From: a virus
IMG/VR virus record: IMGVR_UViG_3300042914_004291
Location: 62,001-126,000 of that record
DNA: 64,000 nt
Reading direction: 5' to 3' (one strand)
The position numbers and the translations under genes are program-made. The notes below the pieces were generated by a model that worked only from the letters and a program-made list of their open reading frames with translations, had not been told where the DNA came from and ran no database searches. Below are positions 1 to 64,000 of the stretch, piece after piece (positions within the stretch are counted from its first letter, which is position 1; each line of letters starts with the position of its first letter).

Positions 1-315
1 AATGTTTGCATCAGAATTTGCGAGGTCATGACTGGTCGGCAACCCATCCAGACTATCATTGATCGCTTGGAGGTCTTTTTCAACGGTTTTTATGTCGTGT
101 TCAAGTCCTTGGATCTTGAAGAACAAACCTTTCTCTGGATCCATGATCTTTTCCTTGAACTTCTTGAGCTCAGATTCAGTGTTTTTCATGTTGTCGACCG
201 TAGTCAACAGCTTGATCATGTCTCCGTGCAAAGGCGCGAGGTCACTAAGTTTTTTTGCCAACATTTCAAGAAGGATCCTGTCATCGTTGCTGTTCTGGTT
301 GGTTGGTGGTGGCAT
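1..315 (-). CDS. Coiled-coil protein, C-terminus beyond the window
   Basis: This open frame runs off the left edge, so only the first 105 residues are visible. It starts MPPPTNQNSND after a GGAG about 11 nt upstream, and no stop occurs in 105 codons. The segment from residue 15 onward is rich in Leu, Lys, Glu and Asp with heptad-like spacing (LLEMLAKKLSDL, KKFKEKIMD, HDIKTVEKDLQAI), so a helical coiled coil is likely. Two overlapping plus-strand frames are shadows of it. The family is not recognised. It is transcribed divergently from the chaperonin-like gene across 142 bp. Confidence 0.75.
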   Translation of the reverse strand, partial: MPPPTNQNSNDDRILLEMLAKKLSDLAPLHGDMIKLLTTVDNMKNTESELKKFKEKIMDPEKGLFFKIQGLEHDIKTVEKDLQAINDSLDGLPTSHDLANSDANI

Positions 316-457
316 TGGCTCTTCGCAAACTCCTTTCGTGGTTCAATGTTGTGCTCTGTTAAACGATGTTTCAACAGAAACTAAGTATCCGCATTTGCTC
401 CAGATTGTAGAATCGTGCTGCTTGCTATACAAGATTGAACTAGTTTGAAACAACTCC

Positions 458-1954
458 ATGGAAGCCAAAACAAGAAAAAAGCAAAGAAAACACACAATCA
501 TCACTGACGAGACGCATACCAGAATTCTGTTGAAAAAAACTTCCGAGCAGATCCTCAACAGAATTTCTGCAACGAACAAATACAGTTTGATTTCTGATCG
601 AGGCAATCATCTCGCCGTGGCAAATGACAGTTTCCAATCGATGTCAGCAAGAGCCAAAGCATGTTCGGATGCCGATGGGTTTGAAAGACTGTTGGTTTCG
701 GAACTTTTGATCAATGCTGAGAACATCGAAAGACAATGTCATGGTGCGGGTGCTTTGTTCGCCAGAGTTCTACTGCAAACATTGACATGTGCCGACCAAG
801 TGATCAAACATCAAACATCTAGATCGGAGATCAACGAAACCTACAACAGTTTGCGTCTAGGGCTCGTAGAACGTTACGTCAAGACTCCAGTGTGCATAGG
901 AAAGAATGGACGTTTCAATGCCGCCAGCAAAACTTTAACACCCACAGTGTGCCGTGCATTAAACCTTGCAGGGCTTTTGGGCACAGTTTCCATCGAGAAG
1001 TACCATGATATCAACGGTGCCGCAGAATCGATTATAGAACGTTCTAGCGGCCATCGTTTCAGAGTGGATATCTTGCATGCGTTTCTCGGATCTTTGTCGA
1101 TGGGCCAGTTTGACACATGGGAGCGCACCGATGTGCGGGTTCTGATTGTTGATGGTGTTTTGAACACCGTGGCCGAGATTGACAAGATTCTGATCGGAGC
1201 AACCGAAACGAAGCAACCAACACTGATTCTATCCTCTTACTTTGAAGAAGAGATAGTTGCAACTGTTGCGGCGAACAACTTGGCAGGAAACTGTGACATA
1301 TTCTTGGCTTTGCTGCCGCGCGACAGTCTGGAAAGTGTCAACATGGCCAATGACGTGGCTGTGTGCTGTCTGTCAACTCCTATCAATGCGCATGGAGGAC
1401 ATGGCATGCTTGCGTTCCTGGAATATGCAGCGCTCTCCTCTGTGGAAAAAGTGCGAATCATCCCGGCCATTGCAACGCTGGAGATAATCAATCACAAGGC
1501 GCATAGCGCTGTGTCGACACAGATCCGTGGTTTGCAAGAAAAACTGACATCGCTGGCTTTATCAGGCACCGAAGACAAAGTAAGGGATGCCAGTTCGGAG
1601 CTCCTGAACAAAAGAATAACAAACCTGCTGAGCGACCGGGTCGTGATCAAAGTACCGGACAGTCAGGCTAGCAGTTCCATCCCGGAGTTTGATAATCAGA
1701 TCAGGTTTGCGAAATCCGTTTTGCAGTACGGCGAACTCAACAACACAAAGCAGCTCCGGAAATGGCTGACGTGGACAGTAAATAAATCAAATGACCCAGT
1801 GCTGTCAATGGTTGGGAAGAAGCTGTCTGAAGAACTATCTGTCAATTCAAGCCCCGTTCCTGGATTGACACCATATGCCGTGTTGTGGCTAGCATACTCT
1901 GTGGCAGTTCAGTATCTTGACGTCAAATGTGCTGTGGTGGTTGAGAAAGATTGA
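458..1954 (+). CDS. Degenerate GroEL-like chaperonin paralog (probable pseudo-ATPase)
   Basis: A 498-residue protein that can be aligned by eye to group I chaperonins over most of its length, best to the intact GroEL at 41.5 kb. Residues 226-275 match the apical-domain segment (VRVLIVDG...LILSSYFEEEIVATV against ILVTTQKI...LLIVADDIEGEALHAL). Residues 352-420 match the long apical-to-intermediate helices, and 470-497 match the final equatorial helix (YAVLWLAYSVAVQYL). The ATP motif GDGTTTATVLA is replaced by GAGALFARVLL at about 96-106, so the phosphate-binding Asp and the Thr triplet are gone. The catalytic Asp of VEDAL is absent (IRFAKSVL), and much of the C-terminal equatorial domain, including GGG, is deleted. 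It should not hydrolyse ATP. It may cap, co-assemble with or bait a chaperonin; this role is inferred. Confidence 0.72.
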   Translation: MEAKTRKKQRKHTIITDETHTRILLKKTSEQILNRISATNKYSLISDRGNHLAVANDSFQSMSARAKACSDADGFERLLVSELLINAENIERQCHGAGALFARVLLQTLTCADQVIKHQTSRSEINETYNSLRLGLVERYVKTPVCIGKNGRFNAASKTLTPTVCRALNLAGLLGTVSIEKYHDINGAAESIIERSSGHRFRVDILHAFLGSLSMGQFDTWERTDVRVLIVDGVLNTVAEIDKILIGATETKQPTLILSSYFEEEIVATVAANNLAGNCDIFLALLPRDSLESVNMANDVAVCCLSTPINAHGGHGMLAFLEYAALSSVEKVRIIPAIATLEIINHKAHSAVSTQIRGLQEKLTSLALSGTEDKVRDASSELLNKRITNLLSDRVVIKVPDSQASSSIPEFDNQIRFAKSVLQYGELNNTKQLRKWLTWTVNKSNDPVLSMVGKKLSEELSVNSSPVPGLTPYAVLWLAYSVAVQYLDVKCAVVVEKD

Positions 1955-1956
1955 TG

Positions 1957-2556
1957 TCAGAAGCTGTTGCGTCTAGCGGATTGTTCAAGTTTTTTCTTTG
2001 CTACTTGATCTAGCACCGCGCGAGGCAGGAAGATATCAAAATCTGGAAGTGTTGTCGCGACTCTGTCGAAATCCTCTAGCTGCATCTCTCCTATCTCTTT
2101 GAAGATTGTGCCAAAGACTGTTTTCATGTCGCTAGCTTCCGACAAAATGACTGGTGCTCTCACACTTCCGATGATGTTTTCATACATCATGTCTCTCTTG
2201 TTTGAAACGTTGCGTCCTCGGGCCTCATTCAGTGCTTTGTGAGTCCCGGCGTAGATATCGCGCACAATGCTGTAAGTCAACACGGCACTAGAGATTGAAT
2301 TAGCTATTGACTTGCTATCAGTACCAGAGCTACATTCTGTTAGCATCCTTTCTGATACCATACGCATGATTCGATGTGTTTCTGTGGCGCTTGATGGGAT
2401 TGAAGCTTCAAGTTTTTGCATCGATTCTGCCAATGCAACGATGTCTTGTTGAGATTCGAGTGGCCGAAACCCTGAACGCTTGGCAAACAGGTCTGTGACT
2501 CTTGGGAATTTTCGTTTAGTTCTTGTCATGGCCATGATAATAATTCTTTTGTACAT
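1957..2556 (-). CDS. Protein of unknown function
   Basis: A 199-residue, mostly helical, charged protein. It converges tail to tail with the chaperonin-like gene (2 bp apart) and diverges from the 106-residue gene at 2590. Upstream sequence offers no clear Shine-Dalgarno, and in-frame ATGs at 2535 and 2529 are equally plausible starts, giving MAMTRTKRKFPR with a basic N-terminus. The middle contains a small-residue segment (SIANSISSAVLTYSIV) and the C-terminus is basic (KKKLEQSARRNSF). I do not recognise a family or see a motif that gives function. Confidence 0.7.
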   Translation of the reverse strand: MYKRIIIMAMTRTKRKFPRVTDLFAKRSGFRPLESQQDIVALAESMQKLEASIPSSATETHRIMRMVSERMLTECSSGTDSKSIANSISSAVLTYSIVRDIYAGTHKALNEARGRNVSNKRDMMYENIIGSVRAPVILSEASDMKTVFGTIFKEIGEMQLEDFDRVATTLPDFDIFLPRAVLDQVAKKKLEQSARRNSF

Positions 2557-2589
2557 CGGTTTGATCCAGCCAACATCATCATAGGCAAA

Positions 2590-2910
2590 ATGAGTACAGA
2601 AAAACTATCCAACTTGCGCAACACCGTAGAGAGAACCATCTTCAAAGCTGTTAAAGACAGCTCAGAAAGCGCATTCGACAAAGCCAATCTCTATGCCAGA
2701 AAAAAGAATCTTCCAATTGACCCGGCAGTTCTGAACGACGTGCTCTCAGCAATGCGTTCTAGCTTTGTTTCCGAGATGACAAACAGGCTCGACTCTCTGC
2801 ATGGCGTAACAGCCGAGGAAGTTCTGAAGGTGTTAGAAGCAGAAAACCCTACCTTGACTTCTCGCAAGAAGACAACCGCAGGAAAACAAGAGGCACAACC
2901 CGCAGCCTGA
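2590..2910 (+). CDS. Small helical protein of unknown function
   Basis: A 106-residue protein starting MSTEKLSNLRNTVER, predicted mostly helical, with a Lys-Thr-rich polar tail (TSRKKTTAGKQEAQPAA). It stands alone between a divergent gene and a 120 bp gap. The codon pattern and absence of an antisense rival support it as a real gene. No family recognised. Confidence 0.75.
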   Translation: MSTEKLSNLRNTVERTIFKAVKDSSESAFDKANLYARKKNLPIDPAVLNDVLSAMRSSFVSEMTNRLDSLHGVTAEEVLKVLEAENPTLTSRKKTTAGKQEAQPAA

Positions 2911-2929
2911 ACAGCAGATTTTCGGAAAT

Positions 2930-3022
2930 TCAACTTTCATACTTTGCTTCAAACACTTTCGCAGCATCCCTGATTGTTTTTGCCATCATAGTGTTGTCTA
3001 GAATGATGTGGTGATCTAACAT
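2930..3022 (-). CDS. Possible 30-residue micro-ORF
   Basis: The 120 bp gap between two plus-strand genes holds a minus-strand frame of 30 codons, beginning MLDHHIILDNTMMAKTIRD and ending VFEAKYES. Composition looks protein-like, but there is no ribosome-binding site and the same DNA also contains a plausible plus-strand promoter for the next gene. It may be the fossil end of a larger gene or chance. Confidence 0.3.
   Translation of the reverse strand: MLDHHIILDNTMMAKTIRDAAKVFEAKYES
2994..3022 (+). promoter_or_regulatory. Probable promoter abutting the start codon at 3031
   Basis: TTGTCT at 2994-2999, 17 bp, then TAACAT at 3017-3022. Only 8 nt separate the -10 box from the ATG at 3031, so the transcript would be leaderless or nearly so, matching other promoters in this window. 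Confidence 0.45.
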
Positions 3023-3030
3023 TTATTACT

Positions 3031-3564
3031 ATGCCAACCAAACAGACAGACTCATCAACCGTAGAAGATGTTGTCACAAAAACTATCCGCGCCAAGAATT
3101 CTTACGCAAAACATCTTTGTGAATGTCACTGTGTCTTGCCGCAGTTCCTAGACCACCCAACTCCAAAGTTCCATCAGTTCGTCGTATTCAGCCAGTTGGA
3201 TGAAAACATGGACATCGTTCCATCCATGGTCAAATGCAATTTCTGTGGCGCAATAAGTCGTGTCGTTGGAATTGGAAAACTTGAGTCAAAACGCTACGAG
3301 CATTCAGCCGCGATAGAAGCTCTGGAAGAAATCAAAGATCAACTACCAGCAGAGCTGATCAAAAAGCTAGGCATCTATGCGGACAGTTTAGACATAGCAA
3401 CATGGCAAGAGATCAGACATGTGTTGGAAAATGATATTTGCTGGGGAGTCTGTCCAATCGTCCTAACACATGAAACCGACCAGGAAAACGGTGCATCCGT
3501 CGGCAAGGTGCTCAATATTTTTGGTAAGACAATATACAATGTCCGGACGGTATCGATAGACTAA
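3031..3564 (+). CDS. Cysteine-rich, probable zinc-binding protein
   Basis: A 177-residue protein with two Cys clusters: CECHC near residues 30-34 and CNFCG near 70-74, a spacing suited to a zinc ribbon. A further Cys pair (DICWGVC) lies near residue 140. Between them are a beta-rich stretch (FHQFVVFSQLDE) and an EALEEIKDQLP helix. Zinc binding is inferred from the cysteines; the biochemical role is unknown. It is followed after 7 nt by the next gene, suggesting coupled translation, and preceded by a leaderless-type promoter. Confidence 0.75.
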   Translation: MPTKQTDSSTVEDVVTKTIRAKNSYAKHLCECHCVLPQFLDHPTPKFHQFVVFSQLDENMDIVPSMVKCNFCGAISRVVGIGKLESKRYEHSAAIEALEEIKDQLPAELIKKLGIYADSLDIATWQEIRHVLENDICWGVCPIVLTHETDQENGASVGKVLNIFGKTIYNVRTVSID

Positions 3565-3571
3565 ATTGTCT

Positions 3572-3916
3572 ATGAACACCAATGAAACAACCAGCCTAGA
3601 AAAATTTGACAGTTATCTCACAGACACTCCGGAAAGTGGAGTGGAATACATCAAACCAAAATATGTCGAGCTCACACTGACCAAAGAAAGAAAGCAAGAG
3701 CTTCGTGCACTGCTCAAAACACTGAATGATTATGGTATGTCTCAAAGAGACAAACTATTCCTGATCTACATCATGTCTTTGGAATTTGAGAGTCGCGAAG
3801 CAATGGTTGCAATCGCCGATGGTGTTAGCGCTGCCGATGAGCACATTCCGAAAAAATCACTGGTTGGTGTCAAACCACAAACTGCCAGCAAACTAATCAC
3901 TGAATTCAGCCAATAG
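3572..3916 (+). CDS. Protein of unknown function
   Basis: A 114-residue acidic protein starting MNTNETTSLEKFD. An in-frame TTG two codons upstream is possible, but the ATG seven nucleotides after the previous stop is preferred. The middle is helical (KERKQELRALLKTLNDYGM) and is followed by a hydrophobic helix (KLFLIYIMSLEFESREAM). Co-transcribed with the zinc-binding-like protein. Its last 11 bp overlap the end of the convergent minus-strand gene. No family recognised. Confidence 0.75.
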   Translation: MNTNETTSLEKFDSYLTDTPESGVEYIKPKYVELTLTKERKQELRALLKTLNDYGMSQRDKLFLIYIMSLEFESREAMVAIADGVSAADEHIPKKSLVGVKPQTASKLITEFSQ

Positions 3917-4139
3917 CGATCAGTCGTACCAATTTGTCGCCAATCTTTGCTTCAACAACTCCGTGAACACTCGATCTCTCGTTGTTTGCAGCCATCAGGC
4001 GACAAGCTTCTAGCTTGTCAATCTTTGTCTGGATATTTCCATTCCCATCTTCGAAATGTACCAGCGTCTTCTTGACCTCGCGATATATGCCTTCTTTGAT
4101 CATTGGATAGTCATACTCAATGCTAGTCCATATTCTCAT
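3906..4139 (-). CDS. Small protein of unknown function, end of the lysis operon
   Basis: A 77-residue protein starting MRIWTSIEYDYPMIKEG. Its start codon overlaps the stop of the endolysin gene by 4 bp (ATGA type), indicating translational coupling as the last gene of the lysis transcript. The sequence is beta-like with a basic-acidic alternation. A lysis role is suggested only by position. Confidence 0.75.
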   Translation of the reverse strand: MRIWTSIEYDYPMIKEGIYREVKKTLVHFEDGNGNIQTKIDKLEACRLMAANNERSSVHGVVEAKIGDKLVRLIAIG

Positions 4140-4951
4140 TGGTAGAACTCCTCTGGGATTTCGATGAGCGAATCTACCGGTCGTTGGACGATCATTCCGT
4201 GTTTACGACCGGTGTCACGCAGCAAGCGCCTTGTCTTTGGTCCTGGAACACCGTCAGCATCCGTAACGCTCATACCGGCACTTCTTTGAATGGCTTTCCA
4301 GAAGTCTTTGTCTTCGTTCCTTCTTGGGTCAAAGAGTTTATAGCCAGCCGCCTTCAAAGCATAGAAGATGTGTGGTCCAGGGTCGCCCGGACCTCTGTTG
4401 GTTGTCTGATGGAAGTGTGCCAGAACCCCAACAAAGTCATTGCAAGTCTCCAAACGATCAATCTTTTTAGTGATTGGCTTATCCTCGCCAGTGTTCCATG
4501 GAATAACTCGCTGGATTCCATTCAGGGCAGTGATCGCATCAATGAACTGCACTGCTTTGTCGATCTGATCGGAATAGAGATCGCCATTTTCTTCTTGAAC
4601 CATCTCCATTCCAAGTGTGAACCGGTTTGCCGCGCCAGCCTGCCATGTATAGAACTTGGTAGGGTCATTCTGAACAATGAAAGATCCGTCCAGATCCTCT
4701 GTATAATCCCAGGAAACGTCTCTGTCTGTGTTTGTTTGATAGTTTGCGTATCGCTCAGCCAGTGGCCCGGGTGGAGCTTTTCCGGGTTTTACTGTGCCAA
4801 GCTTTCCGTGCACTGTGTGAAGTATGAATGCGCGTATCCAAGTCGATCTACGATCTTTGTCAGTGACTTGTTTGATTTTTGAATCATCAAGCCAACTCTT
4901 GATATCTAATCCAGGAACCTGGATGTTTCGTTCTTTATGAATGATTCCCAT
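4136..4951 (-). CDS. Endolysin: N-acetylmuramoyl-L-alanine amidase with peptidoglycan-binding tail
   Basis: A 271-residue enzyme expected to cleave the amide bond between muramic acid and the stem peptide, releasing progeny at the end of infection. The Amidase_2 fold is indicated by FILHTVHG (His about 45), GMEMVQEENG (about 114-123) and HFHQTTNRGPGDPGPH (179-194), which supply the zinc-binding His and the DPGP signature. The C-terminal 60 residues contain a peptidoglycan-binding-like module (FWKAIQRSAGMSVTDADGV, then PKTRRLL). No signal peptide is seen, so export depends on a holin. The neighbouring holin-like and spanin-like genes support the assignment. Confidence 0.85.
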   Translation of the reverse strand: MGIIHKERNIQVPGLDIKSWLDDSKIKQVTDKDRRSTWIRAFILHTVHGKLGTVKPGKAPPGPLAERYANYQTNTDRDVSWDYTEDLDGSFIVQNDPTKFYTWQAGAANRFTLGMEMVQEENGDLYSDQIDKAVQFIDAITALNGIQRVIPWNTGEDKPITKKIDRLETCNDFVGVLAHFHQTTNRGPGDPGPHIFYALKAAGYKLFDPRRNEDKDFWKAIQRSAGMSVTDADGVPGPKTRRLLRDTGRKHGMIVQRPVDSLIEIPEEFYQ

Positions 4952-4990
4952 GCCAAGATCTTTTGACGAGATCTTGGCAGTTGTTTACTT

Positions 4991-5281
4991 TCATTCTTTA
5001 CCGGTTACTTGTCCGATTGTTGGCAATGTTTCTGCGGGGGTGACTGGTGCCTTCTTTTCATCGGCCCACTTCCTAGAGAAATACAATGCCATCAGCGGAG
5101 AGAGAAACGACATCGACGCGCCTGCGTCAAATGCTCTGATGTGTGGAGTGGCGAAAATGTTTGCTACATACCAGATGAAAGTGGCGATAAAAGCCAAAAG
5201 CATCATAGTGAATGACACACTTGGCTTCCCGCTGCTGTCTTTGAGAAATGGAATCATGTTTGTTACAACCTTTCGTAACAA
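4991..5281 (-). CDS. Holin-like small membrane protein
   Basis: A 96-residue protein with a strongly hydrophobic segment near residues 25-44 (TMMLLAFIATFIWYVANIFA) and a second, shorter one near 57-70 (SMSFLSPLMALYFSRKW) followed by a charged tail. Size, two membrane segments and a position directly upstream of the endolysin fit a holin that releases the amidase. Start is ATG at 5281 or 5257 (MIPFLKDS). No sequence family recognised, so the holin call rests on topology and context. Confidence 0.6.
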   Translation of the reverse strand: MLRKVVTNMIPFLKDSSGKPSVSFTMMLLAFIATFIWYVANIFATPHIRAFDAGASMSFLSPLMALYFSRKWADEKKAPVTPAETLPTIGQVTGKE

Positions 5282-5295
5282 ATAACTACGTTTCT

Positions 5296-5898
5296 TTAGT
5301 TCATCAACTCAGCAATGACAGCGGCCAAGCCAGCACCAATCGTCAAACCACCAAGCCCAACAAGAAAGTTTATAAGCACACCAAACCTGGAGTTGCTGGT
5401 CAGTTGCCCTCTTAGTTGATTTATTGTCTGATTCGAAGCTGCAACAGCATCTGCTGCTGATCTGACTTGGGCGACCAGGACCGATTCACGAGTTGCACTG
5501 GCCGCATCAACCAAAGAAAGATCTCTCGCTGCTTGAGCGCCAAGAGTGCGCACTGCGGCATTGCAATTATTCTGAGCTATCTCATCGCGGTAAGTCACGT
5601 TGGCTTCGACAGCAGCTTGAGCTTCGGCGTTAAGACAGAGCACATCGTAAGGTATTTGCAAAGTTTGGCCACGTGGCGCCACAAAACCCTCGCCGCCAGA
5701 GTGAGGAGCTCGATCCGGTGCAGCAACTCTTGGTAGCGCTGGTGCTGTGTACCTCTCTAAAGTTTGTTGTGAAACAAGTGATGTTCTAGCAGTTTGTGCT
5801 GCGTTATGCGTGACGGAACTGCTATTGGTGTTAGTGGCTGTTGTTGCACACGATGTCAACATCAATCCAATCAAAAGCAATTTGGTTGAGATGCTCAT
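5296..5898 (-). CDS. Lipoprotein with C-terminal membrane segment, candidate spanin
   Basis: A 200-residue protein. The N-terminus is a lipoprotein signal peptide with lipobox LTSC (Cys17), followed by a Ser/Thr/Asn-rich linker. Residues 95-165 are helical and Ala/Gln-rich. The C-terminus carries a transmembrane segment at about 172-197 (GVLINFLVGLGGLTIGAGLA). A lipidated N-terminus plus a C-terminal membrane span is the layout of unimolecular spanins, which fuse inner and outer membranes during lysis. An Rz-like gene just upstream means it could instead act as the outer-membrane partner of a two-part spanin. Its promoter and operator-like palindrome sit immediately at the start codon. Confidence 0.65.
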   Translation of the reverse strand: MSISTKLLLIGLMLTSCATTATNTNSSSVTHNAAQTARTSLVSQQTLERYTAPALPRVAAPDRAPHSGGEGFVAPRGQTLQIPYDVLCLNAEAQAAVEANVTYRDEIAQNNCNAAVRTLGAQAARDLSLVDAASATRESVLVAQVRSAADAVAASNQTINQLRGQLTSNSRFGVLINFLVGLGGLTIGAGLAAVIAELMN

Positions 5899-5911
5899 GG
5901 TCTAAGACCAT
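5897..5911. promoter_or_regulatory. Operator-like palindrome over the lysis promoter start site
   Basis: A perfect palindrome with 7 bp arms and a single central base (ATGGTCT-A-AGACCAT). It covers most of the -10 box, the predicted transcription start and part of the start codon of the lipoprotein gene. Placement is ideal for a repressor operator; a role as an RNA hairpin is less likely because the transcript would start inside it. Confidence 0.5.
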
Positions 5912-5935
5912 AACACTGTTGGATCTGGTTGTCAA
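5907..5935 (-). promoter_or_regulatory. Promoter of the lysis genes
   Basis: On the minus strand TTGACA (5935-5930), 17 bp, then TATGGT (5912-5907). Eight nucleotides separate the -10 box from the ATG at 5898, implying a leaderless transcript. The -35 box overlaps the stop of the upstream Rz-like gene. Confidence 0.65.
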
Positions 5936-6402
5936 TATGGATTGGCTGGGATGGTTTCAGTTTCAGTCGGGTCAGTCGGTTGGACTACCGGCTGTTGAAC
6001 GATTGCGATTCCAAAGAGTTTGTTCACGGCTTCAGCCATGGCATCCGGATTGTTTCTGTTGCGCTCGATCAGCGATCTAATTTCAGACTTGTTCGCGTCA
6101 AGAATCTCTTGTGTTCGTTCTTCTTTGCGTTCTTCAATTGTCTTAACCAAGTCATTATAGGATCGTTCAATCTCTTCGCGACGCTTCCGCTCTGCCTCGA
6201 TCCCAGACTGAATCTCTTCAATCCTTGTGTTGTGCGACGCGAGCATGGCGTCGCGTTCCTTCATCATGTTCTCGATGAGCGACTCCTTGTTTTTTGCAAA
6301 TGCCAAGGTATATGCAGTAACTGCGGCAAACGCCAGCAAATACCAATATTTCTTGATTTTTTCAAACAGCCACGCAAACTTGGCTTTAATTGTCTGTATC
6401 AT
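5932..6402 (-). CDS. Rz-like inner-membrane coiled-coil protein (candidate i-spanin)
   Basis: A 156-residue protein with a single N-terminal membrane anchor (YWYLLAFAAVTAYTLAFA, about residues 19-37). A long charged coiled coil follows at about 40-115 (RKRREEIERSYNDLVKTIEE), and the tail is Pro/Thr-rich. This is the topology of an Rz/i-spanin, anchored in the inner membrane with a periplasmic coiled coil. Position one gene upstream of the lipoprotein supports it. Sequence identity to known spanins cannot be judged here; a generic membrane-anchored coiled coil is the alternative. Confidence 0.6.
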   Translation of the reverse strand: MIQTIKAKFAWLFEKIKKYWYLLAFAAVTAYTLAFAKNKESLIENMMKERDAMLASHNTRIEEIQSGIEAERKRREEIERSYNDLVKTIEERKEERTQEILDANKSEIRSLIERNRNNPDAMAEAVNKLFGIAIVQQPVVQPTDPTETETIPANPY

Positions 6403-6403
6403 C

Positions 6404-6916
6404 TCAATTTACCTCGTTCTTAACCTTCCCAAGTTTTCGCGCGAACAATTCTGCTTTTTCATACTCTTGTTCCTCCGGAGTGTCAACATTGGTTGCGTCT
6501 GCCAGCTCCTGCGCACTGATCATTTCTTCCAAAGCGTCAGTGCTAGAATATTCACCTTCTCCAACGTCGGCCGGTTCATGACTATCTGCCACTACTGTCG
6601 TCATTGTTTCCAGCAACACTGTCAGTCGGTTCAGGATTTCCCACTGCATTCTCTGCATGTCAACCAGCTTGTCCAGGCGCTGAATTATGACCATGTTTTC
6701 AAACTTTCTAAGCTGTTCAGACACCTCTTCGTTACTTGGCGCCTTCATCAAATCAAGCTTCTCATCTGTTGTGGTTTTATTTGAATGACGTTTGCTGACA
6801 TCCGTGTTTTTAGTTTTCAATCGCACATTGCCAGTTCTTGGTGCGCCTTTTCTCATCTGTGCCACCACCAACGATACCAAACTCTTAGCGACTTCTTCAT
6901 TTTTTTTGCTGTTCAT
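6404..6916 (-). CDS. Protein of unknown function, acidic C-terminus
   Basis: A 170-residue protein: a basic first third (MRKGAPRTGNVRLKTKN), a central helical region (FENMVIIQRLDKLVDMQRMQ, then LNRLTVLLETMTTVV) and an acidic last third (GEGEYSSTDALEEMIS). One base separates its stop from the start of the Rz-like gene, so the two are an operon. No family recognised. Confidence 0.75.
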   Translation of the reverse strand: MNSKKNEEVAKSLVSLVVAQMRKGAPRTGNVRLKTKNTDVSKRHSNKTTTDEKLDLMKAPSNEEVSEQLRKFENMVIIQRLDKLVDMQRMQWEILNRLTVLLETMTTVVADSHEPADVGEGEYSSTDALEEMISAQELADATNVDTPEEQEYEKAELFARKLGKVKNEVN

Positions 6917-6931
6917 TCTTATCCTCCAACC

Positions 6932-7453
6932 TCAACCCTTGCTAGTGATCCTTTTCCGCGCGGCCTTTTCTTTCAGATCGATGATAGTGTCAGTGACACG
7001 TCTTTGTAAAAACTTGTCTTGTTTGAATGTTTTGAAGTTTAAGTTCGCAGCATTGATGCTTGTATCCATTTCATGGTCTATGTGCGCATTGTCATCACAT
7101 TCGTTCTCAGCTTCTTCTTGTCTACGCGCAGCTTCAATCAATGAATACAGAGAATTTTCATTCATGATCACATACTCATCGCCGCGGCGCACCGGATTCT
7201 GAACGGCATACTCCAGGATAGGAGCAAACACAGGATTTTTTTCTGCGATCATCCGGAAGACGTGTGACATCAGCTCCTGTAGTGATATGGCGTTGTCAAC
7301 AAGGACTCTTTGTGTGGCAATGATAGTGTCTCGTGGAACAGCGGCAGAAAAGCACGTATACCCTCGCTCTACCGTCTCACGGTAGGAAGATGAGGTGTAC
7401 AGTGCTATTTGTTGGATTACTTCTTCTGGGAGTTTTGATTGGCGGCGATTCAT
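6932..7453 (-). CDS. Protein of unknown function
   Basis: A 173-residue protein starting MNRRQSKLPEEVIQQ. It is mainly helical, with an acidic stretch near 115-130 (RRQEEAENECDDNAHIDHE) and a basic C-terminus (KEKAARKRITSKG). It lies in a closely spaced minus-strand run with the 170-residue gene 15 bp downstream. No family recognised. Confidence 0.75.
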   Translation of the reverse strand: MNRRQSKLPEEVIQQIALYTSSSYRETVERGYTCFSAAVPRDTIIATQRVLVDNAISLQELMSHVFRMIAEKNPVFAPILEYAVQNPVRRGDEYVIMNENSLYSLIEAARRQEEAENECDDNAHIDHEMDTSINAANLNFKTFKQDKFLQRRVTDTIIDLKEKAARKRITSKG

Positions 7454-7503
7454 TAGACTAACAAACTGATGTTGTGTCTTCTGATGACATCATGTGCAAG
7501 CCG

Positions 7504-8358
7504 TTAGATGTCTCCGCCCCCCAAGGCACCGGTTCCACCCGCAGGAACGCCGCCAGATTCCGGACCAGCACCACCGCTGAATGGCATTGCATATGCGTTC
7601 TCACGTCCTTTGACATTTGTCTTCGCTGAGAGTTTGAAGTCTTGTTCTAGGATAGACACCAACTCTTTTGCAAGGCGCGGAGAGTAGTTCTTTGAAATAT
7701 AGTACATAGCTCTGTTCAAGACCACACTCTGTGGATCCAGCAAAGTGTCATAGTTGATTGCAAGCCTTGCCACGCCCTCAGCAAATTTTCTAACATTTAT
7801 CTTTGGAACCGGCACAGTTTCGCCGCCAGATACATCTCCACTATCACCATCTGAAGATGAGCTATCATCGCCGCCGAGATCTGCAAAAGGATCACCGCCG
7901 CCACCACCGGCACCACCAAGTGGGTCGCTGCCACCACCGGCACCACCAGCGTCAGCGCCCGCGGCTGGGTCTGCTGCCGGATCTGGCTGCTGTTCAAAAA
8001 GAAATGCCGCCATGGTTGATGCTGACTTGTTTTTCTTTGGGCGTTGTTTGCTGGCTTCAAATACTTGTTGCATCGTTGTCAGGTCTGGCCTTTCATCCTT
8101 TGCAATAGTCGCAGTTGCAGCAGCACTCTTCTTTGCTAGTCCCTGAGCAGTTGCATCGCGTTCAAAACTGAAAAGATAGCTGTCAATCTTCTGATCAACG
8201 CTAGCATTTTTTTCACGCAAAGTATCTGTAGCGTCCGGAATTCCAGTCAGCCTAGGCTGCGGTTGTTGGTAGTTGGATGCGCCTTCACCGCCACTCTCTT
8301 GCTCGTTCAGATATCTGGAGAGTTTGTCGAAGAATTTTTTTGTTGATCGATGCATCAT
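7504..8358 (-). CDS. Gly/Asp-rich low-complexity protein, probably virion-associated
   Basis: A 284-residue protein. The N-terminal helical part starts MMHRSTKKFFDKLSRYLNEQ. The middle (about 125-175) is a Gly, Ala, Asp and Ser low-complexity linker (GGAGGGSDPLGGAGGGGG). Residues 185-250 form a compact helical domain (KFAEGVARLAINYDTLLDPQ), and a Gly-rich tail ends the protein. The start overlaps the stop of the dismutase-like gene by 4 bp, so the two are translationally coupled. The composition suits a flexible structural or assembly protein; function unknown. Confidence 0.75.
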   Translation of the reverse strand: MMHRSTKKFFDKLSRYLNEQESGGEGASNYQQPQPRLTGIPDATDTLREKNASVDQKIDSYLFSFERDATAQGLAKKSAAATATIAKDERPDLTTMQQVFEASKQRPKKNKSASTMAAFLFEQQPDPAADPAAGADAGGAGGGSDPLGGAGGGGGDPFADLGGDDSSSSDGDSGDVSGGETVPVPKINVRKFAEGVARLAINYDTLLDPQSVVLNRAMYYISKNYSPRLAKELVSILEQDFKLSAKTNVKGRENAYAMPFSGGAGPESGGVPAGGTGALGGGDI

Positions 8359-9239
8359 TCTGAGATCTTTCCTTCCATGATCGAGGTGATTGGGTTCTGG
8401 CCAACAACCATCACAGGACTATTACCAGATGATGTTGAATTGTAGGCTGGCTCGATAGCATATAGTTGCTGCATCTTGCTAACTTCCGCAGCAATCATTC
8501 TCATCTCAACCACACTCCAGTTGAACTCGCGCATTGAGTTGGCAACGTACGTGGATTTCTCACCAGGAAAATCATAAAACCATGCGTGATGCCAGGTATC
8601 TAGCACAATAACAGGAATGGCCATCAAAGGAATATGCTGGTCGTGTTTTTCAACTATGGCATTGAAATATCTGTCCTTGTATGGATCATAGAAACAAATT
8701 GCCCAACCTTCCATTGCATTCATCGCACATGCCATGAAGTCTAATTGCCATGCATCGAACGTACCCCAGTCGCGAGATAGTCTCATGAATGGTATGCTGT
8801 CTGCTCTGACAGTTGAGTTCAGATCACCTGAGTTAGTGAAATAAAGTTCATGCAGCTTCACGCCGTTCATGTTGTGCACTTCTTCAAGTTTAAGAGCTCT
8901 GAAATCAGAAACGTTTGGATTCAGTGTGTTGTCCGACGTCCTTTGCACAGAATCTAGCTTGGCACTCACCTTGTTGAAAGACGCAATGTAGATGTTGTAG
9001 AGCTTCTCGTGCAACTCTTTCGTGGTTGGACTAGTGAAATCAGAACGCTGTTGAAACACTCTAGGCATCAGAGCGACAGCTTCGTTCAGCATTGATTTTG
9101 CCGCAGAGATCACAGCTTGTTTTTCTGGGATCTTGACTCCGGCATTGTTCAGTGCTTCTCTCAGAGCTCGACGAATGATTCCATCGTGTGCATCTGAAGT
9201 ATATAGCTCCGGATGGTCGTTATCTTTTTTCTTTGTCAT
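8355..9239 (-). CDS. Iron/manganese superoxide dismutase-like protein
   Basis: A 294-residue protein whose second half follows the Fe/Mn-SOD pattern. Candidate metal ligands are His77 (KELHEKLYNIY), His130 (VKLHELYF), and Asp214 and His218 in LDTWHHAWFYDFPG, which equals the DxWxH signature. Conserved features around them are present: EGWAICFYDPYKDR (like GSGWAWL) and NWSVVEMRM (like NWDFV). A helical N-terminal extension of about 65 residues and a 40-residue tail are not part of the usual 200-residue enzyme. All four ligands appear kept, so activity or at least metal binding is possible. It sits in a late-looking block and could be a virion protein built on an SOD fold. Confidence 0.65.
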   Translation of the reverse strand: MTKKKDNDHPELYTSDAHDGIIRRALREALNNAGVKIPEKQAVISAAKSMLNEAVALMPRVFQQRSDFTSPTTKELHEKLYNIYIASFNKVSAKLDSVQRTSDNTLNPNVSDFRALKLEEVHNMNGVKLHELYFTNSGDLNSTVRADSIPFMRLSRDWGTFDAWQLDFMACAMNAMEGWAICFYDPYKDRYFNAIVEKHDQHIPLMAIPVIVLDTWHHAWFYDFPGEKSTYVANSMREFNWSVVEMRMIAAEVSKMQQLYAIEPAYNSTSSGNSPVMVVGQNPITSIMEGKISE

Positions 9240-9267
9240 GGTTTGCCGTTGGTAATTCTACTAGTAA

Positions 9268-9900
9268 CTACCAGAGCAGTTTACCAAGACCAATAGCAGA
9301 ATCATTCTCTTCGTTCAGACATACGTCTTTGATCGCAGCCACATTCTCTGGCGTCTTCTTTCCTTGGACTTGGTACTGGTAGAGCTTGATCATCTTGTTG
9401 AACAGCGTGGATGGGATGACTTTGTCTGTGCTTAGTTGGTTGGCAACGTTAAGAACCTTGATCCATTCTTGTTGTCCGAGCGTGTTTTCGCCGCAAAACA
9501 AACTTTTGAATCCGTTCAGGAGCCTTCGCATCACAGATTGCCTGCTCTGTGGATCATACACCGAACGAAAAAATGCATACTGGTTTTCTTTTCCATCAAT
9601 CCCCCAGATCTTTGCTATGATCTCCGGTCTTTCAAGTACAATTGCCAGTGCACCGTTCATGATTTTCTTGAAGAAAGGATCATTTGGTGTCGGCGATGGT
9701 ATGCTTGTTCTACCATCATCTGGCACCGTGGTTGCAACCGTGCTAGGATGTGGCATTGTTCTCTTTCTAGAATCAAAAGCAGCTTTGAAACGATCAGTCA
9801 TCCTGCCAATCAGAGACTGTCTTTGCCCTTCTTCTGATAATTCATCCATTTCCATTAGAAATGACATCAAGGTTGCCTGTGGTTCTAGATCCGTTGACAT
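9268..9900 (-). CDS. Protein of unknown function
   Basis: A 210-residue protein from the ATG at 9900 (MSTDLEPQATLMSF); an upstream ATG at 9915 adds five residues. A helical N-terminal region, a Ser/Thr/Pro-rich linker (residues 50-75) and a helical C-terminal domain are seen (QQEWIKVLNVANQLSTDKV, then LYQYQVQGKKTPEN). It is the first gene of a minus-strand run leading into the dismutase-like gene. No family recognised. Confidence 0.72.
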   Translation of the reverse strand: MSTDLEPQATLMSFLMEMDELSEEGQRQSLIGRMTDRFKAAFDSRKRTMPHPSTVATTVPDDGRTSIPSPTPNDPFFKKIMNGALAIVLERPEIIAKIWGIDGKENQYAFFRSVYDPQSRQSVMRRLLNGFKSLFCGENTLGQQEWIKVLNVANQLSTDKVIPSTLFNKMIKLYQYQVQGKKTPENVAAIKDVCLNEENDSAIGLGKLLW

Positions 9901-9945
9901 AACGTACAATAACAATGCACGGAATGCAGGTTATCATCTCGCGAC

Positions 9946-9973
9946 TTGACAGGTAGGAGGTGCATGTGCTAAG
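9946..9973 (+). promoter_or_regulatory. Promoter for the 10.0-11.1 kb gene pair
   Basis: TTGACA (9946-9951), 16 bp, GCTAAG (9968-9973). The -10 box is of the GCTA type seen repeatedly in this window. The transcript would have a short leader with AAAGGAG ahead of the ATG at 10002. Confidence 0.65.
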
Positions 9974-10001
9974 GTGCTCTGTGTGAAAGGAGCATGTACA
10001 C

Positions 10002-10283
10002 ATGCCTGAACGTGGATTTCGCTACGTTAACAAACGAGAGAATACCGGTAAAACTGGAGCATTTCCTGAGCACATCACGTCATTCAACCACGTGATGCAG
10101 GAAGATGTTACTCACACTGGTCTGCAACAAACAATCTTTGCTGGAACGACTGTGTCGATCAGCAAAACTGTTCAGTGCGCCAATGGGGTCTGGTTCAAGA
10201 CCAGCCTATCTGGAACACCGATCTGGTTTCTCGGACATGGTACGCGCTCCTACAGAACAATTTACCAAGGACAAGAAGAATAG
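10002..10283 (+). CDS. Small protein of unknown function
   Basis: A 93-residue protein starting MPERGFRYVNKRENTGK. A strong ribosome-binding site (AAAGGAG, 8 nt spacing) fixes the start. The second half is beta-rich (TIFAGTTVSISKTVQCANG). It has its own promoter and is followed 6 nt later by the 277-residue gene. No family recognised. Confidence 0.75.
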   Translation: MPERGFRYVNKRENTGKTGAFPEHITSFNHVMQEDVTHTGLQQTIFAGTTVSISKTVQCANGVWFKTSLSGTPIWFLGHGTRSYRTIYQGQEE

Positions 10284-10289
10284 GAAACA

Positions 10290-11123
10290 ATGGGAGCAGA
10301 AGACAAACAATACGTACAACTACTAGCGCCAGGACAGAAATTTCAAGTCGAGTTCAAACCTGGGAGTGAGGCTGCTGTACTTTCTGGTGAATACCGGGTA
10401 ACCGAGATCAAATCAGGTCGCGGTCGTGGCGGAACACTGAATGTTATAGCAGTTGACATGGCTGGCAATCTGATGCCTGATGTGCCAATCGAAGACCCAA
10501 AACACCGTGTTGTGATTGCCGATCGATGTTTCGGAACCAGCGCATGGCCAATGGTTCAAAAGTTCAGCATCGAAGGCCGTTTGATCTATGAAGCAGAAAC
10601 TGAGATAAAAGCTGTTGCGGCAAAAAAGACCGACGACACTAGGATCAAGAAAATCATCGCCGCACCCACAACGAGTGTTGCACCAAAAGTACCTAAGCCA
10701 CGATCAATGTCTGGTGTCAATAACCTGGATGCTGTCAGCCCAACTGCGACTATACCGCCAACTGCGGCAGACGGCGCAGGTACTGAGAAATCGAGCTTCA
10801 TCCAGCAACGAACTCAGTTGACCAATGCTCGGGTGCATGCAACGGCCAATCAACCAAAGAAGGTTTATGACTGCTTGCTCCCGATACTTGAAAACAGCAA
10901 AGCTGGCAAACCACTCCTGTTGCGATTTGCCGCTGTGCCTATGACCAACGAACTCAACGGAGACTACAGCGTGATTGATTACAAGAAAGTTGACGAGGGC
11001 CAACCAGCGCTCGTGATCAACCTTCAATCGCTTGATATTCCAAACAAAGTGGTTAAGTTCGAGACAAACCGCACCGACATTCACATCAAACGGATTGACG
11101 AGATCACACAGCCCGTACGCTGA
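10290..11123 (+). CDS. Two-domain beta-rich protein of unknown function
   Basis: A 277-residue protein. An N-terminal beta-rich domain (residues 5-105, VQLLAPGQKFQVEFKPG) and a C-terminal beta-rich domain (about 185-275, KPLLLRFAAVPMTNELNGDY) are joined by a Lys/Pro/Ala linker (APTTSVAPKVPKPRS). Both domains contain a similar cluster of KF/KxV..F...NG/SG-D/EY, so they may be distant repeats. It forms an operon with the 93-residue gene. Confidence 0.75.
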   Translation: MGAEDKQYVQLLAPGQKFQVEFKPGSEAAVLSGEYRVTEIKSGRGRGGTLNVIAVDMAGNLMPDVPIEDPKHRVVIADRCFGTSAWPMVQKFSIEGRLIYEAETEIKAVAAKKTDDTRIKKIIAAPTTSVAPKVPKPRSMSGVNNLDAVSPTATIPPTAADGAGTEKSSFIQQRTQLTNARVHATANQPKKVYDCLLPILENSKAGKPLLLRFAAVPMTNELNGDYSVIDYKKVDEGQPALVINLQSLDIPNKVVKFETNRTDIHIKRIDEITQPVR

Positions 11124-11150
11124 CCCTCACAAAGCCGTCCTATATTCGCT

Positions 11151-11702
11151 CTAGTCGATCAATAAATTTCCAACTCTTCTCGGCTGTCCGAACAAAGAAC
11201 GGCCATTGGATCGATTAACAGCCGCCTCTTCAACAAACAAAGTACCCATGTTGCTCATTGGTGGCGTCTTGATTGGTACAAGATTGATCTTTCGAGCTCC
11301 GGAACCTTCCTTGCCCAAGTCTATGACTGACAGGTTGCTGTCAAGGATCAAACCTTGAACAATGTTCTCTGCAACGATGAACTGGTCAAGGTGGCCAAGT
11401 TGATCTGTTCTTCCAACCTCCCTCATCAATTTATGATCTTCATCCACGCAGCGGTAGACTGAATACCCCGGATAAAGCGTAGCTGAGTTGTTTGAGGATG
11501 CTAGCCGTGGAGCAACGGCATCGGTGCTAGCACCATTTTGCTGTTGCATGATGCGTTTCATCAGCATTGCCTGTAGATCGCCAGGATCAATTGATCTGTC
11601 GTATGCTGGGGATTGCGTCCGCTGCTTGGTTGTGTGATGGCTGTGTTGTTGTGGTTGACGCATTCCTGGTAGGAACACTGATGGTGGTTCGTTGCTATTC
11701 AT
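11151..11702 (-). CDS. Protein of unknown function
   Basis: A 183-residue protein taken from the ATG at 11702 (MNSNEPPSVFLPGM); a further ATG at 11720 adds six residues and is less likely. The N-terminal 65 residues are Gln/His/Ser-rich and probably disordered. The C-terminal half is a compact region (GYSVYRCVDEDHKLMREVGR, then IVAENIVQGLILDSNLSVIDL). It ends tail to tail with the plus-strand pair. No family recognised. Confidence 0.72.
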   Translation of the reverse strand: MNSNEPPSVFLPGMRQPQQHSHHTTKQRTQSPAYDRSIDPGDLQAMLMKRIMQQQNGASTDAVAPRLASSNNSATLYPGYSVYRCVDEDHKLMREVGRTDQLGHLDQFIVAENIVQGLILDSNLSVIDLGKEGSGARKINLVPIKTPPMSNMGTLFVEEAAVNRSNGRSLFGQPRRVGNLLID

Positions 11703-11738
11703 GTTACTGATGAATAACAATAAGAGGCTGAAGTTGAG

Positions 11739-11999
11739 TTATTTTACAGCGCTGACAAGAACGGGCGCCCAGCCTGAGCTTTTCATAACACGACTAAGCA
11801 ATGCACGTTGCTCAGACTGAAGGGCTGAGACGTCAAATGAAACAATATCTACAGAACGACCAACGTTCTCTGTGATGAATTTTGCGGCAGGCACCATCTG
11901 ATGCACGTGCAATTTCAAATCTACAAAGCTGCTTACAATCCCAGCCTGTGATCGGATGGCGTTTCTCTTGACGTATGTTTGTAGTTCTGGTGCTGACAT
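11739..11999 (-). CDS. Small protein of unknown function
   Basis: An 86-residue protein starting MSAPELQTYVKRNAIRS, with a helical first half and a beta-alpha second half (VDIVSFDVSALQSEQRALL). Part of a minus-strand run of short genes downstream of the deacetylase. No family recognised. Confidence 0.7.
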   Translation of the reverse strand: MSAPELQTYVKRNAIRSQAGIVSSFVDLKLHVHQMVPAAKFITENVGRSVDIVSFDVSALQSEQRALLSRVMKSSGWAPVLVSAVK

Positions 12000-12031
12000 A
12001 TCAATCCATTACGTAATAATACACCAAACAG

Positions 12032-12130
12032 TTATTTCTGTTTGTTTTCGTTCTTTATGTTCAGTGTAGCACCTAGCACACCAAACGCCAGTAGCAAACT
12101 CAGAGCGTTCATGAAAATTCCAAGAGTCAT
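12032..12130 (-). CDS. 32-residue single-span membrane peptide
   Basis: A short frame in the gap between two minus-strand genes: MTLGIFMNALSLLLAFGVLG followed by ATLNIKNENKQK. It has one hydrophobic segment of about 20 residues and a polar, basic C-terminus. The start lies only four bases downstream of the previous stop, typical of operon spacing. Phage genomes often carry such membrane peptides, but the function is unknown. Confidence 0.6.
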   Translation of the reverse strand: MTLGIFMNALSLLLAFGVLGATLNIKNENKQK

Positions 12131-12134
12131 TGTT

Positions 12135-12440
12135 TCAGATGATCTTTCGAAGTTGAGAGCTACTCTGAGCTAAGAACGTTCGAACTTTCTTCAAAAACTC
12201 AACTGTGTAGAGCATCACACGTTTGCGTTCTTCCTCTGAGCCGGAACCAAACAATGGCTCACGGGTTGCTTCTTCACCTTCTTCGATCAACTTCGAGGCT
12301 TTCTCAGAAGTGTCATTGAGGAACGTAGTGACTTTCTTGAAATATGCTCCAAGATCTTTAGCGGAGCCGCCGCTGAGAGTTGCCGCTTCAGCATCCCTGG
12401 CTTCTTTGACTAGCTGTTTTAATGATTTGAATTTACTCAT
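12135..12440 (-). CDS. Small helical protein of unknown function
   Basis: A 101-residue, highly charged helical protein starting MSKFKSLKQLVKEARDAEAA, with a Gly/Ser break near 60-66 (FGSGSEEE). It follows the deacetylase gene by 15 bp and is probably on the same transcript. No family recognised. Confidence 0.75.
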   Translation of the reverse strand: MSKFKSLKQLVKEARDAEAATLSGGSAKDLGAYFKKVTTFLNDTSEKASKLIEEGEEATREPLFGSGSEEERKRVMLYTVEFLKKVRTFLAQSSSQLRKII

Positions 12441-12455
12441 TGTATTATCTGCTAA

Positions 12456-13337
12456 CTAGAACTGAGAGGCAAAGGCAGCTTCGAAGGTGTTCATGTGCAG
12501 ATCAATCACCTTGTTGGCCGGTGTCTGATATCCACCGGCCAAGTTCCAGACAATTGGAACTTTGAAGTATTTGGCCATTTGAAACACGATCTGATCTCGT
12601 CTCAGCATCTGTTCTGTGGTAAGGAACCCACCATATGGGTCATCGATGTGTGGATCGGCGCCAGCTTGATAGAACAATAGACTACACCCCTTGAACTTTG
12701 TGGCCAGATAATCAGGTAGTTGATCTAGCCATGGCTCGTAGTCGATCTGTTTCTTGGCATACTTTCCAAAGGTTTCATGCACCAACCAGTGCCTGCTGAC
12801 GTCAAACTTTTCAATGATGTCCTGCGTGCCGTTTCCGTAGTGCGCATCAAAATCAATGATTCCGAACGTTTTCACATCGCGTGTGATCTGCTCTGCCCAG
12901 AGTTTGAACACTGCAATCATCAGGCCGTTGAAAGTGCAGAAACCCATTGCTTTGTCATAGCAAGCGTGATGGAAACCACTCGTTGGAGACATGGCCATTG
13001 TCTGGTTGTATAGTGCATGATTTGCAGCAGCAAACAGACTACCATTGGTCCATGGCAATGCAGCAGCAACTTCTGGGAGTTTGTTCCCAAAACCATTCTC
13101 GACTAATGAATTCAGCACTCCATCAACGTAATCCGAATCATGTGCTTGTTTGATGTCTTCTCTCGTCAGAGGCTGGAAATCAACTATTCTTAGTTTGTCA
13201 GGGTATCGCCGCAAAGCTTCTTCAACCACCATGGCGGGTTTGTGCGCCGAAGGACTAGTCGCCGAAACTTCAACCGTTAACGGAACTGATTGATTTTGAG
13301 AATAGAATATTGGAATGGATGGCTGCACCGTATTCAT
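12456..13337 (-). CDS. Zinc-dependent deacetylase of the histone deacetylase / acetylpolyamine amidohydrolase family
   Basis: A 293-residue single-domain enzyme with every hallmark of the arginase/deacetylase fold: SGFHHACYDKAMGFCTFN (paired His at 123-124), FDAHYGNGTQ (zinc ligands Asp164 and His166), YQAGADPHIDDPYGG (third zinc ligand Asp228), and AGGY with Tyr270. It should remove acetyl groups from acetyl-lysine or from small acetylated amines such as polyamines; the substrate cannot be told. An intact active site in a phage suggests selection for activity. It has its own strong promoter with the start codon 8 nt past the -10 box. The acetyltransferase at 57.3 kb has a very similar promoter. 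Confidence 0.9.
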   Translation of the reverse strand: MNTVQPSIPIFYSQNQSVPLTVEVSATSPSAHKPAMVVEEALRRYPDKLRIVDFQPLTREDIKQAHDSDYVDGVLNSLVENGFGNKLPEVAAALPWTNGSLFAAANHALYNQTMAMSPTSGFHHACYDKAMGFCTFNGLMIAVFKLWAEQITRDVKTFGIIDFDAHYGNGTQDIIEKFDVSRHWLVHETFGKYAKKQIDYEPWLDQLPDYLATKFKGCSLLFYQAGADPHIDDPYGGFLTTEQMLRRDQIVFQMAKYFKVPIVWNLAGGYQTPANKVIDLHMNTFEAAFASQF

Positions 13338-13345
13338 ACAGCCAG

Positions 13346-13373
13346 CCTAGCATGATGTGGGTGGATCTGTCAA
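13346..13373 (-). promoter_or_regulatory. Leaderless promoter of the deacetylase gene
   Basis: On the minus strand TTGACA (13373-13368), 16 bp, GCTAGG (13351-13346). Eight nucleotides lie between the -10 box and the ATG at 13337. The -35 box overlaps the end of the upstream gene, showing an insulated secondary promoter inside the minus-strand block. Confidence 0.7.
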
Positions 13374-14365
13374 CGTGCCATGGCTGGGTTGCTGAACACA
13401 CCGGAGTGTTGTCCATAACCAGAGAGGAAACCGCCCAAGCTTTGTCCAATTGTGTTTTTCAGCTTTGATTTGCTTGCGGCAAAAAACTCAGGAATGTCTC
13501 CAAGGATGTTGAAGATCTGAGCTTCGGCGCGAACGTTGTTTGCGATCACATCGTCGGTCAGCTCTAGACCAAACTTCTCGGCATCAAAGTTATTGATTCC
13601 TTTGAATGCATTCTTGACAATTGCACCACGTGTCGTTTTACCAGTCAGAGCATTGCCAATCTTTGCAAACATGCCAGTCTTTGCAGGGCCAGCAGTAGTT
13701 GTCTTAAGTTTCTGAACTGTCGCTTCATCACCAAAGAGCTTACCATATGCTTCGAAAAACTTCATGGCTTCGCCAAGTCGCTCAGCTACAATGTTCAGGA
13801 GCTTGTCAGGGTCTTCGATGTGCGCAACCTGTTCAAAAAATGCAGTTGTTTTCCCGCCCATTCCACGGCCAGCCGCAGTGGCCGTTGGTGCTCGCCTAGA
13901 AGCAAGTGGATCACCCTTTGGAACAAACTGCTTGGCTGGATGGTCGAATGACATATTCAGTTTATCCAGCGCACTTGCAACGACGCCAATCTGAAGCTCG
14001 TTCATCAACCAGCGTTTAAGCTCATTTCCACCATTGGCCGAGTTGGCAGCTAGAAGAACACCGATTGCTTTTTTGATTGCTTCAAACTTTGCAATCGATT
14101 CGTTGTCTGCTAGAGAAGCTTCAGCGATGAAGTGAAGCACAGCATGACGCTCCACAAGTTTGTTCAACTTTTCCAATCGCGATGTGGCATAGAGAGCCGC
14201 ACCAACTTGGTTCTTGCTCTCAGACAAAACTTTAGATTTGGTGTTCAGCTCGGTTATAACAGCATGAATCTCTCTGACGGTTGCAGAGCGACGCTCATTC
14301 ACAAATGATGCGAGCTTCGACACTTGTTGTTTCTTGATATTTGCTTTTTGTTTGTTCTTAGCCAT
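13370..14365 (-). CDS. Helical protein of unknown function
   Basis: A 331-residue, mostly helical protein. The N-terminus is very basic (MAKNKQKANIKKQQ) and leads into helices (RLEKLNKLVERHAVLHFIAE). A Gly/Ala/Arg linker lies near 160-175, and the C-terminus is Gly/Ser-rich (GGFLSGYGQHSGVFSNP). The composition fits a virion or assembly protein, but no family is recognised. It is preceded by a short AT-rich leader with TATAAACC just before the ATG. Confidence 0.75.
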   Translation of the reverse strand: MAKNKQKANIKKQQVSKLASFVNERRSATVREIHAVITELNTKSKVLSESKNQVGAALYATSRLEKLNKLVERHAVLHFIAEASLADNESIAKFEAIKKAIGVLLAANSANGGNELKRWLMNELQIGVVASALDKLNMSFDHPAKQFVPKGDPLASRRAPTATAAGRGMGGKTTAFFEQVAHIEDPDKLLNIVAERLGEAMKFFEAYGKLFGDEATVQKLKTTTAGPAKTGMFAKIGNALTGKTTRGAIVKNAFKGINNFDAEKFGLELTDDVIANNVRAEAQIFNILGDIPEFFAASKSKLKNTIGQSLGGFLSGYGQHSGVFSNPAMAR

Positions 14366-14400
14366 GGTTTATACTACTATGGCCTTAAATACAAAACCAT

Positions 14401-14862
14401 CTAGTGAATGTCGCTGTTCGCCGCCATCAATTCAAAATAAACACGACTAACCCAAAGGTACCTTCTACCCATAAAAAAATATCTGGCCGCATCCTCCTCC
14501 CAGCTAGACACATCCATACACTCACCACACTTGTCACATTGCAACTGATTGGCAATCCTTCTGCGAAATACAGAAATATCTGGCATCAGAGTCCTGTAGT
14601 TTACAAAATCCCACCGGTTCCACTTCTCCGGATGAGGAAGGACCAGATCCCATCTGTGTCTGCACGCAAAGGCGTCTAGGACTTTATCTAGGAGCCTGCG
14701 AACATTGGTTGCTCGCAGCTCTGCCAGGATATCCTCATCAGCCGCTAATGGAATAACAAGCGCCTCTAAGTGAGTGTCTGATACTGTACTGCTCGACATG
14801 CCAAACCACCTCTGGTGACCTTTCCGGATGTTTTTGTTTAATGATGATTGTGTTGCTGCCAT
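14401..14862 (-). CDS. Cysteine-motif protein of unknown function
   Basis: A 153-residue protein starting MAATQSSLNKNIRKG. The frame extends upstream to 14913, but that extension contains the promoter, so the internal ATG is chosen. Residues 109-116 read CDKCGEC, a possible metal site, and the C-terminal part is aromatic-rich (YFFMGRRYLWVSRVYFEL). No family recognised. Confidence 0.7.
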   Translation of the reverse strand: MAATQSSLNKNIRKGHQRWFGMSSSTVSDTHLEALVIPLAADEDILAELRATNVRRLLDKVLDAFACRHRWDLVLPHPEKWNRWDFVNYRTLMPDISVFRRRIANQLQCDKCGECMDVSSWEEDAARYFFMGRRYLWVSRVYFELMAANSDIH

Positions 14863-14905
14863 GTGATCTAGCTTAACAACAAGAGAGGATGGCAACAAGA
14901 CAAGA

Positions 14906-14932
14906 CCTAGCATATGCCCAGGTCTTTGTCAA
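14906..14932 (-). promoter_or_regulatory. Promoter upstream of the 14.4 kb gene
   Basis: On the minus strand TTGACA (14932-14927), 15 bp, GCTAGG (14911-14906), giving a leader of roughly 35-40 nt. Same box types as the deacetylase promoter. The 154 bp gap holding it contains nothing else I can support. Confidence 0.6.
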
Positions 14933-15016
14933 GTAGTTGTAGTAGCGAATGAGGAAGTTGTTTTTGAGATGATTATCAGAGGAACAGTTGTAGCACAGCT
15001 AAGTCGAATAGCGCCT

Positions 15017-15508
15017 TTAATACTGCATCACGCACATGTCGTAGCGGATTCCGAGTGTGATTTCTTGAACGGCGTTGCCTTCTTCCATGCTGAGTTCACC
15101 AAAGTTGATTGATTTACACCAAGCACCTTTGTAGTCCCAGAGCTGCACAACGGTTCCAACTGGATCAAGGATCTTGAGCTGGATGTCGCGTTTGTAGAAG
15201 TCTGGGTAGCCAGCACGACCAGACACCGGCTCATAGCACAGGCGAGCCCATTCCATGACTTGTTGTGCCGTGGAAGGAGAGATGTAGTCGATCAGTGTGA
15301 CGCTCATCTCCGAGAAATCTGCTTTGCCAGCGATATATCTGCTACTGTTGATCCAGTTAAGTTTGATCTCCTCTATGGTGATCTCTGGTCGTGCTGCTGT
15401 TTTGATCATATAGGCATCGATGCCTTCGATCGCCAGCACGAACCGGTTCTTGAGATGTGGCATTACTTTTGCCGGGAGCATCTCTGGGACTGATAGTGTT
15501 TGAGCCAT
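15017..15508 (-). CDS. Tail tube protein (gp19-like)
   Basis: A 163-residue protein of the size and layout of T4-type tail tube subunits, which stack as hexamers inside the sheath. Supporting sequence includes MLPAKVMPHLKNRFVLAIEG, EISMxxVTLIDY-like strands and KILDPVGTVVQLWDYKGAW, a pattern common in tube proteins. It lies directly downstream of two sheath genes, the T4 order gp18-gp19. AAGGAAG precedes the ATG at a slightly long distance. Confidence 0.75.
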   Translation of the reverse strand: MAQTLSVPEMLPAKVMPHLKNRFVLAIEGIDAYMIKTAARPEITIEEIKLNWINSSRYIAGKADFSEMSVTLIDYISPSTAQQVMEWARLCYEPVSGRAGYPDFYKRDIQLKILDPVGTVVQLWDYKGAWCKSINFGELSMEEGNAVQEITLGIRYDMCVMQY

Positions 15509-15552
15509 TTGTTTACTGTTTCTTCCTTGTATTTCTCGTTTAACTAATCAGT

Positions 15553-18500
15553 TCATTGAACAAAGTTGTCTCTGTTGCTCACAACGAAATCCAACGACAC
15601 GAACTCGATAGCAGTTGTTGGAACCACAAAGATCTTGCCTTTGAGGGTTTTGTTGTCCAGGTCTGCCTGTGTTGTGGTAGAAGTATCAATGCTGATCTTG
15701 TATTTCTCGACACCGCCAGCAGCCTGATAGCGCTGGAGGATTGGCTGCACTGCTTGATTGAACGCCGTCAGTGTTGCTTCGCGGGCTGGTTCAAAGATAA
15801 ACCTTGAGGCAACTTTGCGAATGTCTCTGCGGATAGCAATCATCAGTCTGCGCACATTGACTCTGTTGAGTAGGCTCTCAGAGTTCAGAAGTGTTTTTTG
15901 ACCCCAGATCACAGAACCAACGCCCGGTTTCGAAAGCATTGGGTTGATCCTTGCGACGTAGAGCGTGTCTGCGTTGGCTTGGTTCAAACTTGTTGCGAAA
16001 CTGGAAACGTTGGCGAGTGTGCCTCTGTTATAACCAGCAGGAGCATTGAATGGCTGACCAACAAAATCGTTCTTAGCATATGCACCAAGTGCTGCTACAG
16101 ATGCGGGCATCTTCTCGTACACAGTGCCATTGCTGACTCTGATGTTTACATCTGGGAAATACGTGGCAGCAAAGCTGCTGTTAACTCCGCGAGTCACGAA
16201 ATTCTGTGCTGTTTGGTTGACGCTGATATTTGTGTATGAACCTGTCAGGTTGTTACCAAGAGTGTCATATTGCTCAGTATCCATGATGTAGAAACAATCA
16301 AAACGATCATTCTCAGCAACGTTGATGGCAGAGTCGGTGACATATGGAACCCGAACCCCTGGTATTGTCATGAGTTGCACATCCAGGTCGTTGACATCAG
16401 AAACAAGATTCAAAGCTTTCATATAGCTCTGGACGGTTGGCCCGCTGGTCAGACCGCGCGTTGTTTGCGTGATCTCTTGGCTCACAGCAGCATTTGTCAA
16501 AAAGGCTTGGTCGCGGTTGAACATGTTCACGCCATCCCAGCCTCTCTCAACAAAGAAACTGAATTTTGCCAACGCTTGAACAGAAGCATTTCCGTTCAAG
16601 TCATCTACGGTCAGCGCTCTTGTTTTTGTTGCTTCGACCGCTGGGATAGATCCGGAACGAACATAGGCCCAGTTGAGGAGGTTTGCTGTGCTTGTCGATG
16701 GCAAACCATTGCTTCCCGTAACAACTTTCACTTTCTCAAGCGAGAACATGTTGTAGTTGAAACGGTCACTGTCTAGAATCCAAGATGCAGTTGTCACAGC
16801 TTGGCCAACGCTATCAAACACGGCGAACTGAACATTGGTCGAATCTGGGTCACTTGGGTAGAACCTAGCAAAGCTAGCAATGCTTGGGTTCAACTGAGCG
16901 CTGCTGTTTGGCTCGGTCGGAGAAACTTGCTTTTGGAACTGAACACCCCAGAATATGTTTGTGTCGACGCCAGATGATGCTGTTGATTTTTTGATGTTTG
17001 CACGCATCGGCACAGGAGGCTGAACGCACTTGTAGAGTGGGAACTCGCCGGTTGTCGCAGTGTTGAAATATGGGAATGCTGGGCGAAGGAGATCTCCTTG
17101 ACGAACATTGTAAAGGCTGCTTGAACCGGCAGTCACAAGATGCTGTGGCCCTCTGAAACCAAATGGGATTGCAGTGTTCGAGACATCGCCACTGGCAACA
17201 TCATCAGATATTTCAACGCGAACATATCGCGAAACGTTTGCATAGTCTCCAAAAGACAAGATCTTTTGTTCTGCTTCCGGTGCTTCGAAGTTGAACTGTT
17301 GATAAGCAGTGCCAATCTTTCTTGCAATATAGTTTGGACTGTCCGGATTCAGGTTACAGTTCGTGAACGGCTCCAAGATCTTCATGCTCTGATCAGTGTC
17401 AGAGAAGCTACGAACAAGCACGTCGAAAGAACCAAATGGCTGTGTTTCCGTAGCAGGCTGGATGTTCATGATAGAGATCTTGAACAGCTCATTGCCGCTA
17501 GAACCATCTGTGAGTGCATGAAACCTGAACAGGTTTACATAGTCCCCACCAAAGTTCTGGGAGATCACCCATGGTGAGAACGCAGTCTTGAATGCATAAC
17601 GGAAGTTCTCATAGTTTGGCGTCACAGTTGAATCGACACTCGAAGTGTGGATTCCTCTAGAGCCGGAGCTTGGTGTCAAGAATGCAATGTTTTCAAGACC
17701 TGCCCCGAAAGCTGATCCAGAAGCAGCAACAACCACGCCAGAACCGGTTGGTACCGCGAATGCACTTGGTACGTCAAACCTAGACCAAAGCAAGTGGCCT
17801 GCCTGTTGCATCTTCAGTGGATCGGTGTTGAAGACGTTCGCAAAATAATTTCCAGCCAAAGGATCAAACGAAGCTGTTATGACATTTGGATATTCAGAGT
17901 CAGTGCCTTTGTGACCATTCAGAAGCATCACAAAACTCTGAGCGCCAGCATTGAGATTGATAGAACCGGTGAAACATCCGGAGAAAACCAACTCAGTTGG
18001 AACAAACGTGGAATCGGGCGGCTCGCATACCTGTGCAGCAGACGAAAGACGCAAAATGACACCAGATGGCGCCATCAGAACTCCACGAACAATTGGTGTC
18101 GATGCAGTTGATGTTTGAAGCCCAGCTTCAGACAAGGTAGTCGATCCGGCAGACTCACTCATGAAACAACCTAGGACATAGGTGCTGCCAGTTACACTGT
18201 TTGCATTTGCATATGGGTTGTTGCCAAGAGCGCCACCTGAAGCTTCAACCGGCTGCTGAGCTCCAACGACGAACCCTGCGTTTGTTGTTCTACCGTTGCC
18301 ATCAGACGACAAACCGTCACCGACACCAAGAACGCGAATATGTACGAGTGGAACAGTTGTGTTTGCAAACCACTCACGTGCAGACAGATATCCCAGCGGA
18401 GTATTGACATTGTCTTTACCGAAAGTAGAAACAAAGTCAGGTTCCGATGTGACCTGTGTTGGTACGAATGCTGGTCCTTTCACAGTTGGAGCAATGACAA

Positions 18501-18588
18501 CAGGTGGTGTGCCTGCGGGATTACGCACCACTGGAGCGCTTAGGTCTGTTTCTGTGGCGTTAACGCCTGGGCTTTGAAATATTGCCAT
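15553..18588 (-). CDS. Tail sheath protein, copy 2 (giant)
   Basis: A 1011-residue contractile tail sheath subunit. The N-terminus carries the sheath signature (SPGVNATETDLS, GPAFVPTQVTS). The C-terminal 150 residues carry the conserved sheath domain (TLLNSESLLNRVNVRRLMI, then IEFVSLDFVV). T4 gp18 has 659 residues, so about 350 extra residues form surface insertions in the middle. It is homologous to the adjacent 1030-residue protein along the whole length, showing an old duplication. Forms a transcription unit with the tube gene. Confidence 0.88.
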   Translation of the reverse strand: MAIFQSPGVNATETDLSAPVVRNPAGTPPVVIAPTVKGPAFVPTQVTSEPDFVSTFGKDNVNTPLGYLSAREWFANTTVPLVHIRVLGVGDGLSSDGNGRTTNAGFVVGAQQPVEASGGALGNNPYANANSVTGSTYVLGCFMSESAGSTTLSEAGLQTSTASTPIVRGVLMAPSGVILRLSSAAQVCEPPDSTFVPTELVFSGCFTGSINLNAGAQSFVMLLNGHKGTDSEYPNVITASFDPLAGNYFANVFNTDPLKMQQAGHLLWSRFDVPSAFAVPTGSGVVVAASGSAFGAGLENIAFLTPSSGSRGIHTSSVDSTVTPNYENFRYAFKTAFSPWVISQNFGGDYVNLFRFHALTDGSSGNELFKISIMNIQPATETQPFGSFDVLVRSFSDTDQSMKILEPFTNCNLNPDSPNYIARKIGTAYQQFNFEAPEAEQKILSFGDYANVSRYVRVEISDDVASGDVSNTAIPFGFRGPQHLVTAGSSSLYNVRQGDLLRPAFPYFNTATTGEFPLYKCVQPPVPMRANIKKSTASSGVDTNIFWGVQFQKQVSPTEPNSSAQLNPSIASFARFYPSDPDSTNVQFAVFDSVGQAVTTASWILDSDRFNYNMFSLEKVKVVTGSNGLPSTSTANLLNWAYVRSGSIPAVEATKTRALTVDDLNGNASVQALAKFSFFVERGWDGVNMFNRDQAFLTNAAVSQEITQTTRGLTSGPTVQSYMKALNLVSDVNDLDVQLMTIPGVRVPYVTDSAINVAENDRFDCFYIMDTEQYDTLGNNLTGSYTNISVNQTAQNFVTRGVNSSFAATYFPDVNIRVSNGTVYEKMPASVAALGAYAKNDFVGQPFNAPAGYNRGTLANVSSFATSLNQANADTLYVARINPMLSKPGVGSVIWGQKTLLNSESLLNRVNVRRLMIAIRRDIRKVASRFIFEPAREATLTAFNQAVQPILQRYQAAGGVEKYKISIDTSTTTQADLDNKTLKGKIFVVPTTAIEFVSLDFVVSNRDNFVQ

Positions 18589-18654
18589 GTCTTTTTACCG
18601 TTTAATTGACGATAAGTAGACATGGCCAAAGGGATCAGTGGGGAAAAGTAATTG

Positions 18655-21600
18655 TCACTCGAATGACACGCCTGATGGCGTGATGACGAAGTCCATGAGG
18701 ATGTATTCAACGGCACGCGTTGGAATCACTGCGATTCTTGCATTCATCCTGTTCGAACTGATATCGTTCTGTGTGTTGTTCCTTGTGTCACAGATCACAC
18801 TGAACTTCTCAATCCCCTGATTGTTCTGTACTGCTGACAACACCAGAGTAGCCTGATCGATAAACAGTTTTCTTGTTGTTTCGTTGTTTTGTTCAAACAT
18901 CAACCGGTTAGCAATTTCAATGATCTGTCGTTTGATCTCAATCAACATCCTGCGAACGTTGATGCTCGACAGAGCCGAGTTGGTATTTTGCAACAGCGTG
19001 TTCTGTGAGAAGAACACATAGTTCGTGCCGGGGAACTTGGTGATCGGGTTGATGTGTGCATCATACAGACGGTCGCGGTCTGCCTGGTTAACCTTCACAG
19101 CAGTTTGTTTGACGAATGCAAGAGAACCGCGATCAAACCCGGCTGGGGCAAACCATGGGAACTTGTTTCTGTCATTATAGGAAAACGCACTAAAAGCGGC
19201 AACGCTTCCTGGAACCGATAGGCGACGTGCTGTGACGCTGTCTTCAATTGTGCAGTTTGGAAAATAGGCCGCGGCATAACTTGTATCAAGCGCCCTAGAA
19301 ATCAATGCGTTTGACGTCTGCACAACAGAAGGCGTACCAGATGATTGACCATCAAAGATTCTACCAGTTGCAGTCCCAGTAGAATCATATTGCGGAATAT
19401 CTTCTGGATAGATTGCAAGGCCGTACGATGCGATTTTCTCCATTGCATAGTTTGTAACCAAAGGATCACGCTGCCCTGGAATAGTGATGATATTGCAGTT
19501 GCTGACCGCGGGATTTGTTGCAACATCTACTGCGGTGCGATATGCAACAACAGCGCTGTTATCTGCACCGACACCAGTCCAGTTAGTACCTGCCGCTGCG
19601 CCCGGTGAATTGTACGCAACGCTTGCCAAACCATCTTGTGTCAAGTTGACTTCAGTGGATGTGGATTGGTCGCTGAAACGTCTGGCCTGTTTGTCAAAGA
19701 TGTTAACACCATCCCAGCCACCAGCCATGAATGCAGTAAACTTAGCAAAGCCGGAAAAGTTGTTGAACTGAACGGCAGAACCGCTGTTTAGAACTGATGC
19801 CAAAGTTATTCTGTTGCCAAAGTTGGTTGCAACGTACGTGTTTGGATTCAATGTAGCATTGCGCAGATAAGCCGTATCTCTCATGTGTGCTGCGGCAGAG
19901 CCGGTGAGGTTCGACAGGGATGTGATTCCAAGTGCAACCTTGGCCAGCGAGAACTTGTTGTTGTTCAGAATATCTGCGGCAGACCCTGTCACGAGAGCAT
20001 CCAGTTTTTCAATTCCTGAAAACTTTGCAAAGTTTTCAACGATCTGGTTTGGTTCAACCACGGCATTTGTGTTCAGGACGTTGTTGTTTCTCTCAAACTT
20101 CACACCCCAGAACAGTCTGCCATCGACAACAGTTTGCACACCAGGAGCTCCTGGAGCACCGCTTGTTGCCAGATCGTTTCTAGTCACCGTGAACCTGAAT
20201 GGAATCGGTGGCACAATAGACCCGGAAAGAGCTGCACCGCCCGGGTTTGTTGAAGCAGAAACGCCTGTTATCCTGGTTTTGTTCAGTGGAATACTGCCAG
20301 TTGTGTCGTTCAATGCACTGTTTGTCAAGAGCACGTTGTAGCCTCTGAAACCAAATGGAAGTGCTTTTGCAGGAACTTCCATGGCGTCAAGTTTTGCTGC
20401 ACATTCGATTCGAATATATTTCGATCGGTTCTTGTACTTGCCAGTCAGAACAATATTCTTGTCTGATGCGTCCTCAGCGTCGAAGTTGAAAGACACGGCC
20501 ATGTCACCGATCATCTTTGCGACATAATTTGAGCTTCTAGGATCAAGCGACAGATTGCCAAACGTTTCTAGAATCTGCGGGTTGGTATCTGTATCGTTGA
20601 ATGCTCTCACAAGAAGAGTGAACGTTCCGTGCTCGGTGTTAGGATCCGTGCTAGCCCGAAGGTCAGAGATACTGACCTTGACTTTGTTGTTTGCATACTC
20701 GCCATCGTCTCGTGAGTAGACTCTGAAAAGATCATATTCCACACTGCCAAAAGGCTGTGAAATAAACCATGGTGTTTTTGGCGTAGTATACCTTGCTTCG
20801 TAAGTTCCAAAAATACTTGACCAATCCATGAGGTTGGCGTCGTTGTTGTATTGCGAACCGGACAAAACTGCGACAGTCGCAACGGTGGCGCTAGAGCTCA
20901 GCGCTGCGACCTCAGCGTCAACAGGAAAGTGCATCCAAAGCATATGCTTTTTCTCTGCAAAACTATCAGGATTCGTGTTCAGGACTTTTGCGACATAAAA
21001 ATCTGAGCTTGGGTTCAAGCTAGCAGTCAAAATTCGGAGCCCTGGATATCCATCATCACTAGCAAAACTGGCACCTGCCGATGAGGAAATGATGATCTTG
21101 AAACAATCAACGAGTAATCCTTCTGTTCCAACACGTGCCGCTTCATAGTTGTTAGTTCCGGCCGCAAAGGTGGTTGGGTCGTAAGAAACAGCGGTTGATC
21201 CACTCATAACCATGAAACGTGCATCGGTTGTGGAAAACAGAACAGCTCGTAGAAGGTTTGGATCTGTTGAGACACTGTTGTTGTTAGTGAATTCTGGGAA
21301 ACCAAACGCTTCGTCGGTTGAAACGGTGTGTTTTCCTACCAGGAACTGCGCAACGCCTGGGCGGGCGCCGCTAACAAACGGCGTCCCATCGTAGATCACA
21401 GACATCCCAGCGTTTGTCACAATGCCGGTAAGATTTGTCATCTCAATGTCAGAAGAACTTGAGTTGGCGCCGCAGCCGAGCACCCTGACAAAGTTTAGTG
21501 ATGCTAGCTCGTTTTCTTTTGCGGCAAAATATTTCTCGACCGCATATCCGCTAGGCAGCGCAGGATCTAGATCGCCAAACGCGTTCTTGAAATCATCGAT

Positions 21601-21747
21601 GCCGCCAACAGTCACCGGCACGAAAGCTGGACCTCGTTTTGCAGCACCAATCACGGTAGCTGGGATACCGCCGACAAGAGCTTCGCGCTCAGTTAGATCG
21701 AATTCCTGGTCGAAATACCCAGGAGCTTTGAATGTCATATTACCCAT
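18655..21747 (-). CDS. Tail sheath protein, copy 1 (giant)
   Basis: A 1030-residue sheath paralog of the next gene. N-terminal MTFKAPGYFDQEFDLTERE, GPAFVPVTVGG and FVRVLGCG align with the partner's SPGVNATETDL, GPAFVPTQV and IRVLGVG. The C-terminal domain (TLLQNTNSALSSINVRRMLI, then RAVEYILMDFVI) also aligns. Both copies look intact. They may form mixed or zoned sheath rings, or serve distinct tail regions. The leader contains a GC-rich inverted repeat; AAGGA lies 12 nt before the ATG. Confidence 0.88.
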   Translation of the reverse strand: MGNMTFKAPGYFDQEFDLTEREALVGGIPATVIGAAKRGPAFVPVTVGGIDDFKNAFGDLDPALPSGYAVEKYFAAKENELASLNFVRVLGCGANSSSSDIEMTNLTGIVTNAGMSVIYDGTPFVSGARPGVAQFLVGKHTVSTDEAFGFPEFTNNNSVSTDPNLLRAVLFSTTDARFMVMSGSTAVSYDPTTFAAGTNNYEAARVGTEGLLVDCFKIIISSSAGASFASDDGYPGLRILTASLNPSSDFYVAKVLNTNPDSFAEKKHMLWMHFPVDAEVAALSSSATVATVAVLSGSQYNNDANLMDWSSIFGTYEARYTTPKTPWFISQPFGSVEYDLFRVYSRDDGEYANNKVKVSISDLRASTDPNTEHGTFTLLVRAFNDTDTNPQILETFGNLSLDPRSSNYVAKMIGDMAVSFNFDAEDASDKNIVLTGKYKNRSKYIRIECAAKLDAMEVPAKALPFGFRGYNVLLTNSALNDTTGSIPLNKTRITGVSASTNPGGAALSGSIVPPIPFRFTVTRNDLATSGAPGAPGVQTVVDGRLFWGVKFERNNNVLNTNAVVEPNQIVENFAKFSGIEKLDALVTGSAADILNNNKFSLAKVALGITSLSNLTGSAAAHMRDTAYLRNATLNPNTYVATNFGNRITLASVLNSGSAVQFNNFSGFAKFTAFMAGGWDGVNIFDKQARRFSDQSTSTEVNLTQDGLASVAYNSPGAAAGTNWTGVGADNSAVVAYRTAVDVATNPAVSNCNIITIPGQRDPLVTNYAMEKIASYGLAIYPEDIPQYDSTGTATGRIFDGQSSGTPSVVQTSNALISRALDTSYAAAYFPNCTIEDSVTARRLSVPGSVAAFSAFSYNDRNKFPWFAPAGFDRGSLAFVKQTAVKVNQADRDRLYDAHINPITKFPGTNYVFFSQNTLLQNTNSALSSINVRRMLIEIKRQIIEIANRLMFEQNNETTRKLFIDQATLVLSAVQNNQGIEKFSVICDTRNNTQNDISSNRMNARIAVIPTRAVEYILMDFVITPSGVSFE

Positions 21748-21804
21748 GTTTTACACTGTTCCTTATTTACTTTTCAGTCTCTAAGTATGGAACAGAGTAT
21801 GGGA

Positions 21805-21839
21805 ATCCGGCATGCCGCCCAACAAGCTTAAGGCCGGAT
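21805..21839. repeat. GC-rich inverted repeat between tail-completion and sheath genes
   Basis: Arms ATCCGGC (21805-21811) and GCCGGAT (21833-21839) flank a 21 nt loop, and the left arm sits in a 10 bp palindrome CGGCATGCCG. It lies in a 111 bp gap. No T-run follows on the minus strand, so it is not an obvious terminator; processing site or attenuator are options. Confidence 0.4.
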
Positions 21840-21858
21840 AATTAGTTAGACGATCTGT

Positions 21859-23151
21859 TTACTGACGTCTTCTCTTGTTTTTGCTGCCATCGATGAAGAA
21901 GTCATTCAGCGTTTGTAAATCAGACGCTGTGTACACGGTTTCACCATGTTTCTGTGTTCGATTCATCTCCTTAACAAATCTGCCATTCTTCTTGAAGAGG
22001 AATTGTTGGTTCAGTGTTTTTGTGGATTGATCATTCAGTGGTGTCTCTTCGACATCTTGCGAAAGAGAGAACTTAGTCATCTGATCCTCTTTGGTCATGT
22101 CATACAAAGATGAGTCACGTTCTGACTTGATTCCTTCAGTGCCGCCAACCATCGATGTTTCAAAAACCACAGAAGGATTTGAGATATACCGTTTGATTGC
22201 AGTCTTCTGGCCTGGGCCAGTAGGAGCGACAAGCAGACCTCTGACTGTCATCGTGAAAACGTTTCTGACAATTCTTTCCTCGTCTGTCATGTCATCAGAG
22301 TTGTTGCCCGAAGATATCTCGGAATCCAACACAGCATTGAACCAATAACCTTTAGAGCTCTTGAGATAGAAACTCTTCCCGGGTGCTAGCTGCGATGCCA
22401 GCGTTGCTTCAATCAGGTAGTTCATGTGCATCTCCTCTGTCGTCCAGTACACGATCTCATACTTCGCATCAAACGACTGTGGAAATGGAATCTTGATGAT
22501 CTCATAGATGTGATCGCCCGGATTTAATCCACTAGCCAGCAGCATGCCCTGGCGTATCGCAGGATTGCTCGCTAGGTTGTTTTTATTTGCCCTGTAAGTG
22601 TCTGGTTGGGTAGTCGGAAGGTTTTGCAGCCCAAGTGGATTTAATAAAGCCTGGAGGGCGTTGTCGTCGATCTCTGCATAAGGCCGTTTGATTGTCATCT
22701 CTCCGAGGAATGTGGCTTGCGACTCTTGAGTCAAACCGGTCCTTCTGACAGAAATGGCTGGGAGGATCAGAACGCCGTTCCTGTCTCTGAACGGTTTCAG
22801 CTTCTTGGCGACAGCGAACCTCTCACCACCAGCAAACTTGACGAATGGTTTTGGTAGCGCGAACTGTCTTTGAGATCCTTGCGCAGATGAGAAATTTCTG
22901 AACCCTATTGTCTGATCGAACAACTCAACGACTGCAATGTCGACATCTTCAATTCCACATGATGGAATCCAGAATGATCCGGTAGAACCAATTATGTTAT
23001 CTAGCCCGGTATCATCATTGGCCAGAGCATAGCCTGTTGGAATCTGCTCAACATAGCCACCAAGCCTAGGAACATTTTGTCTTACGACGTTTCCAGGAGG
23101 TGATAGCGGCAGTTTGTTGTCGTCGTTTGCACCATTGAAACTATCAGTCAT
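21859..23151 (-). CDS. Probable tail terminator / sheath stabiliser (gp15-like)
   Basis: A 430-residue protein in the position of T4 gp15, between the neck proteins and the sheath. It contains FWIPSCGIEDVDIAVVELFD near 55-75 and FPQSFDAKYEIVYWTTEEMH near 245, resembling the region where gp15-type proteins define the tail-end ring. It is larger than T4 gp15 (272), with Lys/Arg-rich ends (KNKRRRQ). Assignment rests mainly on gene order, less on sequence. Overlaps the preceding gene by 8 bp. Confidence 0.55.
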   Translation of the reverse strand: MTDSFNGANDDNKLPLSPPGNVVRQNVPRLGGYVEQIPTGYALANDDTGLDNIIGSTGSFWIPSCGIEDVDIAVVELFDQTIGFRNFSSAQGSQRQFALPKPFVKFAGGERFAVAKKLKPFRDRNGVLILPAISVRRTGLTQESQATFLGEMTIKRPYAEIDDNALQALLNPLGLQNLPTTQPDTYRANKNNLASNPAIRQGMLLASGLNPGDHIYEIIKIPFPQSFDAKYEIVYWTTEEMHMNYLIEATLASQLAPGKSFYLKSSKGYWFNAVLDSEISSGNNSDDMTDEERIVRNVFTMTVRGLLVAPTGPGQKTAIKRYISNPSVVFETSMVGGTEGIKSERDSSLYDMTKEDQMTKFSLSQDVEETPLNDQSTKTLNQQFLFKKNGRFVKEMNRTQKHGETVYTASDLQTLNDFFIDGSKNKRRRQ

Positions 23152-23860
23152 AGATTCCTGCCTTCGCTGGTGGAGGGTTGTTCACAAACGTCGTAACCTT
23201 TTCGTTTGGATTAGCAGCATTTTCGTCAGGCGCTACTTTCCTAGGCCCAGTACCCAAAGCAATGTCTGCCATGTTCCCACCAAGCCGTTGTCGCATCTCT
23301 CTCACATCCCCAGTCGGCACACCATCCGATGTTTCTGCTAGCCCACGTGTTTGCTCAAATGTCATCTGAGTATCACCAGGGACCAACGGTGTTTTTGGCA
23401 GGTTCTTGATAGTGTTTGGATCAAGCTGGCTAAGTCTTGCAGACTTCGCAGTCAGCTTCCACGCCAGATCGTACTCAGCCATACCAAAGATATTGTTAGT
23501 GTTCACCATGGTCAGGATCTCATACACAGTATCATCAAACATGAACATGTCACCCTCCGATGGTGTGATCTTCTTGTCGTCTAGATCCTTTACCTGAATT
23601 AGAACTTCCAGTTTGCATTCAAGCTGTGGTCCAAATGCCGTGTTCTTAGACACCCACTCAGGCTGACCAACCAAAGCAGGAATCTTGATCGGATTGTCGA
23701 ATATCTTCTCTGGTGCTTCGTCATACACAGGGTGCACAGCACTGTTCAGAGTTGACACCGGGATATAGAGAATAAACTGGCCAGCAGCATCGCTGATAAA
23801 CTCTTTCGTGATGTCGTTGATGAACTGCATCTCTTTCTGACCTATGAACAATCTAGCCAT
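23144..23860 (-). CDS. Neck protein (gp14-like)
   Basis: A 238-residue protein starting MARLFIGQKEMQFINDITKEF after AGAAGGAA. The core (ECKLEVLIQVKDLDDKKITP, then GDMFMFDDTVYEILTM) is a beta-barrel-like segment as in T4 gp14-type head-completion proteins, and the tail from about 160 is polar and flexible. Gene order gp13-gp14-gp15-sheath-tube supports it. Confidence 0.6.
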   Translation of the reverse strand: MARLFIGQKEMQFINDITKEFISDAAGQFILYIPVSTLNSAVHPVYDEAPEKIFDNPIKIPALVGQPEWVSKNTAFGPQLECKLEVLIQVKDLDDKKITPSEGDMFMFDDTVYEILTMVNTNNIFGMAEYDLAWKLTAKSARLSQLDPNTIKNLPKTPLVPGDTQMTFEQTRGLAETSDGVPTGDVREMRQRLGGNMADIALGTGPRKVAPDENAANPNEKVTTFVNNPPPAKAGIYD

Positions 23861-23886
23861 GCTTCGTTCCTTCTATTATTAGCCCG

Positions 23887-25158
23887 TCATCCGACGTAAA
23901 AGACATATTTTGGGGGAATTGGCGTGAAGGATAGCTGTTTCACCATTGACTCTGCCTTGGCAGCATCTTGTTCTGCTAGTTTGTCGTACGTCAAACCATC
24001 CAGAGTCTCTTTCAACGACGTGAGCAGTTTCTCCTGTTGCTCTCTCCCAGCAGAACGAAGATCATCACCGTCCAACTGGAGTTCTGCACCGGGTATTGGA
24101 ATGTTCTTGAACTTGCTTCTCACCTTGCCAAGCAATTCCGTGCTCAAAGCTAGGGTGAATTGCGCAATCCAGTTCCTGCTCCACATGTTCAGGCTGTTGT
24201 AGTTCAAAGGCCCAAACGGCGAATTGAATGGACCATTCACGCCATAGATCTTGTCTTGCTGGAACGTTCCACCCGATCCGGACCCATAGACTTGATATGA
24301 AGATCCAGAGTTAACCAATGAGTTGGCTAGAGTCGGAAATGGAGATGATGAAAACCTCACACGCAACCAAACTCTGTCGTAATAGCCAAGACGCAAGTTG
24401 TTTGGCACTGGATAGATCCGGATTTTGCGGCCAGAGATCTTGTAGGTGTAGTGCGACCTTCTGATCTTCTGAGCCTCCTTGAGCATCGATCCTCTCAGCA
24501 CGTCTTCAAATAATGGAAGGACATAGAACCTAGTGTCTGGAATCCAGCTCTCAACAGGCAAACCAGAAGCAACAAAGTTCGATGCAAGGTTGCTGTTGAA
24601 CATGTACTGCGCTGGTGGCCCATGAAAAACTTCAACAACTTCCATGCCGCCAACAGAGCCGCTTGGCTGCTGAGCCCAGATGCTTGAACCGCTAACGTCT
24701 ACCAAGTCAGTATAGAGGTCATATTCCTGTCTCCCAGTGGTGAGATGGATATAGCCCATGTACGACTGCTCAGACTGACCAAAACCAACGATGCTAGCAT
24801 AAGGTGCAGCAAGCATGTTCAGGAACTCAAGGTTCTGCTGGACATACATGTCGGAGATGTTGATGTTGTTGTTTCCATTGGCATCTAAACTTCCAGTTGG
24901 CATGCCTAGGATCGAAGTCAAGTTTGACTTGTTCTGGTACTCGATCATCTTGCCATTGAACTCGCGAGTAGCATTCTCAAAACAAGCCCAGATCATCTGC
25001 TTAGTGAGCTCAACACCTAAGACGTCTTCCCCAAGCATTCTGAGAACAAATGTGACCATGTTGTCAGCATCGCTCTGAAACAGCGAGTACCGATCATAGA
25101 AACCAAATGGTGTTGGCCGCAAAGTTGTGTTGAAGGTAATCGATGGAGGAGGAGCCAT
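23887..25158 (-). CDS. Neck protein (gp13-like)
   Basis: A 423-residue protein from the ATG at 25158 (MAPPPSITFNTTLRPTPFGF); a longer frame from 25173 is unlikely. The C-terminal block (ELLGKVRSKFKNIPIPGAEL, then GREQQEKLLTSLKETLDGL) matches the conserved end of T4 gp13-type neck proteins, which seal the portal after packaging. The N-terminal half has the alpha-beta pattern seen in the family. Larger than T4 gp13 (309). Preceded by a short perfect inverted repeat. Confidence 0.65.
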   Translation of the reverse strand: MAPPPSITFNTTLRPTPFGFYDRYSLFQSDADNMVTFVLRMLGEDVLGVELTKQMIWACFENATREFNGKMIEYQNKSNLTSILGMPTGSLDANGNNNINISDMYVQQNLEFLNMLAAPYASIVGFGQSEQSYMGYIHLTTGRQEYDLYTDLVDVSGSSIWAQQPSGSVGGMEVVEVFHGPPAQYMFNSNLASNFVASGLPVESWIPDTRFYVLPLFEDVLRGSMLKEAQKIRRSHYTYKISGRKIRIYPVPNNLRLGYYDRVWLRVRFSSSPFPTLANSLVNSGSSYQVYGSGSGGTFQQDKIYGVNGPFNSPFGPLNYNSLNMWSRNWIAQFTLALSTELLGKVRSKFKNIPIPGAELQLDGDDLRSAGREQQEKLLTSLKETLDGLTYDKLAEQDAAKAESMVKQLSFTPIPPKYVFYVG

Positions 25159-25161
25159 GGC

Positions 25162-25178
25162 AGTTAGTAGCACTAACT
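25162..25178. repeat. Perfect 7 bp inverted repeat before the gp13-like gene
   Basis: AGTTAGT and ACTAACT separated by 3 nt, ending 4 nt before the ATG on the minus strand. It contains the TAGTTA element found in many intergenic gaps of the morphogenesis block. Could be a translation-control hairpin or protein-binding site. Confidence 0.45.
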
Positions 25179-25195
25179 ACAGATGGCATAGCAGA

Positions 25196-27697
25196 TCATT
25201 TTTTCATAGTCATTTGGCGGTTTTGGTACATCTTATCGCGCTCAGCCTGCGCTTCAGCATGCAGATACTCATCACGAACCTTAATTACAAGTTTGACAAA
25301 CTCGTCTGTGCCATACTCAGAAAGGTCAAGCACGCGAGGAAAACGTTTTGGATCTTCTTGATGCTTTTGTAGCACTCCCTCAGCCGCCCGGTTCAGTGCA
25401 TGGAGCGCAGGAGTTCCTTTAGGAAGGAGGGGCGCCACGATGCGCTTGAATTGGAAAACATCAAACATTTCGTCCCCCATGCGCGCGCGATGCAGTAATT
25501 TCTTCAATTTGTCCTCCGCGTCGGCGGTGACCGCGTCGGCGGCTTCACGCAGAGATCGACGTTGATTTTGTTCGCGGCCTTTCTTCAGACCTGCTTTATA
25601 AGCAGCAGCAATGGCTTCCATCACCATCTCTTGGTCAGCAGCCTCGGCATCATCAGCAGCAGCCGCATCGTCTGCCATTGCAGCACCGACATCTTCTTTC
25701 ACAGTTGACACCTCTGCTAGAGATTCTTTGAGTGATTGTTTGATCAGCTTGGCAAGGTCTTTCATGTTCATCTTCACGTTGCTTGGTGTTGTTGGTTTCC
25801 TGTTTGTTATAGCCATGGTAGTATTGGAGTTAAATATCTCAGTGATTGGTTTTATTCCTCTTGGTTTGACCATTGCCTGTTTGTTCGCTTGCAACTCCTT
25901 CACTCTCCGCAAACCAGAAGTCCTGATCATCTCAAATATTTCACGGCCAACATTCTTGAGATCATCTGGGAGGTTCGCAGTGAACTTCTGTGTGTCGCCT
26001 ATCGCAATGAATGATCTCATGTCAGTGCCTGAAACGTTTCCGAACCTAGGAACCGATACGATGTCAATGAGTTTCTGTTCTGCTAGCCTAGGGGCATCCA
26101 AAGAAACGCTATCTGGCCTGAACCTTGCTATGTCTTCATCCCCAGCCAACAGATTCACTTGAACGTTCTGTCCGGATCTGTCATAGGCATTCAGCTTCTG
26201 ATATGCCATGGTGACCGGGTTGTCTGTGAACTCAACCATGACGTTTGCTGGGAGTGTTCTGAGAATATATCGATTCCAGATCTCTCTCATGGTAGCGCCT
26301 AGGATTGGCACTTCACCAGACTTCTCTCTGTCACTTTCAGATACCAAAAGAAGCACTTTGTCGCTTTGCATAGAAGCCAGCCTGACAACTCTGTCATGGC
26401 CTCTGTGATATGGCTTGAACGCACCCGGGAAGATTGTGACTGTTGAGTCCGCATTGGGTTTTCGCCGCAAAACAAACCCTTCCTCATCATCATAGCCGCG
26501 GCCACCATACTTCAAAGCTCCAATCAACTGATTGATCGGCGCAAACTGACCGGTGAACTTGTACGACTTGCCATTCCTCCGGAACACAATGCCTTCAATG
26601 GTCGAAGTTATCCTGTCAGCAGCTTGCAACTTGTTTAGTTGATCGCCAAGAGCCGCCAATGCATCAGGTGAAGACTTGATCTTCTCAATAGCAGCTTGAA
26701 GCTCTGTTCGAACTTTTGCGGCAGCACCGCTATGGTCAACCACCAACATACTCTTTGATCCTTCAAGCAACTCACTAGCAAACTTTGTGATCACGTTCTC
26801 AATTGGCTGCGTGATTGTCTTGAAGATCTTCTTCTTGTTCCTGTCAAGTGCAACAATCCGAATGTATTGCTCTTCGTCAGCGGCATACTTCCTGAGTGAG
26901 TTGATCTTGACTGTTCTGTCATCATCACCGGTCAATCTTTTGCCAAGTTCATCTGAGATCGAGCCGTCAATACCATATGGTTTCAGATAGTATCCAAGCT
27001 TGACCTTGATATACTTTCCAACAGTGTCACTGTCATTCATCCCAGCATCTTGCATGATTGCATCAATTGATGCTAGAGCTTCCTTCAGCGGCTCTTTTGA
27101 ACCAAGTTTGACCAAAGGATATACAACCGGCGCACTTAATTTCCATCCTGTCTCAGCCATCTCACCATCGATCTTCTGTGCCAAGCCTAATAGTTTATCA
27201 AACACGGCATCATCATGTGAATCTTCAAGATGGCCTGTTGCTTCGTTAAACTTCCTGGCGCCAAACTTGTGTGGCGATATCACGTTCTGTCCATACACAA
27301 TGATATTTGGGTTCACCACAGCAAGGATCTCAGCAGAGAACCAATACTCACCATGATCACCAAACACACTCACCTTCTCATCAGAACCAAGACCAACCTC
27401 TATGGCCTTTGACAGAACATCATAAGCCTGACTGAAGGCGGACTGAACAGATGGCTTGTCCAACCATTTCCTATCCACCTCTTCTTTTGTCATTCCTCCT
27501 CTGCGCAGATCTCCAAGATTCCTGGCGAACCTGAGAGTTCCTTGACGAAACCCAAAGAAGATGTTCTGGCCATCCAACTTTTCTGTCACCGATTCCAAAC
27601 GTCCGGTGCTAGCATCAGTCAGAATAGACTTCAACTCATCAAACGTCAGACCAATGTCTTCGTATACATGCTGCAAATGTCCTGCTAGTCCACCCAT
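25196..27697 (-). CDS. Fusion of a ligase-family nucleotidyltransferase with an NMNAT-type adenylyltransferase
   Basis: An 833-residue multidomain protein. Residues 1-400: a covalent nucleotidyltransferase of the DNA/RNA ligase family, with the nucleophile motif EKLDGQN (Lys40), a motif III-like WFSAEIL (about 120), and motifs IV-V as STIEGIVFRRNGKSYKF (about 365-381). Residues 428-600: a nucleotidyltransferase of the HxGH class (TIFPGAFKPYHRGHDRV) with the partner motif NVSGTDMRSFI, as in NMN adenylyltransferases. Residues 628-833: a charged, Ala-rich tail beginning MAITNRKP, preceded by intergenic-like DNA, that could be a separately translated protein. Possible roles are RNA repair, NAD synthesis or NAD-linked capping; all inferred. 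It has its own promoter within the structural block. Confidence 0.75.
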   Translation of the reverse strand: MGGLAGHLQHVYEDIGLTFDELKSILTDASTGRLESVTEKLDGQNIFFGFRQGTLRFARNLGDLRRGGMTKEEVDRKWLDKPSVQSAFSQAYDVLSKAIEVGLGSDEKVSVFGDHGEYWFSAEILAVVNPNIIVYGQNVISPHKFGARKFNEATGHLEDSHDDAVFDKLLGLAQKIDGEMAETGWKLSAPVVYPLVKLGSKEPLKEALASIDAIMQDAGMNDSDTVGKYIKVKLGYYLKPYGIDGSISDELGKRLTGDDDRTVKINSLRKYAADEEQYIRIVALDRNKKKIFKTITQPIENVITKFASELLEGSKSMLVVDHSGAAAKVRTELQAAIEKIKSSPDALAALGDQLNKLQAADRITSTIEGIVFRRNGKSYKFTGQFAPINQLIGALKYGGRGYDDEEGFVLRRKPNADSTVTIFPGAFKPYHRGHDRVVRLASMQSDKVLLLVSESDREKSGEVPILGATMREIWNRYILRTLPANVMVEFTDNPVTMAYQKLNAYDRSGQNVQVNLLAGDEDIARFRPDSVSLDAPRLAEQKLIDIVSVPRFGNVSGTDMRSFIAIGDTQKFTANLPDDLKNVGREIFEMIRTSGLRRVKELQANKQAMVKPRGIKPITEIFNSNTTMAITNRKPTTPSNVKMNMKDLAKLIKQSLKESLAEVSTVKEDVGAAMADDAAAADDAEAADQEMVMEAIAAAYKAGLKKGREQNQRRSLREAADAVTADAEDKLKKLLHRARMGDEMFDVFQFKRIVAPLLPKGTPALHALNRAAEGVLQKHQEDPKRFPRVLDLSEYGTDEFVKLVIKVRDEYLHAEAQAERDKMYQNRQMTMKK

Positions 27698-27713
27698 GTT
27701 TACCTCGCCGTTA

Positions 27714-27741
27714 CCTTACCACACACCAGAACACCTGTCAA
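27714..27741 (-). promoter_or_regulatory. Promoter of the nucleotidyltransferase fusion gene
   Basis: On the minus strand TTGACA (27741-27736), 16 bp, GTAAGG (27719-27714), with the ATG 16 nt further on and GGCGAGG between. The rest of this 157 bp gap contains two degenerate copies of an ATTAAT-CTAGGA-CTGAG sequence (near 27779 and 27846) and nothing else supported. Confidence 0.55.
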
Positions 27742-27854
27742 ACAAGCAGGAACACAAACAGGCTTAGGAAGGCTTCTGATATTAATTCTAGGAGGCTCTG
27801 AGTCCATGATGGATAAGAAGACATTAAACCGTAGAACGGGCTCTAGAAATTAAT

Positions 27855-28799
27855 CTAGGAAGACGTCTGAGCCGTTGGTGATGATGGCTGTGATGCAAGA
27901 CGCCAGCCACCAACCGACTTGGTTTCTTTGTGAATAACTTTCAGGAGTGTTGTATAGTATAAACCAAATTCACGGGCTTGCTGTTTGATGTTTCTGGAGA
28001 GTGTCAGGGTTTCGCCGCGATCATTCACAAGAACAATTCCTTCAAATCTGCCTTTAGCAATCTTCTCTCTGTGTTCTTTGCTCAGAGGCTTTCTCTTCTC
28101 ACCTTTGCGCTCGACATACACTGGTTTCTCTGTTCCAACAAACCAGCCATTGGATGATTTGATCTTGCCTTTCACAAGGAGGTGAAAGGCTTTGTAATTC
28201 AAGCCACGTTCCTTGCAGAACGTGCGCAATGAACCCTTCACCTCAACTTGCTCACCAGCCTCCATGTGAGTGAGGATCAGCCCAAGATACTTGCCATGCT
28301 CTTCGTGGTGTTTTTGGATAGCCTCTCTGCGCTGCTCGCGGTCCTCTTTGCTATATTCCTCTGCAAAGTATCGCTGAACGGCTGCCTTTTGTTTTACATT
28401 GTCTTCCGGCAATCTTTTACCGCAACGCTTGCTCGTTGTTGGATCATCCTTCTGTTTATTCGGACGCCCTGCCCTAGAATCGGCTGCGTCTTTTCGAAAG
28501 TTGTAGCAGTTCTTTTGGTTGTCGTACAGTTGATCGATCCAATATTGCTCTCGCAACAGCATCTCGGCTTTGCTCTCAGTTACCTCAAGCACTTCGAAGA
28601 TGAAACACTCAGAACCACACTTGTTGAAGTCGTTTTGAAGATATGTGTTTTTGTGCCTGCTGGCTTCTAGGTCTGCTCGATGACTCCTAGCTCTGCCTTT
28701 GAATCTGCGCGTACTGCCAATGTAGATCCGTCCATTTTTTGTGTTGATGATCCTGTAGATGCCGCTCTGGTTGGCATGAGTGCCATAAATTGTTTGCAT
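27855..28799 (-). CDS. GIY-YIG homing-type endonuclease
   Basis: A 314-residue free-standing endonuclease. The N-terminal GIY-YIG domain is clear: SGIYRI (GIY at 13-15), GRIYIGSTRRFKGRARSHR (YIG at 26-28 plus the conserved Arg and His). The C-terminal half has NUMOD-like DNA-binding segments ending in GW (SNGWFVG, VGGWRLA). The start is the ATG at 28799, preceded by AGGA, rather than the upstream ATG at 28820. It sits between the capsid gene and the next structural-block gene, a typical site for a selfish insertion. It would cut allelic sites lacking it. Confidence 0.88.
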   Translation of the reverse strand: MQTIYGTHANQSGIYRIINTKNGRIYIGSTRRFKGRARSHRADLEASRHKNTYLQNDFNKCGSECFIFEVLEVTESKAEMLLREQYWIDQLYDNQKNCYNFRKDAADSRAGRPNKQKDDPTTSKRCGKRLPEDNVKQKAAVQRYFAEEYSKEDREQRREAIQKHHEEHGKYLGLILTHMEAGEQVEVKGSLRTFCKERGLNYKAFHLLVKGKIKSSNGWFVGTEKPVYVERKGEKRKPLSKEHREKIAKGRFEGIVLVNDRGETLTLSRNIKQQAREFGLYYTTLLKVIHKETKSVGGWRLASQPSSPTAQTSS

Positions 28800-28915
28800 T
28801 GTAGTTCCTGATCCTGTCACTAAACGATCTTAGATGTCCCAGAGGACAATTTATAGTGGCAACGGCGCCATATCCAAAACCACCACAGTTCCATTATAAA
28901 TCCCTTGAAAAACAG

Positions 28916-28945
28916 AAGGGGAGAAGATTTTCATCTTCTCCCCTT
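28916..28945 (-). terminator. Rho-independent terminator after the capsid gene
   Basis: A perfect 13 bp stem (AAGGGGAGAAGAT / ATCTTCTCCCCTT) closed by a GAAA tetraloop on the minus strand and followed by CTGTTTTTC. This is the strongest terminator in the window and would end the heavily expressed capsid transcript. Confidence 0.85.
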
Positions 28946-28958
28946 CCTTCGTTCATGT

Positions 28959-28984
28959 ATTGTCCTCAGTGACTAGAGGACAAT
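28959..28984. repeat. Inverted repeat next to the capsid stop codon
   Basis: ATTGTCCTC (28959-28967) and GAGGACAAT (28976-28984), 9 bp perfect arms and an 8 nt loop, beginning 4 nt after the capsid gene's stop. A third GAGGACAAT copy lies at 28842-28850, upstream of the endonuclease gene, so the gap between them is bracketed by this sequence. It may protect the mRNA 3' end or mark the insertion junction. Confidence 0.6.
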
Positions 28985-28988
28985 TAAT

Positions 28989-30956
28989 TCACACAATAGC
29001 AGTGTCGAGAACTGTCACGGTTCCGTAGAAGTCGGAGCGAACCATCTTCTTGCCGTAGCGTGTCATGATACCCTTACGTGGGGTCAGATCCTCGGGTGCG
29101 TACACCACTGGGGAGAGGATCAGAGGCACGTATGGAGCATAGATATAACCAGACTCCAGGAAGGTCGAACCCTTCAGACCGATCAGGATCTTGTTTGCTG
29201 GGAAGTAAGGATCGATGAACACTGAGTAGCGACCATTGATCGTACCAGCGGCTTCGCGACCGATGCTCATTGAGTCACGCACTTGACCATCGGAATCGAT
29301 CTTGTAGTTTGCGCGGTATGCCACGGTGTGCTCCAGGATCGTTTGCACGTCTGGTGAACACACGATGAAATTGCCTGCACCACGAAGAGTCTTCTTGTGG
29401 ATGGTGTTTGCCACGTTGGTGATTGTCTCAACAAGTGTCTGATACCATTGCTGCACGTCACCGGTAAAGGCTGGGCCTGGGTACGAGGTGGATGTACGAG
29501 CAACTTCAACACCAGTGTAGATGTTCACAAACTTACCGGGAGCGCGGCTCCAGTATAGGCTTGCAGCATTTGCTTGGGTCAAGAGGTCGTTCAGGATCTC
29601 ACGGTCAATGTCCAGAGTGATCATCTCAGAGAGAAGGTTTGTCAACTCTGCTTCGATATCCACTGAGAAGTACGCAGTGAGATCTTGTGCCATTTCAGGC
29701 GACCAGCGAGCACGCAGCTTGCGGGTTGTTGCTGTCACGGCAACCGACTCAACCTTGATGTCAACGTCTGGGATCCGTGGGCTTGAATCAACATCGAAGT
29801 TGGTTTCAAAGCTTGGGATGGTCAGGGTCGAACCATCAGAGTTCACTGAGAGAGTATCTGCAACAGGGGCAGAAGCAGTCACGCGGGTTGCTGCTGCCCC
29901 GATACCGGTACCTGGGAGGTTTGCTTGGCTTGGGCCAGACGAACCATTTGCAAGAGCCATTGCCAACAGCACGTGCGAACCATTGAATGGATCAACAGTG
30001 AATGTTGAGCTGGTCCCGGAATCGGTCCAGTTACCACGCTTGGTGAACTGACGGAAGTTCAGGAGTGCTTCACCTTGCTGGTAGGTTGCTGGAACCGATG
30101 TAAACACCGAGCCAGAAGCACCAAGACCGGTCACGGCAACTTGGCCAAGGTCTGTCATGTCTGCGCCGTTGATTGCTGTGGTCACTTGTGACGCACTCAC
30201 AACAAGGAAGCAGTAGTCAATCACGCCATTGGTCACGTCATTTTGCAGGAGTGGGTTGAAGTCCACAAGACGTGCGTTATAGCCCGAGAACCCTGCCGAA
30301 GCAGAGACGCTCGAACCAGTGAGCCATGTAGTGTCTCCGGTCCATGCACCAACAATCACTGGGCCAATTGCAAGTTGACCTTGCACGTTCACCTTGGTAT
30401 AACCATGACCAATCAGGTTGTACTGACCACCAGCGGCCAACGAACCCGACGTGCGGATTTCCTTACCAACGGGGTTGGTGTAGATTGATTGCCCGCGAGC
30501 ATATGTCGCAGCGCCTGGATCAGAACTGGTAGCAAACTTGTTTGCTGCTGTGCCTGCGTCACCACCGACGTACGACCCGTAGGTGTAGTCAAGATAGAAC
30601 AACAGACCCGAAGGCAGAGACATTGGTTGAACGCTGACAATCTCGTTAGCAATCAAACCAGCAAACACCCGACGCACGATCGGGAATGCAACGCTGGTGA
30701 AACCTGCAACCTGACCGCTCGACACAAGAGCCGCACCACCGGTTGAGAGTGAGAGCGACTCGTTGAGCATCCGGCCACCGTCTTTGAGCATTTCAACTGC
30801 CTGGTTTTCCAGGAGTCGCGCCATGAGTTGCTGCCCGTTGGACGAAAGCCCTTCAAGCAGTTTAACCTTTTTCCATTTGTTCACTAGACGGTCGCTGACG
30901 CCACCGTTAGCATTGCGCTGGATACCTTCAGCGAGTTGTGAGAGTGTGATAGACAT
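28989..30956 (-). CDS. Major capsid protein (gp23-like)
   Basis: A 655-residue protein of the HK97 fold as in T4 gp23. The N-terminal region has ARLLENQAVEML and MLNESLSLSTGGAALVSSGQ. LNE at 64-66 fits the L/I-x-E cleavage rule of gp21-type proteases, so about 66 residues are probably removed on maturation. Later segments include AFPIVRRVFAGLIANEIVSV, RARWSPEMAQDLTAYFSVDI and SDFYGTVTVLDTAIV at the C-terminus. T4 gp23 has 521 residues; the extra length forms an insertion around 190-380. The leader has AAGGA 9 nt upstream of the ATG and a TTAGTT-AACTAA hairpin. A strong terminator follows. Confidence 0.88.
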   Translation of the reverse strand: MSITLSQLAEGIQRNANGGVSDRLVNKWKKVKLLEGLSSNGQQLMARLLENQAVEMLKDGGRMLNESLSLSTGGAALVSSGQVAGFTSVAFPIVRRVFAGLIANEIVSVQPMSLPSGLLFYLDYTYGSYVGGDAGTAANKFATSSDPGAATYARGQSIYTNPVGKEIRTSGSLAAGGQYNLIGHGYTKVNVQGQLAIGPVIVGAWTGDTTWLTGSSVSASAGFSGYNARLVDFNPLLQNDVTNGVIDYCFLVVSASQVTTAINGADMTDLGQVAVTGLGASGSVFTSVPATYQQGEALLNFRQFTKRGNWTDSGTSSTFTVDPFNGSHVLLAMALANGSSGPSQANLPGTGIGAAATRVTASAPVADTLSVNSDGSTLTIPSFETNFDVDSSPRIPDVDIKVESVAVTATTRKLRARWSPEMAQDLTAYFSVDIEAELTNLLSEMITLDIDREILNDLLTQANAASLYWSRAPGKFVNIYTGVEVARTSTSYPGPAFTGDVQQWYQTLVETITNVANTIHKKTLRGAGNFIVCSPDVQTILEHTVAYRANYKIDSDGQVRDSMSIGREAAGTINGRYSVFIDPYFPANKILIGLKGSTFLESGYIYAPYVPLILSPVVYAPEDLTPRKGIMTRYGKKMVRSDFYGTVTVLDTAIV

Positions 30957-31021
30957 TGTTTTTCCTTATGCTTACCTTTTAGTTGTTTCTAACTAATGAT
31001 CCTTTTTCTTTTTTCCTACTA

Positions 31022-33088
31022 TCAGTGCTTTTTGCCAATACCTGCAAGTTTGCTCCAACGATCTGCATCGAACATTGGAACAGACATCAGATCGGAAACC
31101 TGACGAATCTCTTTGCCATTAAGGTTTGCAGCAGATTCGTTTAGCGAACCAGCCTTGGACGTTTTGGCCTTGTTTTTGTTGATCGCTTTCACAATCTTCC
31201 CATAGATGTCTTTCACCTCGTTAACGGTTGAACCTTTATCGAGATATTCAACGATCTTACGTTTCTGCGCTTCAGTGAGCGACGCTTCGCTCACCAAGAT
31301 TTTGTTCAGGAAAAGTGAACGAGCAGTCAGAACGCGAGTTTCGTCAAGTTGTTTTGTCACCTCGGCAACTTCGTTCACTGCTAGCCGTGGCTTAGCGGCT
31401 GGCTTCTTGGTCTTCAAACCAAGTGCTTCCATCTGCTCGCGCACGAGCCGACGAACTTCCTGCACGACCATCATTTCATCTTCATCACCGGCATGCCCAG
31501 CAGCCATATCAACATCAACATCATCAGCATCATCAGCAGCATCACCGCCAAAAGGCTGACCGTCGACCTGAACGTTCACATTCTCAACAGCATCCCCAGA
31601 AACACCCTGGAGATCAATTGTGATAGTCATTGCATTTGGATCCTCGACTGACATGTCTGAGCTGGGCTCGTCATCCAAAAGCATTTCTTCACTGTCATCA
31701 TCTGTTGAAACAGCAGCAACGTCAACCTCTTCTTCTTGTTCCATCATATGATCGTCCGACATCGAAGCCATGAGCTCATTGATTTCTTTCTCGATTTCTT
31801 CGAGAAGAGCTTTGCCCTGATCACCCTCTTTTGCTGAGTGTTTGAAAGGAGCTTTCTCAAGCTCTGCCTTCACGTTCCTTGGGTTTCCGCTGGCCTTTTT
31901 TGCATGCTCGTCGCTCAGACCTTCTGAGTCGCCAGCCGGATCGACTTTGCCAACTTCTTTCTCAAAGCCCTCAGCGCCTTCAAAAAGCTTGAGTGCGAAA
32001 TCCTTGAGAGATTGTGGTTTCTTGTTTGGTTTTGTTGCAGTAGCCATATTTTCTTGTGTTTCTTCTTTTCGGTAACTATTTGAAGCTTTTCTAATTCCGT
32101 TTTCCAACAGATCTAGTTTGTGCGTATTCATGCGCCACAAACGTTCAGTGATCAATTTGTCCTTCTTCATTCCAGCAAGCGACTCGCGCAGCGAATCAAC
32201 TGTTTTCTTGCTCAGAACAGCGCCAGTTGCGCTCACTTCTTCGGCTGCTGTGAGAATCTTTTTGAAACTCTCATACATTTTGTTGCCGCTTTCGTTTGCA
32301 GTCGCAACAGCGCTGTTAACATCTAGAACCGACTCACCAACGGAAGGAACTTCTGCTGAGGCTGAGCTCTCAGGCACAACGTTTGGTGCAACAATATTCT
32401 CAAGCAGTTTGTCAATGGCGGACAGAATCACGCTTGATCGCTCTGCAAGTGGAGCAGCGGCCGAATCAGTTGCGCCTGGATCTCCTGGGGTCGCAGACAG
32501 TTCTGGTGTTCCTGGCGCTGCCGCGGGAGGAGTGACTGCGCTTGGATCAATTGGAGTGTCGGCAGGTGGCACTGGCGGAATTGTCCCAGTCGATGCATCA
32601 GCTTGTTGAAACAAACTATCAATTGGAATGACAAGCTCTTGGCCACCACTCTCTGGATTTGTTTCAATCTTACCCAGCACTTGCTGCACTGCCGGTGCAC
32701 CAATTGGTGTGCTGGCCGCTGCGACGGCAGGATCGGTCAGCGTTGCGCCTGGAGCCGGTGCCGGGGTCACTGGCGCTGTTGCTCCAGCATCTGGTGATGG
32801 GGACGGAGGTGCTGGAGGTGGCGCTGCTGCTCCAGCATCTGGGGCTGCTGCTCCAGCATCTGGGGCTGCTGCTCCAGCATCTGGGGCTGGGGGTTGAGGT
32901 GCCGGAGGTGTCGCATCTGCCGCAAATGGATCTTGTTGCTCAGCCATGAGTCGAAGCTCCGAATCGAGCTTCTTCATGATCGATGGAGTGAGCTTGGCCA
33001 TCACCTCTTGCTGAGCACGTTGCAACGCAAATTTCTTGATCTCAGCAGCGTCTAGCACTGCTCTTTCTGTGATTCTTTTCTTTGGCAT
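31022..33088 (-). CDS. Capsid scaffold/assembly protein, Pro/Ala-rich and acidic (gp22 position)
   Basis: A 688-residue protein directly upstream of the capsid gene and downstream of the protease, where T4 has scaffold gp22. Residues 55-205 are a Pro/Ala/Gly low-complexity region with three exact APDAGAA-type repeats. Residues 240-345 are helical. From Met348 (MATATKPNKKPQS) onward it is charged, with a very acidic stretch (DDADDVDVDMAAGHAGDEDE) and a helical C-terminus. The DNA before Met348 looks like a gene leader (AGTTACC, then an A-rich purine tract), so the protein may be a fusion of two genes or may have an internal start. Several L-x-E sites could be protease targets. Confidence 0.65.
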   Translation of the reverse strand: MPKKRITERAVLDAAEIKKFALQRAQQEVMAKLTPSIMKKLDSELRLMAEQQDPFAADATPPAPQPPAPDAGAAAPDAGAAAPDAGAAAPPPAPPSPSPDAGATAPVTPAPAPGATLTDPAVAAASTPIGAPAVQQVLGKIETNPESGGQELVIPIDSLFQQADASTGTIPPVPPADTPIDPSAVTPPAAAPGTPELSATPGDPGATDSAAAPLAERSSVILSAIDKLLENIVAPNVVPESSASAEVPSVGESVLDVNSAVATANESGNKMYESFKKILTAAEEVSATGAVLSKKTVDSLRESLAGMKKDKLITERLWRMNTHKLDLLENGIRKASNSYRKEETQENMATATKPNKKPQSLKDFALKLFEGAEGFEKEVGKVDPAGDSEGLSDEHAKKASGNPRNVKAELEKAPFKHSAKEGDQGKALLEEIEKEINELMASMSDDHMMEQEEEVDVAAVSTDDDSEEMLLDDEPSSDMSVEDPNAMTITIDLQGVSGDAVENVNVQVDGQPFGGDAADDADDVDVDMAAGHAGDEDEMMVVQEVRRLVREQMEALGLKTKKPAAKPRLAVNEVAEVTKQLDETRVLTARSLFLNKILVSEASLTEAQKRKIVEYLDKGSTVNEVKDIYGKIVKAINKNKAKTSKAGSLNESAANLNGKEIRQVSDLMSVPMFDADRWSKLAGIGKKH
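32824..32886. repeat. Three tandem 21 bp repeats in the scaffold gene
   Basis: Three identical 21 bp units (32824-32844, 32845-32865, 32866-32886) encode the PDAGAAA repeats of the Pro/Ala-rich region. A degenerate copy lies just downstream in coordinate near 32780. Perfect identity suggests recent slippage and possible length variation between isolates. Confidence 0.85.
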
Positions 33089-33114
33089 TTAATCTACTCT
33101 GTTGGTAATAATGA

Positions 33115-33690
33115 TCAAGGATTGCTGTTGTCTCTTGGATAACCCGAACCAACGCCAAGCCTGAACGTACGAACCTGACCAGTGACAGCTCCTGGGCCAC
33201 TGTTCCCGATGCCTTCTGCACTCTGGTTCTCGTATGCAGGCTGGGCTGGGTTGAGCTGCTGAAAAGTTCTCGCGCCGACTGGAATTGTTCCGGTGTCGAC
33301 CTCGGCGATCAATTCTGCTTCGTTGCCATTGCCTTCACCCGGAGAAACGACGTTTGGAGAGTATGGAGTTGCTGGCCAACCACCAGGTTCAATTCGTGTG
33401 GTTAGTTTGTTACGAACATCAACATACTCCGGACGGCTGTCGTTGGCTGGGACGAAGTTCCGGCGATACATTCCAAATCCGTACTGAGTGTTCTCGCCGT
33501 CATATTGCGCAAAAACTCTGCGGGCTACTTCAATTGTGTATTGACCATTGATGATGGGGCTATCGCCATATGCCCGGTTCAATGAAACGGTGTTGGATCT
33601 GCCCATGCCACCGTCACGGTTGCTGGAGTATGCCCGGTCCTGGAACTGGGGTTGATTCGAGAAAATCTCGTATTGTACTGTTGATGACAT
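33115..33690 (-). CDS. Probable virion protein of unknown function
   Basis: A 191-residue protein starting MSSTVQYEIFSNQPQFQDRA. It is rich in Asn, Gly, Tyr and Pro with little helix, like small head or decoration proteins, with segments GQYTIEVARRVFAQYDG and GMYRRNFVPANDSRPEYV. It lies between protease and scaffold genes. A 13 bp stem-loop occupies its leader. No family recognised. Confidence 0.65.
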   Translation of the reverse strand: MSSTVQYEIFSNQPQFQDRAYSSNRDGGMGRSNTVSLNRAYGDSPIINGQYTIEVARRVFAQYDGENTQYGFGMYRRNFVPANDSRPEYVDVRNKLTTRIEPGGWPATPYSPNVVSPGEGNGNEAELIAEVDTGTIPVGARTFQQLNPAQPAYENQSAEGIGNSGPGAVTGQVRTFRLGVGSGYPRDNSNP

Positions 33691-33692
33691 GT

Positions 33693-33733
33693 TTAGCTAC
33701 ACCTTTGTTTTCTGTTGTTCAAGGTGTAACTAA
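33693..33733. repeat. 13 bp stem-loop in the leader of the 33.1 kb gene
   Basis: Arms TTAGCTACACCTT (33693-33705) and AAGGTGTAACTAA (33721-33733) pair over 13 bp with one mismatch around a 15 nt loop. The minus-strand RNA hairpin would end just before the start codon at 33690 and sequester AAGGTGT, the only ribosome-site-like sequence. A translational switch is plausible. Confidence 0.6.
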
Positions 33734-33764
33734 GTGTGTTGGTGGCGAAGATGAAGTTATTTAA

Positions 33765-34331
33765 TCAGCGTTTTCCTGGAAGGAACCCGGGCTGGTTTGG
33801 TTTTGGTGAAGAGCTCTTGCTGAAAGCCAGTTCAGCCCAGCGGTTGGCCGCGGGTGCATTTGGAATAATGTTTTGTTGTTCGTTCAGCATTGACACAGCA
33901 GCCTCATCTCTCGGCGGCATCATGTTCCTAGGAAACGCGGCTCCCATCTCTGGTACTGGCGGCATTTGTCTTTGCTGATGCGCCAACATTGCATCTAGTC
34001 TAGACTGCTCTTCCAGCATTGCACCAGGGGCATTGGCAAGAGTGTCTGCAAATATATCAGCCATGGCCGGGTCGTCGCCGAAAACTGCGTTGGCATTCAT
34101 AGCGGCTCTCTGCTGCTCAGAAATAAATCCTGGATGACTCTGAGCTGGCCTGATATGTTGTTGCTGTTGATAAACTGGCTTCGCGCCTTCTGTTAGTGTC
34201 TCATACGTTTTCATAGCTGCTGGGAGTGTGCCGTCTGAGATCATCTCCAGGAGTATACCCTTGATGATTAGTTTGAGCTCATTCTTGGTTGTTGTCGCAG
34301 CCTTTGGCTTCGGTGGTGCGTTGGTAGTCAT
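33765..34331 (-). CDS. Head-assembly-region protein of unknown function
   Basis: A 188-residue protein: a helical segment near 16-45 (KNELKLIIKGILLEMISDGT) followed by Gln/Pro/Ala/Met-rich low-complexity sequence. The start overlaps the protease stop by 4 bp, so expression is coupled. Position suggests an internal head or scaffold accessory protein; sequence gives no family. Confidence 0.7.
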   Translation of the reverse strand: MTTNAPPKPKAATTTKNELKLIIKGILLEMISDGTLPAAMKTYETLTEGAKPVYQQQQHIRPAQSHPGFISEQQRAAMNANAVFGDDPAMADIFADTLANAPGAMLEEQSRLDAMLAHQQRQMPPVPEMGAAFPRNMMPPRDEAAVSMLNEQQNIIPNAPAANRWAELAFSKSSSPKPNQPGFLPGKR

Positions 34332-34993
34332 TTCTTGTTCTTAACTCCCTTGAACTGTTCTGCAATTGAAATGCTGTTGTTCAAAGCTCTGAAGATCAAA
34401 TCATTCTTTGTGAACACTTCATTTGGATCATACAGTTTCTTTGACTCTGCCAGCTTCATGAAAGCTCCTGGTGTCGATGGCTCAGAGACAAAATCCCAAC
34501 AGATGATCTGAAGGTCGTCTTGGACATAGTTGACGTCGCCTTGTTTCTTCAATGAGCCTAGAGCCCTAGAAGAGATACCAGGAACGCCGCCACCTTTGAC
34601 AATCTCTCTGATGATCTTGCCGGATGGAGTATCAAACACATGCACTTTGGCCTTGACGTTGTCACCTTCCATCCACACCTTCTTGATCATGTGTGAAACG
34701 TTCTTCATGTTCACGATTGGCTCTTCGGCATGGTCTAGTTCACCAAACGCACGATTCTCTTTGATGAGCTTCTGATAATTGATTATCTCTTGCTTCAAAA
34801 CTTCAAAAGGATACACACGGCCGTTTGCATTCAATGTGTTTGCTCTCTGAATCACTCCAGTCAGAATCAGAGGCTGATCGTCCCTGAGCTTGCTGAAGTC
34901 GTGAGGGGCTCCATCCCTTTGTTCAACTTCTTCGTCGCTGTCTAGTTCGAACCTGCTAAACTCTCTCAACAGTAGTTTTCTTGTGTCTGTCAT
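34328..34993 (-). CDS. Prohead protease (gp21-like)
   Basis: A 221-residue protease of the T4 gp21 type, which matures the scaffold and capsid proteins inside the prohead. Matching segments are LILTGVIQRANTLNANGRVY, FGELDHAEEP (catalytic His in LDH), VKAKVHVFDTPSGK and GGGVPGISSRALGSL (catalytic Ser region). Length matches T4 gp21 (212). The N-terminus carries an acidic stretch (DSDEEVEQRDG). It overlaps both neighbours by 4 bp, showing a tightly coupled portal-protease-scaffold operon. Confidence 0.88.
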   Translation of the reverse strand: MTDTRKLLLREFSRFELDSDEEVEQRDGAPHDFSKLRDDQPLILTGVIQRANTLNANGRVYPFEVLKQEIINYQKLIKENRAFGELDHAEEPIVNMKNVSHMIKKVWMEGDNVKAKVHVFDTPSGKIIREIVKGGGVPGISSRALGSLKKQGDVNYVQDDLQIICWDFVSEPSTPGAFMKLAESKKLYDPNEVFTKNDLIFRALNNSISIAEQFKGVKNKK

Positions 34994-35871
34994 GATTTTT
35001 CTTGATTGCCTTTGTTGGTGTTGATCTTTTCTGTGAGATCTATCAACGACAGATAGAAATCGATTGCCGCAGAATGTTGTGGGTGAGAAACGTTCGAAAC
35101 GAAACTACGATCTGTTTGAAATCTTTCCAGCAAAGTCGTTACAGTTTCAAGTTGGTCAGCACCAAACGTTGAGTCGCCAGATAGTTTGCCAACTGAACGC
35201 TTGGCGTGTTCTTCCAATGGGATCAAAACTTTGACCACGAACTGATCCGGGTCAAGCGAGACGTAATTTGTCATGAACGTCATCTGTGGTTCCGAAAGCA
35301 AACTTTTATACTCGTCGTTGTAGTGTTTCACGGTGATCTCCAGCAGCATGTTTAGTGGAAACTGATTCGAAACTTCATCCAACGAACTCGCAGCCACAGT
35401 CTCATCCACAGCTTCGTCGTCAGTTTTTTCACTTTGATCGCAAGACATCTCAACCAATGACTCGGCAAGATAAACCTGTGAGGCCAGCGAATCAGCGGTC
35501 ACATCGGCTCGCGACCACTCTTCCATCAGAGCAAACAATGTATCTTCTGCTGACATCTTGATCTCAACACTTTCAGATAGCGACAAGTGCGAACATTGCT
35601 CGTCAAGTGTTTTTGATTCTGCTCTTTTGAGTTTGACGTTGACTGTGCTCTTGAAGAGCTCTTTCAGTTCGGAAATGTATTGCCGCACGACTTTTTCACC
35701 ATGCAACCGCCCAAGTTCCAAACACTTCTCAGATGCTTCAGACATCATGACGTACTGCTTGACATATTGCGGTGTTTTTATTAGCAGTTGTGCGTTGCTT
35801 GCAAGACCATTGTTCACGATCCTCGCAGACAATTCTTCTAGTTTCTTTTTTGTTGCCAGCGATTTTTTCAT
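34990..35871 (-). CDS. Head-operon protein of unknown function
   Basis: A 293-residue acidic helical protein starting MKKSLATKKKLEELSARIVN, rich in Glu, Ser and Leu. It lies between portal and protease, where T4 has the small prohead-core genes 67 and 68, so a core/scaffold role is possible by position only. Its stop overlaps the protease start by 4 bp. Confidence 0.72.
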   Translation of the reverse strand: MKKSLATKKKLEELSARIVNNGLASNAQLLIKTPQYVKQYVMMSEASEKCLELGRLHGEKVVRQYISELKELFKSTVNVKLKRAESKTLDEQCSHLSLSESVEIKMSAEDTLFALMEEWSRADVTADSLASQVYLAESLVEMSCDQSEKTDDEAVDETVAASSLDEVSNQFPLNMLLEITVKHYNDEYKSLLSEPQMTFMTNYVSLDPDQFVVKVLIPLEEHAKRSVGKLSGDSTFGADQLETVTTLLERFQTDRSFVSNVSHPQHSAAIDFYLSLIDLTEKINTNKGNQEKS

Positions 35872-35885
35872 GGTTATTCTTGTTG

Positions 35886-38021
35886 CTAACTATTTTCTAG
35901 AATCAAGATATTCGAATCGTCATTACCAACCGATTCTTCATCCGGATTCCCGTCTTGCAAAGTTGACTCCAACAACAACACTTCATCCTCTTCAGGTCTG
36001 ATTGCTGTCTGGCTGTTGCCACCTTCGGCAATGTTGGCCTTGAGAGTTTTGTTCATGTGCTCCTTCAGTCTGACGAGAGAAGATCTGATTCCCCTGTTCA
36101 TTGCGTGAGGGATGGGTCTGACTTGCTCTGTTAGCAATTCACTGGCTTCAAGCAATGTTTTGCTAGATGGAACGTCGTAAACACTGTCTCTGGCTCTGCG
36201 AGTGATTGGACTGAGCATTGACTGAAAATCTGGCATGTGCAAAGCCCCAGGACCGCCAAATGAATTTCGCCGCGATATCCTTCTAGCTGCTGCATCGAGT
36301 GCCGGTGTGTAGTTTGCTCTGATGGGTGCACCGGCAGCACTAGGCTTGCCTCCAGTGCCATTTGATGTGTTGATCGCCCCACGTTCAGCCTGACGGATAG
36401 CCGCCTTCTCGGCATCGCGCATCTGCTGCATCTCAACGTTTGCTTTCTCGACGCCTGCCACGGCACCCGGATTTGGCCTGAATGGAGATCCAGGAACCTC
36501 ATAGTTTGATTTGTCAAAAATATCAATGTTGCTATCCTCGGATTTATCAAACTTTGGATTCTCTGCTATAGCTGCCAGCTCTGCAACTCGCGTCTGATCG
36601 ATCTTGGCTTCGATCCAGTTTGTATTGATCTGATCAGGTCTGAAACCAAGGATCTCTCTCTGGATATGTGGAATGCTGAGCATGCCTGTTTCTTTCCCCA
36701 ACTCCCAAGCTTTCCCAGCAACCTCAATCCTTGCAGTCAGAAGAGCCAGTTTTTGTTGAACAGCAACTGTGGATGGGTTTGAGAACCCAAGTTCAAAATC
36801 GATCAGATCTTCCCCAGAAAAGCCTAACGCAAACAAATGAATCATTGCGAGTTTGTTGAGCTCTGCCACCATGATCTTCTGGAGAGTTGCAATGGTTCTT
36901 GAGAACCTGATATCTTCTTGAGCCAGTGTGCTCTTCGAGGAAATTGCTTCGTCGTAAGTCAAGTAAGCTCTTGGCACCATCAAAGCAGCGATCAGCTTGT
37001 TCAAGATATACTGAACGTCATCGACTGCGGTGTTGTTAGTAGCTCCGGCCAGTGCTTCGATCTTTGTTCCGCTATTCTGGCGCACTGGCATGAAATAGTC
37101 GTCGAGTGCCGAGAATGGATTGTATCTGAAATCTTGTTTTCCTTGTTCATGCTCGATCACGCTGCTACCGCGCATTGCTTCTTTGACGCCTTCCATGTAT
37201 GAAGGGATATCGTTTGGAGCAATTGCTGAAACGTCAACATAGAACACTCTACGTTCTGGGGATCTGACAAGACGATAAAGAAGCATTGAGTCTTCGATCA
37301 TTGTGAGCATGCGCCATGGTCTTCTTGCAGACTCTAGAAGAGACATTCCATATGGAAGAAACATGTCGCTCCCCAGAATTCTCATGTGAAGGATCTGCCA
37401 GTTCTCAAGATATTTACCGCCGCGAGTTAATAGCCTGAACCTTGTTGCATAAGGATCGTTTTTGTCATAGCCTTCTTCACGTTCGACCTCGTTGACTGGG
37501 AGTGGTTCTACGTTGATCACTCCATAGTTCGGAACCACTTCCACGTAACAGAAGTAATCACCATTCTTCACAAGGTTTCTCATCATGCGCCTGCCGTTGA
37601 ACTCTATGTCGACAACATCATAGAACAACTCGTCCAGCGCTTTTTGTATCTCGGCGTTCGGACTGTAAACGTGAAACATCTGGCCTGTCTCATCAGAAGC
37701 GCACGACTCATCAGCATAGACGTTCAATGCTGTCGATACCTCCGCACAGCGAGCATCCATCTCAGCAAATTCCGCTGCGCGACTCTGCCGATCCAGAATG
37801 CCATAGGCGCCCATCGATGAGAATGGAGATGACTCGCGGCGAAATGCCGATGGGCCGTAATAACCCATGGCACCTTTCATCACTTCTGTGTCGTAGAAAT
37901 TCCTGTAGTCCTGCCCTTTAACTTTACGCCGGATTGCTGGACCGGAGCGAAAGAGTCGATTTAAACGTTTATAGAACGTCAAGGCGTTCGAGATTGCAGA
38001 GGCTGGTGGTGTGTCGCTCAT
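35886..38021 (-). CDS. Portal protein (gp20-like)
   Basis: A 711-residue portal subunit forming the dodecameric DNA channel at one head vertex. It matches the T4 gp20 family in ARCAEVSTALNVYADESCA, FEGR-like FNGRRMMRNLVKNGDYFCYV, RLVRSPERRVFYVDV and TYDEAISSKSTLAQEDIRFS. T4 gp20 has 524 residues. The extra length is a C-terminal, largely polar extension from about 480 on, with basic and Gly/Pro-rich segments. It is the first gene of the minus-strand head operon and diverges from the 38.1 kb plus-strand gene. Confidence 0.88.
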   Translation of the reverse strand: MSDTPPASAISNALTFYKRLNRLFRSGPAIRRKVKGQDYRNFYDTEVMKGAMGYYGPSAFRRESSPFSSMGAYGILDRQSRAAEFAEMDARCAEVSTALNVYADESCASDETGQMFHVYSPNAEIQKALDELFYDVVDIEFNGRRMMRNLVKNGDYFCYVEVVPNYGVINVEPLPVNEVEREEGYDKNDPYATRFRLLTRGGKYLENWQILHMRILGSDMFLPYGMSLLESARRPWRMLTMIEDSMLLYRLVRSPERRVFYVDVSAIAPNDIPSYMEGVKEAMRGSSVIEHEQGKQDFRYNPFSALDDYFMPVRQNSGTKIEALAGATNNTAVDDVQYILNKLIAALMVPRAYLTYDEAISSKSTLAQEDIRFSRTIATLQKIMVAELNKLAMIHLFALGFSGEDLIDFELGFSNPSTVAVQQKLALLTARIEVAGKAWELGKETGMLSIPHIQREILGFRPDQINTNWIEAKIDQTRVAELAAIAENPKFDKSEDSNIDIFDKSNYEVPGSPFRPNPGAVAGVEKANVEMQQMRDAEKAAIRQAERGAINTSNGTGGKPSAAGAPIRANYTPALDAAARRISRRNSFGGPGALHMPDFQSMLSPITRRARDSVYDVPSSKTLLEASELLTEQVRPIPHAMNRGIRSSLVRLKEHMNKTLKANIAEGGNSQTAIRPEEDEVLLLESTLQDGNPDEESVGNDDSNILILENS

Positions 38022-38072
38022 GTGCTGTCTTGTTGTTGTTATTTAGGCAGATACGTCAATAATGAGATTGTG

Positions 38073-38642
38073 ATGATTGATCATAGTAATGATGTTGGGT
38101 GCGATGACTATACAAACGAAGAGCTCCTGGCCAGTTTTCACAAAGCCCGAGAATCACTCTTAGAGATTTTGCGGCAAAAACTATCTGGAGACATTGAGCT
38201 AGTCGACCTGTTCATGGAACGTTTGCATTACACTTTGGAGATATTAGGAGCCACGACAGAGAACTGGTTAACGATCAAAACTGCCCTGATAAAATATCTC
38301 AACATACACATCACAACAAAAGGCTTGTTTACACAGCGTCGATCGGATGATCGATCGTTCTACAATGATTTTGAACTAGCTGTCATAGAATATTGGGCCT
38401 CTGTTACTGGTGTTAGACCATTCATACCGGCCAAACAGTTCTGCAATCCGGATGACCCAATCAGGAAACAGTATCATGCAATCTTTGAGCGGAATGCTAA
38501 GGCTAGCGCAGCCTTATTAGAAAGGAAGAAGCAGCAAGAGCAGTTGGCACTATCCAAGCCAGTGAAGAAGAAGAGTAAAAAGAAGAAAACCAATGGCAAA
38601 AGACACAAAAACAACCAGCAACAGCTCGCCAAACATGGCTGA
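38073..38642 (+). CDS. Protein of unknown function with a lysine-rich tail
   Basis: A 189-residue protein from the ATG at 38073 (MIDHSNDVGCDDYTN); the frame stays open upstream to 38022. The body is helical (LVDLFMERLHYTLEILGATT) and the C-terminus is a long basic tail (KPVKKKSKKKKTNGKRHKNN) that could bind nucleic acid. Its last 50 bp overlap the start of the next gene in another frame. No family recognised. Confidence 0.7.
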   Translation: MIDHSNDVGCDDYTNEELLASFHKARESLLEILRQKLSGDIELVDLFMERLHYTLEILGATTENWLTIKTALIKYLNIHITTKGLFTQRRSDDRSFYNDFELAVIEYWASVTGVRPFIPAKQFCNPDDPIRKQYHAIFERNAKASAALLERKKQQEQLALSKPVKKKSKKKKTNGKRHKNNQQQLAKHG

Positions 38643-39774
38643 GATCTTGTTTGTCAATGAACAGGATGATGGTTACTATGACAATCCCGGGTTCGAAGGC
38701 GGCTATGGTGTTTCTCTTGGTGGTGGTGGTGGTTCATCATCATCAGGCTCAGGTAAAAGCATGTGGGCGAGAAACGGATTGTTTGGTGCCATGGGCTTTG
38801 CTGCTATCAGAGATATCTGGAACATCCTGAAGCGCGATGCTGCAAAACTTGGCGTGCAAGCTCTGTCGACTGTTGGGTCTTTGTTTGCTGGAACAGTTAC
38901 GATCCTGTTGCCTTTCAACTCTCACCTAGCCACCTCATACGTCACAAAGAAGTTTATGTACTGGGAGGTCAAGGCCATTAAATCAATCAACCAACAGTTC
39001 GAGAAAGAACTGGCAGGGTTTGACACCGGCTGGGAATTGATCAAGCCAGATCTGATTGGCCTTGGGTTCTTCATTGCTCCATACGGTGTCGTTGGAAACA
39101 TGATGGCTGCTGGCCAAGCAATTGACGCTGCGATCTCTGTCACGAACGTGATGACTGGCGGACTCGTTGGATCTCTCTTAGACCGCATCATCAATCTCCC
39201 AGAAGACATGAGAGATCCTGGTAACTTGGATTACTACATAAGAAGCCATCTCTATAGGCCGTTCAGTTACTCTTCGAGCAACTGGAAAGAGCGTGGTCTG
39301 TTTGGAAACCTATTCCACCTCACAAATGATGAGTTTCACAAATCGGGCGTCCGGCGCAACATTTATGAAGCAGCTGGTGATGGCGGCGGAAGAACTGTTG
39401 ACACGGCAGGGCTAAAACAAATGCTTGACAAACTCAGATCAATTCTTGGAAAAACCTACGACAAAGACATGAGGAAGTTCATGGAAGAGGTGCTAAAAGG
39501 ATCTAAAGATTCTGAAACAAAGTTCGTCGCCGCAAACACATCAAAATACCTGGCTCCAATGTTTCCGGCCATCAAAACAGATCTAGCTGCAAATTCTAGG
39601 CAGTTGCAACTTCAACCCGGCGAATTAGAACAGTGGAACTCTTCACTAGCTAGCAAAAAAACAGAGATACTTGATTCAATGCTGAAACGTTACAGCGGTT
39701 TGATCAAGAAAGATCCAAACTCAGGCACTGCCGCAGAAACTTTCAAACAGATCATGTCTTCGGCGATGAACTGA
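38593..39774 (+). CDS. Large protein with hydrophobic segments, possibly membrane-active
   Basis: A 393-residue protein starting MAKDTKTTSNSSPNMAEI (an ATG at 38635 is an alternative). A Gly/Ser linker at 43-56 precedes hydrophobic stretches near 85-110 (LSTVGSLFAGTVTILLPF) and 150-200 (DLIGLGFFIAPYGVVGNMMA). The C-terminal half is helical and soluble. The pattern resembles proteins that insert into or lie on membranes, or a virion protein delivered to the cell. No family recognised. A perfect inverted repeat follows it. Confidence 0.7.
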   Translation: MAKDTKTTSNSSPNMAEILFVNEQDDGYYDNPGFEGGYGVSLGGGGGSSSSGSGKSMWARNGLFGAMGFAAIRDIWNILKRDAAKLGVQALSTVGSLFAGTVTILLPFNSHLATSYVTKKFMYWEVKAIKSINQQFEKELAGFDTGWELIKPDLIGLGFFIAPYGVVGNMMAAGQAIDAAISVTNVMTGGLVGSLLDRIINLPEDMRDPGNLDYYIRSHLYRPFSYSSSNWKERGLFGNLFHLTNDEFHKSGVRRNIYEAAGDGGGRTVDTAGLKQMLDKLRSILGKTYDKDMRKFMEEVLKGSKDSETKFVAANTSKYLAPMFPAIKTDLAANSRQLQLQPGELEQWNSSLASKKTEILDSMLKRYSGLIKKDPNSGTAAETFKQIMSSAMN

Positions 39775-39780
39775 ATATAC

Positions 39781-39823
39781 ATCGTTGTTTGTTCGGGACA
39801 TAACTCCTCCTGAAAACAACGAT
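39781..39823. repeat. Perfect 10 bp inverted repeat reaching into the GapR-like start codon
   Basis: ATCGTTGTTT (39781-39790) and AAACAACGAT (39814-39823) flank a 23 nt loop with CTCCTCC. The right arm includes the first two bases of the ATG at 39822. In RNA it would hide the start codon; in DNA it could be an operator. Confidence 0.6.
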
Positions 39824-40118
39824 GATTAGCCGTAAGAAACACAGCCGCAAAGGCGCATCAGAAGAACCAAACAACATGCCAGAGAACCTGAACGATCTGA
39901 AACCGATCGTGTCAGAATTCATTGATCGTTACAGACGCCTTGAGAACGAAGAGGTAGAACTGCGCGAACAAAAGAAACAACTGGTCGATGAGTTCTCAGA
40001 CAAACTTGACACCAAGACACTGAAACTTGCAATGAAAGAAGTGGAGCTGCGTTCGAAGGTTGAACGCAAACACTATTTCGATCTGTTTGTTCATGTGCTT
40101 GGCGGGGAAGTAGACTGA
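39822..40118 (+). CDS. GapR-like (DUF2312-type) nucleoid-associated protein
   Basis: A 98-residue protein. Residues 25-95 follow the pattern of GapR/DUF2312 proteins: a long helix FIDRYRRLENEEVELREQKK, then LVDEFSDKLDTKTLKLAMKE and a final amphipathic helix. GapR of alphaproteobacteria binds overtwisted AT-rich DNA ahead of replication forks as a dimer of dimers. The phage copy could act on phage DNA or interfere with the host protein. The N-terminal 20 residues are basic. Similarity is judged by eye; a generic coiled coil is the alternative. Start placed at the ATG inside the inverted repeat. Confidence 0.5.
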   Translation: MISRKKHSRKGASEEPNNMPENLNDLKPIVSEFIDRYRRLENEEVELREQKKQLVDEFSDKLDTKTLKLAMKEVELRSKVERKHYFDLFVHVLGGEVD

Positions 40119-40123
40119 TCTAT

Positions 40124-40579
40124 ATGACCACAGAATACGTAGTGAACGGCAAGAAACGCCGCAAGATGAAACAGCTTCCAGAAATCTTCTACGAAACTCC
40201 TAACTTCGAGGGCGAGAAGGTTTCTCCAATTCCATATGTTGTCATCCCAGCAGACACAGACATGCCACCCGGGTTGTTCTTGATGGAGTACAGAGAGACT
40301 AATGAAGTTGAGAATGGTCAGCCAATGATGGAAGGTCCATGGCCTCACATGTATGTCGACTTCAAGGAAGTAGAAGAAGCGTTAGCATTAAAGTTTGGCG
40401 GCAAGAAATCCAAACCATTCATTGAAATTGTTGATCACATTCGCACGGCGATTGGTCTTGAGCCTTTGAAAGAAGCCAAACGCAAAGGCGACGAGCTGCT
40501 GAACTCTGCCAGCAAACTGGCAGAAACAATCGTGAATGAGCGCATTGCAGCCAAGGCAAAGGAACAGATCAAGCAATGA
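40124..40579 (+). CDS. Protein of unknown function
   Basis: A 151-residue protein starting MTTEYVVNGKKRRKMKQLPE, with a beta-rich region (KVSPIPYVVIPADTDMPPGL) followed by a long charged helix at the C-terminus (KLAETIVNERIAAKAKEQIK). Closely packed in a plus-strand operon: 5 bp after the GapR-like gene and a 4 bp overlap with the next. No family recognised. Confidence 0.75.
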   Translation: MTTEYVVNGKKRRKMKQLPEIFYETPNFEGEKVSPIPYVVIPADTDMPPGLFLMEYRETNEVENGQPMMEGPWPHMYVDFKEVEEALALKFGGKKSKPFIEIVDHIRTAIGLEPLKEAKRKGDELLNSASKLAETIVNERIAAKAKEQIKQ

Positions 40580-40989
40580 AACTACACCAAACAGTTGTTG
40601 GCAGTATCCTGAATGACGTCAAGAACTTTGGCGGGCATAACTCGGAACTCAAACTCCGTGCCAGACTAGAAGACAAACAATATGCAATCTATGCTGGTGA
40701 TCGTAAAGACATGGTTCTCGTTGAATACGACCGTCTGATCAAAGAGGCAAGTGATCGTCGTCTCCCAGTGCGAGACATTGTACCAATGCGACTGCATCCA
40801 ACTGCTTTCGGCAAGGTCATGGAACTTTTCGCACTATACTCTGGATATGATAGCGAGACGAAGATGCGTATTGCTCTAGAAAACCTCGATCTGATTCCAT
40901 ACGAGAAGAAAACTGGAAACCGCGAGACTATTCTGGTCCTCAAAGAAGACTATGAGAAAATCTTGAGACAGTCTGGTCTTGGCGGCTGA
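40576..40989 (+). CDS. Protein made of two internal repeats, unknown function
   Basis: A 137-residue protein consisting of two related units. Unit 1 (residues 1-58) starts MKLHQTVVGSILNDVKNFGG and unit 2 (about 74-133) starts MRLHPTAFGKVMELFALYSG. Both continue with S-E-KxR-ALE, then a beta strand, and end in Y..(I/L)xKE-type helices (EYDRLIKEA, KEDYEKILRQ). This is an internal duplication with a fold of its own. It overlaps the preceding gene by 4 bp. No known family recognised. Confidence 0.75.
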   Translation: MKLHQTVVGSILNDVKNFGGHNSELKLRARLEDKQYAIYAGDRKDMVLVEYDRLIKEASDRRLPVRDIVPMRLHPTAFGKVMELFALYSGYDSETKMRIALENLDLIPYEKKTGNRETILVLKEDYEKILRQSGLGG

Positions 40990-41013
40990 TAAGCAACACC
41001 CAACAACGGCACG

Positions 41014-41469
41014 ATGAACAACTCTACCCCAACAACTCAGCTCGAAATAGGGCAAGTGATATTTTGTATCTCTGGCGACACTGGGGCTTTGTACCCGGTC
41101 CAAGTGACTGAAGAGGTAGTACACAAATCAATCACTGGCACAAAGAAATCCTACACTGTCAGACTTGATCTGTTTGATGATCAAGGTGTCGTGGAAACCA
41201 AGATAACTTCACTTGAATCATTGAACGATCTGTGGTTTCCAACGTTGGCTGTGGCAAAGGATCACATGCTGAAACAGGCAGCAGCTTTTGTAGATGAAAT
41301 GGCCGATAAAGCCGAGAAGTTGTCCATGATGAGTTTTGGCGAGGAGATGCGTCAGCTAGCCACTAGTGACACAACAGAACAATCTGGTGCCATGCCTTCA
41401 ATAAGAAAGAAACCAACCGTTACAATGCCCGATGGAACAAAGATAGAACTTGATGTACATGAAAACTGA
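41014..41469 (+). CDS. Protein of unknown function upstream of GroEL
   Basis: A 151-residue protein starting MNNSTPTTQLEIGQVIFCIS. The first 60 residues look beta-rich (YPVQVTEEVVHKSITGTKKS) and the rest helical and Met-rich, with a beta hairpin at the end (PTVTMPDGTKIELDVHEN). Its 3' end overlaps the GroEL start by about 17 bp, so the two are translationally linked. A helper role for the chaperonin is possible only by position. Confidence 0.72.
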   Translation: MNNSTPTTQLEIGQVIFCISGDTGALYPVQVTEEVVHKSITGTKKSYTVRLDLFDDQGVVETKITSLESLNDLWFPTLAVAKDHMLKQAAAFVDEMADKAEKLSMMSFGEEMRQLATSDTTEQSGAMPSIRKKPTVTMPDGTKIELDVHEN

Positions 41470-43123
41470 AACTACAAAGAAAACCACCGAAGATCTAGAT
41501 GGAGTTGTGTTTGGTTCCGTTGCAACTGATGGAATGATGGCCGGGGCACGGAAACTCTATCATGCAGTCGGGTCAACGATGGGTCCAAAGGGAAAGAATG
41601 TTATCATTGATAACGGTGTCACTGCACCCCTGATCACAAAAGACGGCGTCACTGTGGCTAGATCGATCAACCTGAAAGACAAGCTCGAAAGTATTGGCGC
41701 AAACCTTATCAAAGAAGTTGCTGCGAAAACAAACGAAGCTGCCGGAGATGGTACAACGACTGCAACTGTCTTGGCTTACAATTTACTACAATCTGGTCTG
41801 AAGATGAAAGCTTCAGGTCGATTGACTTCGGATCTTCAGAAAGGCATTGAATGGGCAACAAAGACAGTGATTGATGACCTGACTCGCGGTGCGATTCAAA
41901 TCGCTGGCGATCGTGAATCAATCATTAACGTTGGCCAAATCTCATCCCGGGATCGATCTGTTGGAGAGCTGATTGCTGACGCTGTAGAGAAGGTAGGTCC
42001 AAATGGTCTGATCACGATTGAACCTGCAAAGAGCACTAAGACTACACTCGAAGTGACGGATGGTTTGGAGCTTTCAAACGGCTATGTCTCGCCTTATTTT
42101 GTCACAAACCAAGAGAAACTCACGGCCGAACTAAACAACTGTTTGATTCTTGTGACTACCCAGAAGATCTCTACGATGAAAGATATCTTGAGGGTTCTGG
42201 AGGCTATTCAGACCGCCAGCAAAAGTCTCTTGATTGTCGCTGATGACATCGAGGGTGAGGCGCTGCATGCTCTGATCGTCAACAAAACAAACAAGATCAT
42301 CAAAGTTTGTGCTATTAAAGCACCGGCTTTTGGTGAACATCGCCACGAGCTCCTCTCTGACCTCGCTTTGGTCACAGGTGCCACGTTGATTGATTCCGGG
42401 TTCAGTAAACCGCTCTCGTCGGTTGGTAGCGCGGAACTTGGAGCTTGCAACAAAGTAACTGTTAGCAAGAGCAACACAATCATTGTTTCCGATGTTAGAA
42501 ACGAGGCCGTAAGAGCCAGGATTGCTACGCTTGAGAGTGCCATTGATCATGCTAGGAAAAACCCTGGATCTCTGAGTGATGATAAGTTTGAACAGCTCAA
42601 AACGCGGCTTGCTAAATTGTCTGGCGGTGTTGCTGTGGTCAAAGTTGGAGGATCTACTGAAGTAGAACTCTTTGAGAAAAAGGATCGTGTAGAAGATGCT
42701 CTGAATGCTACACTTGCTGCTGTTCAAGAAGGAATTCATGCTGGGGGTGGAACTGCACTATGCCTGAACGCGTTTAAATTGTCAAAGAGGCTCCCAGAAC
42801 TCTCTAAAACAAGATCAGATGATTTCTGTTCTGGTGTGAGAGTTGTGATTGAAGCATGCCAAGCTCCATTGAAAACAATTGTGAGTAATGCTGGTAACAG
42901 TCCGGACGTTGTCCTTGCACAGCTAGAAACAAATTTCAACAATGACATAGCTGAGATGGCTGGGTATGGCTTCAACGCAGGAACAGGCGTGTTCTGCAAC
43001 CTGATTGAATCCGGAGTGATTGACCCAGTCAAAGTAACGCGGCTAGCCCTCGAATATGCAAGTTCAGTTGCACAGCTATTGCTCACAACTGAGTGTGTCG
43101 TGTTTGATGCTGGGAATGAATGA
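41453..43123 (+). CDS. groL: GroEL-type chaperonin
   Basis: A 556-residue group I chaperonin, intact by motif. It has STMGPKGKNVIIDNG and TKDGVTVARSI (nucleotide site), AAGDGTTTATVLA (phosphate binding), LLIVADDIEGEALHALIVN (apical domain), VEDALNATLAAVQEGIHAGG (catalytic Asp and GGG), and a C-terminal VTRLALEYASSVAQLLL. It should form a folding chamber, probably for a large phage protein such as the capsid protein. The usual GGM tail is missing, as in several phage chaperonins. Start is the ATG at 41453, one codon after a possible TTG; it overlaps the upstream gene. Confidence 0.95.
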   Translation: MYMKTETTKKTTEDLDGVVFGSVATDGMMAGARKLYHAVGSTMGPKGKNVIIDNGVTAPLITKDGVTVARSINLKDKLESIGANLIKEVAAKTNEAAGDGTTTATVLAYNLLQSGLKMKASGRLTSDLQKGIEWATKTVIDDLTRGAIQIAGDRESIINVGQISSRDRSVGELIADAVEKVGPNGLITIEPAKSTKTTLEVTDGLELSNGYVSPYFVTNQEKLTAELNNCLILVTTQKISTMKDILRVLEAIQTASKSLLIVADDIEGEALHALIVNKTNKIIKVCAIKAPAFGEHRHELLSDLALVTGATLIDSGFSKPLSSVGSAELGACNKVTVSKSNTIIVSDVRNEAVRARIATLESAIDHARKNPGSLSDDKFEQLKTRLAKLSGGVAVVKVGGSTEVELFEKKDRVEDALNATLAAVQEGIHAGGGTALCLNAFKLSKRLPELSKTRSDDFCSGVRVVIEACQAPLKTIVSNAGNSPDVVLAQLETNFNNDIAEMAGYGFNAGTGVFCNLIESGVIDPVKVTRLALEYASSVAQLLLTTECVVFDAGNE

Positions 43124-43155
43124 TAAACGAACAGAACTAAAAGGAAACAACAATA

Positions 43156-43506
43156 ATGGCTAACGGCGACAGAGTAATCATAGGCAAGAACATCTCACAA
43201 GGCATTCACGGTTACGACCCAAAGATCACGGTACCTGTGTATGAAATTGAACATCGCAATGGCGTTGCAGTTCTTGATGACAAAGGGTGTGGTATCAGCA
43301 AAATGATTGGAGGAGCAACTGGAGGCTCTGTTGGAACAATTGAAGGACTTGCTGTTCCAGTGCATCGATCAACTTTGAGAGAAGCAACCGTTGGACATGC
43401 TGCATCTTCTGGCGGCTTGGATGCTGTGTATCTGATCCCTGTTAGATTTGATAATTACCAGAAGGTTGCCTATGTCTATTCACAAAACTTAAGAGTCACT
43501 AGCTGA
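43156..43506 (+). CDS. Small beta-rich protein downstream of GroEL
   Basis: A 116-residue protein with AAGGA ahead of the ATG. It starts MANGDRVIIGKNISQGIHGY, is mainly beta, and has a Gly-rich loop near 50-62 (KMIGGATGGSVGTIEG). The sequence does not match GroES or T4 gp31 convincingly, but size, beta content, a flexible Gly loop and position 30 bp behind GroEL make it the best local candidate for a co-chaperonin. Treat that as a hypothesis. Confidence 0.65.
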   Translation: MANGDRVIIGKNISQGIHGYDPKITVPVYEIEHRNGVAVLDDKGCGISKMIGGATGGSVGTIEGLAVPVHRSTLREATVGHAASSGGLDAVYLIPVRFDNYQKVAYVYSQNLRVTS

Positions 43507-43546
43507 GAAGCTTTTCTAGTAGTGATTTCTACGCTCCCAGACCCTG

Positions 43547-43579
43547 TACTAATATACTCTTAGTATCTTACTAGTATAC
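43547..43579. repeat. Two direct repeats 22 bp apart, regulatory region
   Basis: TACTAATATAC (43547-43557) and TACTAGTATAC (43569-43579) differ at one base and are spaced exactly 22 bp start to start, about two helical turns. They lie in the 132 bp gap between the GroEL unit and the 43.6 kb gene, followed by a pyrimidine run. Cooperative protein binding or an AT-rich promoter are likely uses. Confidence 0.5.
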
Positions 43580-43638
43580 CCCATACTCTTCTTCTTCTTC
43601 TCTTGCTCGGATAGGGTAGGGAACTAGGAGTGGAAGGA

Positions 43639-43956
43639 ATGATGATGCAACAGAAGAATAAAAGAACACCACAAGTAGACCAGTTATCCTTCACTCTCAC
43701 ATATCAACTTATCAAAGCAACAGAAGAGTTGCTCGATGATGTTTTATCGGCCGGATATGAAGGATATGTGAAGATCATTGCTAACATCGATCATGAGAAC
43801 CGTTCGAAAGCGCCTGTTCTGTTGGATGTTCGCCTTGAAAAGCTTGGATCCAAGGTCGAGTGGAGCGTGGAAAGGCTCAGAAAGTCCTGCTCGGAAGCAA
43901 ATTGTGCCGTGTTTGACATAGTCCAAGGCAAAGGATGCAAGCGCATTGCTGTTTAA
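43639..43956 (+). CDS. Small protein of unknown function
   Basis: A 105-residue protein from the ATG at 43639 (MMMQQKNKRTPQVDQ), behind AGGAGTGGAAGGA; a GTG at 43630 is an alternative. The fold looks alpha-beta: a helix (LIKATEELLDDVLSAGYEG), strands (YVKIIANIDHENRSKAPVLL), then a helix and strand. Three nearby in-frame Met codons make the exact start uncertain. No family recognised. Confidence 0.7.
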   Translation: MMMQQKNKRTPQVDQLSFTLTYQLIKATEELLDDVLSAGYEGYVKIIANIDHENRSKAPVLLDVRLEKLGSKVEWSVERLRKSCSEANCAVFDIVQGKGCKRIAV

Positions 43957-43957
43957 C

Positions 43958-43986
43958 TTGACTCGCTTCACTGATCATTCTATGAT
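43958..43986 (+). promoter_or_regulatory. Leaderless promoter of the primase-nuclease operon
   Basis: TTGACT (43958-43963), 17 bp, TATGAT (43981-43986), then 6 nt to the GTG start of the primase. This is the closest match to a housekeeping sigma-70 promoter in the window and predicts transcription starting at or within 1 nt of the GTG. Confidence 0.7.
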
Positions 43987-43992
43987 TGTCTA

Positions 43993-45021
43993 GTGCTAAC
44001 AACAGATACCATCGGCAACAGGCTTTTTTTCTTGGAGCGCGCTCTAGGCCAAAAACAAAGCAAGAACACAACCAACCCAACATTTGTTTGCCCATGGTGC
44101 GCAGAGAAACTCCTAGGAACAAAAAAGAAATTCACAGTCCGGACAGACAACTGGCTCACACACTGCTGGGTTTGCGGCTACAAGTCACGCAACATCGGTG
44201 AGACGCTTGCAAGGTTTCGCCCAGACCTCCTAGGAGAATATACAGCGGCTTTCTTGGGTTCGGATGGGTCTTTGGCCGTCCTGGACGAAAACGGGCACCA
44301 CAAATTCTCCTGGAATGATCAATCAAATGTTTTTGAGTCCGGGACTCACCAGTTGCCGGAGGGGTATATGTTCCTGGGCGAGATCATGCACTGGCAGCGA
44401 GGTTGTGCTGAGGGTGTCATGACTGATGCTTTGAATTATTGCAGACAAAGACACTTGACTGAGACGGACGTTTGGCGTTACAAGATTGGATATTGTTTTA
44501 CTGGGAAGATGGCGGGGCGTCTGGTTGTGCCTTCGTACGATGCTACGGGCGTGATGAATTATTTTGTGGCAAGAACAGTGCGAAAGGGTATCAAACCTCC
44601 GTATGAAAATCCTGAAACACCAAAGAAACAGTTCATCTTCAACGAGATGAACATAGACTGGTCCGCTCCTGTGTGGCTTGTAGAAGGTGTGTTTGATATG
44701 TTCAAGATTCCGTCAACGAATGTTGTTCCGTTGATTGGAAAAGAGCTTGGATTTGATTATAAGCTTTTCGAGAAGTTGGTAGAACACAACACGCCTGCAA
44801 TCGTTGCATTAGACAACGATGCAAACAGAGAGCGTTTCAGAATTGCAGAGATGTTGTTTGACAGCGGAATAACTGAAATTCATACTGCTTCATGGGATGC
44901 CCGCTGGAAAGATCCCGGAGCGTTCTACAGTGCCAGCCAGTTTGCTGCGAATGTACAATTGAAACAGTTCAATGGGCTCGATTCGATGCTGGCAGAAAAA
45001 ATAAGAAGATCCTTGAGTTAA
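43993..45021 (+). CDS. DNA primase (zinc finger plus TOPRIM)
   Basis: A 342-residue DnaG-type primase making RNA primers for replication. An N-terminal zinc finger is seen as FVCPWC (Cys33, Cys36) and HCWVCGY (Cys58, Cys61). The TOPRIM core follows: VWLVEGVFDMFKIPS (catalytic Glu) and PAIVALDNDANRERFRIAEM (acidic metal-binding pair). Shorter than bacterial DnaG (about 580) and lacking the helicase-interaction domain. The start is GTG, directly downstream of the -10 box. It is followed after 3 nt by the Mre11-Rad50 fusion gene. Confidence 0.85.
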   Translation: MLTTDTIGNRLFFLERALGQKQSKNTTNPTFVCPWCAEKLLGTKKKFTVRTDNWLTHCWVCGYKSRNIGETLARFRPDLLGEYTAAFLGSDGSLAVLDENGHHKFSWNDQSNVFESGTHQLPEGYMFLGEIMHWQRGCAEGVMTDALNYCRQRHLTETDVWRYKIGYCFTGKMAGRLVVPSYDATGVMNYFVARTVRKGIKPPYENPETPKKQFIFNEMNIDWSAPVWLVEGVFDMFKIPSTNVVPLIGKELGFDYKLFEKLVEHNTPAIVALDNDANRERFRIAEMLFDSGITEIHTASWDARWKDPGAFYSASQFAANVQLKQFNGLDSMLAEKIRRSLS

Positions 45022-45024
45022 ACA

Positions 45025-48000
45025 ATGAAGATAGCACACATCTCTGACATTCACTTTCGCGGTATTGCAAGGCACAAAGAATACACAGAGTGTTTTGAAA
45101 ATCTGTTTGAAGATCTTGCAAATGAAGTTAAACCGGATTACATCGTGTGCACGGGAGACTGGTTCCACACCAAGACAGTGGCAATCACACCTGAAGTTAT
45201 TGAAAAAATAACTTGGGTGTTGCGCAAGCTTAGTAGCATTGCTCCGTTGATTGGGATTCTTGGAAACCATGATGGCAACCTTGCAAATGAAAACAGACAA
45301 GACACCATCACTCCAATTGCTAACGCAGTAGACAGCCCACGAGTCAACATCTATAAGCAAACAGGCATGTACACGATGCCCGACAACATGTTGCGTGTCT
45401 GCGTCCTGTCACCATTTGACAAGAGCAACTGGAATGAAACTCTACGAGATTTTATTTCCGGGCAATCGGATGACAAAGTTTCGATATGCTTATACCACGG
45501 TTCTGTTGTTGGTTGTTTGACGGACAGTGACTGGGTTATGACTAAAGGTGCCGAAGAGCACATGGATTACTTCTCAGGAATTGATTTCGGTTTGTTTGGT
45601 GATATTCACCAGCAACAATTTCTCTCTTTCAGAGAAGACAAGTTTGGTAATCAGAAGCCAAACGTTGCATATCCTGGAAGCATGATCCAGCAAAACTATG
45701 GCGAATCGACTGTCAAAGGGTATCTTGTTTGGGATGTCAGATCGAGAAATGACTGGGATGTGGAGTTCCGGCGCGTACACAACAGTAGCAGTTTTGTTAC
45801 GGTACAATGGCATGGCTCTGCGAATGAAACAGTCGCAGCACTCACAAAAGAGTATGGACTGAATCTTGCTGGAAAAAGCATCCGAGTCATGTCCAGGAAC
45901 ACCATATTCGACATTCAGAAGACAGATCTGACGAATCAGTTGCGCACACAATACAAGGCCACTGAGGTAGTGTTCCGGTTTGAGAAAAAGCGCGAGACTG
46001 CAACAAGCCTTTATTCTGATGGCGAGATCGAGCCGGATGATCTTTTCAACACACACAAAGCTGACGGCGGAACCGTGGCGATGATCGATGTCGTCGTCAA
46101 AGCGCTTAAGAAATATGTTGCTGACAACCAGGATGCTGTCCATGTTGTATCTGGTTCTTCAACAGAAAAAGCAATGATTGATCTCGCCACTGCCTATTAC
46201 AACAAAGTTGCTGTCAGTTCAGAGATGAAACGCGACGTTGTATGGTCGTTGAAGAACATGAACTTCAGCAACCTCTACAAGTTTGGAGAAGACAACACAA
46301 TCAACTTTTCCAGAATGCGCGGCATTACCGGAATCTTCGGCGGCAACGCCAGTGGCAAAAGCTCCATCATTGGTGCGATGATGTTCGGCTTGTTCAATAC
46401 CACTGATCGTGGGCCGGTGAAGGCAGCACACATCATCAACAGAAACAAAGCCTCTGGGAGCGCAGAGATCTTGTTCAACGTTGCTGGTACTGATTATGTT
46501 TTGCGGCGAGAAGTAACGAAGTCCAGATCCAGGAAAGGGATTGACCACGAGAAGGCTGCTGGAAAACTCTATCTTGCCAAAGTAGACCTGTCAGGCACCG
46601 AGATTGAGATAAGTTCTGAGAATGCAGAGACTAGATCTGATACCGACAAGGTTGTCCGAAACTTGATCGGTTCCTCCCAGGACTATCTCATGACTGGATT
46701 GGCCTCGCAGGGCGAGATGAATCGATTCATCAAAGAAGGCCCTACAGCAAGAAAACAAATGATATCACGATTTCTTGATCTTAGGATCTATGAAGACATC
46801 TACAAGCTAGCCAACGACGACCTCAACGTGATGAACGCAAAGACCCAGCGCTTCAGGGGTGTTGATTTTGCGGCTAGAATGATTCAGCTATGTTCAGAGC
46901 AAGAGAAGCTTTCAAACGAAGCTGATAAACTCAAAGAAGACATCGAGGCTGTCGAAGAGGAGATCACAGATACTAAGGCTTGGCTCACAGCAAACCACAG
47001 CAGCAAGATCGACAGTCTGATAGAGAAGAAACGAATCTCAGACGAAGCTTTGGCTGATCTGGAATCGAAACGAAACCGCTCAACTGTTGAACTTAGAACA
47101 CATGAGAGCAAGATTGCATCAATCGAGAAACAGCTTGAAGCAGAGATCGTACGGCTGTCCGGAATGGAGCTGGAATCCGATCTTCAAATCAAGAAAAGCA
47201 AACTTGATGGTCTGAACAGAAAGCTTGCAGATCTGGTATCGAGCGAACGAATCGGAAATGCTCTTGCCAAGAAACAAGAAGAGTCTGTGCGCAGGCTGGC
47301 TGTTGTGCCATGCGGTGATCAATATCTAGACGCCTGCAAATACATCGCAGGAGCCAATGAAGATCGTGTGCAGCTAACCAAGACAAATGAAGAGCTTACA
47401 GCGATTGTGCAGGACATGAAACTTCTGCGGCAAGAAATCTATGTGCTTGGCCAAGCTGACATTGATCAGTTGATCAAGTCCAGACAGCTAGCTGGAAGAG
47501 CAGTGGAAGATTTGCAGACCAAGCTAGCCACGGCTCTCTCTGAAAAGAGCTACAAAGAACAACTGAATGAATCGATCAACTCCAGTTTTGCCATGGCACA
47601 AACAGAGAATGAGAAGTTAAAAGAAGAGTACCAGGAGCTTTTGACCAAGATCGAAGAACTGGAATCAAAACAAGAAGAGCTGAAATCGTTGCAGCAAGAG
47701 TTGAATGATCTACGTGTTCAGTTCCAGAACAACATGAAGGCAACAGGAGCTTGCGCAAACAAGCTTGTGACTATAGAAGCAGACAAGCTAGAAGCAGAGA
47801 AACTCACAGCCGAACAGAAAATACTGGATGCTATCTGTGTTGCATTCTCTAAGAACGCCATCCCAGCAATGGTAATTCAGTCTGCACTGCCGTACATCAA
47901 TGCCGAACTGGACAACATCCTCGGCGGCGTCATTCCGTTCAGAGTATATCTCCAGACAGAAGTTGGAGACTCAAACGTACTAGACGTGATGATTGAAGAC

Positions 48001-48306
48001 GAATACTCTTCCAGGATCATTGAACTGGCTTCCGGCTATGAGAAGATGATTGCCAGCTTGGCTCTGCGTGTTGCGTTGATCAACCTTTCACGCCTACCAA
48101 AGCCAGACTTCCTTGTGATCGATGAAGGCTGGGATGTTCTTGATGAGACAAACGTTTCAAGAGCCGTAGAGCTCTTGAACGCACTCAAGACAAAGTTCAA
48201 ACACATTCTCGTGATATCACACGTCAACGCTCTCAAAGAGGCTGCTGATGATTTTATCATGATTCAATCAGGAACAGCAAACGAACCCTCCTTTGTGTCA
48301 TACTGA
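45025..48306 (+). CDS. Fused Mre11-Rad50 (SbcD-SbcC) repair nuclease
   Basis: A 1093-residue single-chain version of what are normally two proteins (T4 gp47 and gp46). Residues 1-340: calcineurin-type nuclease with SDIHFRG, CTGDWFHT, GILGNHDGN, YHGS and FGDIH. From residue 415: Rad50 ATPase with Walker A GGNASGKSS (440-448), long coiled coils and a hook region PCGDQYLDAC. Then come signature LASGYEKMIASLALRVAL and Walker B FLVIDEGWDVLDE near the C-terminus. It processes DNA ends for recombination-dependent replication. The hook has C-x7-C spacing rather than CxxC. Shares an operon with primase. Confidence 0.92.
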   Translation: MKIAHISDIHFRGIARHKEYTECFENLFEDLANEVKPDYIVCTGDWFHTKTVAITPEVIEKITWVLRKLSSIAPLIGILGNHDGNLANENRQDTITPIANAVDSPRVNIYKQTGMYTMPDNMLRVCVLSPFDKSNWNETLRDFISGQSDDKVSICLYHGSVVGCLTDSDWVMTKGAEEHMDYFSGIDFGLFGDIHQQQFLSFREDKFGNQKPNVAYPGSMIQQNYGESTVKGYLVWDVRSRNDWDVEFRRVHNSSSFVTVQWHGSANETVAALTKEYGLNLAGKSIRVMSRNTIFDIQKTDLTNQLRTQYKATEVVFRFEKKRETATSLYSDGEIEPDDLFNTHKADGGTVAMIDVVVKALKKYVADNQDAVHVVSGSSTEKAMIDLATAYYNKVAVSSEMKRDVVWSLKNMNFSNLYKFGEDNTINFSRMRGITGIFGGNASGKSSIIGAMMFGLFNTTDRGPVKAAHIINRNKASGSAEILFNVAGTDYVLRREVTKSRSRKGIDHEKAAGKLYLAKVDLSGTEIEISSENAETRSDTDKVVRNLIGSSQDYLMTGLASQGEMNRFIKEGPTARKQMISRFLDLRIYEDIYKLANDDLNVMNAKTQRFRGVDFAARMIQLCSEQEKLSNEADKLKEDIEAVEEEITDTKAWLTANHSSKIDSLIEKKRISDEALADLESKRNRSTVELRTHESKIASIEKQLEAEIVRLSGMELESDLQIKKSKLDGLNRKLADLVSSERIGNALAKKQEESVRRLAVVPCGDQYLDACKYIAGANEDRVQLTKTNEELTAIVQDMKLLRQEIYVLGQADIDQLIKSRQLAGRAVEDLQTKLATALSEKSYKEQLNESINSSFAMAQTENEKLKEEYQELLTKIEELESKQEELKSLQQELNDLRVQFQNNMKATGACANKLVTIEADKLEAEKLTAEQKILDAICVAFSKNAIPAMVIQSALPYINAELDNILGGVIPFRVYLQTEVGDSNVLDVMIEDEYSSRIIELASGYEKMIASLALRVALINLSRLPKPDFLVIDEGWDVLDETNVSRAVELLNALKTKFKHILVISHVNALKEAADDFIMIQSGTANEPSFVSY

Positions 48307-48310
48307 CCAC

Positions 48311-48337
48311 TTGACAACCGTCATGAGCCATGCTAGC
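48311..48337 (+). promoter_or_regulatory. Promoter downstream of the nuclease gene
   Basis: TTGACA (48311-48316), 15 bp, GCTAGC (48332-48337). It starts 5 bp after the nuclease stop codon and would make a leader of roughly 90 nt carrying a hairpin before the ATG at 48435. Confidence 0.6.
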
Positions 48338-48346
48338 CTCTAGAGT

Positions 48347-48382
48347 GTGCCCGCCGCGGTAGATGGCCTTCGCGGCAAGCAC
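48347..48382 (+). promoter_or_regulatory. Structured 5' leader hairpin
   Basis: GTGC-cc-GCCGCG, a 12 nt loop, then CGCGGC-aa-GCAC: a 10 bp GC-rich stem with one 2x2 internal loop. It would form at the very 5' end of the transcript from the promoter just upstream. No T-run follows, so it is not a standard terminator. It could stabilise the RNA, bind a ligand or protein, or be a small RNA. Confidence 0.5.
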
Positions 48383-48434
48383 CTCTTAACAACTTCAACA
48401 AAACCCAGGCCATTAAGAAAGATAGTGAACTCAC

Positions 48435-48809
48435 ATGACACGTTTCGCACTTCGTTCATCAGCATCCGATCGCCGCCGAGCCAAGGCTCTAGAGTCCAAG
48501 AACTATTTCGAGGAGAATGTCTTCTGCGCTCAGTTGGTAAGGCGGTATTTTGCTGTGCTTCCTACCCTGGATGTGCAGTACAGTTTTGATATTGATCCGG
48601 AAACGCCTCCAACCTCTAGTTCAAACTATACCGTGAAGGCGCTCCTACAAACGATCAGTCCATATGTGAGCCCTACAGTGTATAACACACTGAAGACAGC
48701 TTGGAGTGATTATCATCTGAATGCACGTTCGAGCATCACAGCAGAATCTGTGGCGGATCAGATCAATGCCGAGGCTCGACAGGCCATGGCATATCAATAC
48801 AATGGCTGA
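48435..48809 (+). CDS. Protein of unknown function
   Basis: A 124-residue protein starting MTRFALRSSASDRRRAKALE. The N-terminus is basic, the middle has NVFCAQLVRRYFAVLPTLDV, and the C-terminal half is helical with Ser/Thr-rich breaks. It has a long structured leader and overlaps the next gene by 8 bp. No family recognised. Confidence 0.72.
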   Translation: MTRFALRSSASDRRRAKALESKNYFEENVFCAQLVRRYFAVLPTLDVQYSFDIDPETPPTSSSNYTVKALLQTISPYVSPTVYNTLKTAWSDYHLNARSSITAESVADQINAEARQAMAYQYNG

Positions 48810-49014
48810 AAGTCTCCCGTTCATTTGCAAGCGCTGCAAAGTCCCTCTGAATGCGAAAGAGGATGCCGAGACTGTTTCGAGTCATGGCACTTGCAAGATG
48901 TGTTTTGATCGCTGGATCAAAACAGGCCGTGAACCGGATCAACAAGAATGGGAAGAGTATATGGCAGTACGTAAGCTGAAATGGCTTAATTTCCCATCAG
49001 TCGTTGTCAACTGA
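48802..49014 (+). CDS. Small zinc-finger protein
   Basis: A 70-residue protein from the ATG at 48802 (MAESLPFICKRCKVPLNA); the frame extends upstream but overlaps the preceding gene heavily. Two CxxC pairs (CKRC at 9-12 and CKMC at about 31-34) form a likely treble-clef or ribbon zinc site, followed by a helix (FDRWIKTGREPDQQEWEEY). It may bind nucleic acid or protein. Translationally coupled to the preceding gene. Confidence 0.72.
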   Translation: MAESLPFICKRCKVPLNAKEDAETVSSHGTCKMCFDRWIKTGREPDQQEWEEYMAVRKLKWLNFPSVVVN

Positions 49015-49039
49015 CCATTCCTAGTTAGGCCATAATATC

Positions 49040-49492
49040 ATGGCCCTCATAGAAAACAAAGAACTCTACGATGTCTTAGCAAATATCGTCGACACCACCT
49101 TCAACTCATCCGAGCGACAGAACAACGTCTTTGTCAAACTCAAAGTGACTGATGACCAAACAATCTCTGTGATGGCACAGAGAATAGTGAACGTCCAGTC
49201 TGCTAAGTTCTACAATGAGATGCGCAAACACTACGAGGATGAGCTCGTTGAAGTCATCAACAAAACGTTAGAGAATTTAAAGACGGCTTATCTCAGAGAA
49301 GTTGAGATCAGATCAAAGCGACTCGACAAATCATCCATCGGCGCCCCTAGACATGAGAAGATCCCGGGCTCGATCAGTTTGAAATTGATCAAAGGGACTT
49401 TGCATGATGATCTAGAGTTTGTTGGAATGTCTGCTCACAGATCAAACAAACAGGCTTTCTATAAGCTTTTTGCAACAGTCGAAGTCAACTGA
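49040..49492 (+). CDS. Protein of unknown function
   Basis: A 150-residue protein starting MALIENKELYDVLANIVDTT. It alternates helices and strands (NVFVKLKVTDDQTISVMAQR, then NEMRKHYEDELVEVINKTLE) and ends in a beta-rich part (GSISLKLIKGTLHDDLEFVG). It converges with the terminase gene, 6 bp apart. No family recognised. Confidence 0.75.
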   Translation: MALIENKELYDVLANIVDTTFNSSERQNNVFVKLKVTDDQTISVMAQRIVNVQSAKFYNEMRKHYEDELVEVINKTLENLKTAYLREVEIRSKRLDKSSIGAPRHEKIPGSISLKLIKGTLHDDLEFVGMSAHRSNKQAFYKLFATVEVN

Positions 49493-49498
49493 CGGGTA

Positions 49499-51169
49499 TC
49501 ACTGTTTGTAGAGCCAACCAAACTCTTTCCGCAAGAGCATCTCATTTTCTAGTGATTGTTTTGATGTGGTGTTTGCCGCAAAACGTGCATATCCAACCTT
49601 CTTGATTCCGCCTGGAGTCGATGATCTTCCCATCCCAGCCAGCATAGCATTTGCCAATGTGCTTGAGTTGCCACTGCTAGCAGCAAACATTGAAGGTAGG
49701 TCGGCATTTGGACTGAACATCTGCAAGCCGATTGCTGCTGCCATGATCAAGTCGTCATGTTTCTTTTTCTGAGCCTGTCCGCGTTTACCGTTCCAGATGA
49801 AAGTCTCCATCTCTACTAGGAACCGTTCGGAAAAAATCCTCACTTTCTTTGTTCGGATGTTCTGTTCCATGAATTGTAAGATTCTTTCCCTGTTGTCTGG
49901 CCCCATCGTCAACCCTGGATAGATCTCAGCTTTCTCCTCTTCCGTCATTGATATCAGTTTTTCTTCGACCTCTTGAGGATAATACAGGTTTGGATACTTG
50001 ATGTTCTTCAAGGCAATGCTTGTGCTCAATCCAACACTGTTGAGCTCGTTGGCGATTTTTGCCATGTTGTATTTTCTCCCCCATTCGTCAAGAATTGCTG
50101 CGAACCTGTCAGGTGGAACTTTGCCCTGGTACTCAACCACGGCCTCAGAAGTTGTTGTATCAAAGATATAGAAGGTTGAGAAGTCCTCGGCATCGCCTCT
50201 CGCAACGTCAGCAGACAAGACGTATTCATGGCCAGGAACCGGAGTTCGCCAGACATGTGCATCTCCTGTTCTTTTATTCCCAATCATCACTGGGATGTTC
50301 AGAGCAGGAGACGTCATGATATTCCGGACATATTGAATAGACTCATCATTGAAGAAGCTCATCGAGCTACCCTCAAAGCTACAGAGCAACTCCTGAGCTA
50401 TACCTCTCTCATCCAGACCAGCGCACTGTTCCTCATACCAATCTTGTCCGCGTTCCGGATGTACGGTCCATGGAAGTTTGATTGCATGAAAACCGTTCTT
50501 GCCTTCGCCTCTGTATTGAATACCGACCTTGTTTGGCTCAGTTTCTTTTGTTTCAGCTCCTTGCCATAGAGTAAAGAAGTGGCCTTTACCTTTGGGTGTA
50601 CTGAAGATGATTGCTTTACCACCAGTAGACAAAGTGCTGAACAAACCAGTCCACAGTTCCGCAAAGTTCTCGATGTGCGCCGCCTCGTCGATCACAAGGA
50701 GTGAAAGAGCCTCAGAACGACCCGCGTCTGCTGCTGTTGGGATTGCCGTGATCTTTGAACCGTTGCTGAATTTGATGTACTTGACAGACTCGCTCTCTGG
50801 GTCTGTGATTTTCAAAGCTTCGAGCATCCACTCCGGGAGCATCTTGAACGCCACCCGGATCTTCTGGATCATGTTCTTTCCAACCTCCAGTTTGGTCGCC
50901 ATGATGCAGATGTTCACGTCCCTTTGGAATACTGCCATCCAAAGACAATAAGCCGAAGTGATCGTTGACAGCCCTAGCTGCCTGGACTTCAAGACGATGT
51001 TCTTCTTGTATTTGACAAAGCTCTCAATACATTCTTCCTGGAAAGGATAGAGGTTGAGTGGTAGTCTACCCTTGGTTGGGTGCTGGATGAAACAGTAACG
51101 TTTGATGAAATAGATTGGGTCTTTGCCACACTTGAGAATTTCTTCTACGTGTTGCTTGCGGGTCATCAT
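49499..51169 (-). CDS. Terminase large subunit (gp17-like packaging motor)
   Basis: A 556-residue motor-nuclease that pumps DNA into the prohead through the portal and cuts concatemers. The ATPase domain has a deviant Walker A KSRQLGLSTI (Lys upstream of the usual place, common in phage terminases), Walker B LLVIDEAAHI and coupling motif IFSTPKGKGHFF. The RNase H-like nuclease domain has SADVARGDAEDFSTF (first Asp) and KKKHDDLIMAAAIG (last acidic pair). Length is close to T4 gp17 (610). It lies far from the portal and capsid genes and next to its own degraded paralog. Confidence 0.92.
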   Translation of the reverse strand: MMTRKQHVEEILKCGKDPIYFIKRYCFIQHPTKGRLPLNLYPFQEECIESFVKYKKNIVLKSRQLGLSTITSAYCLWMAVFQRDVNICIMATKLEVGKNMIQKIRVAFKMLPEWMLEALKITDPESESVKYIKFSNGSKITAIPTAADAGRSEALSLLVIDEAAHIENFAELWTGLFSTLSTGGKAIIFSTPKGKGHFFTLWQGAETKETEPNKVGIQYRGEGKNGFHAIKLPWTVHPERGQDWYEEQCAGLDERGIAQELLCSFEGSSMSFFNDESIQYVRNIMTSPALNIPVMIGNKRTGDAHVWRTPVPGHEYVLSADVARGDAEDFSTFYIFDTTTSEAVVEYQGKVPPDRFAAILDEWGRKYNMAKIANELNSVGLSTSIALKNIKYPNLYYPQEVEEKLISMTEEEKAEIYPGLTMGPDNRERILQFMEQNIRTKKVRIFSERFLVEMETFIWNGKRGQAQKKKHDDLIMAAAIGLQMFSPNADLPSMFAASSGNSSTLANAMLAGMGRSSTPGGIKKVGYARFAANTTSKQSLENEMLLRKEFGWLYKQ

Positions 51170-51190
51170 GATGTTAGTAACAATATAACA

Positions 51191-51868
51191 CTATGGCTTA
51201 GTGAAATCGCACAAGAACTCTCTATCGAACTCTTCAGGAGTCATCAATGCTTGCATATTTTCGAACCAGTCTTGGCCATAGCGTTCCACCATTCCTGTTT
51301 TGAAGCAGTCATTCAACAGATAAGGCAATGAATTTTGTTTCCAATCATGAAAGAATTCCTTCATGGCAAAAGTCCCTGGCAAGCTTGCGACTATGGTTTT
51401 GCTGTTTGCCATGTAAGCCATCGGCCGCATACATCTGTATGTGTCAATGATTCTTTCTTGCCACTCTATGGCGTCGGGAGATATGATCAGTAAATCTGCT
51501 GCATAACCCTTACATGGAGGAACCAGCCTTACAATGCTAGAGTTGTTTTCCCGCAAAACAATCCCGCCACCTCTCAGAAACGTGTCTGCTTTCAGGTCTG
51601 CGAATATCTTTGAGACTTGTAGAAGAATTTTAGCATTATCAGTAACAACGCAACGCCTATCGTGTCTTAGCATTTCCCAAGCACAGATACCTGCCATGAT
51701 GCTTGTGGCACCAATCTGTCTTGAGAGTCCCCAGAACATGTTTTTTTCTGTTTGGTACTGCTCAACCCATTCTATTTGGTGAGGATAAAGACCGGTTTTA
51801 GATGGACCACAGGGATTCTGGAATTGAAGATTTTTCTGCAAAAACTCTAAAAGGTCTTCCTTTATCAT
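51191..51868 (-). CDS. Truncated, ATPase-dead terminase paralog
   Basis: A 225-residue protein from the ATG at 51868 (MIKEDLLEFLQKNLQ); the frame extends upstream but only through the divergent promoter region. It aligns with the ATPase half of the adjacent terminase: YPHQIEWVEQYQTEKNMFWG, SRQIGATSIMAG, then QDWFENMQALMTPEEFDREF and LCDF (against QDWYEEQCAGLDERGIAQEL, LCSF). The Walker A Lys is lost (GLSRQIGATS) and the Walker B Asp-Glu is replaced (LLIISPDAIEW). The nuclease domain is absent. It may be a regulatory subunit of the motor or an anti-rival decoy; both inferred. Stop is 22 bp before the terminase start. Confidence 0.72.
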   Translation of the reverse strand: MIKEDLLEFLQKNLQFQNPCGPSKTGLYPHQIEWVEQYQTEKNMFWGLSRQIGATSIMAGICAWEMLRHDRRCVVTDNAKILLQVSKIFADLKADTFLRGGGIVLRENNSSIVRLVPPCKGYAADLLIISPDAIEWQERIIDTYRCMRPMAYMANSKTIVASLPGTFAMKEFFHDWKQNSLPYLLNDCFKTGMVERYGQDWFENMQALMTPEEFDREFLCDFTKP

Positions 51869-51914
51869 CTTGACATGAAGATATAGGAAGATTAGTCTTG
51901 GATGTACATAGACT

Positions 51915-52616
51915 ATGACAGAGCTATTGAAGACATCAAAGAAACATCCACCGCTTGGAAACACCAATCCGGAAAAGCAGTTGGGTTTGACCAGAGAGCA
52001 GTTTGTTGAGGATTGTATCAAGCTAGACAGATGGCACAAACGAGCACACAAGTTTTCTTTTCAACCGTACCAGCCGATCGGGGAGGACTACATGTGTTCT
52101 GCTTTGACGATTGCACAACAGTTTCACAACACGCTAAACAAACTCAGAGAGTGTTGGACTGACAAGATAGCAGATCAATTGTTCTGGGAACTTCAAGTGA
52201 AAAAGATCAGAGATCACGCCGTCAGAGAATTTGATTTAACTGACGTGATGGTCAGTACGACCTATGAAGATGACATCTATCTCTTGAATGACAAGATCGT
52301 GATGATGCGTCCAAGCCACAAGGCCAGCAGTCCGGAAACTTGGGCTTATGTTGTGATGCATGAGATTGGCCATCACGTGATCAACAGAAACCGATCAGCT
52401 TTCAAATATTCAATAGGGAATGCCAACCAGCGTGCTTTCTTCAGTAATCCTGCCGCACAAAAAACAAAGACATACCAAGTGAGTTTGTTTGAAGTTGAAG
52501 CTGTCGCGTGGCACGAAGGTTATAAACTAGCCAAGGAGATTGGTGTTCATCTGGTGGATAGTAACTTCGACAAAGTTAAGACTAATTGCCTTCTGAGTTA
52601 TGCAGTGCTAGAGTAA
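51915..52616 (+). CDS. HExxH zinc metallopeptidase
   Basis: A 233-residue protein with a textbook zinc-peptidase motif HEIGHHVINRN (His149, Glu150, His153). A downstream glutamate in LFEVEAVAWHEGYKLAKEIG (193-195) can serve as third ligand, as in gluzincins and IrrE/ImmA-type peptidases. No signal peptide or membrane segment, so it should act in the cytoplasm. The target is unknown; host regulators or phage precursor proteins are candidates. It is divergent from the terminase pair and precedes the sigma factor by 36 bp. Confidence 0.75.
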   Translation: MTELLKTSKKHPPLGNTNPEKQLGLTREQFVEDCIKLDRWHKRAHKFSFQPYQPIGEDYMCSALTIAQQFHNTLNKLRECWTDKIADQLFWELQVKKIRDHAVREFDLTDVMVSTTYEDDIYLLNDKIVMMRPSHKASSPETWAYVVMHEIGHHVINRNRSAFKYSIGNANQRAFFSNPAAQKTKTYQVSLFEVEAVAWHEGYKLAKEIGVHLVDSNFDKVKTNCLLSYAVLE

Positions 52617-52652
52617 GATGTCTTCTTCTCACGATTCAAGAATAAGAAACAC

Positions 52653-53990
52653 ATGAAAAATAACAGAAAAACAAGGTCATGGAGCAACAGGTATTTTGCG
52701 GCAATCATGGCTGAGATCAACAACGTCGCTGGTGTGCCGGTATATCGCAAGAACCAAAACTACGCACGACGCAGGAAGCATTCACAGAGTTCAGTGAACA
52801 AAAAGTTTGAGGCGCAGATGGCTTTGTTCAAGGACTATAAAGCCAACCCAACCAAACAAAAGTTCGACAAACTCTTCAACGACAACCTTGGGATTGTCAC
52901 CTTCACAATCAATCGTTGGTTTGGTCACACTGTGTTTCAGTCAAAGCGCGATGACATGGTCCAAGAAGGTTCGATTGGATTGATGTCTGCGATTCGCAAG
53001 TTCAACCCAGACCTCGACAAAAAGTTCTCGCCTTATGCTATCCTTTGGGTGAGACAAGCAATTGTGAAGTATGTGCTGACTGACAAGAGCGTCAAGCTCC
53101 CAATGCCCTTGATGTCAGCAATCAAGAAATACAATCAAAACCCGGAGCAGTTTGAGATTGATCAGCTTGATCCGGAGAAGGCAAAAGCCAAAGGATTCAA
53201 GAACATGATGCAACGTTATCAGGTTCAGCGTTTTGATGTTTCTCTTGATGAAGAGTTCGTTAATGGGTCAGGTAAGGATGATTGCGTGACATCTTATAAA
53301 GATCTGCTTGTGACCAACATCGACAACAGTTATTCCGGTTCTGTTTGTGATGGCTCCGGTAGTCCTTTCTTGCAGATTGGAAATGCATCATCGTTCACAA
53401 ACTATGATTTTGGCGGCGAAAACCCGGACGACTATGCCGAATATGTCGATGCCCTGACCCACCTTTCCAGAAAAGATATTGTTGTTGTTGCTCTGCGTTA
53501 TGGGTTCTCAGAGGAGGAAGCAGTGATCTTTGCGGACCTTTTGCAAGCAATGGAACAGAAAGCGCAGCAGGATGATGAAGAGGCAACTCAAACCTTCAGC
53601 GGTTTGCGACAGTTCCAGCCTGTGGAAAAACGTTCTGTGAAAACAGTGAAAAAGAAAGGTGACAAACGCAAGTACATAACTCGGAAGGACGAAGGCGCAG
53701 CCGATTTCAGAACAATCTCTGGGATTGTTAAAGAGCTAGGTTTCTCAAAGGTCAACCATGCAACTGCCAGGAACATTGTCAACAGTAGATTGTTTGACAT
53801 AGCTGAATTCATGAACAATCAGCGCGCTACCGTGACAGAACCATCAGAAGTCAAGAAACTCTCAGAAGAACAGATCAAGACGATCATCCTAACATCCCCG
53901 GCGTTCCACGCGCGCTTTGCCGAAGTCCTCAAAGGATCTTATGCCTATTTATTGAAGTCGAATAAGAAAGAAAATGAAAATGAAGTATGA
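52653..53990 (+). CDS. RNA polymerase sigma factor (sigma-70 family)
   Basis: A 445-residue sigma factor that should redirect host RNA polymerase to phage promoters. Region 2 is clear at about 78-165: FNDNLGIVTFTINRW, DDMVQEGSIGLMSAIRKFNP, KFSPYAILWVRQAIVKYVL. Between about 185 and 335 is an unusual insertion rich in Asp, Ser and Gly. A region 4-like helix-turn-helix is plausible at 350-385 (DFRTISGIVKELGFSKVNHA). Basic N-terminus. Its target promoters are unknown; the TTGACA/GCTA boxes in this window look host-type. Overlaps the next gene by 17 bp. Confidence 0.85.
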   Translation: MKNNRKTRSWSNRYFAAIMAEINNVAGVPVYRKNQNYARRRKHSQSSVNKKFEAQMALFKDYKANPTKQKFDKLFNDNLGIVTFTINRWFGHTVFQSKRDDMVQEGSIGLMSAIRKFNPDLDKKFSPYAILWVRQAIVKYVLTDKSVKLPMPLMSAIKKYNQNPEQFEIDQLDPEKAKAKGFKNMMQRYQVQRFDVSLDEEFVNGSGKDDCVTSYKDLLVTNIDNSYSGSVCDGSGSPFLQIGNASSFTNYDFGGENPDDYAEYVDALTHLSRKDIVVVALRYGFSEEEAVIFADLLQAMEQKAQQDDEEATQTFSGLRQFQPVEKRSVKTVKKKGDKRKYITRKDEGAADFRTISGIVKELGFSKVNHATARNIVNSRLFDIAEFMNNQRATVTEPSEVKKLSEEQIKTIILTSPAFHARFAEVLKGSYAYLLKSNKKENENEV

Positions 53991-54267
53991 CCTAGACTCT
54001 TACCTCAGCAGAAAGAGAATCACCCTAGAAGAGTTTGCAAAGTCAAACAATCTGAAAACAGTAAACGATCTTGGAATGTTCATCCTGAACAACAAAACGT
54101 TTGATATCAGCGATACATTCGTTGAAAAAATGACTGCACTTCTTGTAGCGAATGAACCAAAAGAACTCCCAGTTGAAGAGCTGGAGATTATTTCTCCGGC
54201 GTCTGAGCCTGAAGAAGACCAAACAGTTAAACCTGTCAAGAAATCATCAAAGAAACAAGTCGTCTGA
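53974..54267 (+). CDS. Small protein of unknown function coupled to the sigma factor
   Basis: A 97-residue protein starting MKMKYDLDSYLSRKRITLEE. The N-terminal half resembles a small helical domain (EFAKSNNLKTVNDLGMFILN), the C-terminal half is acidic then Lys-rich (PVKKSSKKQVV). The start lies inside the end of the sigma gene in another frame. Co-expression suggests an accessory role to the sigma factor, such as anti-sigma or co-activator; this is inferred only. Confidence 0.7.
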   Translation: MKMKYDLDSYLSRKRITLEEFAKSNNLKTVNDLGMFILNNKTFDISDTFVEKMTALLVANEPKELPVEELEIISPASEPEEDQTVKPVKKSSKKQVV

Positions 54268-54272
54268 ATAGC

Positions 54273-54482
54273 TCACTCGTCATCGGTTGCGAATCTGTCG
54301 TAGCTATCTTCTTCTTCATCGCCACCAGATCTGCTTGTGGCTAGTTCATACAAAAAACTGATTGTGTCTTCAAGAGACGATGCCGTGGCGCCTTCGAGCT
54401 CAAACTCATGAGCTTCGAGGAATGTTTGCAGAGCATCGGCCATTCTGTTGAGTTTTCTTTTTTCTTGTTCGGTGAGTGTCAT
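54273..54482 (-). CDS. Small acidic protein of unknown function
   Basis: A 69-residue protein starting MTLTEQEKRKLNRMADALQT, helical then strongly acidic at the end (GGDEEEDSYDRFATDDE). It ends 5 bp from the convergent plus-strand gene. A GATAAT box lies 8 nt before the ATG, again a leaderless layout, though no -35 box is evident. Confidence 0.68.
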   Translation of the reverse strand: MTLTEQEKRKLNRMADALQTFLEAHEFELEGATASSLEDTISFLYELATSRSGGDEEEDSYDRFATDDE

Positions 54483-54520
54483 TGTGTTTGATTATCTCTA
54501 GTCAGCCTAATATAGTGTGC

Positions 54521-54916
54521 TCAATATGGAATGGCTGAGATTTTCATGTTCCTGTTGTAGAAGGGCGCCCAGTAGAGCAAAGGCCCTTTCTCGGCCGACT
54601 CAGCACTTAAGCACTTCAGCAAGATGTTGTTCCTGGAGTCCACTACGACATCTAAGAGTGCAAATTTACATCCAATGTTCTGTGTGAATTTTGCACGTTC
54701 GGTTAGGCTGCGCATTTCATGCATTGCTTCTTCATGCTCTAGACAGTGGAAAGCAACATAGTTCTTTCGCATGCTGTTTTGTGGTTCGATCACACAGATT
54801 TTGCCAATGTGTTTTTTCAGCTCCTTGACAAGAGTTGGTTGTTTGTATAAGCTAGGTTCTATGAACATTGGAACAGAGACGCTGTTTACTGGCGAGGCGA
54901 GGTTTACTTCATTCAT
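54521..54916 (-). CDS. Protein of unknown function
   Basis: A 131-residue protein. The start at 54916 (MNEVNLASPVNSVSVPM) is set by AAGGAG with 8 nt spacing, better than the longer frame from 54943. An alpha-beta fold is likely (LVKELKKHIGKICVIEPQNS, then CKFALLDVVVDSRNNILLKC). Its first 56 bp overlap head to head with the KTSC gene on the other strand. No family recognised. Confidence 0.7.
   Translation of the reverse strand: MNEVNLASPVNSVSVPMFIEPSLYKQPTLVKELKKHIGKICVIEPQNSMRKNYVAFHCLEHEEAMHEMRSLTERAKFTQNIGCKFALLDVVVDSRNNILLKCLSAESAEKGPLLYWAPFYNRNMKISAIPY
54825..54851 (+). promoter_or_regulatory. Leaderless promoter of the KTSC gene
   Basis: TTGACA (54825-54830), 15 bp, TATAAG (54846-54851), with 9 nt to the ATG at 54861. 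It lies inside the coding region of the opposite-strand gene. Confidence 0.55.
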
Positions 54917-55121
54917 TCCGTCAACTCCTTCAACAACCATCAAGGGAGCCTATCACGATAGACTTCATAATGAACTCGTGATCAATTTTATAAATGGATC
55001 TTCGTACAAGCTTGAGGGTGTCACAACTGATATCTATGAACAGTTTGTCAGTGCGCCTTCACACGGATCGTTTTTCAACAAGATGCTGAAAGGCAAATAC
55101 ACCACACACAAACTCTGCTGA
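54861..55121 (+). CDS. KTSC-domain protein
   Basis: An 86-residue protein whose residues 22-84 match the KTSC domain: TTIKGAYHDRLHNELVINFI (S/T-x-I-x-G-Y and L-x-V-x-F), NGSSYKLEGV, IYEQFVSAPSHGSFFNKML and KGKY. KTSC domains occur alone or next to RNA- and replication-related enzymes; their activity is not settled. The ATG at 54861 is chosen because a promoter places the transcript start there. The first 56 bp are antisense to the neighbouring gene. Confidence 0.72.
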   Translation: MNIGTETLFTGEARFTSFIPSTPSTTIKGAYHDRLHNELVINFINGSSYKLEGVTTDIYEQFVSAPSHGSFFNKMLKGKYTTHKLC

Positions 55122-55128
55122 GGTGGTG

Positions 55129-55156
55129 TTGCAGTAAGTCAAACATCGACGCTACA
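55129..55156 (+). promoter_or_regulatory. Probable promoter of the 55.2 kb gene
   Basis: TTGCAG (55129-55134), 16 bp, GCTACA (55151-55156), then 21 nt to the ATG at 55178. The -10 box is identical to that of the acetyltransferase gene. Confidence 0.5.
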
Positions 55157-55177
55157 GCCCTTGTTAATCCACGTAGC

Positions 55178-56773
55178 ATGCGTAAACAAAATTCACGAGT
55201 AGGTCTTGCATTTATTCTCAGAGAGGATTCTGGGGATTATAGTGGGGAGCCATCGTTCCAGGGTGGGCCGTTAGGTTTTGGCGGCAGGCAACAGCTAGCA
55301 AATCCTGTCATAACACCAGGGCTTCAAGATCCAGCAGAGGAGAAATATTACCCTGTTGTACCTTCTCTTTATCCTGCATTGTTTGCGCAAGAGAAAGATC
55401 CGGTTTCTCAACTTGATGAATCGGATGCACTGAAACCCGGCAAGAAGCTTTTGTTGTTGGTGCACCCAGACATTGTGTTTGAAATGTCAACCGCCAACAT
55501 GCAAACATATCTCAAGAGAGTTGAGGATGAAGTGCTTCGGTTCGACTACGTGATCACACACCTGTTTTATTCGCCAGAGTTTAAGCCGGAATGGCTGTCA
55601 CGTGACCCAACACACAACCACATCTTCCAAAATTTCATGAAGATGATCCGTCGAAATTCAAACTTGATTAAATGGGACAACCCAAGGTTCATGGCTTCGC
55701 TAAAACAGGAATTGCCATATTATCTGATCGATAATCCTGGAACAACAATCTATTTGGCTGGTGGATATAAAGATATCTGTGTCAAAGCCACTCATGAGAT
55801 GATGAATGATAAACTCGGAACCATCATACGTGACACGGACACTTCGGTTGTTTGTTATCAGCCACTGATGATTCAAAGCCGTGATTCCGACCTGGGATCA
55901 TTGAAAGAATACACAAGAGCCCGCGGCGATATTCTCTACAAAGACCTCCCGGGAGGACCGGCAATGAACACACTGGACAAACCAGTGGATCATGTACCTC
56001 ATGGAGAAGACTCAGAGAACAAACTTGATACTGATGCTTATGGAGTTCAACATCTGATTCCAAACGGAAGAGATGACATCGATCCAGGAGAGCAATACAT
56101 GGTTGATGATCTAGATGATTCAAGCACCGAAGGATTGAACCTAGACAAAGCAAACATCATGGCTTCTCCAAATGATTTCAACGTGACTTCGCCAAGTTAT
56201 CGCGGGAAAGTACAAAATCCACCAAGCACTGTGTTTGATCAGCTGGTGAAACCAGTTAATTGGATTGAGATGGAAACCGGAACAGATCAACCCTATCTTC
56301 CAGGCGAGATCAATGACCAGGATTTCGAATTCAGAGTGATGCAGGCAGGCAACATAGTCAAACCTGTAAACTGGGTTGGTAATGGTGATGACAGGAACAA
56401 CAACAACATGGACAAACCATACCTGAAGCCTGACTATTACTTAAGTGAACTTATGAGCAAGAAAGACAACACGCCAGCAGTCGCCAAACCAAAACCAACT
56501 GGAAACGGACTGGGAACAGTTCAGAAACGTTTTGACAGTTTCCCAAAGAAAGGCAAAGATGACAAAACTGAACCTTTCGCAGACAAAACAGTTGAGCCAA
56601 AGACAAGCAACGCCGCCAAGTCAACGAGTGCAAACGTTGCCAATGGCAATGACGAAACAAACATGAACTCATGGAACATTTCAAACCTGTCAGATGAACA
56701 GGTCGAAATCATTCAAGAGAAGGTCATGAGATCCGTGATTGCAAAGTTGCAGAAACTCAGCCAACGCCATTGA
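55178..56773 (+). CDS. Large protein of unknown function with KPVNW repeats
   Basis: A 531-residue protein. Residues 85-235 form an alpha-beta domain (KKLLLLVHPDIVFEMSTANM, TTIYLAGGYKDICVKATHEM) reminiscent of an isochorismatase- or Rossmann-like sheet but not identifiable. The second half is extended and polar, with short repeats DKPVDHVPHGED, VKPVNWIEMETG and VKPVNWVGNGDD. A Lys/Thr/Asn-rich stretch and a C-terminal helix follow. It has its own promoter. The last 17 bp overlap the convergent gene. Function unknown. Confidence 0.75.
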   Translation: MRKQNSRVGLAFILREDSGDYSGEPSFQGGPLGFGGRQQLANPVITPGLQDPAEEKYYPVVPSLYPALFAQEKDPVSQLDESDALKPGKKLLLLVHPDIVFEMSTANMQTYLKRVEDEVLRFDYVITHLFYSPEFKPEWLSRDPTHNHIFQNFMKMIRRNSNLIKWDNPRFMASLKQELPYYLIDNPGTTIYLAGGYKDICVKATHEMMNDKLGTIIRDTDTSVVCYQPLMIQSRDSDLGSLKEYTRARGDILYKDLPGGPAMNTLDKPVDHVPHGEDSENKLDTDAYGVQHLIPNGRDDIDPGEQYMVDDLDDSSTEGLNLDKANIMASPNDFNVTSPSYRGKVQNPPSTVFDQLVKPVNWIEMETGTDQPYLPGEINDQDFEFRVMQAGNIVKPVNWVGNGDDRNNNNMDKPYLKPDYYLSELMSKKDNTPAVAKPKPTGNGLGTVQKRFDSFPKKGKDDKTEPFADKTVEPKTSNAAKSTSANVANGNDETNMNSWNISNLSDEQVEIIQEKVMRSVIAKLQKLSQRH

Positions 56774-57173
56774 AACCAGCGCTCGCTGTCGGCACCAGGA
56801 AGAAACCTGGATTGTTGAGCGGCGATGCGACATCAGTCAGACCAGCTAGAACAGTAAATCCTGTTGAAACACCGGCAGCACCAGACAAAAACAATCTGTC
56901 GACCCTGAGATCGGCAGTGAAGCTCTCTCCGTCGCGCAGGATGAAATATCTGCTGTTGTAGGTATTGAAACCATTTCTGGTGAAACCAACAGCCAACTGA
57001 GTCCCAGAACCGGTGACTGCATTGTTTTTGATGTACACGAATCGGGCAACGTTCAGAAAGTCTAGCTCAGTGATGTCGCCTAGAGCAATCTGTGAAGAAG
57101 TCACCCACGGCACCGCGCTCAACTGATAAGATGGTACGTGGTATTCACCTGGATTGAATGGGTTGTTAAGCAT
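56757..57173 (-). CDS. Small beta-sandwich protein, possibly a virion decoration protein
   Basis: A 138-residue protein starting MLNNPFNPGEYHVPSYQLSA. Strands alternate with Gly/Asn turns (FVYIKNNAVTGSGTQLAVGF, YFILRDGESFTADLRVDRLF, then GFTVLAGLTDV). There is almost no helix, the composition of small jelly-roll or decoration proteins on phage heads and tails. The gene is isolated, divergent from the acetyltransferase gene. The virion role is inferred from composition only. Confidence 0.65.
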   Translation of the reverse strand: MLNNPFNPGEYHVPSYQLSAVPWVTSSQIALGDITELDFLNVARFVYIKNNAVTGSGTQLAVGFTRNGFNTYNSRYFILRDGESFTADLRVDRLFLSGAAGVSTGFTVLAGLTDVASPLNNPGFFLVPTASAGFNGVG

Positions 57174-57221
57174 TTTTTCTGTTATCTCTGGTCCTAAGTA
57201 GTGCCGTCATGACGAGCATTC

Positions 57222-57249
57222 TTGACTAGTCGTACTGGGTCATGCTACA
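57222..57249 (+). promoter_or_regulatory. Leaderless promoter of the acetyltransferase gene
   Basis: TTGACT (57222-57227), 16 bp, GCTACA (57244-57249), then 10 nt to the ATG at 57260. Its layout closely matches the deacetylase promoter at 13.35 kb. Confidence 0.62.
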
Positions 57250-57259
57250 GTGATACACC

Positions 57260-57700
57260 ATGACAGAACCACCAACAAGCGAGGAGCCAGCGCAACAAAT
57301 AGTTTATGAACTTTATTCAAACCACCAGCCGGGTCGCGATGGCTCCTTGATGCAAGGAGTCCTGCTAGCACTCAAGCACAGACTGTATGTGCCAAGCATT
57401 GATTTTTGCATGCGTGAGGAGTTTGTTGACCTGAAGCATGACAGCGTCCATACAGAAACAACCAATGATCATCAGATGGTGTTGGCAAAAGATTCCCAGT
57501 CTGGGAAATATGTGTGCTGTTTGTATCTCAGATTTCTGCACATGCAGGCTTTCACACGCAAAGCATATCGAAAACGTGGAATAGCAAAAACCGCCGTTAA
57601 ACGTTTTGGAGAACTACCAGATGGCGTCTATGCTCTTAGTGGAATCAAAGGAGCTTTTGTGTTCTGGGAAAAAGCCGGTATAAAATCATCTAGATGGTAA
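57260..57700 (+). CDS. GNAT-family acetyltransferase-like protein
   Basis: A 146-residue protein with a compact GNAT-like layout: a beta region (MVLAKDSQSGKYVCCLYLRF), an acetyl-CoA-binding-type loop and helix AYRKRGIAKTAVKRFGEL (R/K-x-R-G-I-A pattern), and a C-terminal GIKGAFVFWEKAGIKSSRW matching the usual A-xx-F-Y-x-K-x-G-F motif. It would transfer an acetyl group from acetyl-CoA to a small molecule or protein; the substrate is unknown. It is slightly short for the family. Overlaps the next gene by 7 bp. Confidence 0.65.
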   Translation: MTEPPTSEEPAQQIVYELYSNHQPGRDGSLMQGVLLALKHRLYVPSIDFCMREEFVDLKHDSVHTETTNDHQMVLAKDSQSGKYVCCLYLRFLHMQAFTRKAYRKRGIAKTAVKRFGELPDGVYALSGIKGAFVFWEKAGIKSSRW

Positions 57701-58200
57701 TGGGAGCTATGAAGAAGAAGAATAAGAAGCAAAAGGGCAAGGTCGACGAAGTTCCGAAAAAGAAACGCGGACGTCCTAGCAATGCAGAATTGGCTGAACG
57801 AACAAAGGCCAAACGTCATGAGCACGATGCTGTGCGCGAACAGTTGCTTTCAGCAATTGAAGCAAGCACTACAATGATCGCCAGTGGGAGTTTGCCGCAA
57901 AACACATCTGACATGTCTACTGCTGTGCTACAAAAGCCAAAGTATCCTGTCTTCTTCATTGGAGAAGATGTCAGCATGGGCTGGTGGGAAAACCTGTACG
58001 AAGGCTGTGTCGTAGACGACCCAGACCCAATAAACGGAGCATTGTGCAGGGTCAAGTGGGATGATGGCAGGATCTCATGGCATGCAAAGGAAAACCTCCG
58101 ATCGATGTTCAAAGCCAAGCAGCGGAAAGTGAAGAGAACAATCTATGGCGATCAGCAAAGAGTCAGTCGCAATCTTGAAGACACTTCAAGTATTGATTGA
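57694..58200 (+). CDS. AT-hook DNA-binding protein
   Basis: A 168-residue protein. The N-terminus is strongly basic with an AT-hook (KKKRGRPSNAEL, residues 22-33), which binds the minor groove of AT-rich DNA. The C-terminal half contains a Tudor/chromo-like beta segment (ENLYEGCVVDDPDPINGALC, RVKWDDGRISWHAKENL). The combination suggests a nucleic-acid-associated regulator. It overlaps the acetyltransferase gene upstream and the 50-residue coiled-coil gene downstream. Confidence 0.75.
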   Translation: MVMGAMKKKNKKQKGKVDEVPKKKRGRPSNAELAERTKAKRHEHDAVREQLLSAIEASTTMIASGSLPQNTSDMSTAVLQKPKYPVFFIGEDVSMGWWENLYEGCVVDDPDPINGALCRVKWDDGRISWHAKENLRSMFKAKQRKVKRTIYGDQQRVSRNLEDTSSID

Positions 58201-58297
58201 AAGAACAGACACAATAATCACCCAGCTCAAAACACTGAGCAATCGACAGGAAAAGCTAGAAAAGCTCCTACAAGAAATAACGAATGACAAAAAATAA
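58145..58297 (+). CDS. 50-residue coiled-coil protein overlapping both neighbours
   Basis: A short frame starting MAISKESVAILKTLQVLIER and continuing TDTIITQLKTLSNRQEKLEK, then LLQEITNDKK. It is a clean heptad pattern with Leu/Ile at a and d positions, so a small dimeric coiled coil is likely. It starts 56 bp inside the AT-hook gene and ends 14 bp inside the polymerase gene, filling the otherwise empty 83 bp gap. Overlapping genes of this kind are usual in phages. Function unknown; position suggests a link to the polymerase. Confidence 0.65.
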   Translation: MAISKESVAILKTLQVLIERTDTIITQLKTLSNRQEKLEKLLQEITNDKK

Positions 58298-61200
58298 TAT
58301 CAGGCCACCAACTAAGTTTGTCAATCTTCACGGGCACAGCGTCGTCGGGTCGCCCGGTGATGCGATCGATTTCCCAGACAAACATGTTGAGTTTGCAGTA
58401 AAGAATGGCTCTGATGCCATCGCTCTAACAGACCATGGTTCAATGGCTGGGATATCCTTCTTCAAGCTAGCTGTTGACAAGATCAACGGCAAATCATCCG
58501 AGAAACCTAGATTCAAGGGTATTCCCGGTGTCGAAGCATATTTCATCGACAGTTTGCCACGCTGGAGACAGCTTCTTGCCGAAGACAAAGCCACCAAGGA
58601 AGAAGCGGCCAGAGCCAAGCTGAAACCAACTCAAGAAATCAGTGGTGGTGAGGATTGGTCTGGCGATGATGATGCAACCAAGGCTGCGCAGGAGTCGCTT
58701 GATTCTGTTCGACCAACAGTTGTGGCCGATGATAGCGATGAAGACAAGACAGTAATTGAGAGTGAAGAGGAATCCAAGTCAAACAAATGGCTGAATCCTC
58801 TCATGCAAAGAAATCACATTGTCCTCTTGCCAAAGAACAGCGCCGGTCTGAAAACAATATTCAGGATCGTCTCTGAGAGTTATAGAGACGGTTTCTATCG
58901 ATATCCCAGGCTGGACATGGACATGCTCCGGAAATACTCTAATGGGAATATAGTGGCCCTCTCTGCGTGTGTTGCTGGCCGTCTCGCAAAGACTGTCTAC
59001 GACAACATGCCAGATCCAACAAACAAAGACTCGTGGAAACCAGAAGAGTTCTTGACAGCAAACCATGACCAAGTTCAGAACGAACTTGCAAAGGTCATTG
59101 GAGAGTTTCAAGACGCTCTAGGGCCAGAGAACTATTATCTTGAGCTTCAATTCAACTCTCTACCGCATCAAACAATAGTGAACAAACACCTGATTGAAGC
59201 CTCGGCCAGAACTGGTGCTAGACTTGTTGCAACGTGTGACAGTCACTATGCTTGTCCGGAACACTGGAGAGAGCGTGAAATCTACAAAGCCATGGCTTGG
59301 TCATCAAAGACCAAAGGCGAAGTAGACATGAAATCAATCCCTGAAACTTTGGACCAACAGCATTATCAGCTGTATCCAAAGAATGCTGGCCAGATGTGGG
59401 ACAGCTTCGAAACTTATTGCCGCAAGAACTATCCGGATCTCTACACCAACTTAGACATAGAGAAGATCAGAGACGCCATTGAACTAACTCATGAGATCGC
59501 ACATGATCAGATTGGTGAGATCAGTTTCGACACCAGCATCAAATACCCAAGAGTCAACAAACTGGTCGATGCTCCCAGACTCCTAGCCATTGAAGAGAAG
59601 TTTGGCCGAGAGCTCTCAGAAAATGACGTTGTGATGAAAGAACTTGCCCATCGCGTTGTGCAAGGACTTAAGTTCAGAAAGAAAGCCAACGATCAGAAAT
59701 ATGTTGATCGCTGCAAAGAAGAATTGAATGTCATCAAACACCTCAGCCTTCAGAAATATTTCTTAACATATGCCAAGATCTTGGAAGTAGTGACAAAACA
59801 CATGACCACTGGCCCGGGACGCGGCTCGGCCGCTGGTTCGTTGGTCCTGTATGTTCTTAACATCACGCAGGTTGACCCAATCAAATATGGGCTGTTGTTC
59901 GAGCGTTTCCTAACAAGGTTCAAACGTGGCGCAGCGGATATCGATCTGGACTATTCTGACAGAGAGAAAGCACTGGAATTGATCAGTGATCACTTTGGTC
60001 ATGAAGCCGTGTTGCCAGTGACAAACTTCAACCAACTCAAGCTGAAAAGCTTGATCAAAGATCTAGCCAGGATGTATGCTCTTCCATATGATGAGATCAA
60101 TCAAAAGACATATGCAATCGACAGAGAGGCTAGGGCAGAAGCGCGTAAAGATGAGAATTTCGATGCAGGCGTCTGGGAGCTCACATATGATGAAGCAGTC
60201 AAGAGCTCTCCAACCTTCAGAGAATTAATTGAACAGTATCCTCAGTTGGATTCCAGCCTCAAGGTGCTATATCGACAAGTCAGAGGTCTGAGCACACACG
60301 CTAGCGGTGTTGGGATTTATACTGGAGATCCTGAAGAACTGCCGATCATCAAATTTGGTAAGCTGTTTCAGACACCATGGCCAGAGGGTCAAAACTATCG
60401 CCACCTAGAAGCATTTGGTGTGTTGAAGTATGACGTGCTCGGTCTAGGTACTCTGAGAATGCATGAGAAGTGCATTGAGAAGATTTTGCAAAAACAGTAC
60501 GGCCGACAACGTATCAGCTTTGCTGAGATCAGCTCTTGGTATTACAAGAACATTCACCCAGACAACAACAACCTGGATGATCAAGAAGTCTATAAGAACA
60601 TTTTCTGGGACTCTAAGGAGGTTGGTGTGTTCCAGTGGGTTGCTGACAATGTCAAAGCATTCACTGCCTCTCTTAAGCCAAACAAGATAGAAGACCTGTC
60701 TGCTATCACGGCAACATTTCGTCCTGGCCCTATGAAAGCTGGAGTTGATAAACTTCTGTTGAACAACAGGAGGAATGTCAATGATGCAATTGAGAGTTTG
60801 CCGCATCCAAGCTTGGCGCCAATTCTCGCGGACACGGACTACGTTCTGATCTATCAAGAGCAAGTACAGAAGATCTTCCACGTACTAGCAGGGATTCCAC
60901 TAGATCAGACCGATGACGTTCGCAAAGCATTCACCAAGAGGGATCTGTCCAACCTTGAAAAGACAAAGAAAGACCGCTTGAAACTCAAGGAGGAGTTTGT
61001 GAAGAATTGCGGCGAACACTCCAAGCTCTCCCCAGCTGATGCTGCAAAGATCTTCGACTATATGGAGAAGTATGTTGCGTACAGCTTCAACTTGTCACAC
61101 AGTATCTCATATGCAATCGTAGCATATCAGTGTGCATGGCTGCAACATTATTTCCCAAATGAGTGGATCACTACGTACATCGACTACTGCGCCACAGACA

Positions 61201-62162
61201 AAGGAAGAGTGACCGGTAAGGAAGACCCCAAGGCAATCGCAATCAAGGAAGCAAAGATGCTTGGTTATGTTCTAGGTAAACCAGATATCAATCACTCGGA
61301 TGATACCTTTGTCGTTAACACCATCCTCGAAGGAACCAAGTTCAAGAATGTCCTGGTGCCAAGCTTTGCATCTCTGAAGTTTGTTGGTAAGACAGTTCTT
61401 CAAGAAATCAAACGCTATAGACCATACAAGAAAGTCGAGGATCTGATCCTGCATCCTGGTTCAACAAACAACTGGAGGCACACCAAGTTTAGCAAGAGAG
61501 CCCTGGCAACGTTGATCCAGCTTGAATCTCTAGACTCTATGGGTATTGTTGGACCCGACAAACAGTTCAAGAACTACAAACAACTGTATACTGTTTTGAT
61601 TGACAGTTATGACAAACTGAAAGCAATCGGGAAACGCAAGAAGAACAATGATGTTGTCGCAGCAATGCAAGAACTGATTGCTTCAGTGCAAGACGTGCAA
61701 GATTGGTCGCTCACAGAGAAACTTGAGTTCTCAAAAGAGCTAGCCGGATCGGTTGATATGAGTTTGATCTTGCCGCAAGACAAGAAAGACTTCCTTCAGA
61801 AGAGCGGGTTTGTTGACATCGACACTCTGTTCCCAGTAATGGCTGATGAAGGTGAAGAAGAAGTGCAAGAAGGCAAGAAAGAAACATCAGCACGATGCTA
61901 CGGAGTTGTCACCGGGACTAGTCTGGCTTACACAAAGAAAGGCAACAAGCCATACCTGCGAGTTAAACTGCTGGGAGATCAAGGCAAAGAACGCACGTGC
62001 TTTGTTTGGAACTGGAAACCAACCAAGACAACACGCCTCAAAGAAAATGATGTGGTGATAGGTCTGATAAAGAAAACAGACTTCGGACTATCCGCCTTTG
62101 AAAGCCAGATCAGAATTGTCGTCGATCAGAACTCTGAGCCGTTGCCAATTGCGAACGACTAG
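58284..62162 (+). CDS. dnaE: DNA polymerase III alpha subunit-type replicative polymerase
   Basis: A 1292-residue family C polymerase, the presumed phage replicase. N-terminal PHP domain: FVNLHGHSVVG, ALTDHGSMAGI, GVEAYF, ATCDSHYACPEHWRE. An acidic insertion (about residues 110-165, GGEDWSGDDDATKAAQESLD) interrupts the PHP domain and is unusual. Palm and catalytic segment: TGPGRGSAAGSLVLYVLNIT and RGAADIDLDYSDREKA (the D-x-D catalytic pair). Fingers region: PGPMKAGVDK, YQEQVQKIFHVLAGI. C-terminal OB-fold-like part: CYGVVTGTSLAYTKKGNKPY. No separate clamp or exonuclease gene is in the window. Confidence 0.95.
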   Translation: MTKNNIRPPTKFVNLHGHSVVGSPGDAIDFPDKHVEFAVKNGSDAIALTDHGSMAGISFFKLAVDKINGKSSEKPRFKGIPGVEAYFIDSLPRWRQLLAEDKATKEEAARAKLKPTQEISGGEDWSGDDDATKAAQESLDSVRPTVVADDSDEDKTVIESEEESKSNKWLNPLMQRNHIVLLPKNSAGLKTIFRIVSESYRDGFYRYPRLDMDMLRKYSNGNIVALSACVAGRLAKTVYDNMPDPTNKDSWKPEEFLTANHDQVQNELAKVIGEFQDALGPENYYLELQFNSLPHQTIVNKHLIEASARTGARLVATCDSHYACPEHWREREIYKAMAWSSKTKGEVDMKSIPETLDQQHYQLYPKNAGQMWDSFETYCRKNYPDLYTNLDIEKIRDAIELTHEIAHDQIGEISFDTSIKYPRVNKLVDAPRLLAIEEKFGRELSENDVVMKELAHRVVQGLKFRKKANDQKYVDRCKEELNVIKHLSLQKYFLTYAKILEVVTKHMTTGPGRGSAAGSLVLYVLNITQVDPIKYGLLFERFLTRFKRGAADIDLDYSDREKALELISDHFGHEAVLPVTNFNQLKLKSLIKDLARMYALPYDEINQKTYAIDREARAEARKDENFDAGVWELTYDEAVKSSPTFRELIEQYPQLDSSLKVLYRQVRGLSTHASGVGIYTGDPEELPIIKFGKLFQTPWPEGQNYRHLEAFGVLKYDVLGLGTLRMHEKCIEKILQKQYGRQRISFAEISSWYYKNIHPDNNNLDDQEVYKNIFWDSKEVGVFQWVADNVKAFTASLKPNKIEDLSAITATFRPGPMKAGVDKLLLNNRRNVNDAIESLPHPSLAPILADTDYVLIYQEQVQKIFHVLAGIPLDQTDDVRKAFTKRDLSNLEKTKKDRLKLKEEFVKNCGEHSKLSPADAAKIFDYMEKYVAYSFNLSHSISYAIVAYQCAWLQHYFPNEWITTYIDYCATDKGRVTGKEDPKAIAIKEAKMLGYVLGKPDINHSDDTFVVNTILEGTKFKNVLVPSFASLKFVGKTVLQEIKRYRPYKKVEDLILHPGSTNNWRHTKFSKRALATLIQLESLDSMGIVGPDKQFKNYKQLYTVLIDSYDKLKAIGKRKKNNDVVAAMQELIASVQDVQDWSLTEKLEFSKELAGSVDMSLILPQDKKDFLQKSGFVDIDTLFPVMADEGEEEVQEGKKETSARCYGVVTGTSLAYTKKGNKPYLRVKLLGDQGKERTCFVWNWKPTKTTRLKENDVVIGLIKKTDFGLSAFESQIRIVVDQNSEPLPIAND

Positions 62163-62872
62163 TAGTATTCATCCAACACATCTTCAGTCCCACCAAAGTC
62201 CAACAGTACAAGTCTACCGTCAGCGCTCTTGCCCCACTGAACTGCTCTTCGTAGATCAAACAAACCTAGATTCAGTTCATTTGCGCAAGAAACGACGCTG
62301 TTGATGAACTCACCGACAACTGGATTGGAGATAGCTTGGATTGCCTCTAGCTGTTCTTGCATGTACTCATCATCGCGCCCATGGGCTTCAGCTATGATCT
62401 GAAGCAAACCACCCATTTTCTGCACAACACCACCCAGACCAACAATCTGATGATCACCAAATGCCAACTGGCGCATCTCTTCAAAGCCAGAAACCGGCCT
62501 CACTAGTTCTGTTAGAATACAGTTGTAGTTGTTGGATGATATAGCGACAGTTCGCGGCAAAAGTTTCTTGGCATCATCACTAGCTTTGGCATAGTTTTCA
62601 ACCTCTGCCTCATTCTGCGCAACACCAGCTTCAACCATTCCAAGGTTAGACACCACTGTTTTGAAACTTATCCCGCCAGCCAGCTTGATGACCCACTTAG
62701 GCGAAATGCCATAAGCAATTCTTGAAGTGCCTGCGCCAATGAACATTGCATGGTTGTTCAAGTAGTGCCTTTGCAGTTTGATGTCTGTTATTTGTTTGAA
62801 CTCTGCCATGTTGAATGGGTATTGGCCCATCTGGCGCTTTGATTCTGTGTATAGAATGTCGTTTAGTTTCAT
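62159..62872 (-). CDS. Protein-kinase-fold protein
   Basis: A 237-residue protein from the ATG at 62872 (MKLNDILYTESKRQMGQ), whose start overlaps the preceding stop (ATGA). Kinase-like landmarks run in order: Gly-rich loop FIGAGTSRIAYGI (44-56), lysine strand VIKLA (Lys63), Glu in NEAEVENY (88-92), hinge CILTELVRPV (118-127), catalytic loop LGLFDLRRAVQWG (Asp206) and DFG motif LVLLDFGGTED (225-227). It is about 30 residues shorter than minimal kinases, and the usual His before the catalytic Asp is replaced by Phe. It may phosphorylate a host or phage target, or be a nucleotide-binding relic. Convergent with the polymerase gene (4 bp overlap). Confidence 0.6.
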   Translation of the reverse strand: MKLNDILYTESKRQMGQYPFNMAEFKQITDIKLQRHYLNNHAMFIGAGTSRIAYGISPKWVIKLAGGISFKTVVSNLGMVEAGVAQNEAEVENYAKASDDAKKLLPRTVAISSNNYNCILTELVRPVSGFEEMRQLAFGDHQIVGLGGVVQKMGGLLQIIAEAHGRDDEYMQEQLEAIQAISNPVVGEFINSVVSCANELNLGLFDLRRAVQWGKSADGRLVLLDFGGTEDVLDEYY

Positions 62873-63507
62873 ATGCCAAGTGGTTCCGTTCTGTCTCTGA
62901 AATATGTCCATGCCAGCTCTTCTAGTGTATCAAGCGTCTGACGCTTGGTATATTGATCATCAATACCAGCAAAGAACTTCGAGTCTTTAGCATACAAAGA
63001 ACTATAGACAGTCAGTTTTTTTCTGAGACGATAAGCAAAGTCTAGCCACGGTGTTTCTTTCTCTGGTCTAGACCAGCGTTTTTCTTGCGGCAATTCCACT
63101 GTGTCGTACTCGACCATTCTGTGTTCATACATGTATTTCCAAACGTTCCTCGCCTGATCGCTCACAGTAGATCTATCGGCCATGAGATATGAGGGTGATA
63201 TCAGAGACATTGCAATATCGTACATCACAGGGCCATATCCTTTTTCCGCGGCAGACCCTTTCACCTCCCAAACTTTGGTATCAAAATCGGACGGCCGAAC
63301 TCTAATGAACCCAACAATCAAACCTTCTGTAGTCTCCCAGTCATCCATGTACTGAGCCAATACTTCTGGCCTATAGAGAACAACAACTTTGCTTCTGTCG
63401 TTCTGCTCATCCTTGAAGTTATGCATTGCAACCGGAGATTTAGTCAGATCTGTAAATGATACTGCATCCTCTTCAAGATCTAAGATTTCTTGCAGTGTAG
63501 GCAACAT
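62869..63507 (-). CDS. GNAT-like protein of unknown substrate
   Basis: A 212-residue protein. Residues 60-115 look like an acyltransferase core: strand LIVGFIRVRPSDF, then VKGSAAEKGYGPVMYDIAMS (a Gly-x-Gly-P turn before a helix, like the CoA-binding loop) and SYLMADRSTVSDQARNVWKY. I recall similar GYGPxxYDIAM proteins as widespread hypothetical phage genes; acetyltransferase activity is unproven. Coupled by a 4 bp overlap to the kinase-fold gene. Confidence 0.55.
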   Translation of the reverse strand: MLPTLQEILDLEEDAVSFTDLTKSPVAMHNFKDEQNDRSKVVVLYRPEVLAQYMDDWETTEGLIVGFIRVRPSDFDTKVWEVKGSAAEKGYGPVMYDIAMSLISPSYLMADRSTVSDQARNVWKYMYEHRMVEYDTVELPQEKRWSRPEKETPWLDFAYRLRKKLTVYSSLYAKDSKFFAGIDDQYTKRQTLDTLEELAWTYFRDRTEPLGI

Positions 63508-63534
63508 GTCAGATGTAAATACTATATGCGTTGT

Positions 63535-63990
63535 TTATTGAAGTGATTTGGCGAGGCTGGAGATCTGTCCAACCATCTTCATGGCTTTGGCATTGTTTTC
63601 TGGATTTGGGCTTTTGACGAGGTCTTCGAACTGGGAAGCAAGTGTTTGAATGTGCTTCGCCATCACAGGGTTTTTTCTTGCTGCTATTTGTGTTGCTAGC
63701 GCAACAAGCTGTCTGGCCTTCTGCAAATTCTCTGGGGCGCCAGTGGCCGCTGGAGCTGTTGGCTTAGGTGCCGCGGCAGGTTTGCTAGGATTTTGTTGCT
63801 GGCCACCAGTGATGCTCTTGTGCCACTCGGCCTCATCATCCTCACGCCATCTCTCATCCAATTCCATGGCCTCTGCAACGGCCTCAGTAACCATCTGGCG
63901 AATCTTTGTTTCAATCGACTTGCTGAAACGGTAGCCACTGTCTTCATAAACTTGATTCCAGAATCTGCTCTTCATCAGGTCATGAATCAT
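63535..63990 (-). CDS. Helical protein of unknown function, start near the window edge
   Basis: A 151-residue protein starting MIHDLMKSRFWNQVYEDSGY. It has two helical regions joined by a Pro/Ala/Gln-rich linker (SKPAAAPKPTAPAATGAP). The frame is still open for the last 10 bases of the window, so the true start could lie beyond it. It precedes the GNAT-like gene by 27 bp. No family recognised. Confidence 0.65.
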   Translation of the reverse strand: MIHDLMKSRFWNQVYEDSGYRFSKSIETKIRQMVTEAVAEAMELDERWREDDEAEWHKSITGGQQQNPSKPAAAPKPTAPAATGAPENLQKARQLVALATQIAARKNPVMAKHIQTLASQFEDLVKSPNPENNAKAMKMVGQISSLAKSLQ

Positions 63991-64000
63991 GTCAAGGTTT

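What the first reader, a model, noticed from the sequence alone, without database searches (positions are those of the whole stretch)
51191..51868. Terminase ATPase-domain paralog with both Walker motifs destroyed
It lies 22 bp upstream of the full terminase gene on the same strand and keeps the flanking sequence (QDWFENMQ...FLCDF against QDWYEEQC...LLCSF). It lacks the Walker A Lys, the Walker B Asp-Glu and the whole nuclease domain. A dead motor subunit could regulate packaging, adapt the motor to a large head, or poison competing phages.
Basis: partly seen in the sequence, partly recalled or inferred. Interest (0 to 1): 0.76.

Follow-up and report, generated by a model that had tools for sequence, protein, structure and literature searches.

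The report
Dead packaging-motor copy beside terL
Next to the gene for its DNA-packaging motor this phage carries a shortened copy of the motor's engine that appears unable to burn ATP or cut DNA, and similar dead copies sit beside the motor gene in several well-studied giant phages, so it is probably a regulatory part of the packaging machine that nobody has tested.

Summary
Window 51191-51868 (-) encodes a complete 225-aa protein collinear with the TerL ATPase domain (about 24% identity to the TerL encoded 21 bp downstream). It stops where the nuclease would begin. It lacks the Walker A lysine at both positions TerLs use, and the Walker B catalytic glutamate. Whether the Walker B Asp is lost depends on the alignment. 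TerL itself has a variant Walker A (KSRQLGLST).

It is not a split or broken terL: TerL is full length, and the paralog is far too diverged yet open. No close relative was found in IMG/VR, GenBank phages or GTDB genomes, and the nearest TerL relatives (58-60%) lack it.

Profile searches showed the architecture recurs. Nuclease-less, glutamate-less TerL-like proteins occur directly upstream of terL in Erwinia phage Hallingskeid, 121Q and RaK2 (121Q gene 3 has matches in 47 jumbo-phage records), and elsewhere in LR756500, LR756504, Phosso and Atu_ph07. A motif-intact version lies between terS and terL in phiM12-type phages (dN/dS 0.2). I found no description of this as a class.

Best reading: a conserved pseudo-ATPase partner of the packaging motor, often in the TerS slot. 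Identity is well supported; mechanism is inferred (about 0.5). Common origin is unresolved.

The parts
51191..51868 (-). pseudo-TerL: 225-aa nuclease-less TerL ATPase-domain paralog
51701..51730 (-). degenerate Walker A, GLSRQIGATS (residues 47-56); Leu48 where TerL has Lys61
51470..51493 (-). degenerate Walker B, LLIISPDA (residues 126-133); catalytic Glu absent
   Evidence: strand 126-129 in the model precedes S130
51203..51274 (-). conserved end of the ATPase region, QDWFENMQALMTPEEFDREFLCDF (199-222), directly before the stop
49499..51169 (-). full-length TerL, 556 aa (Walker A K61SRQLGLST, Walker B D161E162, C-terminal nuclease)
   Evidence: nuclease profile hit
49040..49492 (+). neighbour gene lying directly upstream of terL in relatives; weak fold likeness to neck/tail-terminator proteins, no terminase small subunit among the best fold matches
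51915..52616 (+). divergent neighbour, zinc-metalloprotease-like (HEIGHH); 46 bp from the paralog start

Best explanation
The gene encodes a pseudo-ATPase derived from a T4-type large terminase: the whole ATPase domain, without the nuclease domain, the P-loop lysine and the catalytic glutamate (shown by sequence). It is kept as a working gene, one of a recurrent class of such genes in large T4-type phages (shown for the class, inferred for this copy). It is made beside TerL and uses TerL's own contact surfaces to bind the motor, the portal or DNA as a partner that cannot hydrolyse ATP (inferred). It would thereby control assembly, loading or pacing of the motor, for example as a transient placeholder or clamp in the TerL ring, or as the regulatory subunit usually supplied by TerS, in whose slot it lies (inferred).
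For: Collinear homology over the whole ATPase domain. Catalytic residues gone while the Q residue, R-Q-x-G loop and the W/E/C/F residues at the domain end stay. Same slot directly upstream of terL, same strand, in Hallingskeid (XPP58691, Walker B DN), 121Q gene 3 (DM) and RaK2 (EN), with matches to 121Q gene 3 in 47 jumbo-phage records. A dead copy 91 bp downstream of terL in LR756500. A motif-intact short paralog between terS and terL in phiM12/phiN3, dN/dS 0.205. For 121Q gene 3, relatives at 80% DNA identity keep 70.6% protein identity; neutral simulations give a mean of 59-62% and almost always a stop. Published precedent that T4 motors tolerate ATPase-dead subunits but engage DNA less and pause more (PMC8589836).
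Against: No experiment. No orthologue of the window's own copy, so selection on it cannot be measured. Several members of the class (Phosso, Atu_ph07, LR756508, LR756501, LR756504) are not next to terL. The tree neither joins nor firmly separates the paralogs. A dead subunit that simply joined the ring would be expected to slow the motor.
Confidence: 0.5

Rival explanations
1. It is the phage's substitute for the small terminase: a TerL-derived protein that recognises the genome and loads it onto TerL.
For: It lies where TerS usually lies; no TerS was found among the window proteins tested. The gene now flanking terL looks like a neck/tail-terminator protein, not TerS (weak). In LR756508 the paralog carries an N-terminal ribbon-helix-helix-like segment. 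The Phosso copy is annotated 'terminase small subunit'.
Against: No DNA-binding or oligomerisation domain beyond the ATPase region in the window protein. phiM12-type phages have both TerS and the short paralog. Not every ORF of the genome was searched for TerS.
Confidence: 0.2
2. It is a decoy or inhibitor of bacterial Avs sensors, which recognise the large terminase.
For: Avs1-Avs4 sense TerL or portal (stated in PMC12931631). Avs3-bound TerL is among the best fold matches. Motif loss would be tolerated in a decoy.
Against: Adjacency to terL is not needed for a decoy. Neighbouring genes were not tested for defence functions. Divergence from the cognate TerL is large.
Confidence: 0.12
3. It poisons packaging of co-infecting phages by entering their motors.
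For: A nuclease-less dead subunit could act as a dominant negative (inference).
Against: It would meet its own TerL first; identity to other TerLs is no higher than to its own.
Confidence: 0.05
4. It is a decaying duplicate or fragment of terL without function.
For: No close relatives found; codon usage is less gene-like than that of the large genes.
Against: An intact frame at ~24% identity; catalytic residues lost while other conserved residues stay; the same architecture kept in many phages with signs of purifying selection.
Confidence: 0.08

Closest known systems
Gene 3 of Escherichia phage 121Q and its homologues in RaK2-like and other jumbo phages (mostly hypothetical proteins, directly upstream of terL)
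   Same: Same strand, directly upstream of terL, ~230-250 aa, TerL-ATPase-like, no Walker A Lys, no catalytic Glu, no nuclease
   Different: About 15% identity to the window protein for the Hallingskeid member; orthology unresolved; homology to TerL weaker than for the window protein
gp17.2 of Sinorhizobium phage phiM12 / gp94 of phiN3
   Same: Short nuclease-less TerL paralog directly upstream of terL
   Different: Walker A Lys and Walker B Asp-Glu intact; ends before the last part of the ATPase region; lies after a real terS; 34% identical to its TerL
270-aa ORF of uncultured phage LR756500; XYS97501 of Phosso; AUZ95386 of Atu_ph07
   Same: Dead (Walker B DN, DN, ND), nuclease-less, end at the same point
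   Different: Downstream of terL (LR756500) or far from it
T4 gp17 large terminase
   Same: Fold and collinear motifs of the ATPase domain
   Different: Active ATPase plus nuclease; the window protein has neither set of residues

Membership tests
Large terminase (TerL, T4 gp17 type) | collinear ATPase domain of the TerL family | tested here: met
   phrog_2 E=2e-7; hhalign E=1.2e-6
Large terminase (TerL, T4 gp17 type) | Walker A lysine | tested here: not met
   L48 and A54 at the two possible positions
Large terminase (TerL, T4 gp17 type) | Walker B catalytic Glu | tested here: not met
   Pro or Ala, depending on alignment
Large terminase (TerL, T4 gp17 type) | C-terminal nuclease domain | tested here: not met
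   protein ends at the linker; no nuclease-profile hit
Class of terL-adjacent pseudo-TerL genes (121Q gene 3, Hallingskeid XPP58691, RaK2) | directly upstream of terL, same strand, nuclease-less, no Walker A Lys or catalytic Glu | tested here: met
Class of terL-adjacent pseudo-TerL genes (121Q gene 3, Hallingskeid XPP58691, RaK2) | common descent with those genes | tested here: inconclusive
   one clade of the first eight paralogs not rejected, p-AU 0.098, nor supported; the 121Q/RaK2/Hallingskeid genes were not in the tree
Small terminase (TerS) | DNA-binding (HTH) N-domain and oligomerisation domain | tested here: not met
   the 225 aa are accounted for by the TerL ATPase domain
Small terminase (TerS) | genome recognition and stimulation of TerL | not testable with these tools
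   needs biochemistry
Split or frameshifted terL | complementary pieces of one TerL | tested here: not met
   TerL is complete and the paralog duplicates its N-domain at ~24% identity

The most novel reading that the evidence does not exclude
Large T4-type phages have repeatedly kept a catalytically dead copy of the TerL ATPase domain beside terL as a dedicated, non-hydrolysing subunit of the packaging motor, so that their working motor is a hetero-oligomer or is loaded by a pseudo-terminase instead of TerS.
Probability: 0.35. Interest if true: 0.85.

Novelty: new variant of a known kind. Interest (0 to 1): 0.7.

Why it matters
Packaging motors are treated as rings of identical TerL subunits (five in T4, PMC8589836). 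A conserved dead paralog beside terL in isolated phages (121Q/PBECO4 group, RaK2, Hallingskeid) makes it directly testable whether some motors use a built-in inactive partner, as some other ring ATPases do. It also gives a lead to a mostly hypothetical gene present in dozens of jumbo phage genomes and may bear on missing TerS genes.

Tried and rejected
Single-protein scans with the window protein found no relative in IMG/VR, GTDB genomes or GenBank phages beyond TerLs. The 49 records searched whole with the profile, 48 of them IMG/VR contigs with related TerLs, gave no second copy except in LR756508. Scans for the Phosso and Hallingskeid copies found no other copy beyond TerLs; the Atu_ph07 copy only itself. 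Tree placement is unusable for origin because of long branches; the paralog with its own TerL is not rejected (p 0.25), nor all eight paralogs as one clade (p 0.098). XacN1 ORF261 is borderline (E=0.0012) and not counted; XacN1 ORF256, directly upstream of its terL, is not TerL-like. No paralog was detected in Munch, PAU, phage G, immuto, Mel-JY01, Lak-A1, LR756502, LR756511, LR745206 or T4; 121Q and RaK2 also scored negative with the first profile and were found only after the Hallingskeid sequence was added, so negatives are not absences. The idea that gene 49040 is TerS was not supported. Literature searches for TerL paralogs gave nothing on this class; only open-licence papers were searchable.

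Full report
WHAT WAS CHECKED. The ORF at 51191-51868 (-) translates to 225 aa without interruption; TerL (556 aa) follows after 21 bp on the same strand. The frame stays open upstream to a TTG at 52051, but that extension overlaps the divergent metalloprotease gene (51915) and is not gene-like in codon use, so ATG 51868 is the likely start.

HOMOLOGY. Pfam gives nothing for the paralog, but phrog_2 (TerL) matches residues 26-223 at 2e-7. A 12-TerL profile aligns residues 5-223 in order, and a 32-TerL profile gives 40.9 bits over 4-223. Against the 12-TerL N-domain profile no shuffle of 2000 and no other window ORF comes close. An AlphaFold model on the TerL alignment is of middling confidence (pLDDT 61); its best PDB matches are T4 gp17 structures (E 9e-6). 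That alignment contained TerLs, so the fold match is supporting, not independent.

MOTIFS. Across the nearest related TerLs the P-loop reads LK(S/A/P)RQxG with the lysine at its start. The paralog reads GLSRQIGATS: the R-Q-x-G frame is kept, both possible lysines are gone. Walker B LLVIDEAA becomes LLIISPDA: the Glu is gone whichever way it is aligned, the Asp ambiguous. Of 64 columns at least 75% identical in 32 TerLs the paralog keeps 23, including Q44, R63, Q64, G66, S190, P192, W244, E260, C263 and F265 (TerL numbering), and loses E162, R151 and T191. The protein ends at the linker before the nuclease part, and nothing in the genome matches the nuclease profile except TerL.

CONTEXT. In the closest TerL relatives (L003, L004, L023; 58-60%) the order is 48721-homologue, 49040-homologue, terL, a RecA-like gene, further genes, metalloprotease, sigma factor, with no paralog (L004 is shorter). 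In the window terL and the paralog lie as a pair on the opposite strand between the same flanking genes. Un-inverting the pair would put the paralog between the 49040 gene and terL. That is inference from gene order; L003's genes between terL and the metalloprotease are not found in the window genome.

RECURRENCE. A profile of TerL ATPase domains plus the window protein (A2) was run against whole records. Further nuclease-less TerL-like ORFs appeared. LR756508 (484 kb): 288 aa, motifs intact, N-terminal ribbon-helix-helix-like segment. LR756500 (462 kb): 270 aa, 91 bp downstream of terL, Walker B DN. LR756501 (735 kb): 390 aa, motifs intact. LR756504 (636 kb): 221 aa at a contig end, dead. Phosso: 281 aa, DN. 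Atu_ph07: 244 aa, ND. phiN3: 194 aa, motifs intact, between terS and terL. Hallingskeid: 252 aa directly upstream of terL, Walker B DN. Adding that sequence exposed 121Q gene 3 (E=6e-5, Walker B DM) and its RaK2 homologue (EN); a three-sequence profile of these matches the TerL profile at E=1.2e-7 over 181 columns. 121Q gene 3 has relatives in 47 records of Escherichia, Salmonella and Klebsiella jumbo phages, mostly annotated hypothetical, in some 'DNA packaging protein'. The records were partly chosen because they showed hits, so no prevalence is claimed.

SELECTION. phiN3/phiM12: dN/dS 0.205 for the short paralog against 0.044 for TerL; this copy has intact motifs. For dead copies: 121Q against fEgEco12-type phages, 80.1% DNA and 70.6% protein identity, against a neutral mean of 59-62% (maximum of 2000 runs 72-74%) with a stop in 98-99.9% of runs. 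This is a rough test that the dead gene is constrained. For the window copy no orthologue exists to test.

ORIGIN. The tree cannot say whether these are one family or repeated duplications. Phosso and Atu_ph07 copies group (98/93) but are two long branches.

MECHANISM. Shown: a TerL-derived ATPase domain without catalytic residues or nuclease; recurrence; adjacency to terL in several lineages; signs of constraint in two lineages. Inferred: that it binds TerL, portal or DNA and regulates packaging. T4 motors doped with ATPase-dead gp17 still package but engage DNA less often and pause more (PMC8589836), so a dead subunit is physically compatible with a motor and would change its behaviour. The TerS-substitute and Avs-decoy readings remain open.

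NOVELTY. The phiM12 record already names gp17.2 as a second large-subunit gene, and one paper lists three terminases in jumbo phage AP-J-162 without interpretation in the passage read (PMC11242549). I found no description of catalytically dead, nuclease-less TerL paralogs as a class. The literature search was limited to open-licence papers.

Noticed in passing
SCTP-2 (MF360958) 429488-429688, 256773-257033, 216734-216997 (L176, L179-L181): TerL ATPase-domain pieces covering profile positions 3-65, 66-153 and 175-251 lie at three distant places of the genome, as if the protein were assembled from trans-spliced parts.
   Followed up: partly
L023:4866-7829; RaK2 L184; LR756500 L163; LR756501; Atu_ph07: Insertions or splits in TerL recur: an intein-like insert in L023 after AQELLC, and in RaK2 right after RQMGK within the P-loop; LR756500, LR756501 and Atu_ph07 TerLs are broken near the same P-loop site.
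   Followed up: partly
window 45025-48306 (+): One 1093-aa ORF holds an SbcD-like nuclease and an SbcC-like ATPase that are two separate ORFs in relative L005: apparently a fusion.
   Followed up: no
L114:1363-2229 (LR756508): Motif-intact TerL ATPase domain with an N-terminal ribbon-helix-helix-like segment and no nuclease.
   Followed up: partly
L158:1309-2154 (Phosso XYS97501): Annotated 'terminase small subunit' but is a dead TerL ATPase-domain paralog (phrog_5989, Terminase_6N).
   Followed up: yes
window 41450-43123 (+) and 25196-27697 (-): Phage-encoded GroEL, and an 833-aa protein with a cytidyltransferase-like domain among the structural genes.
   Followed up: no
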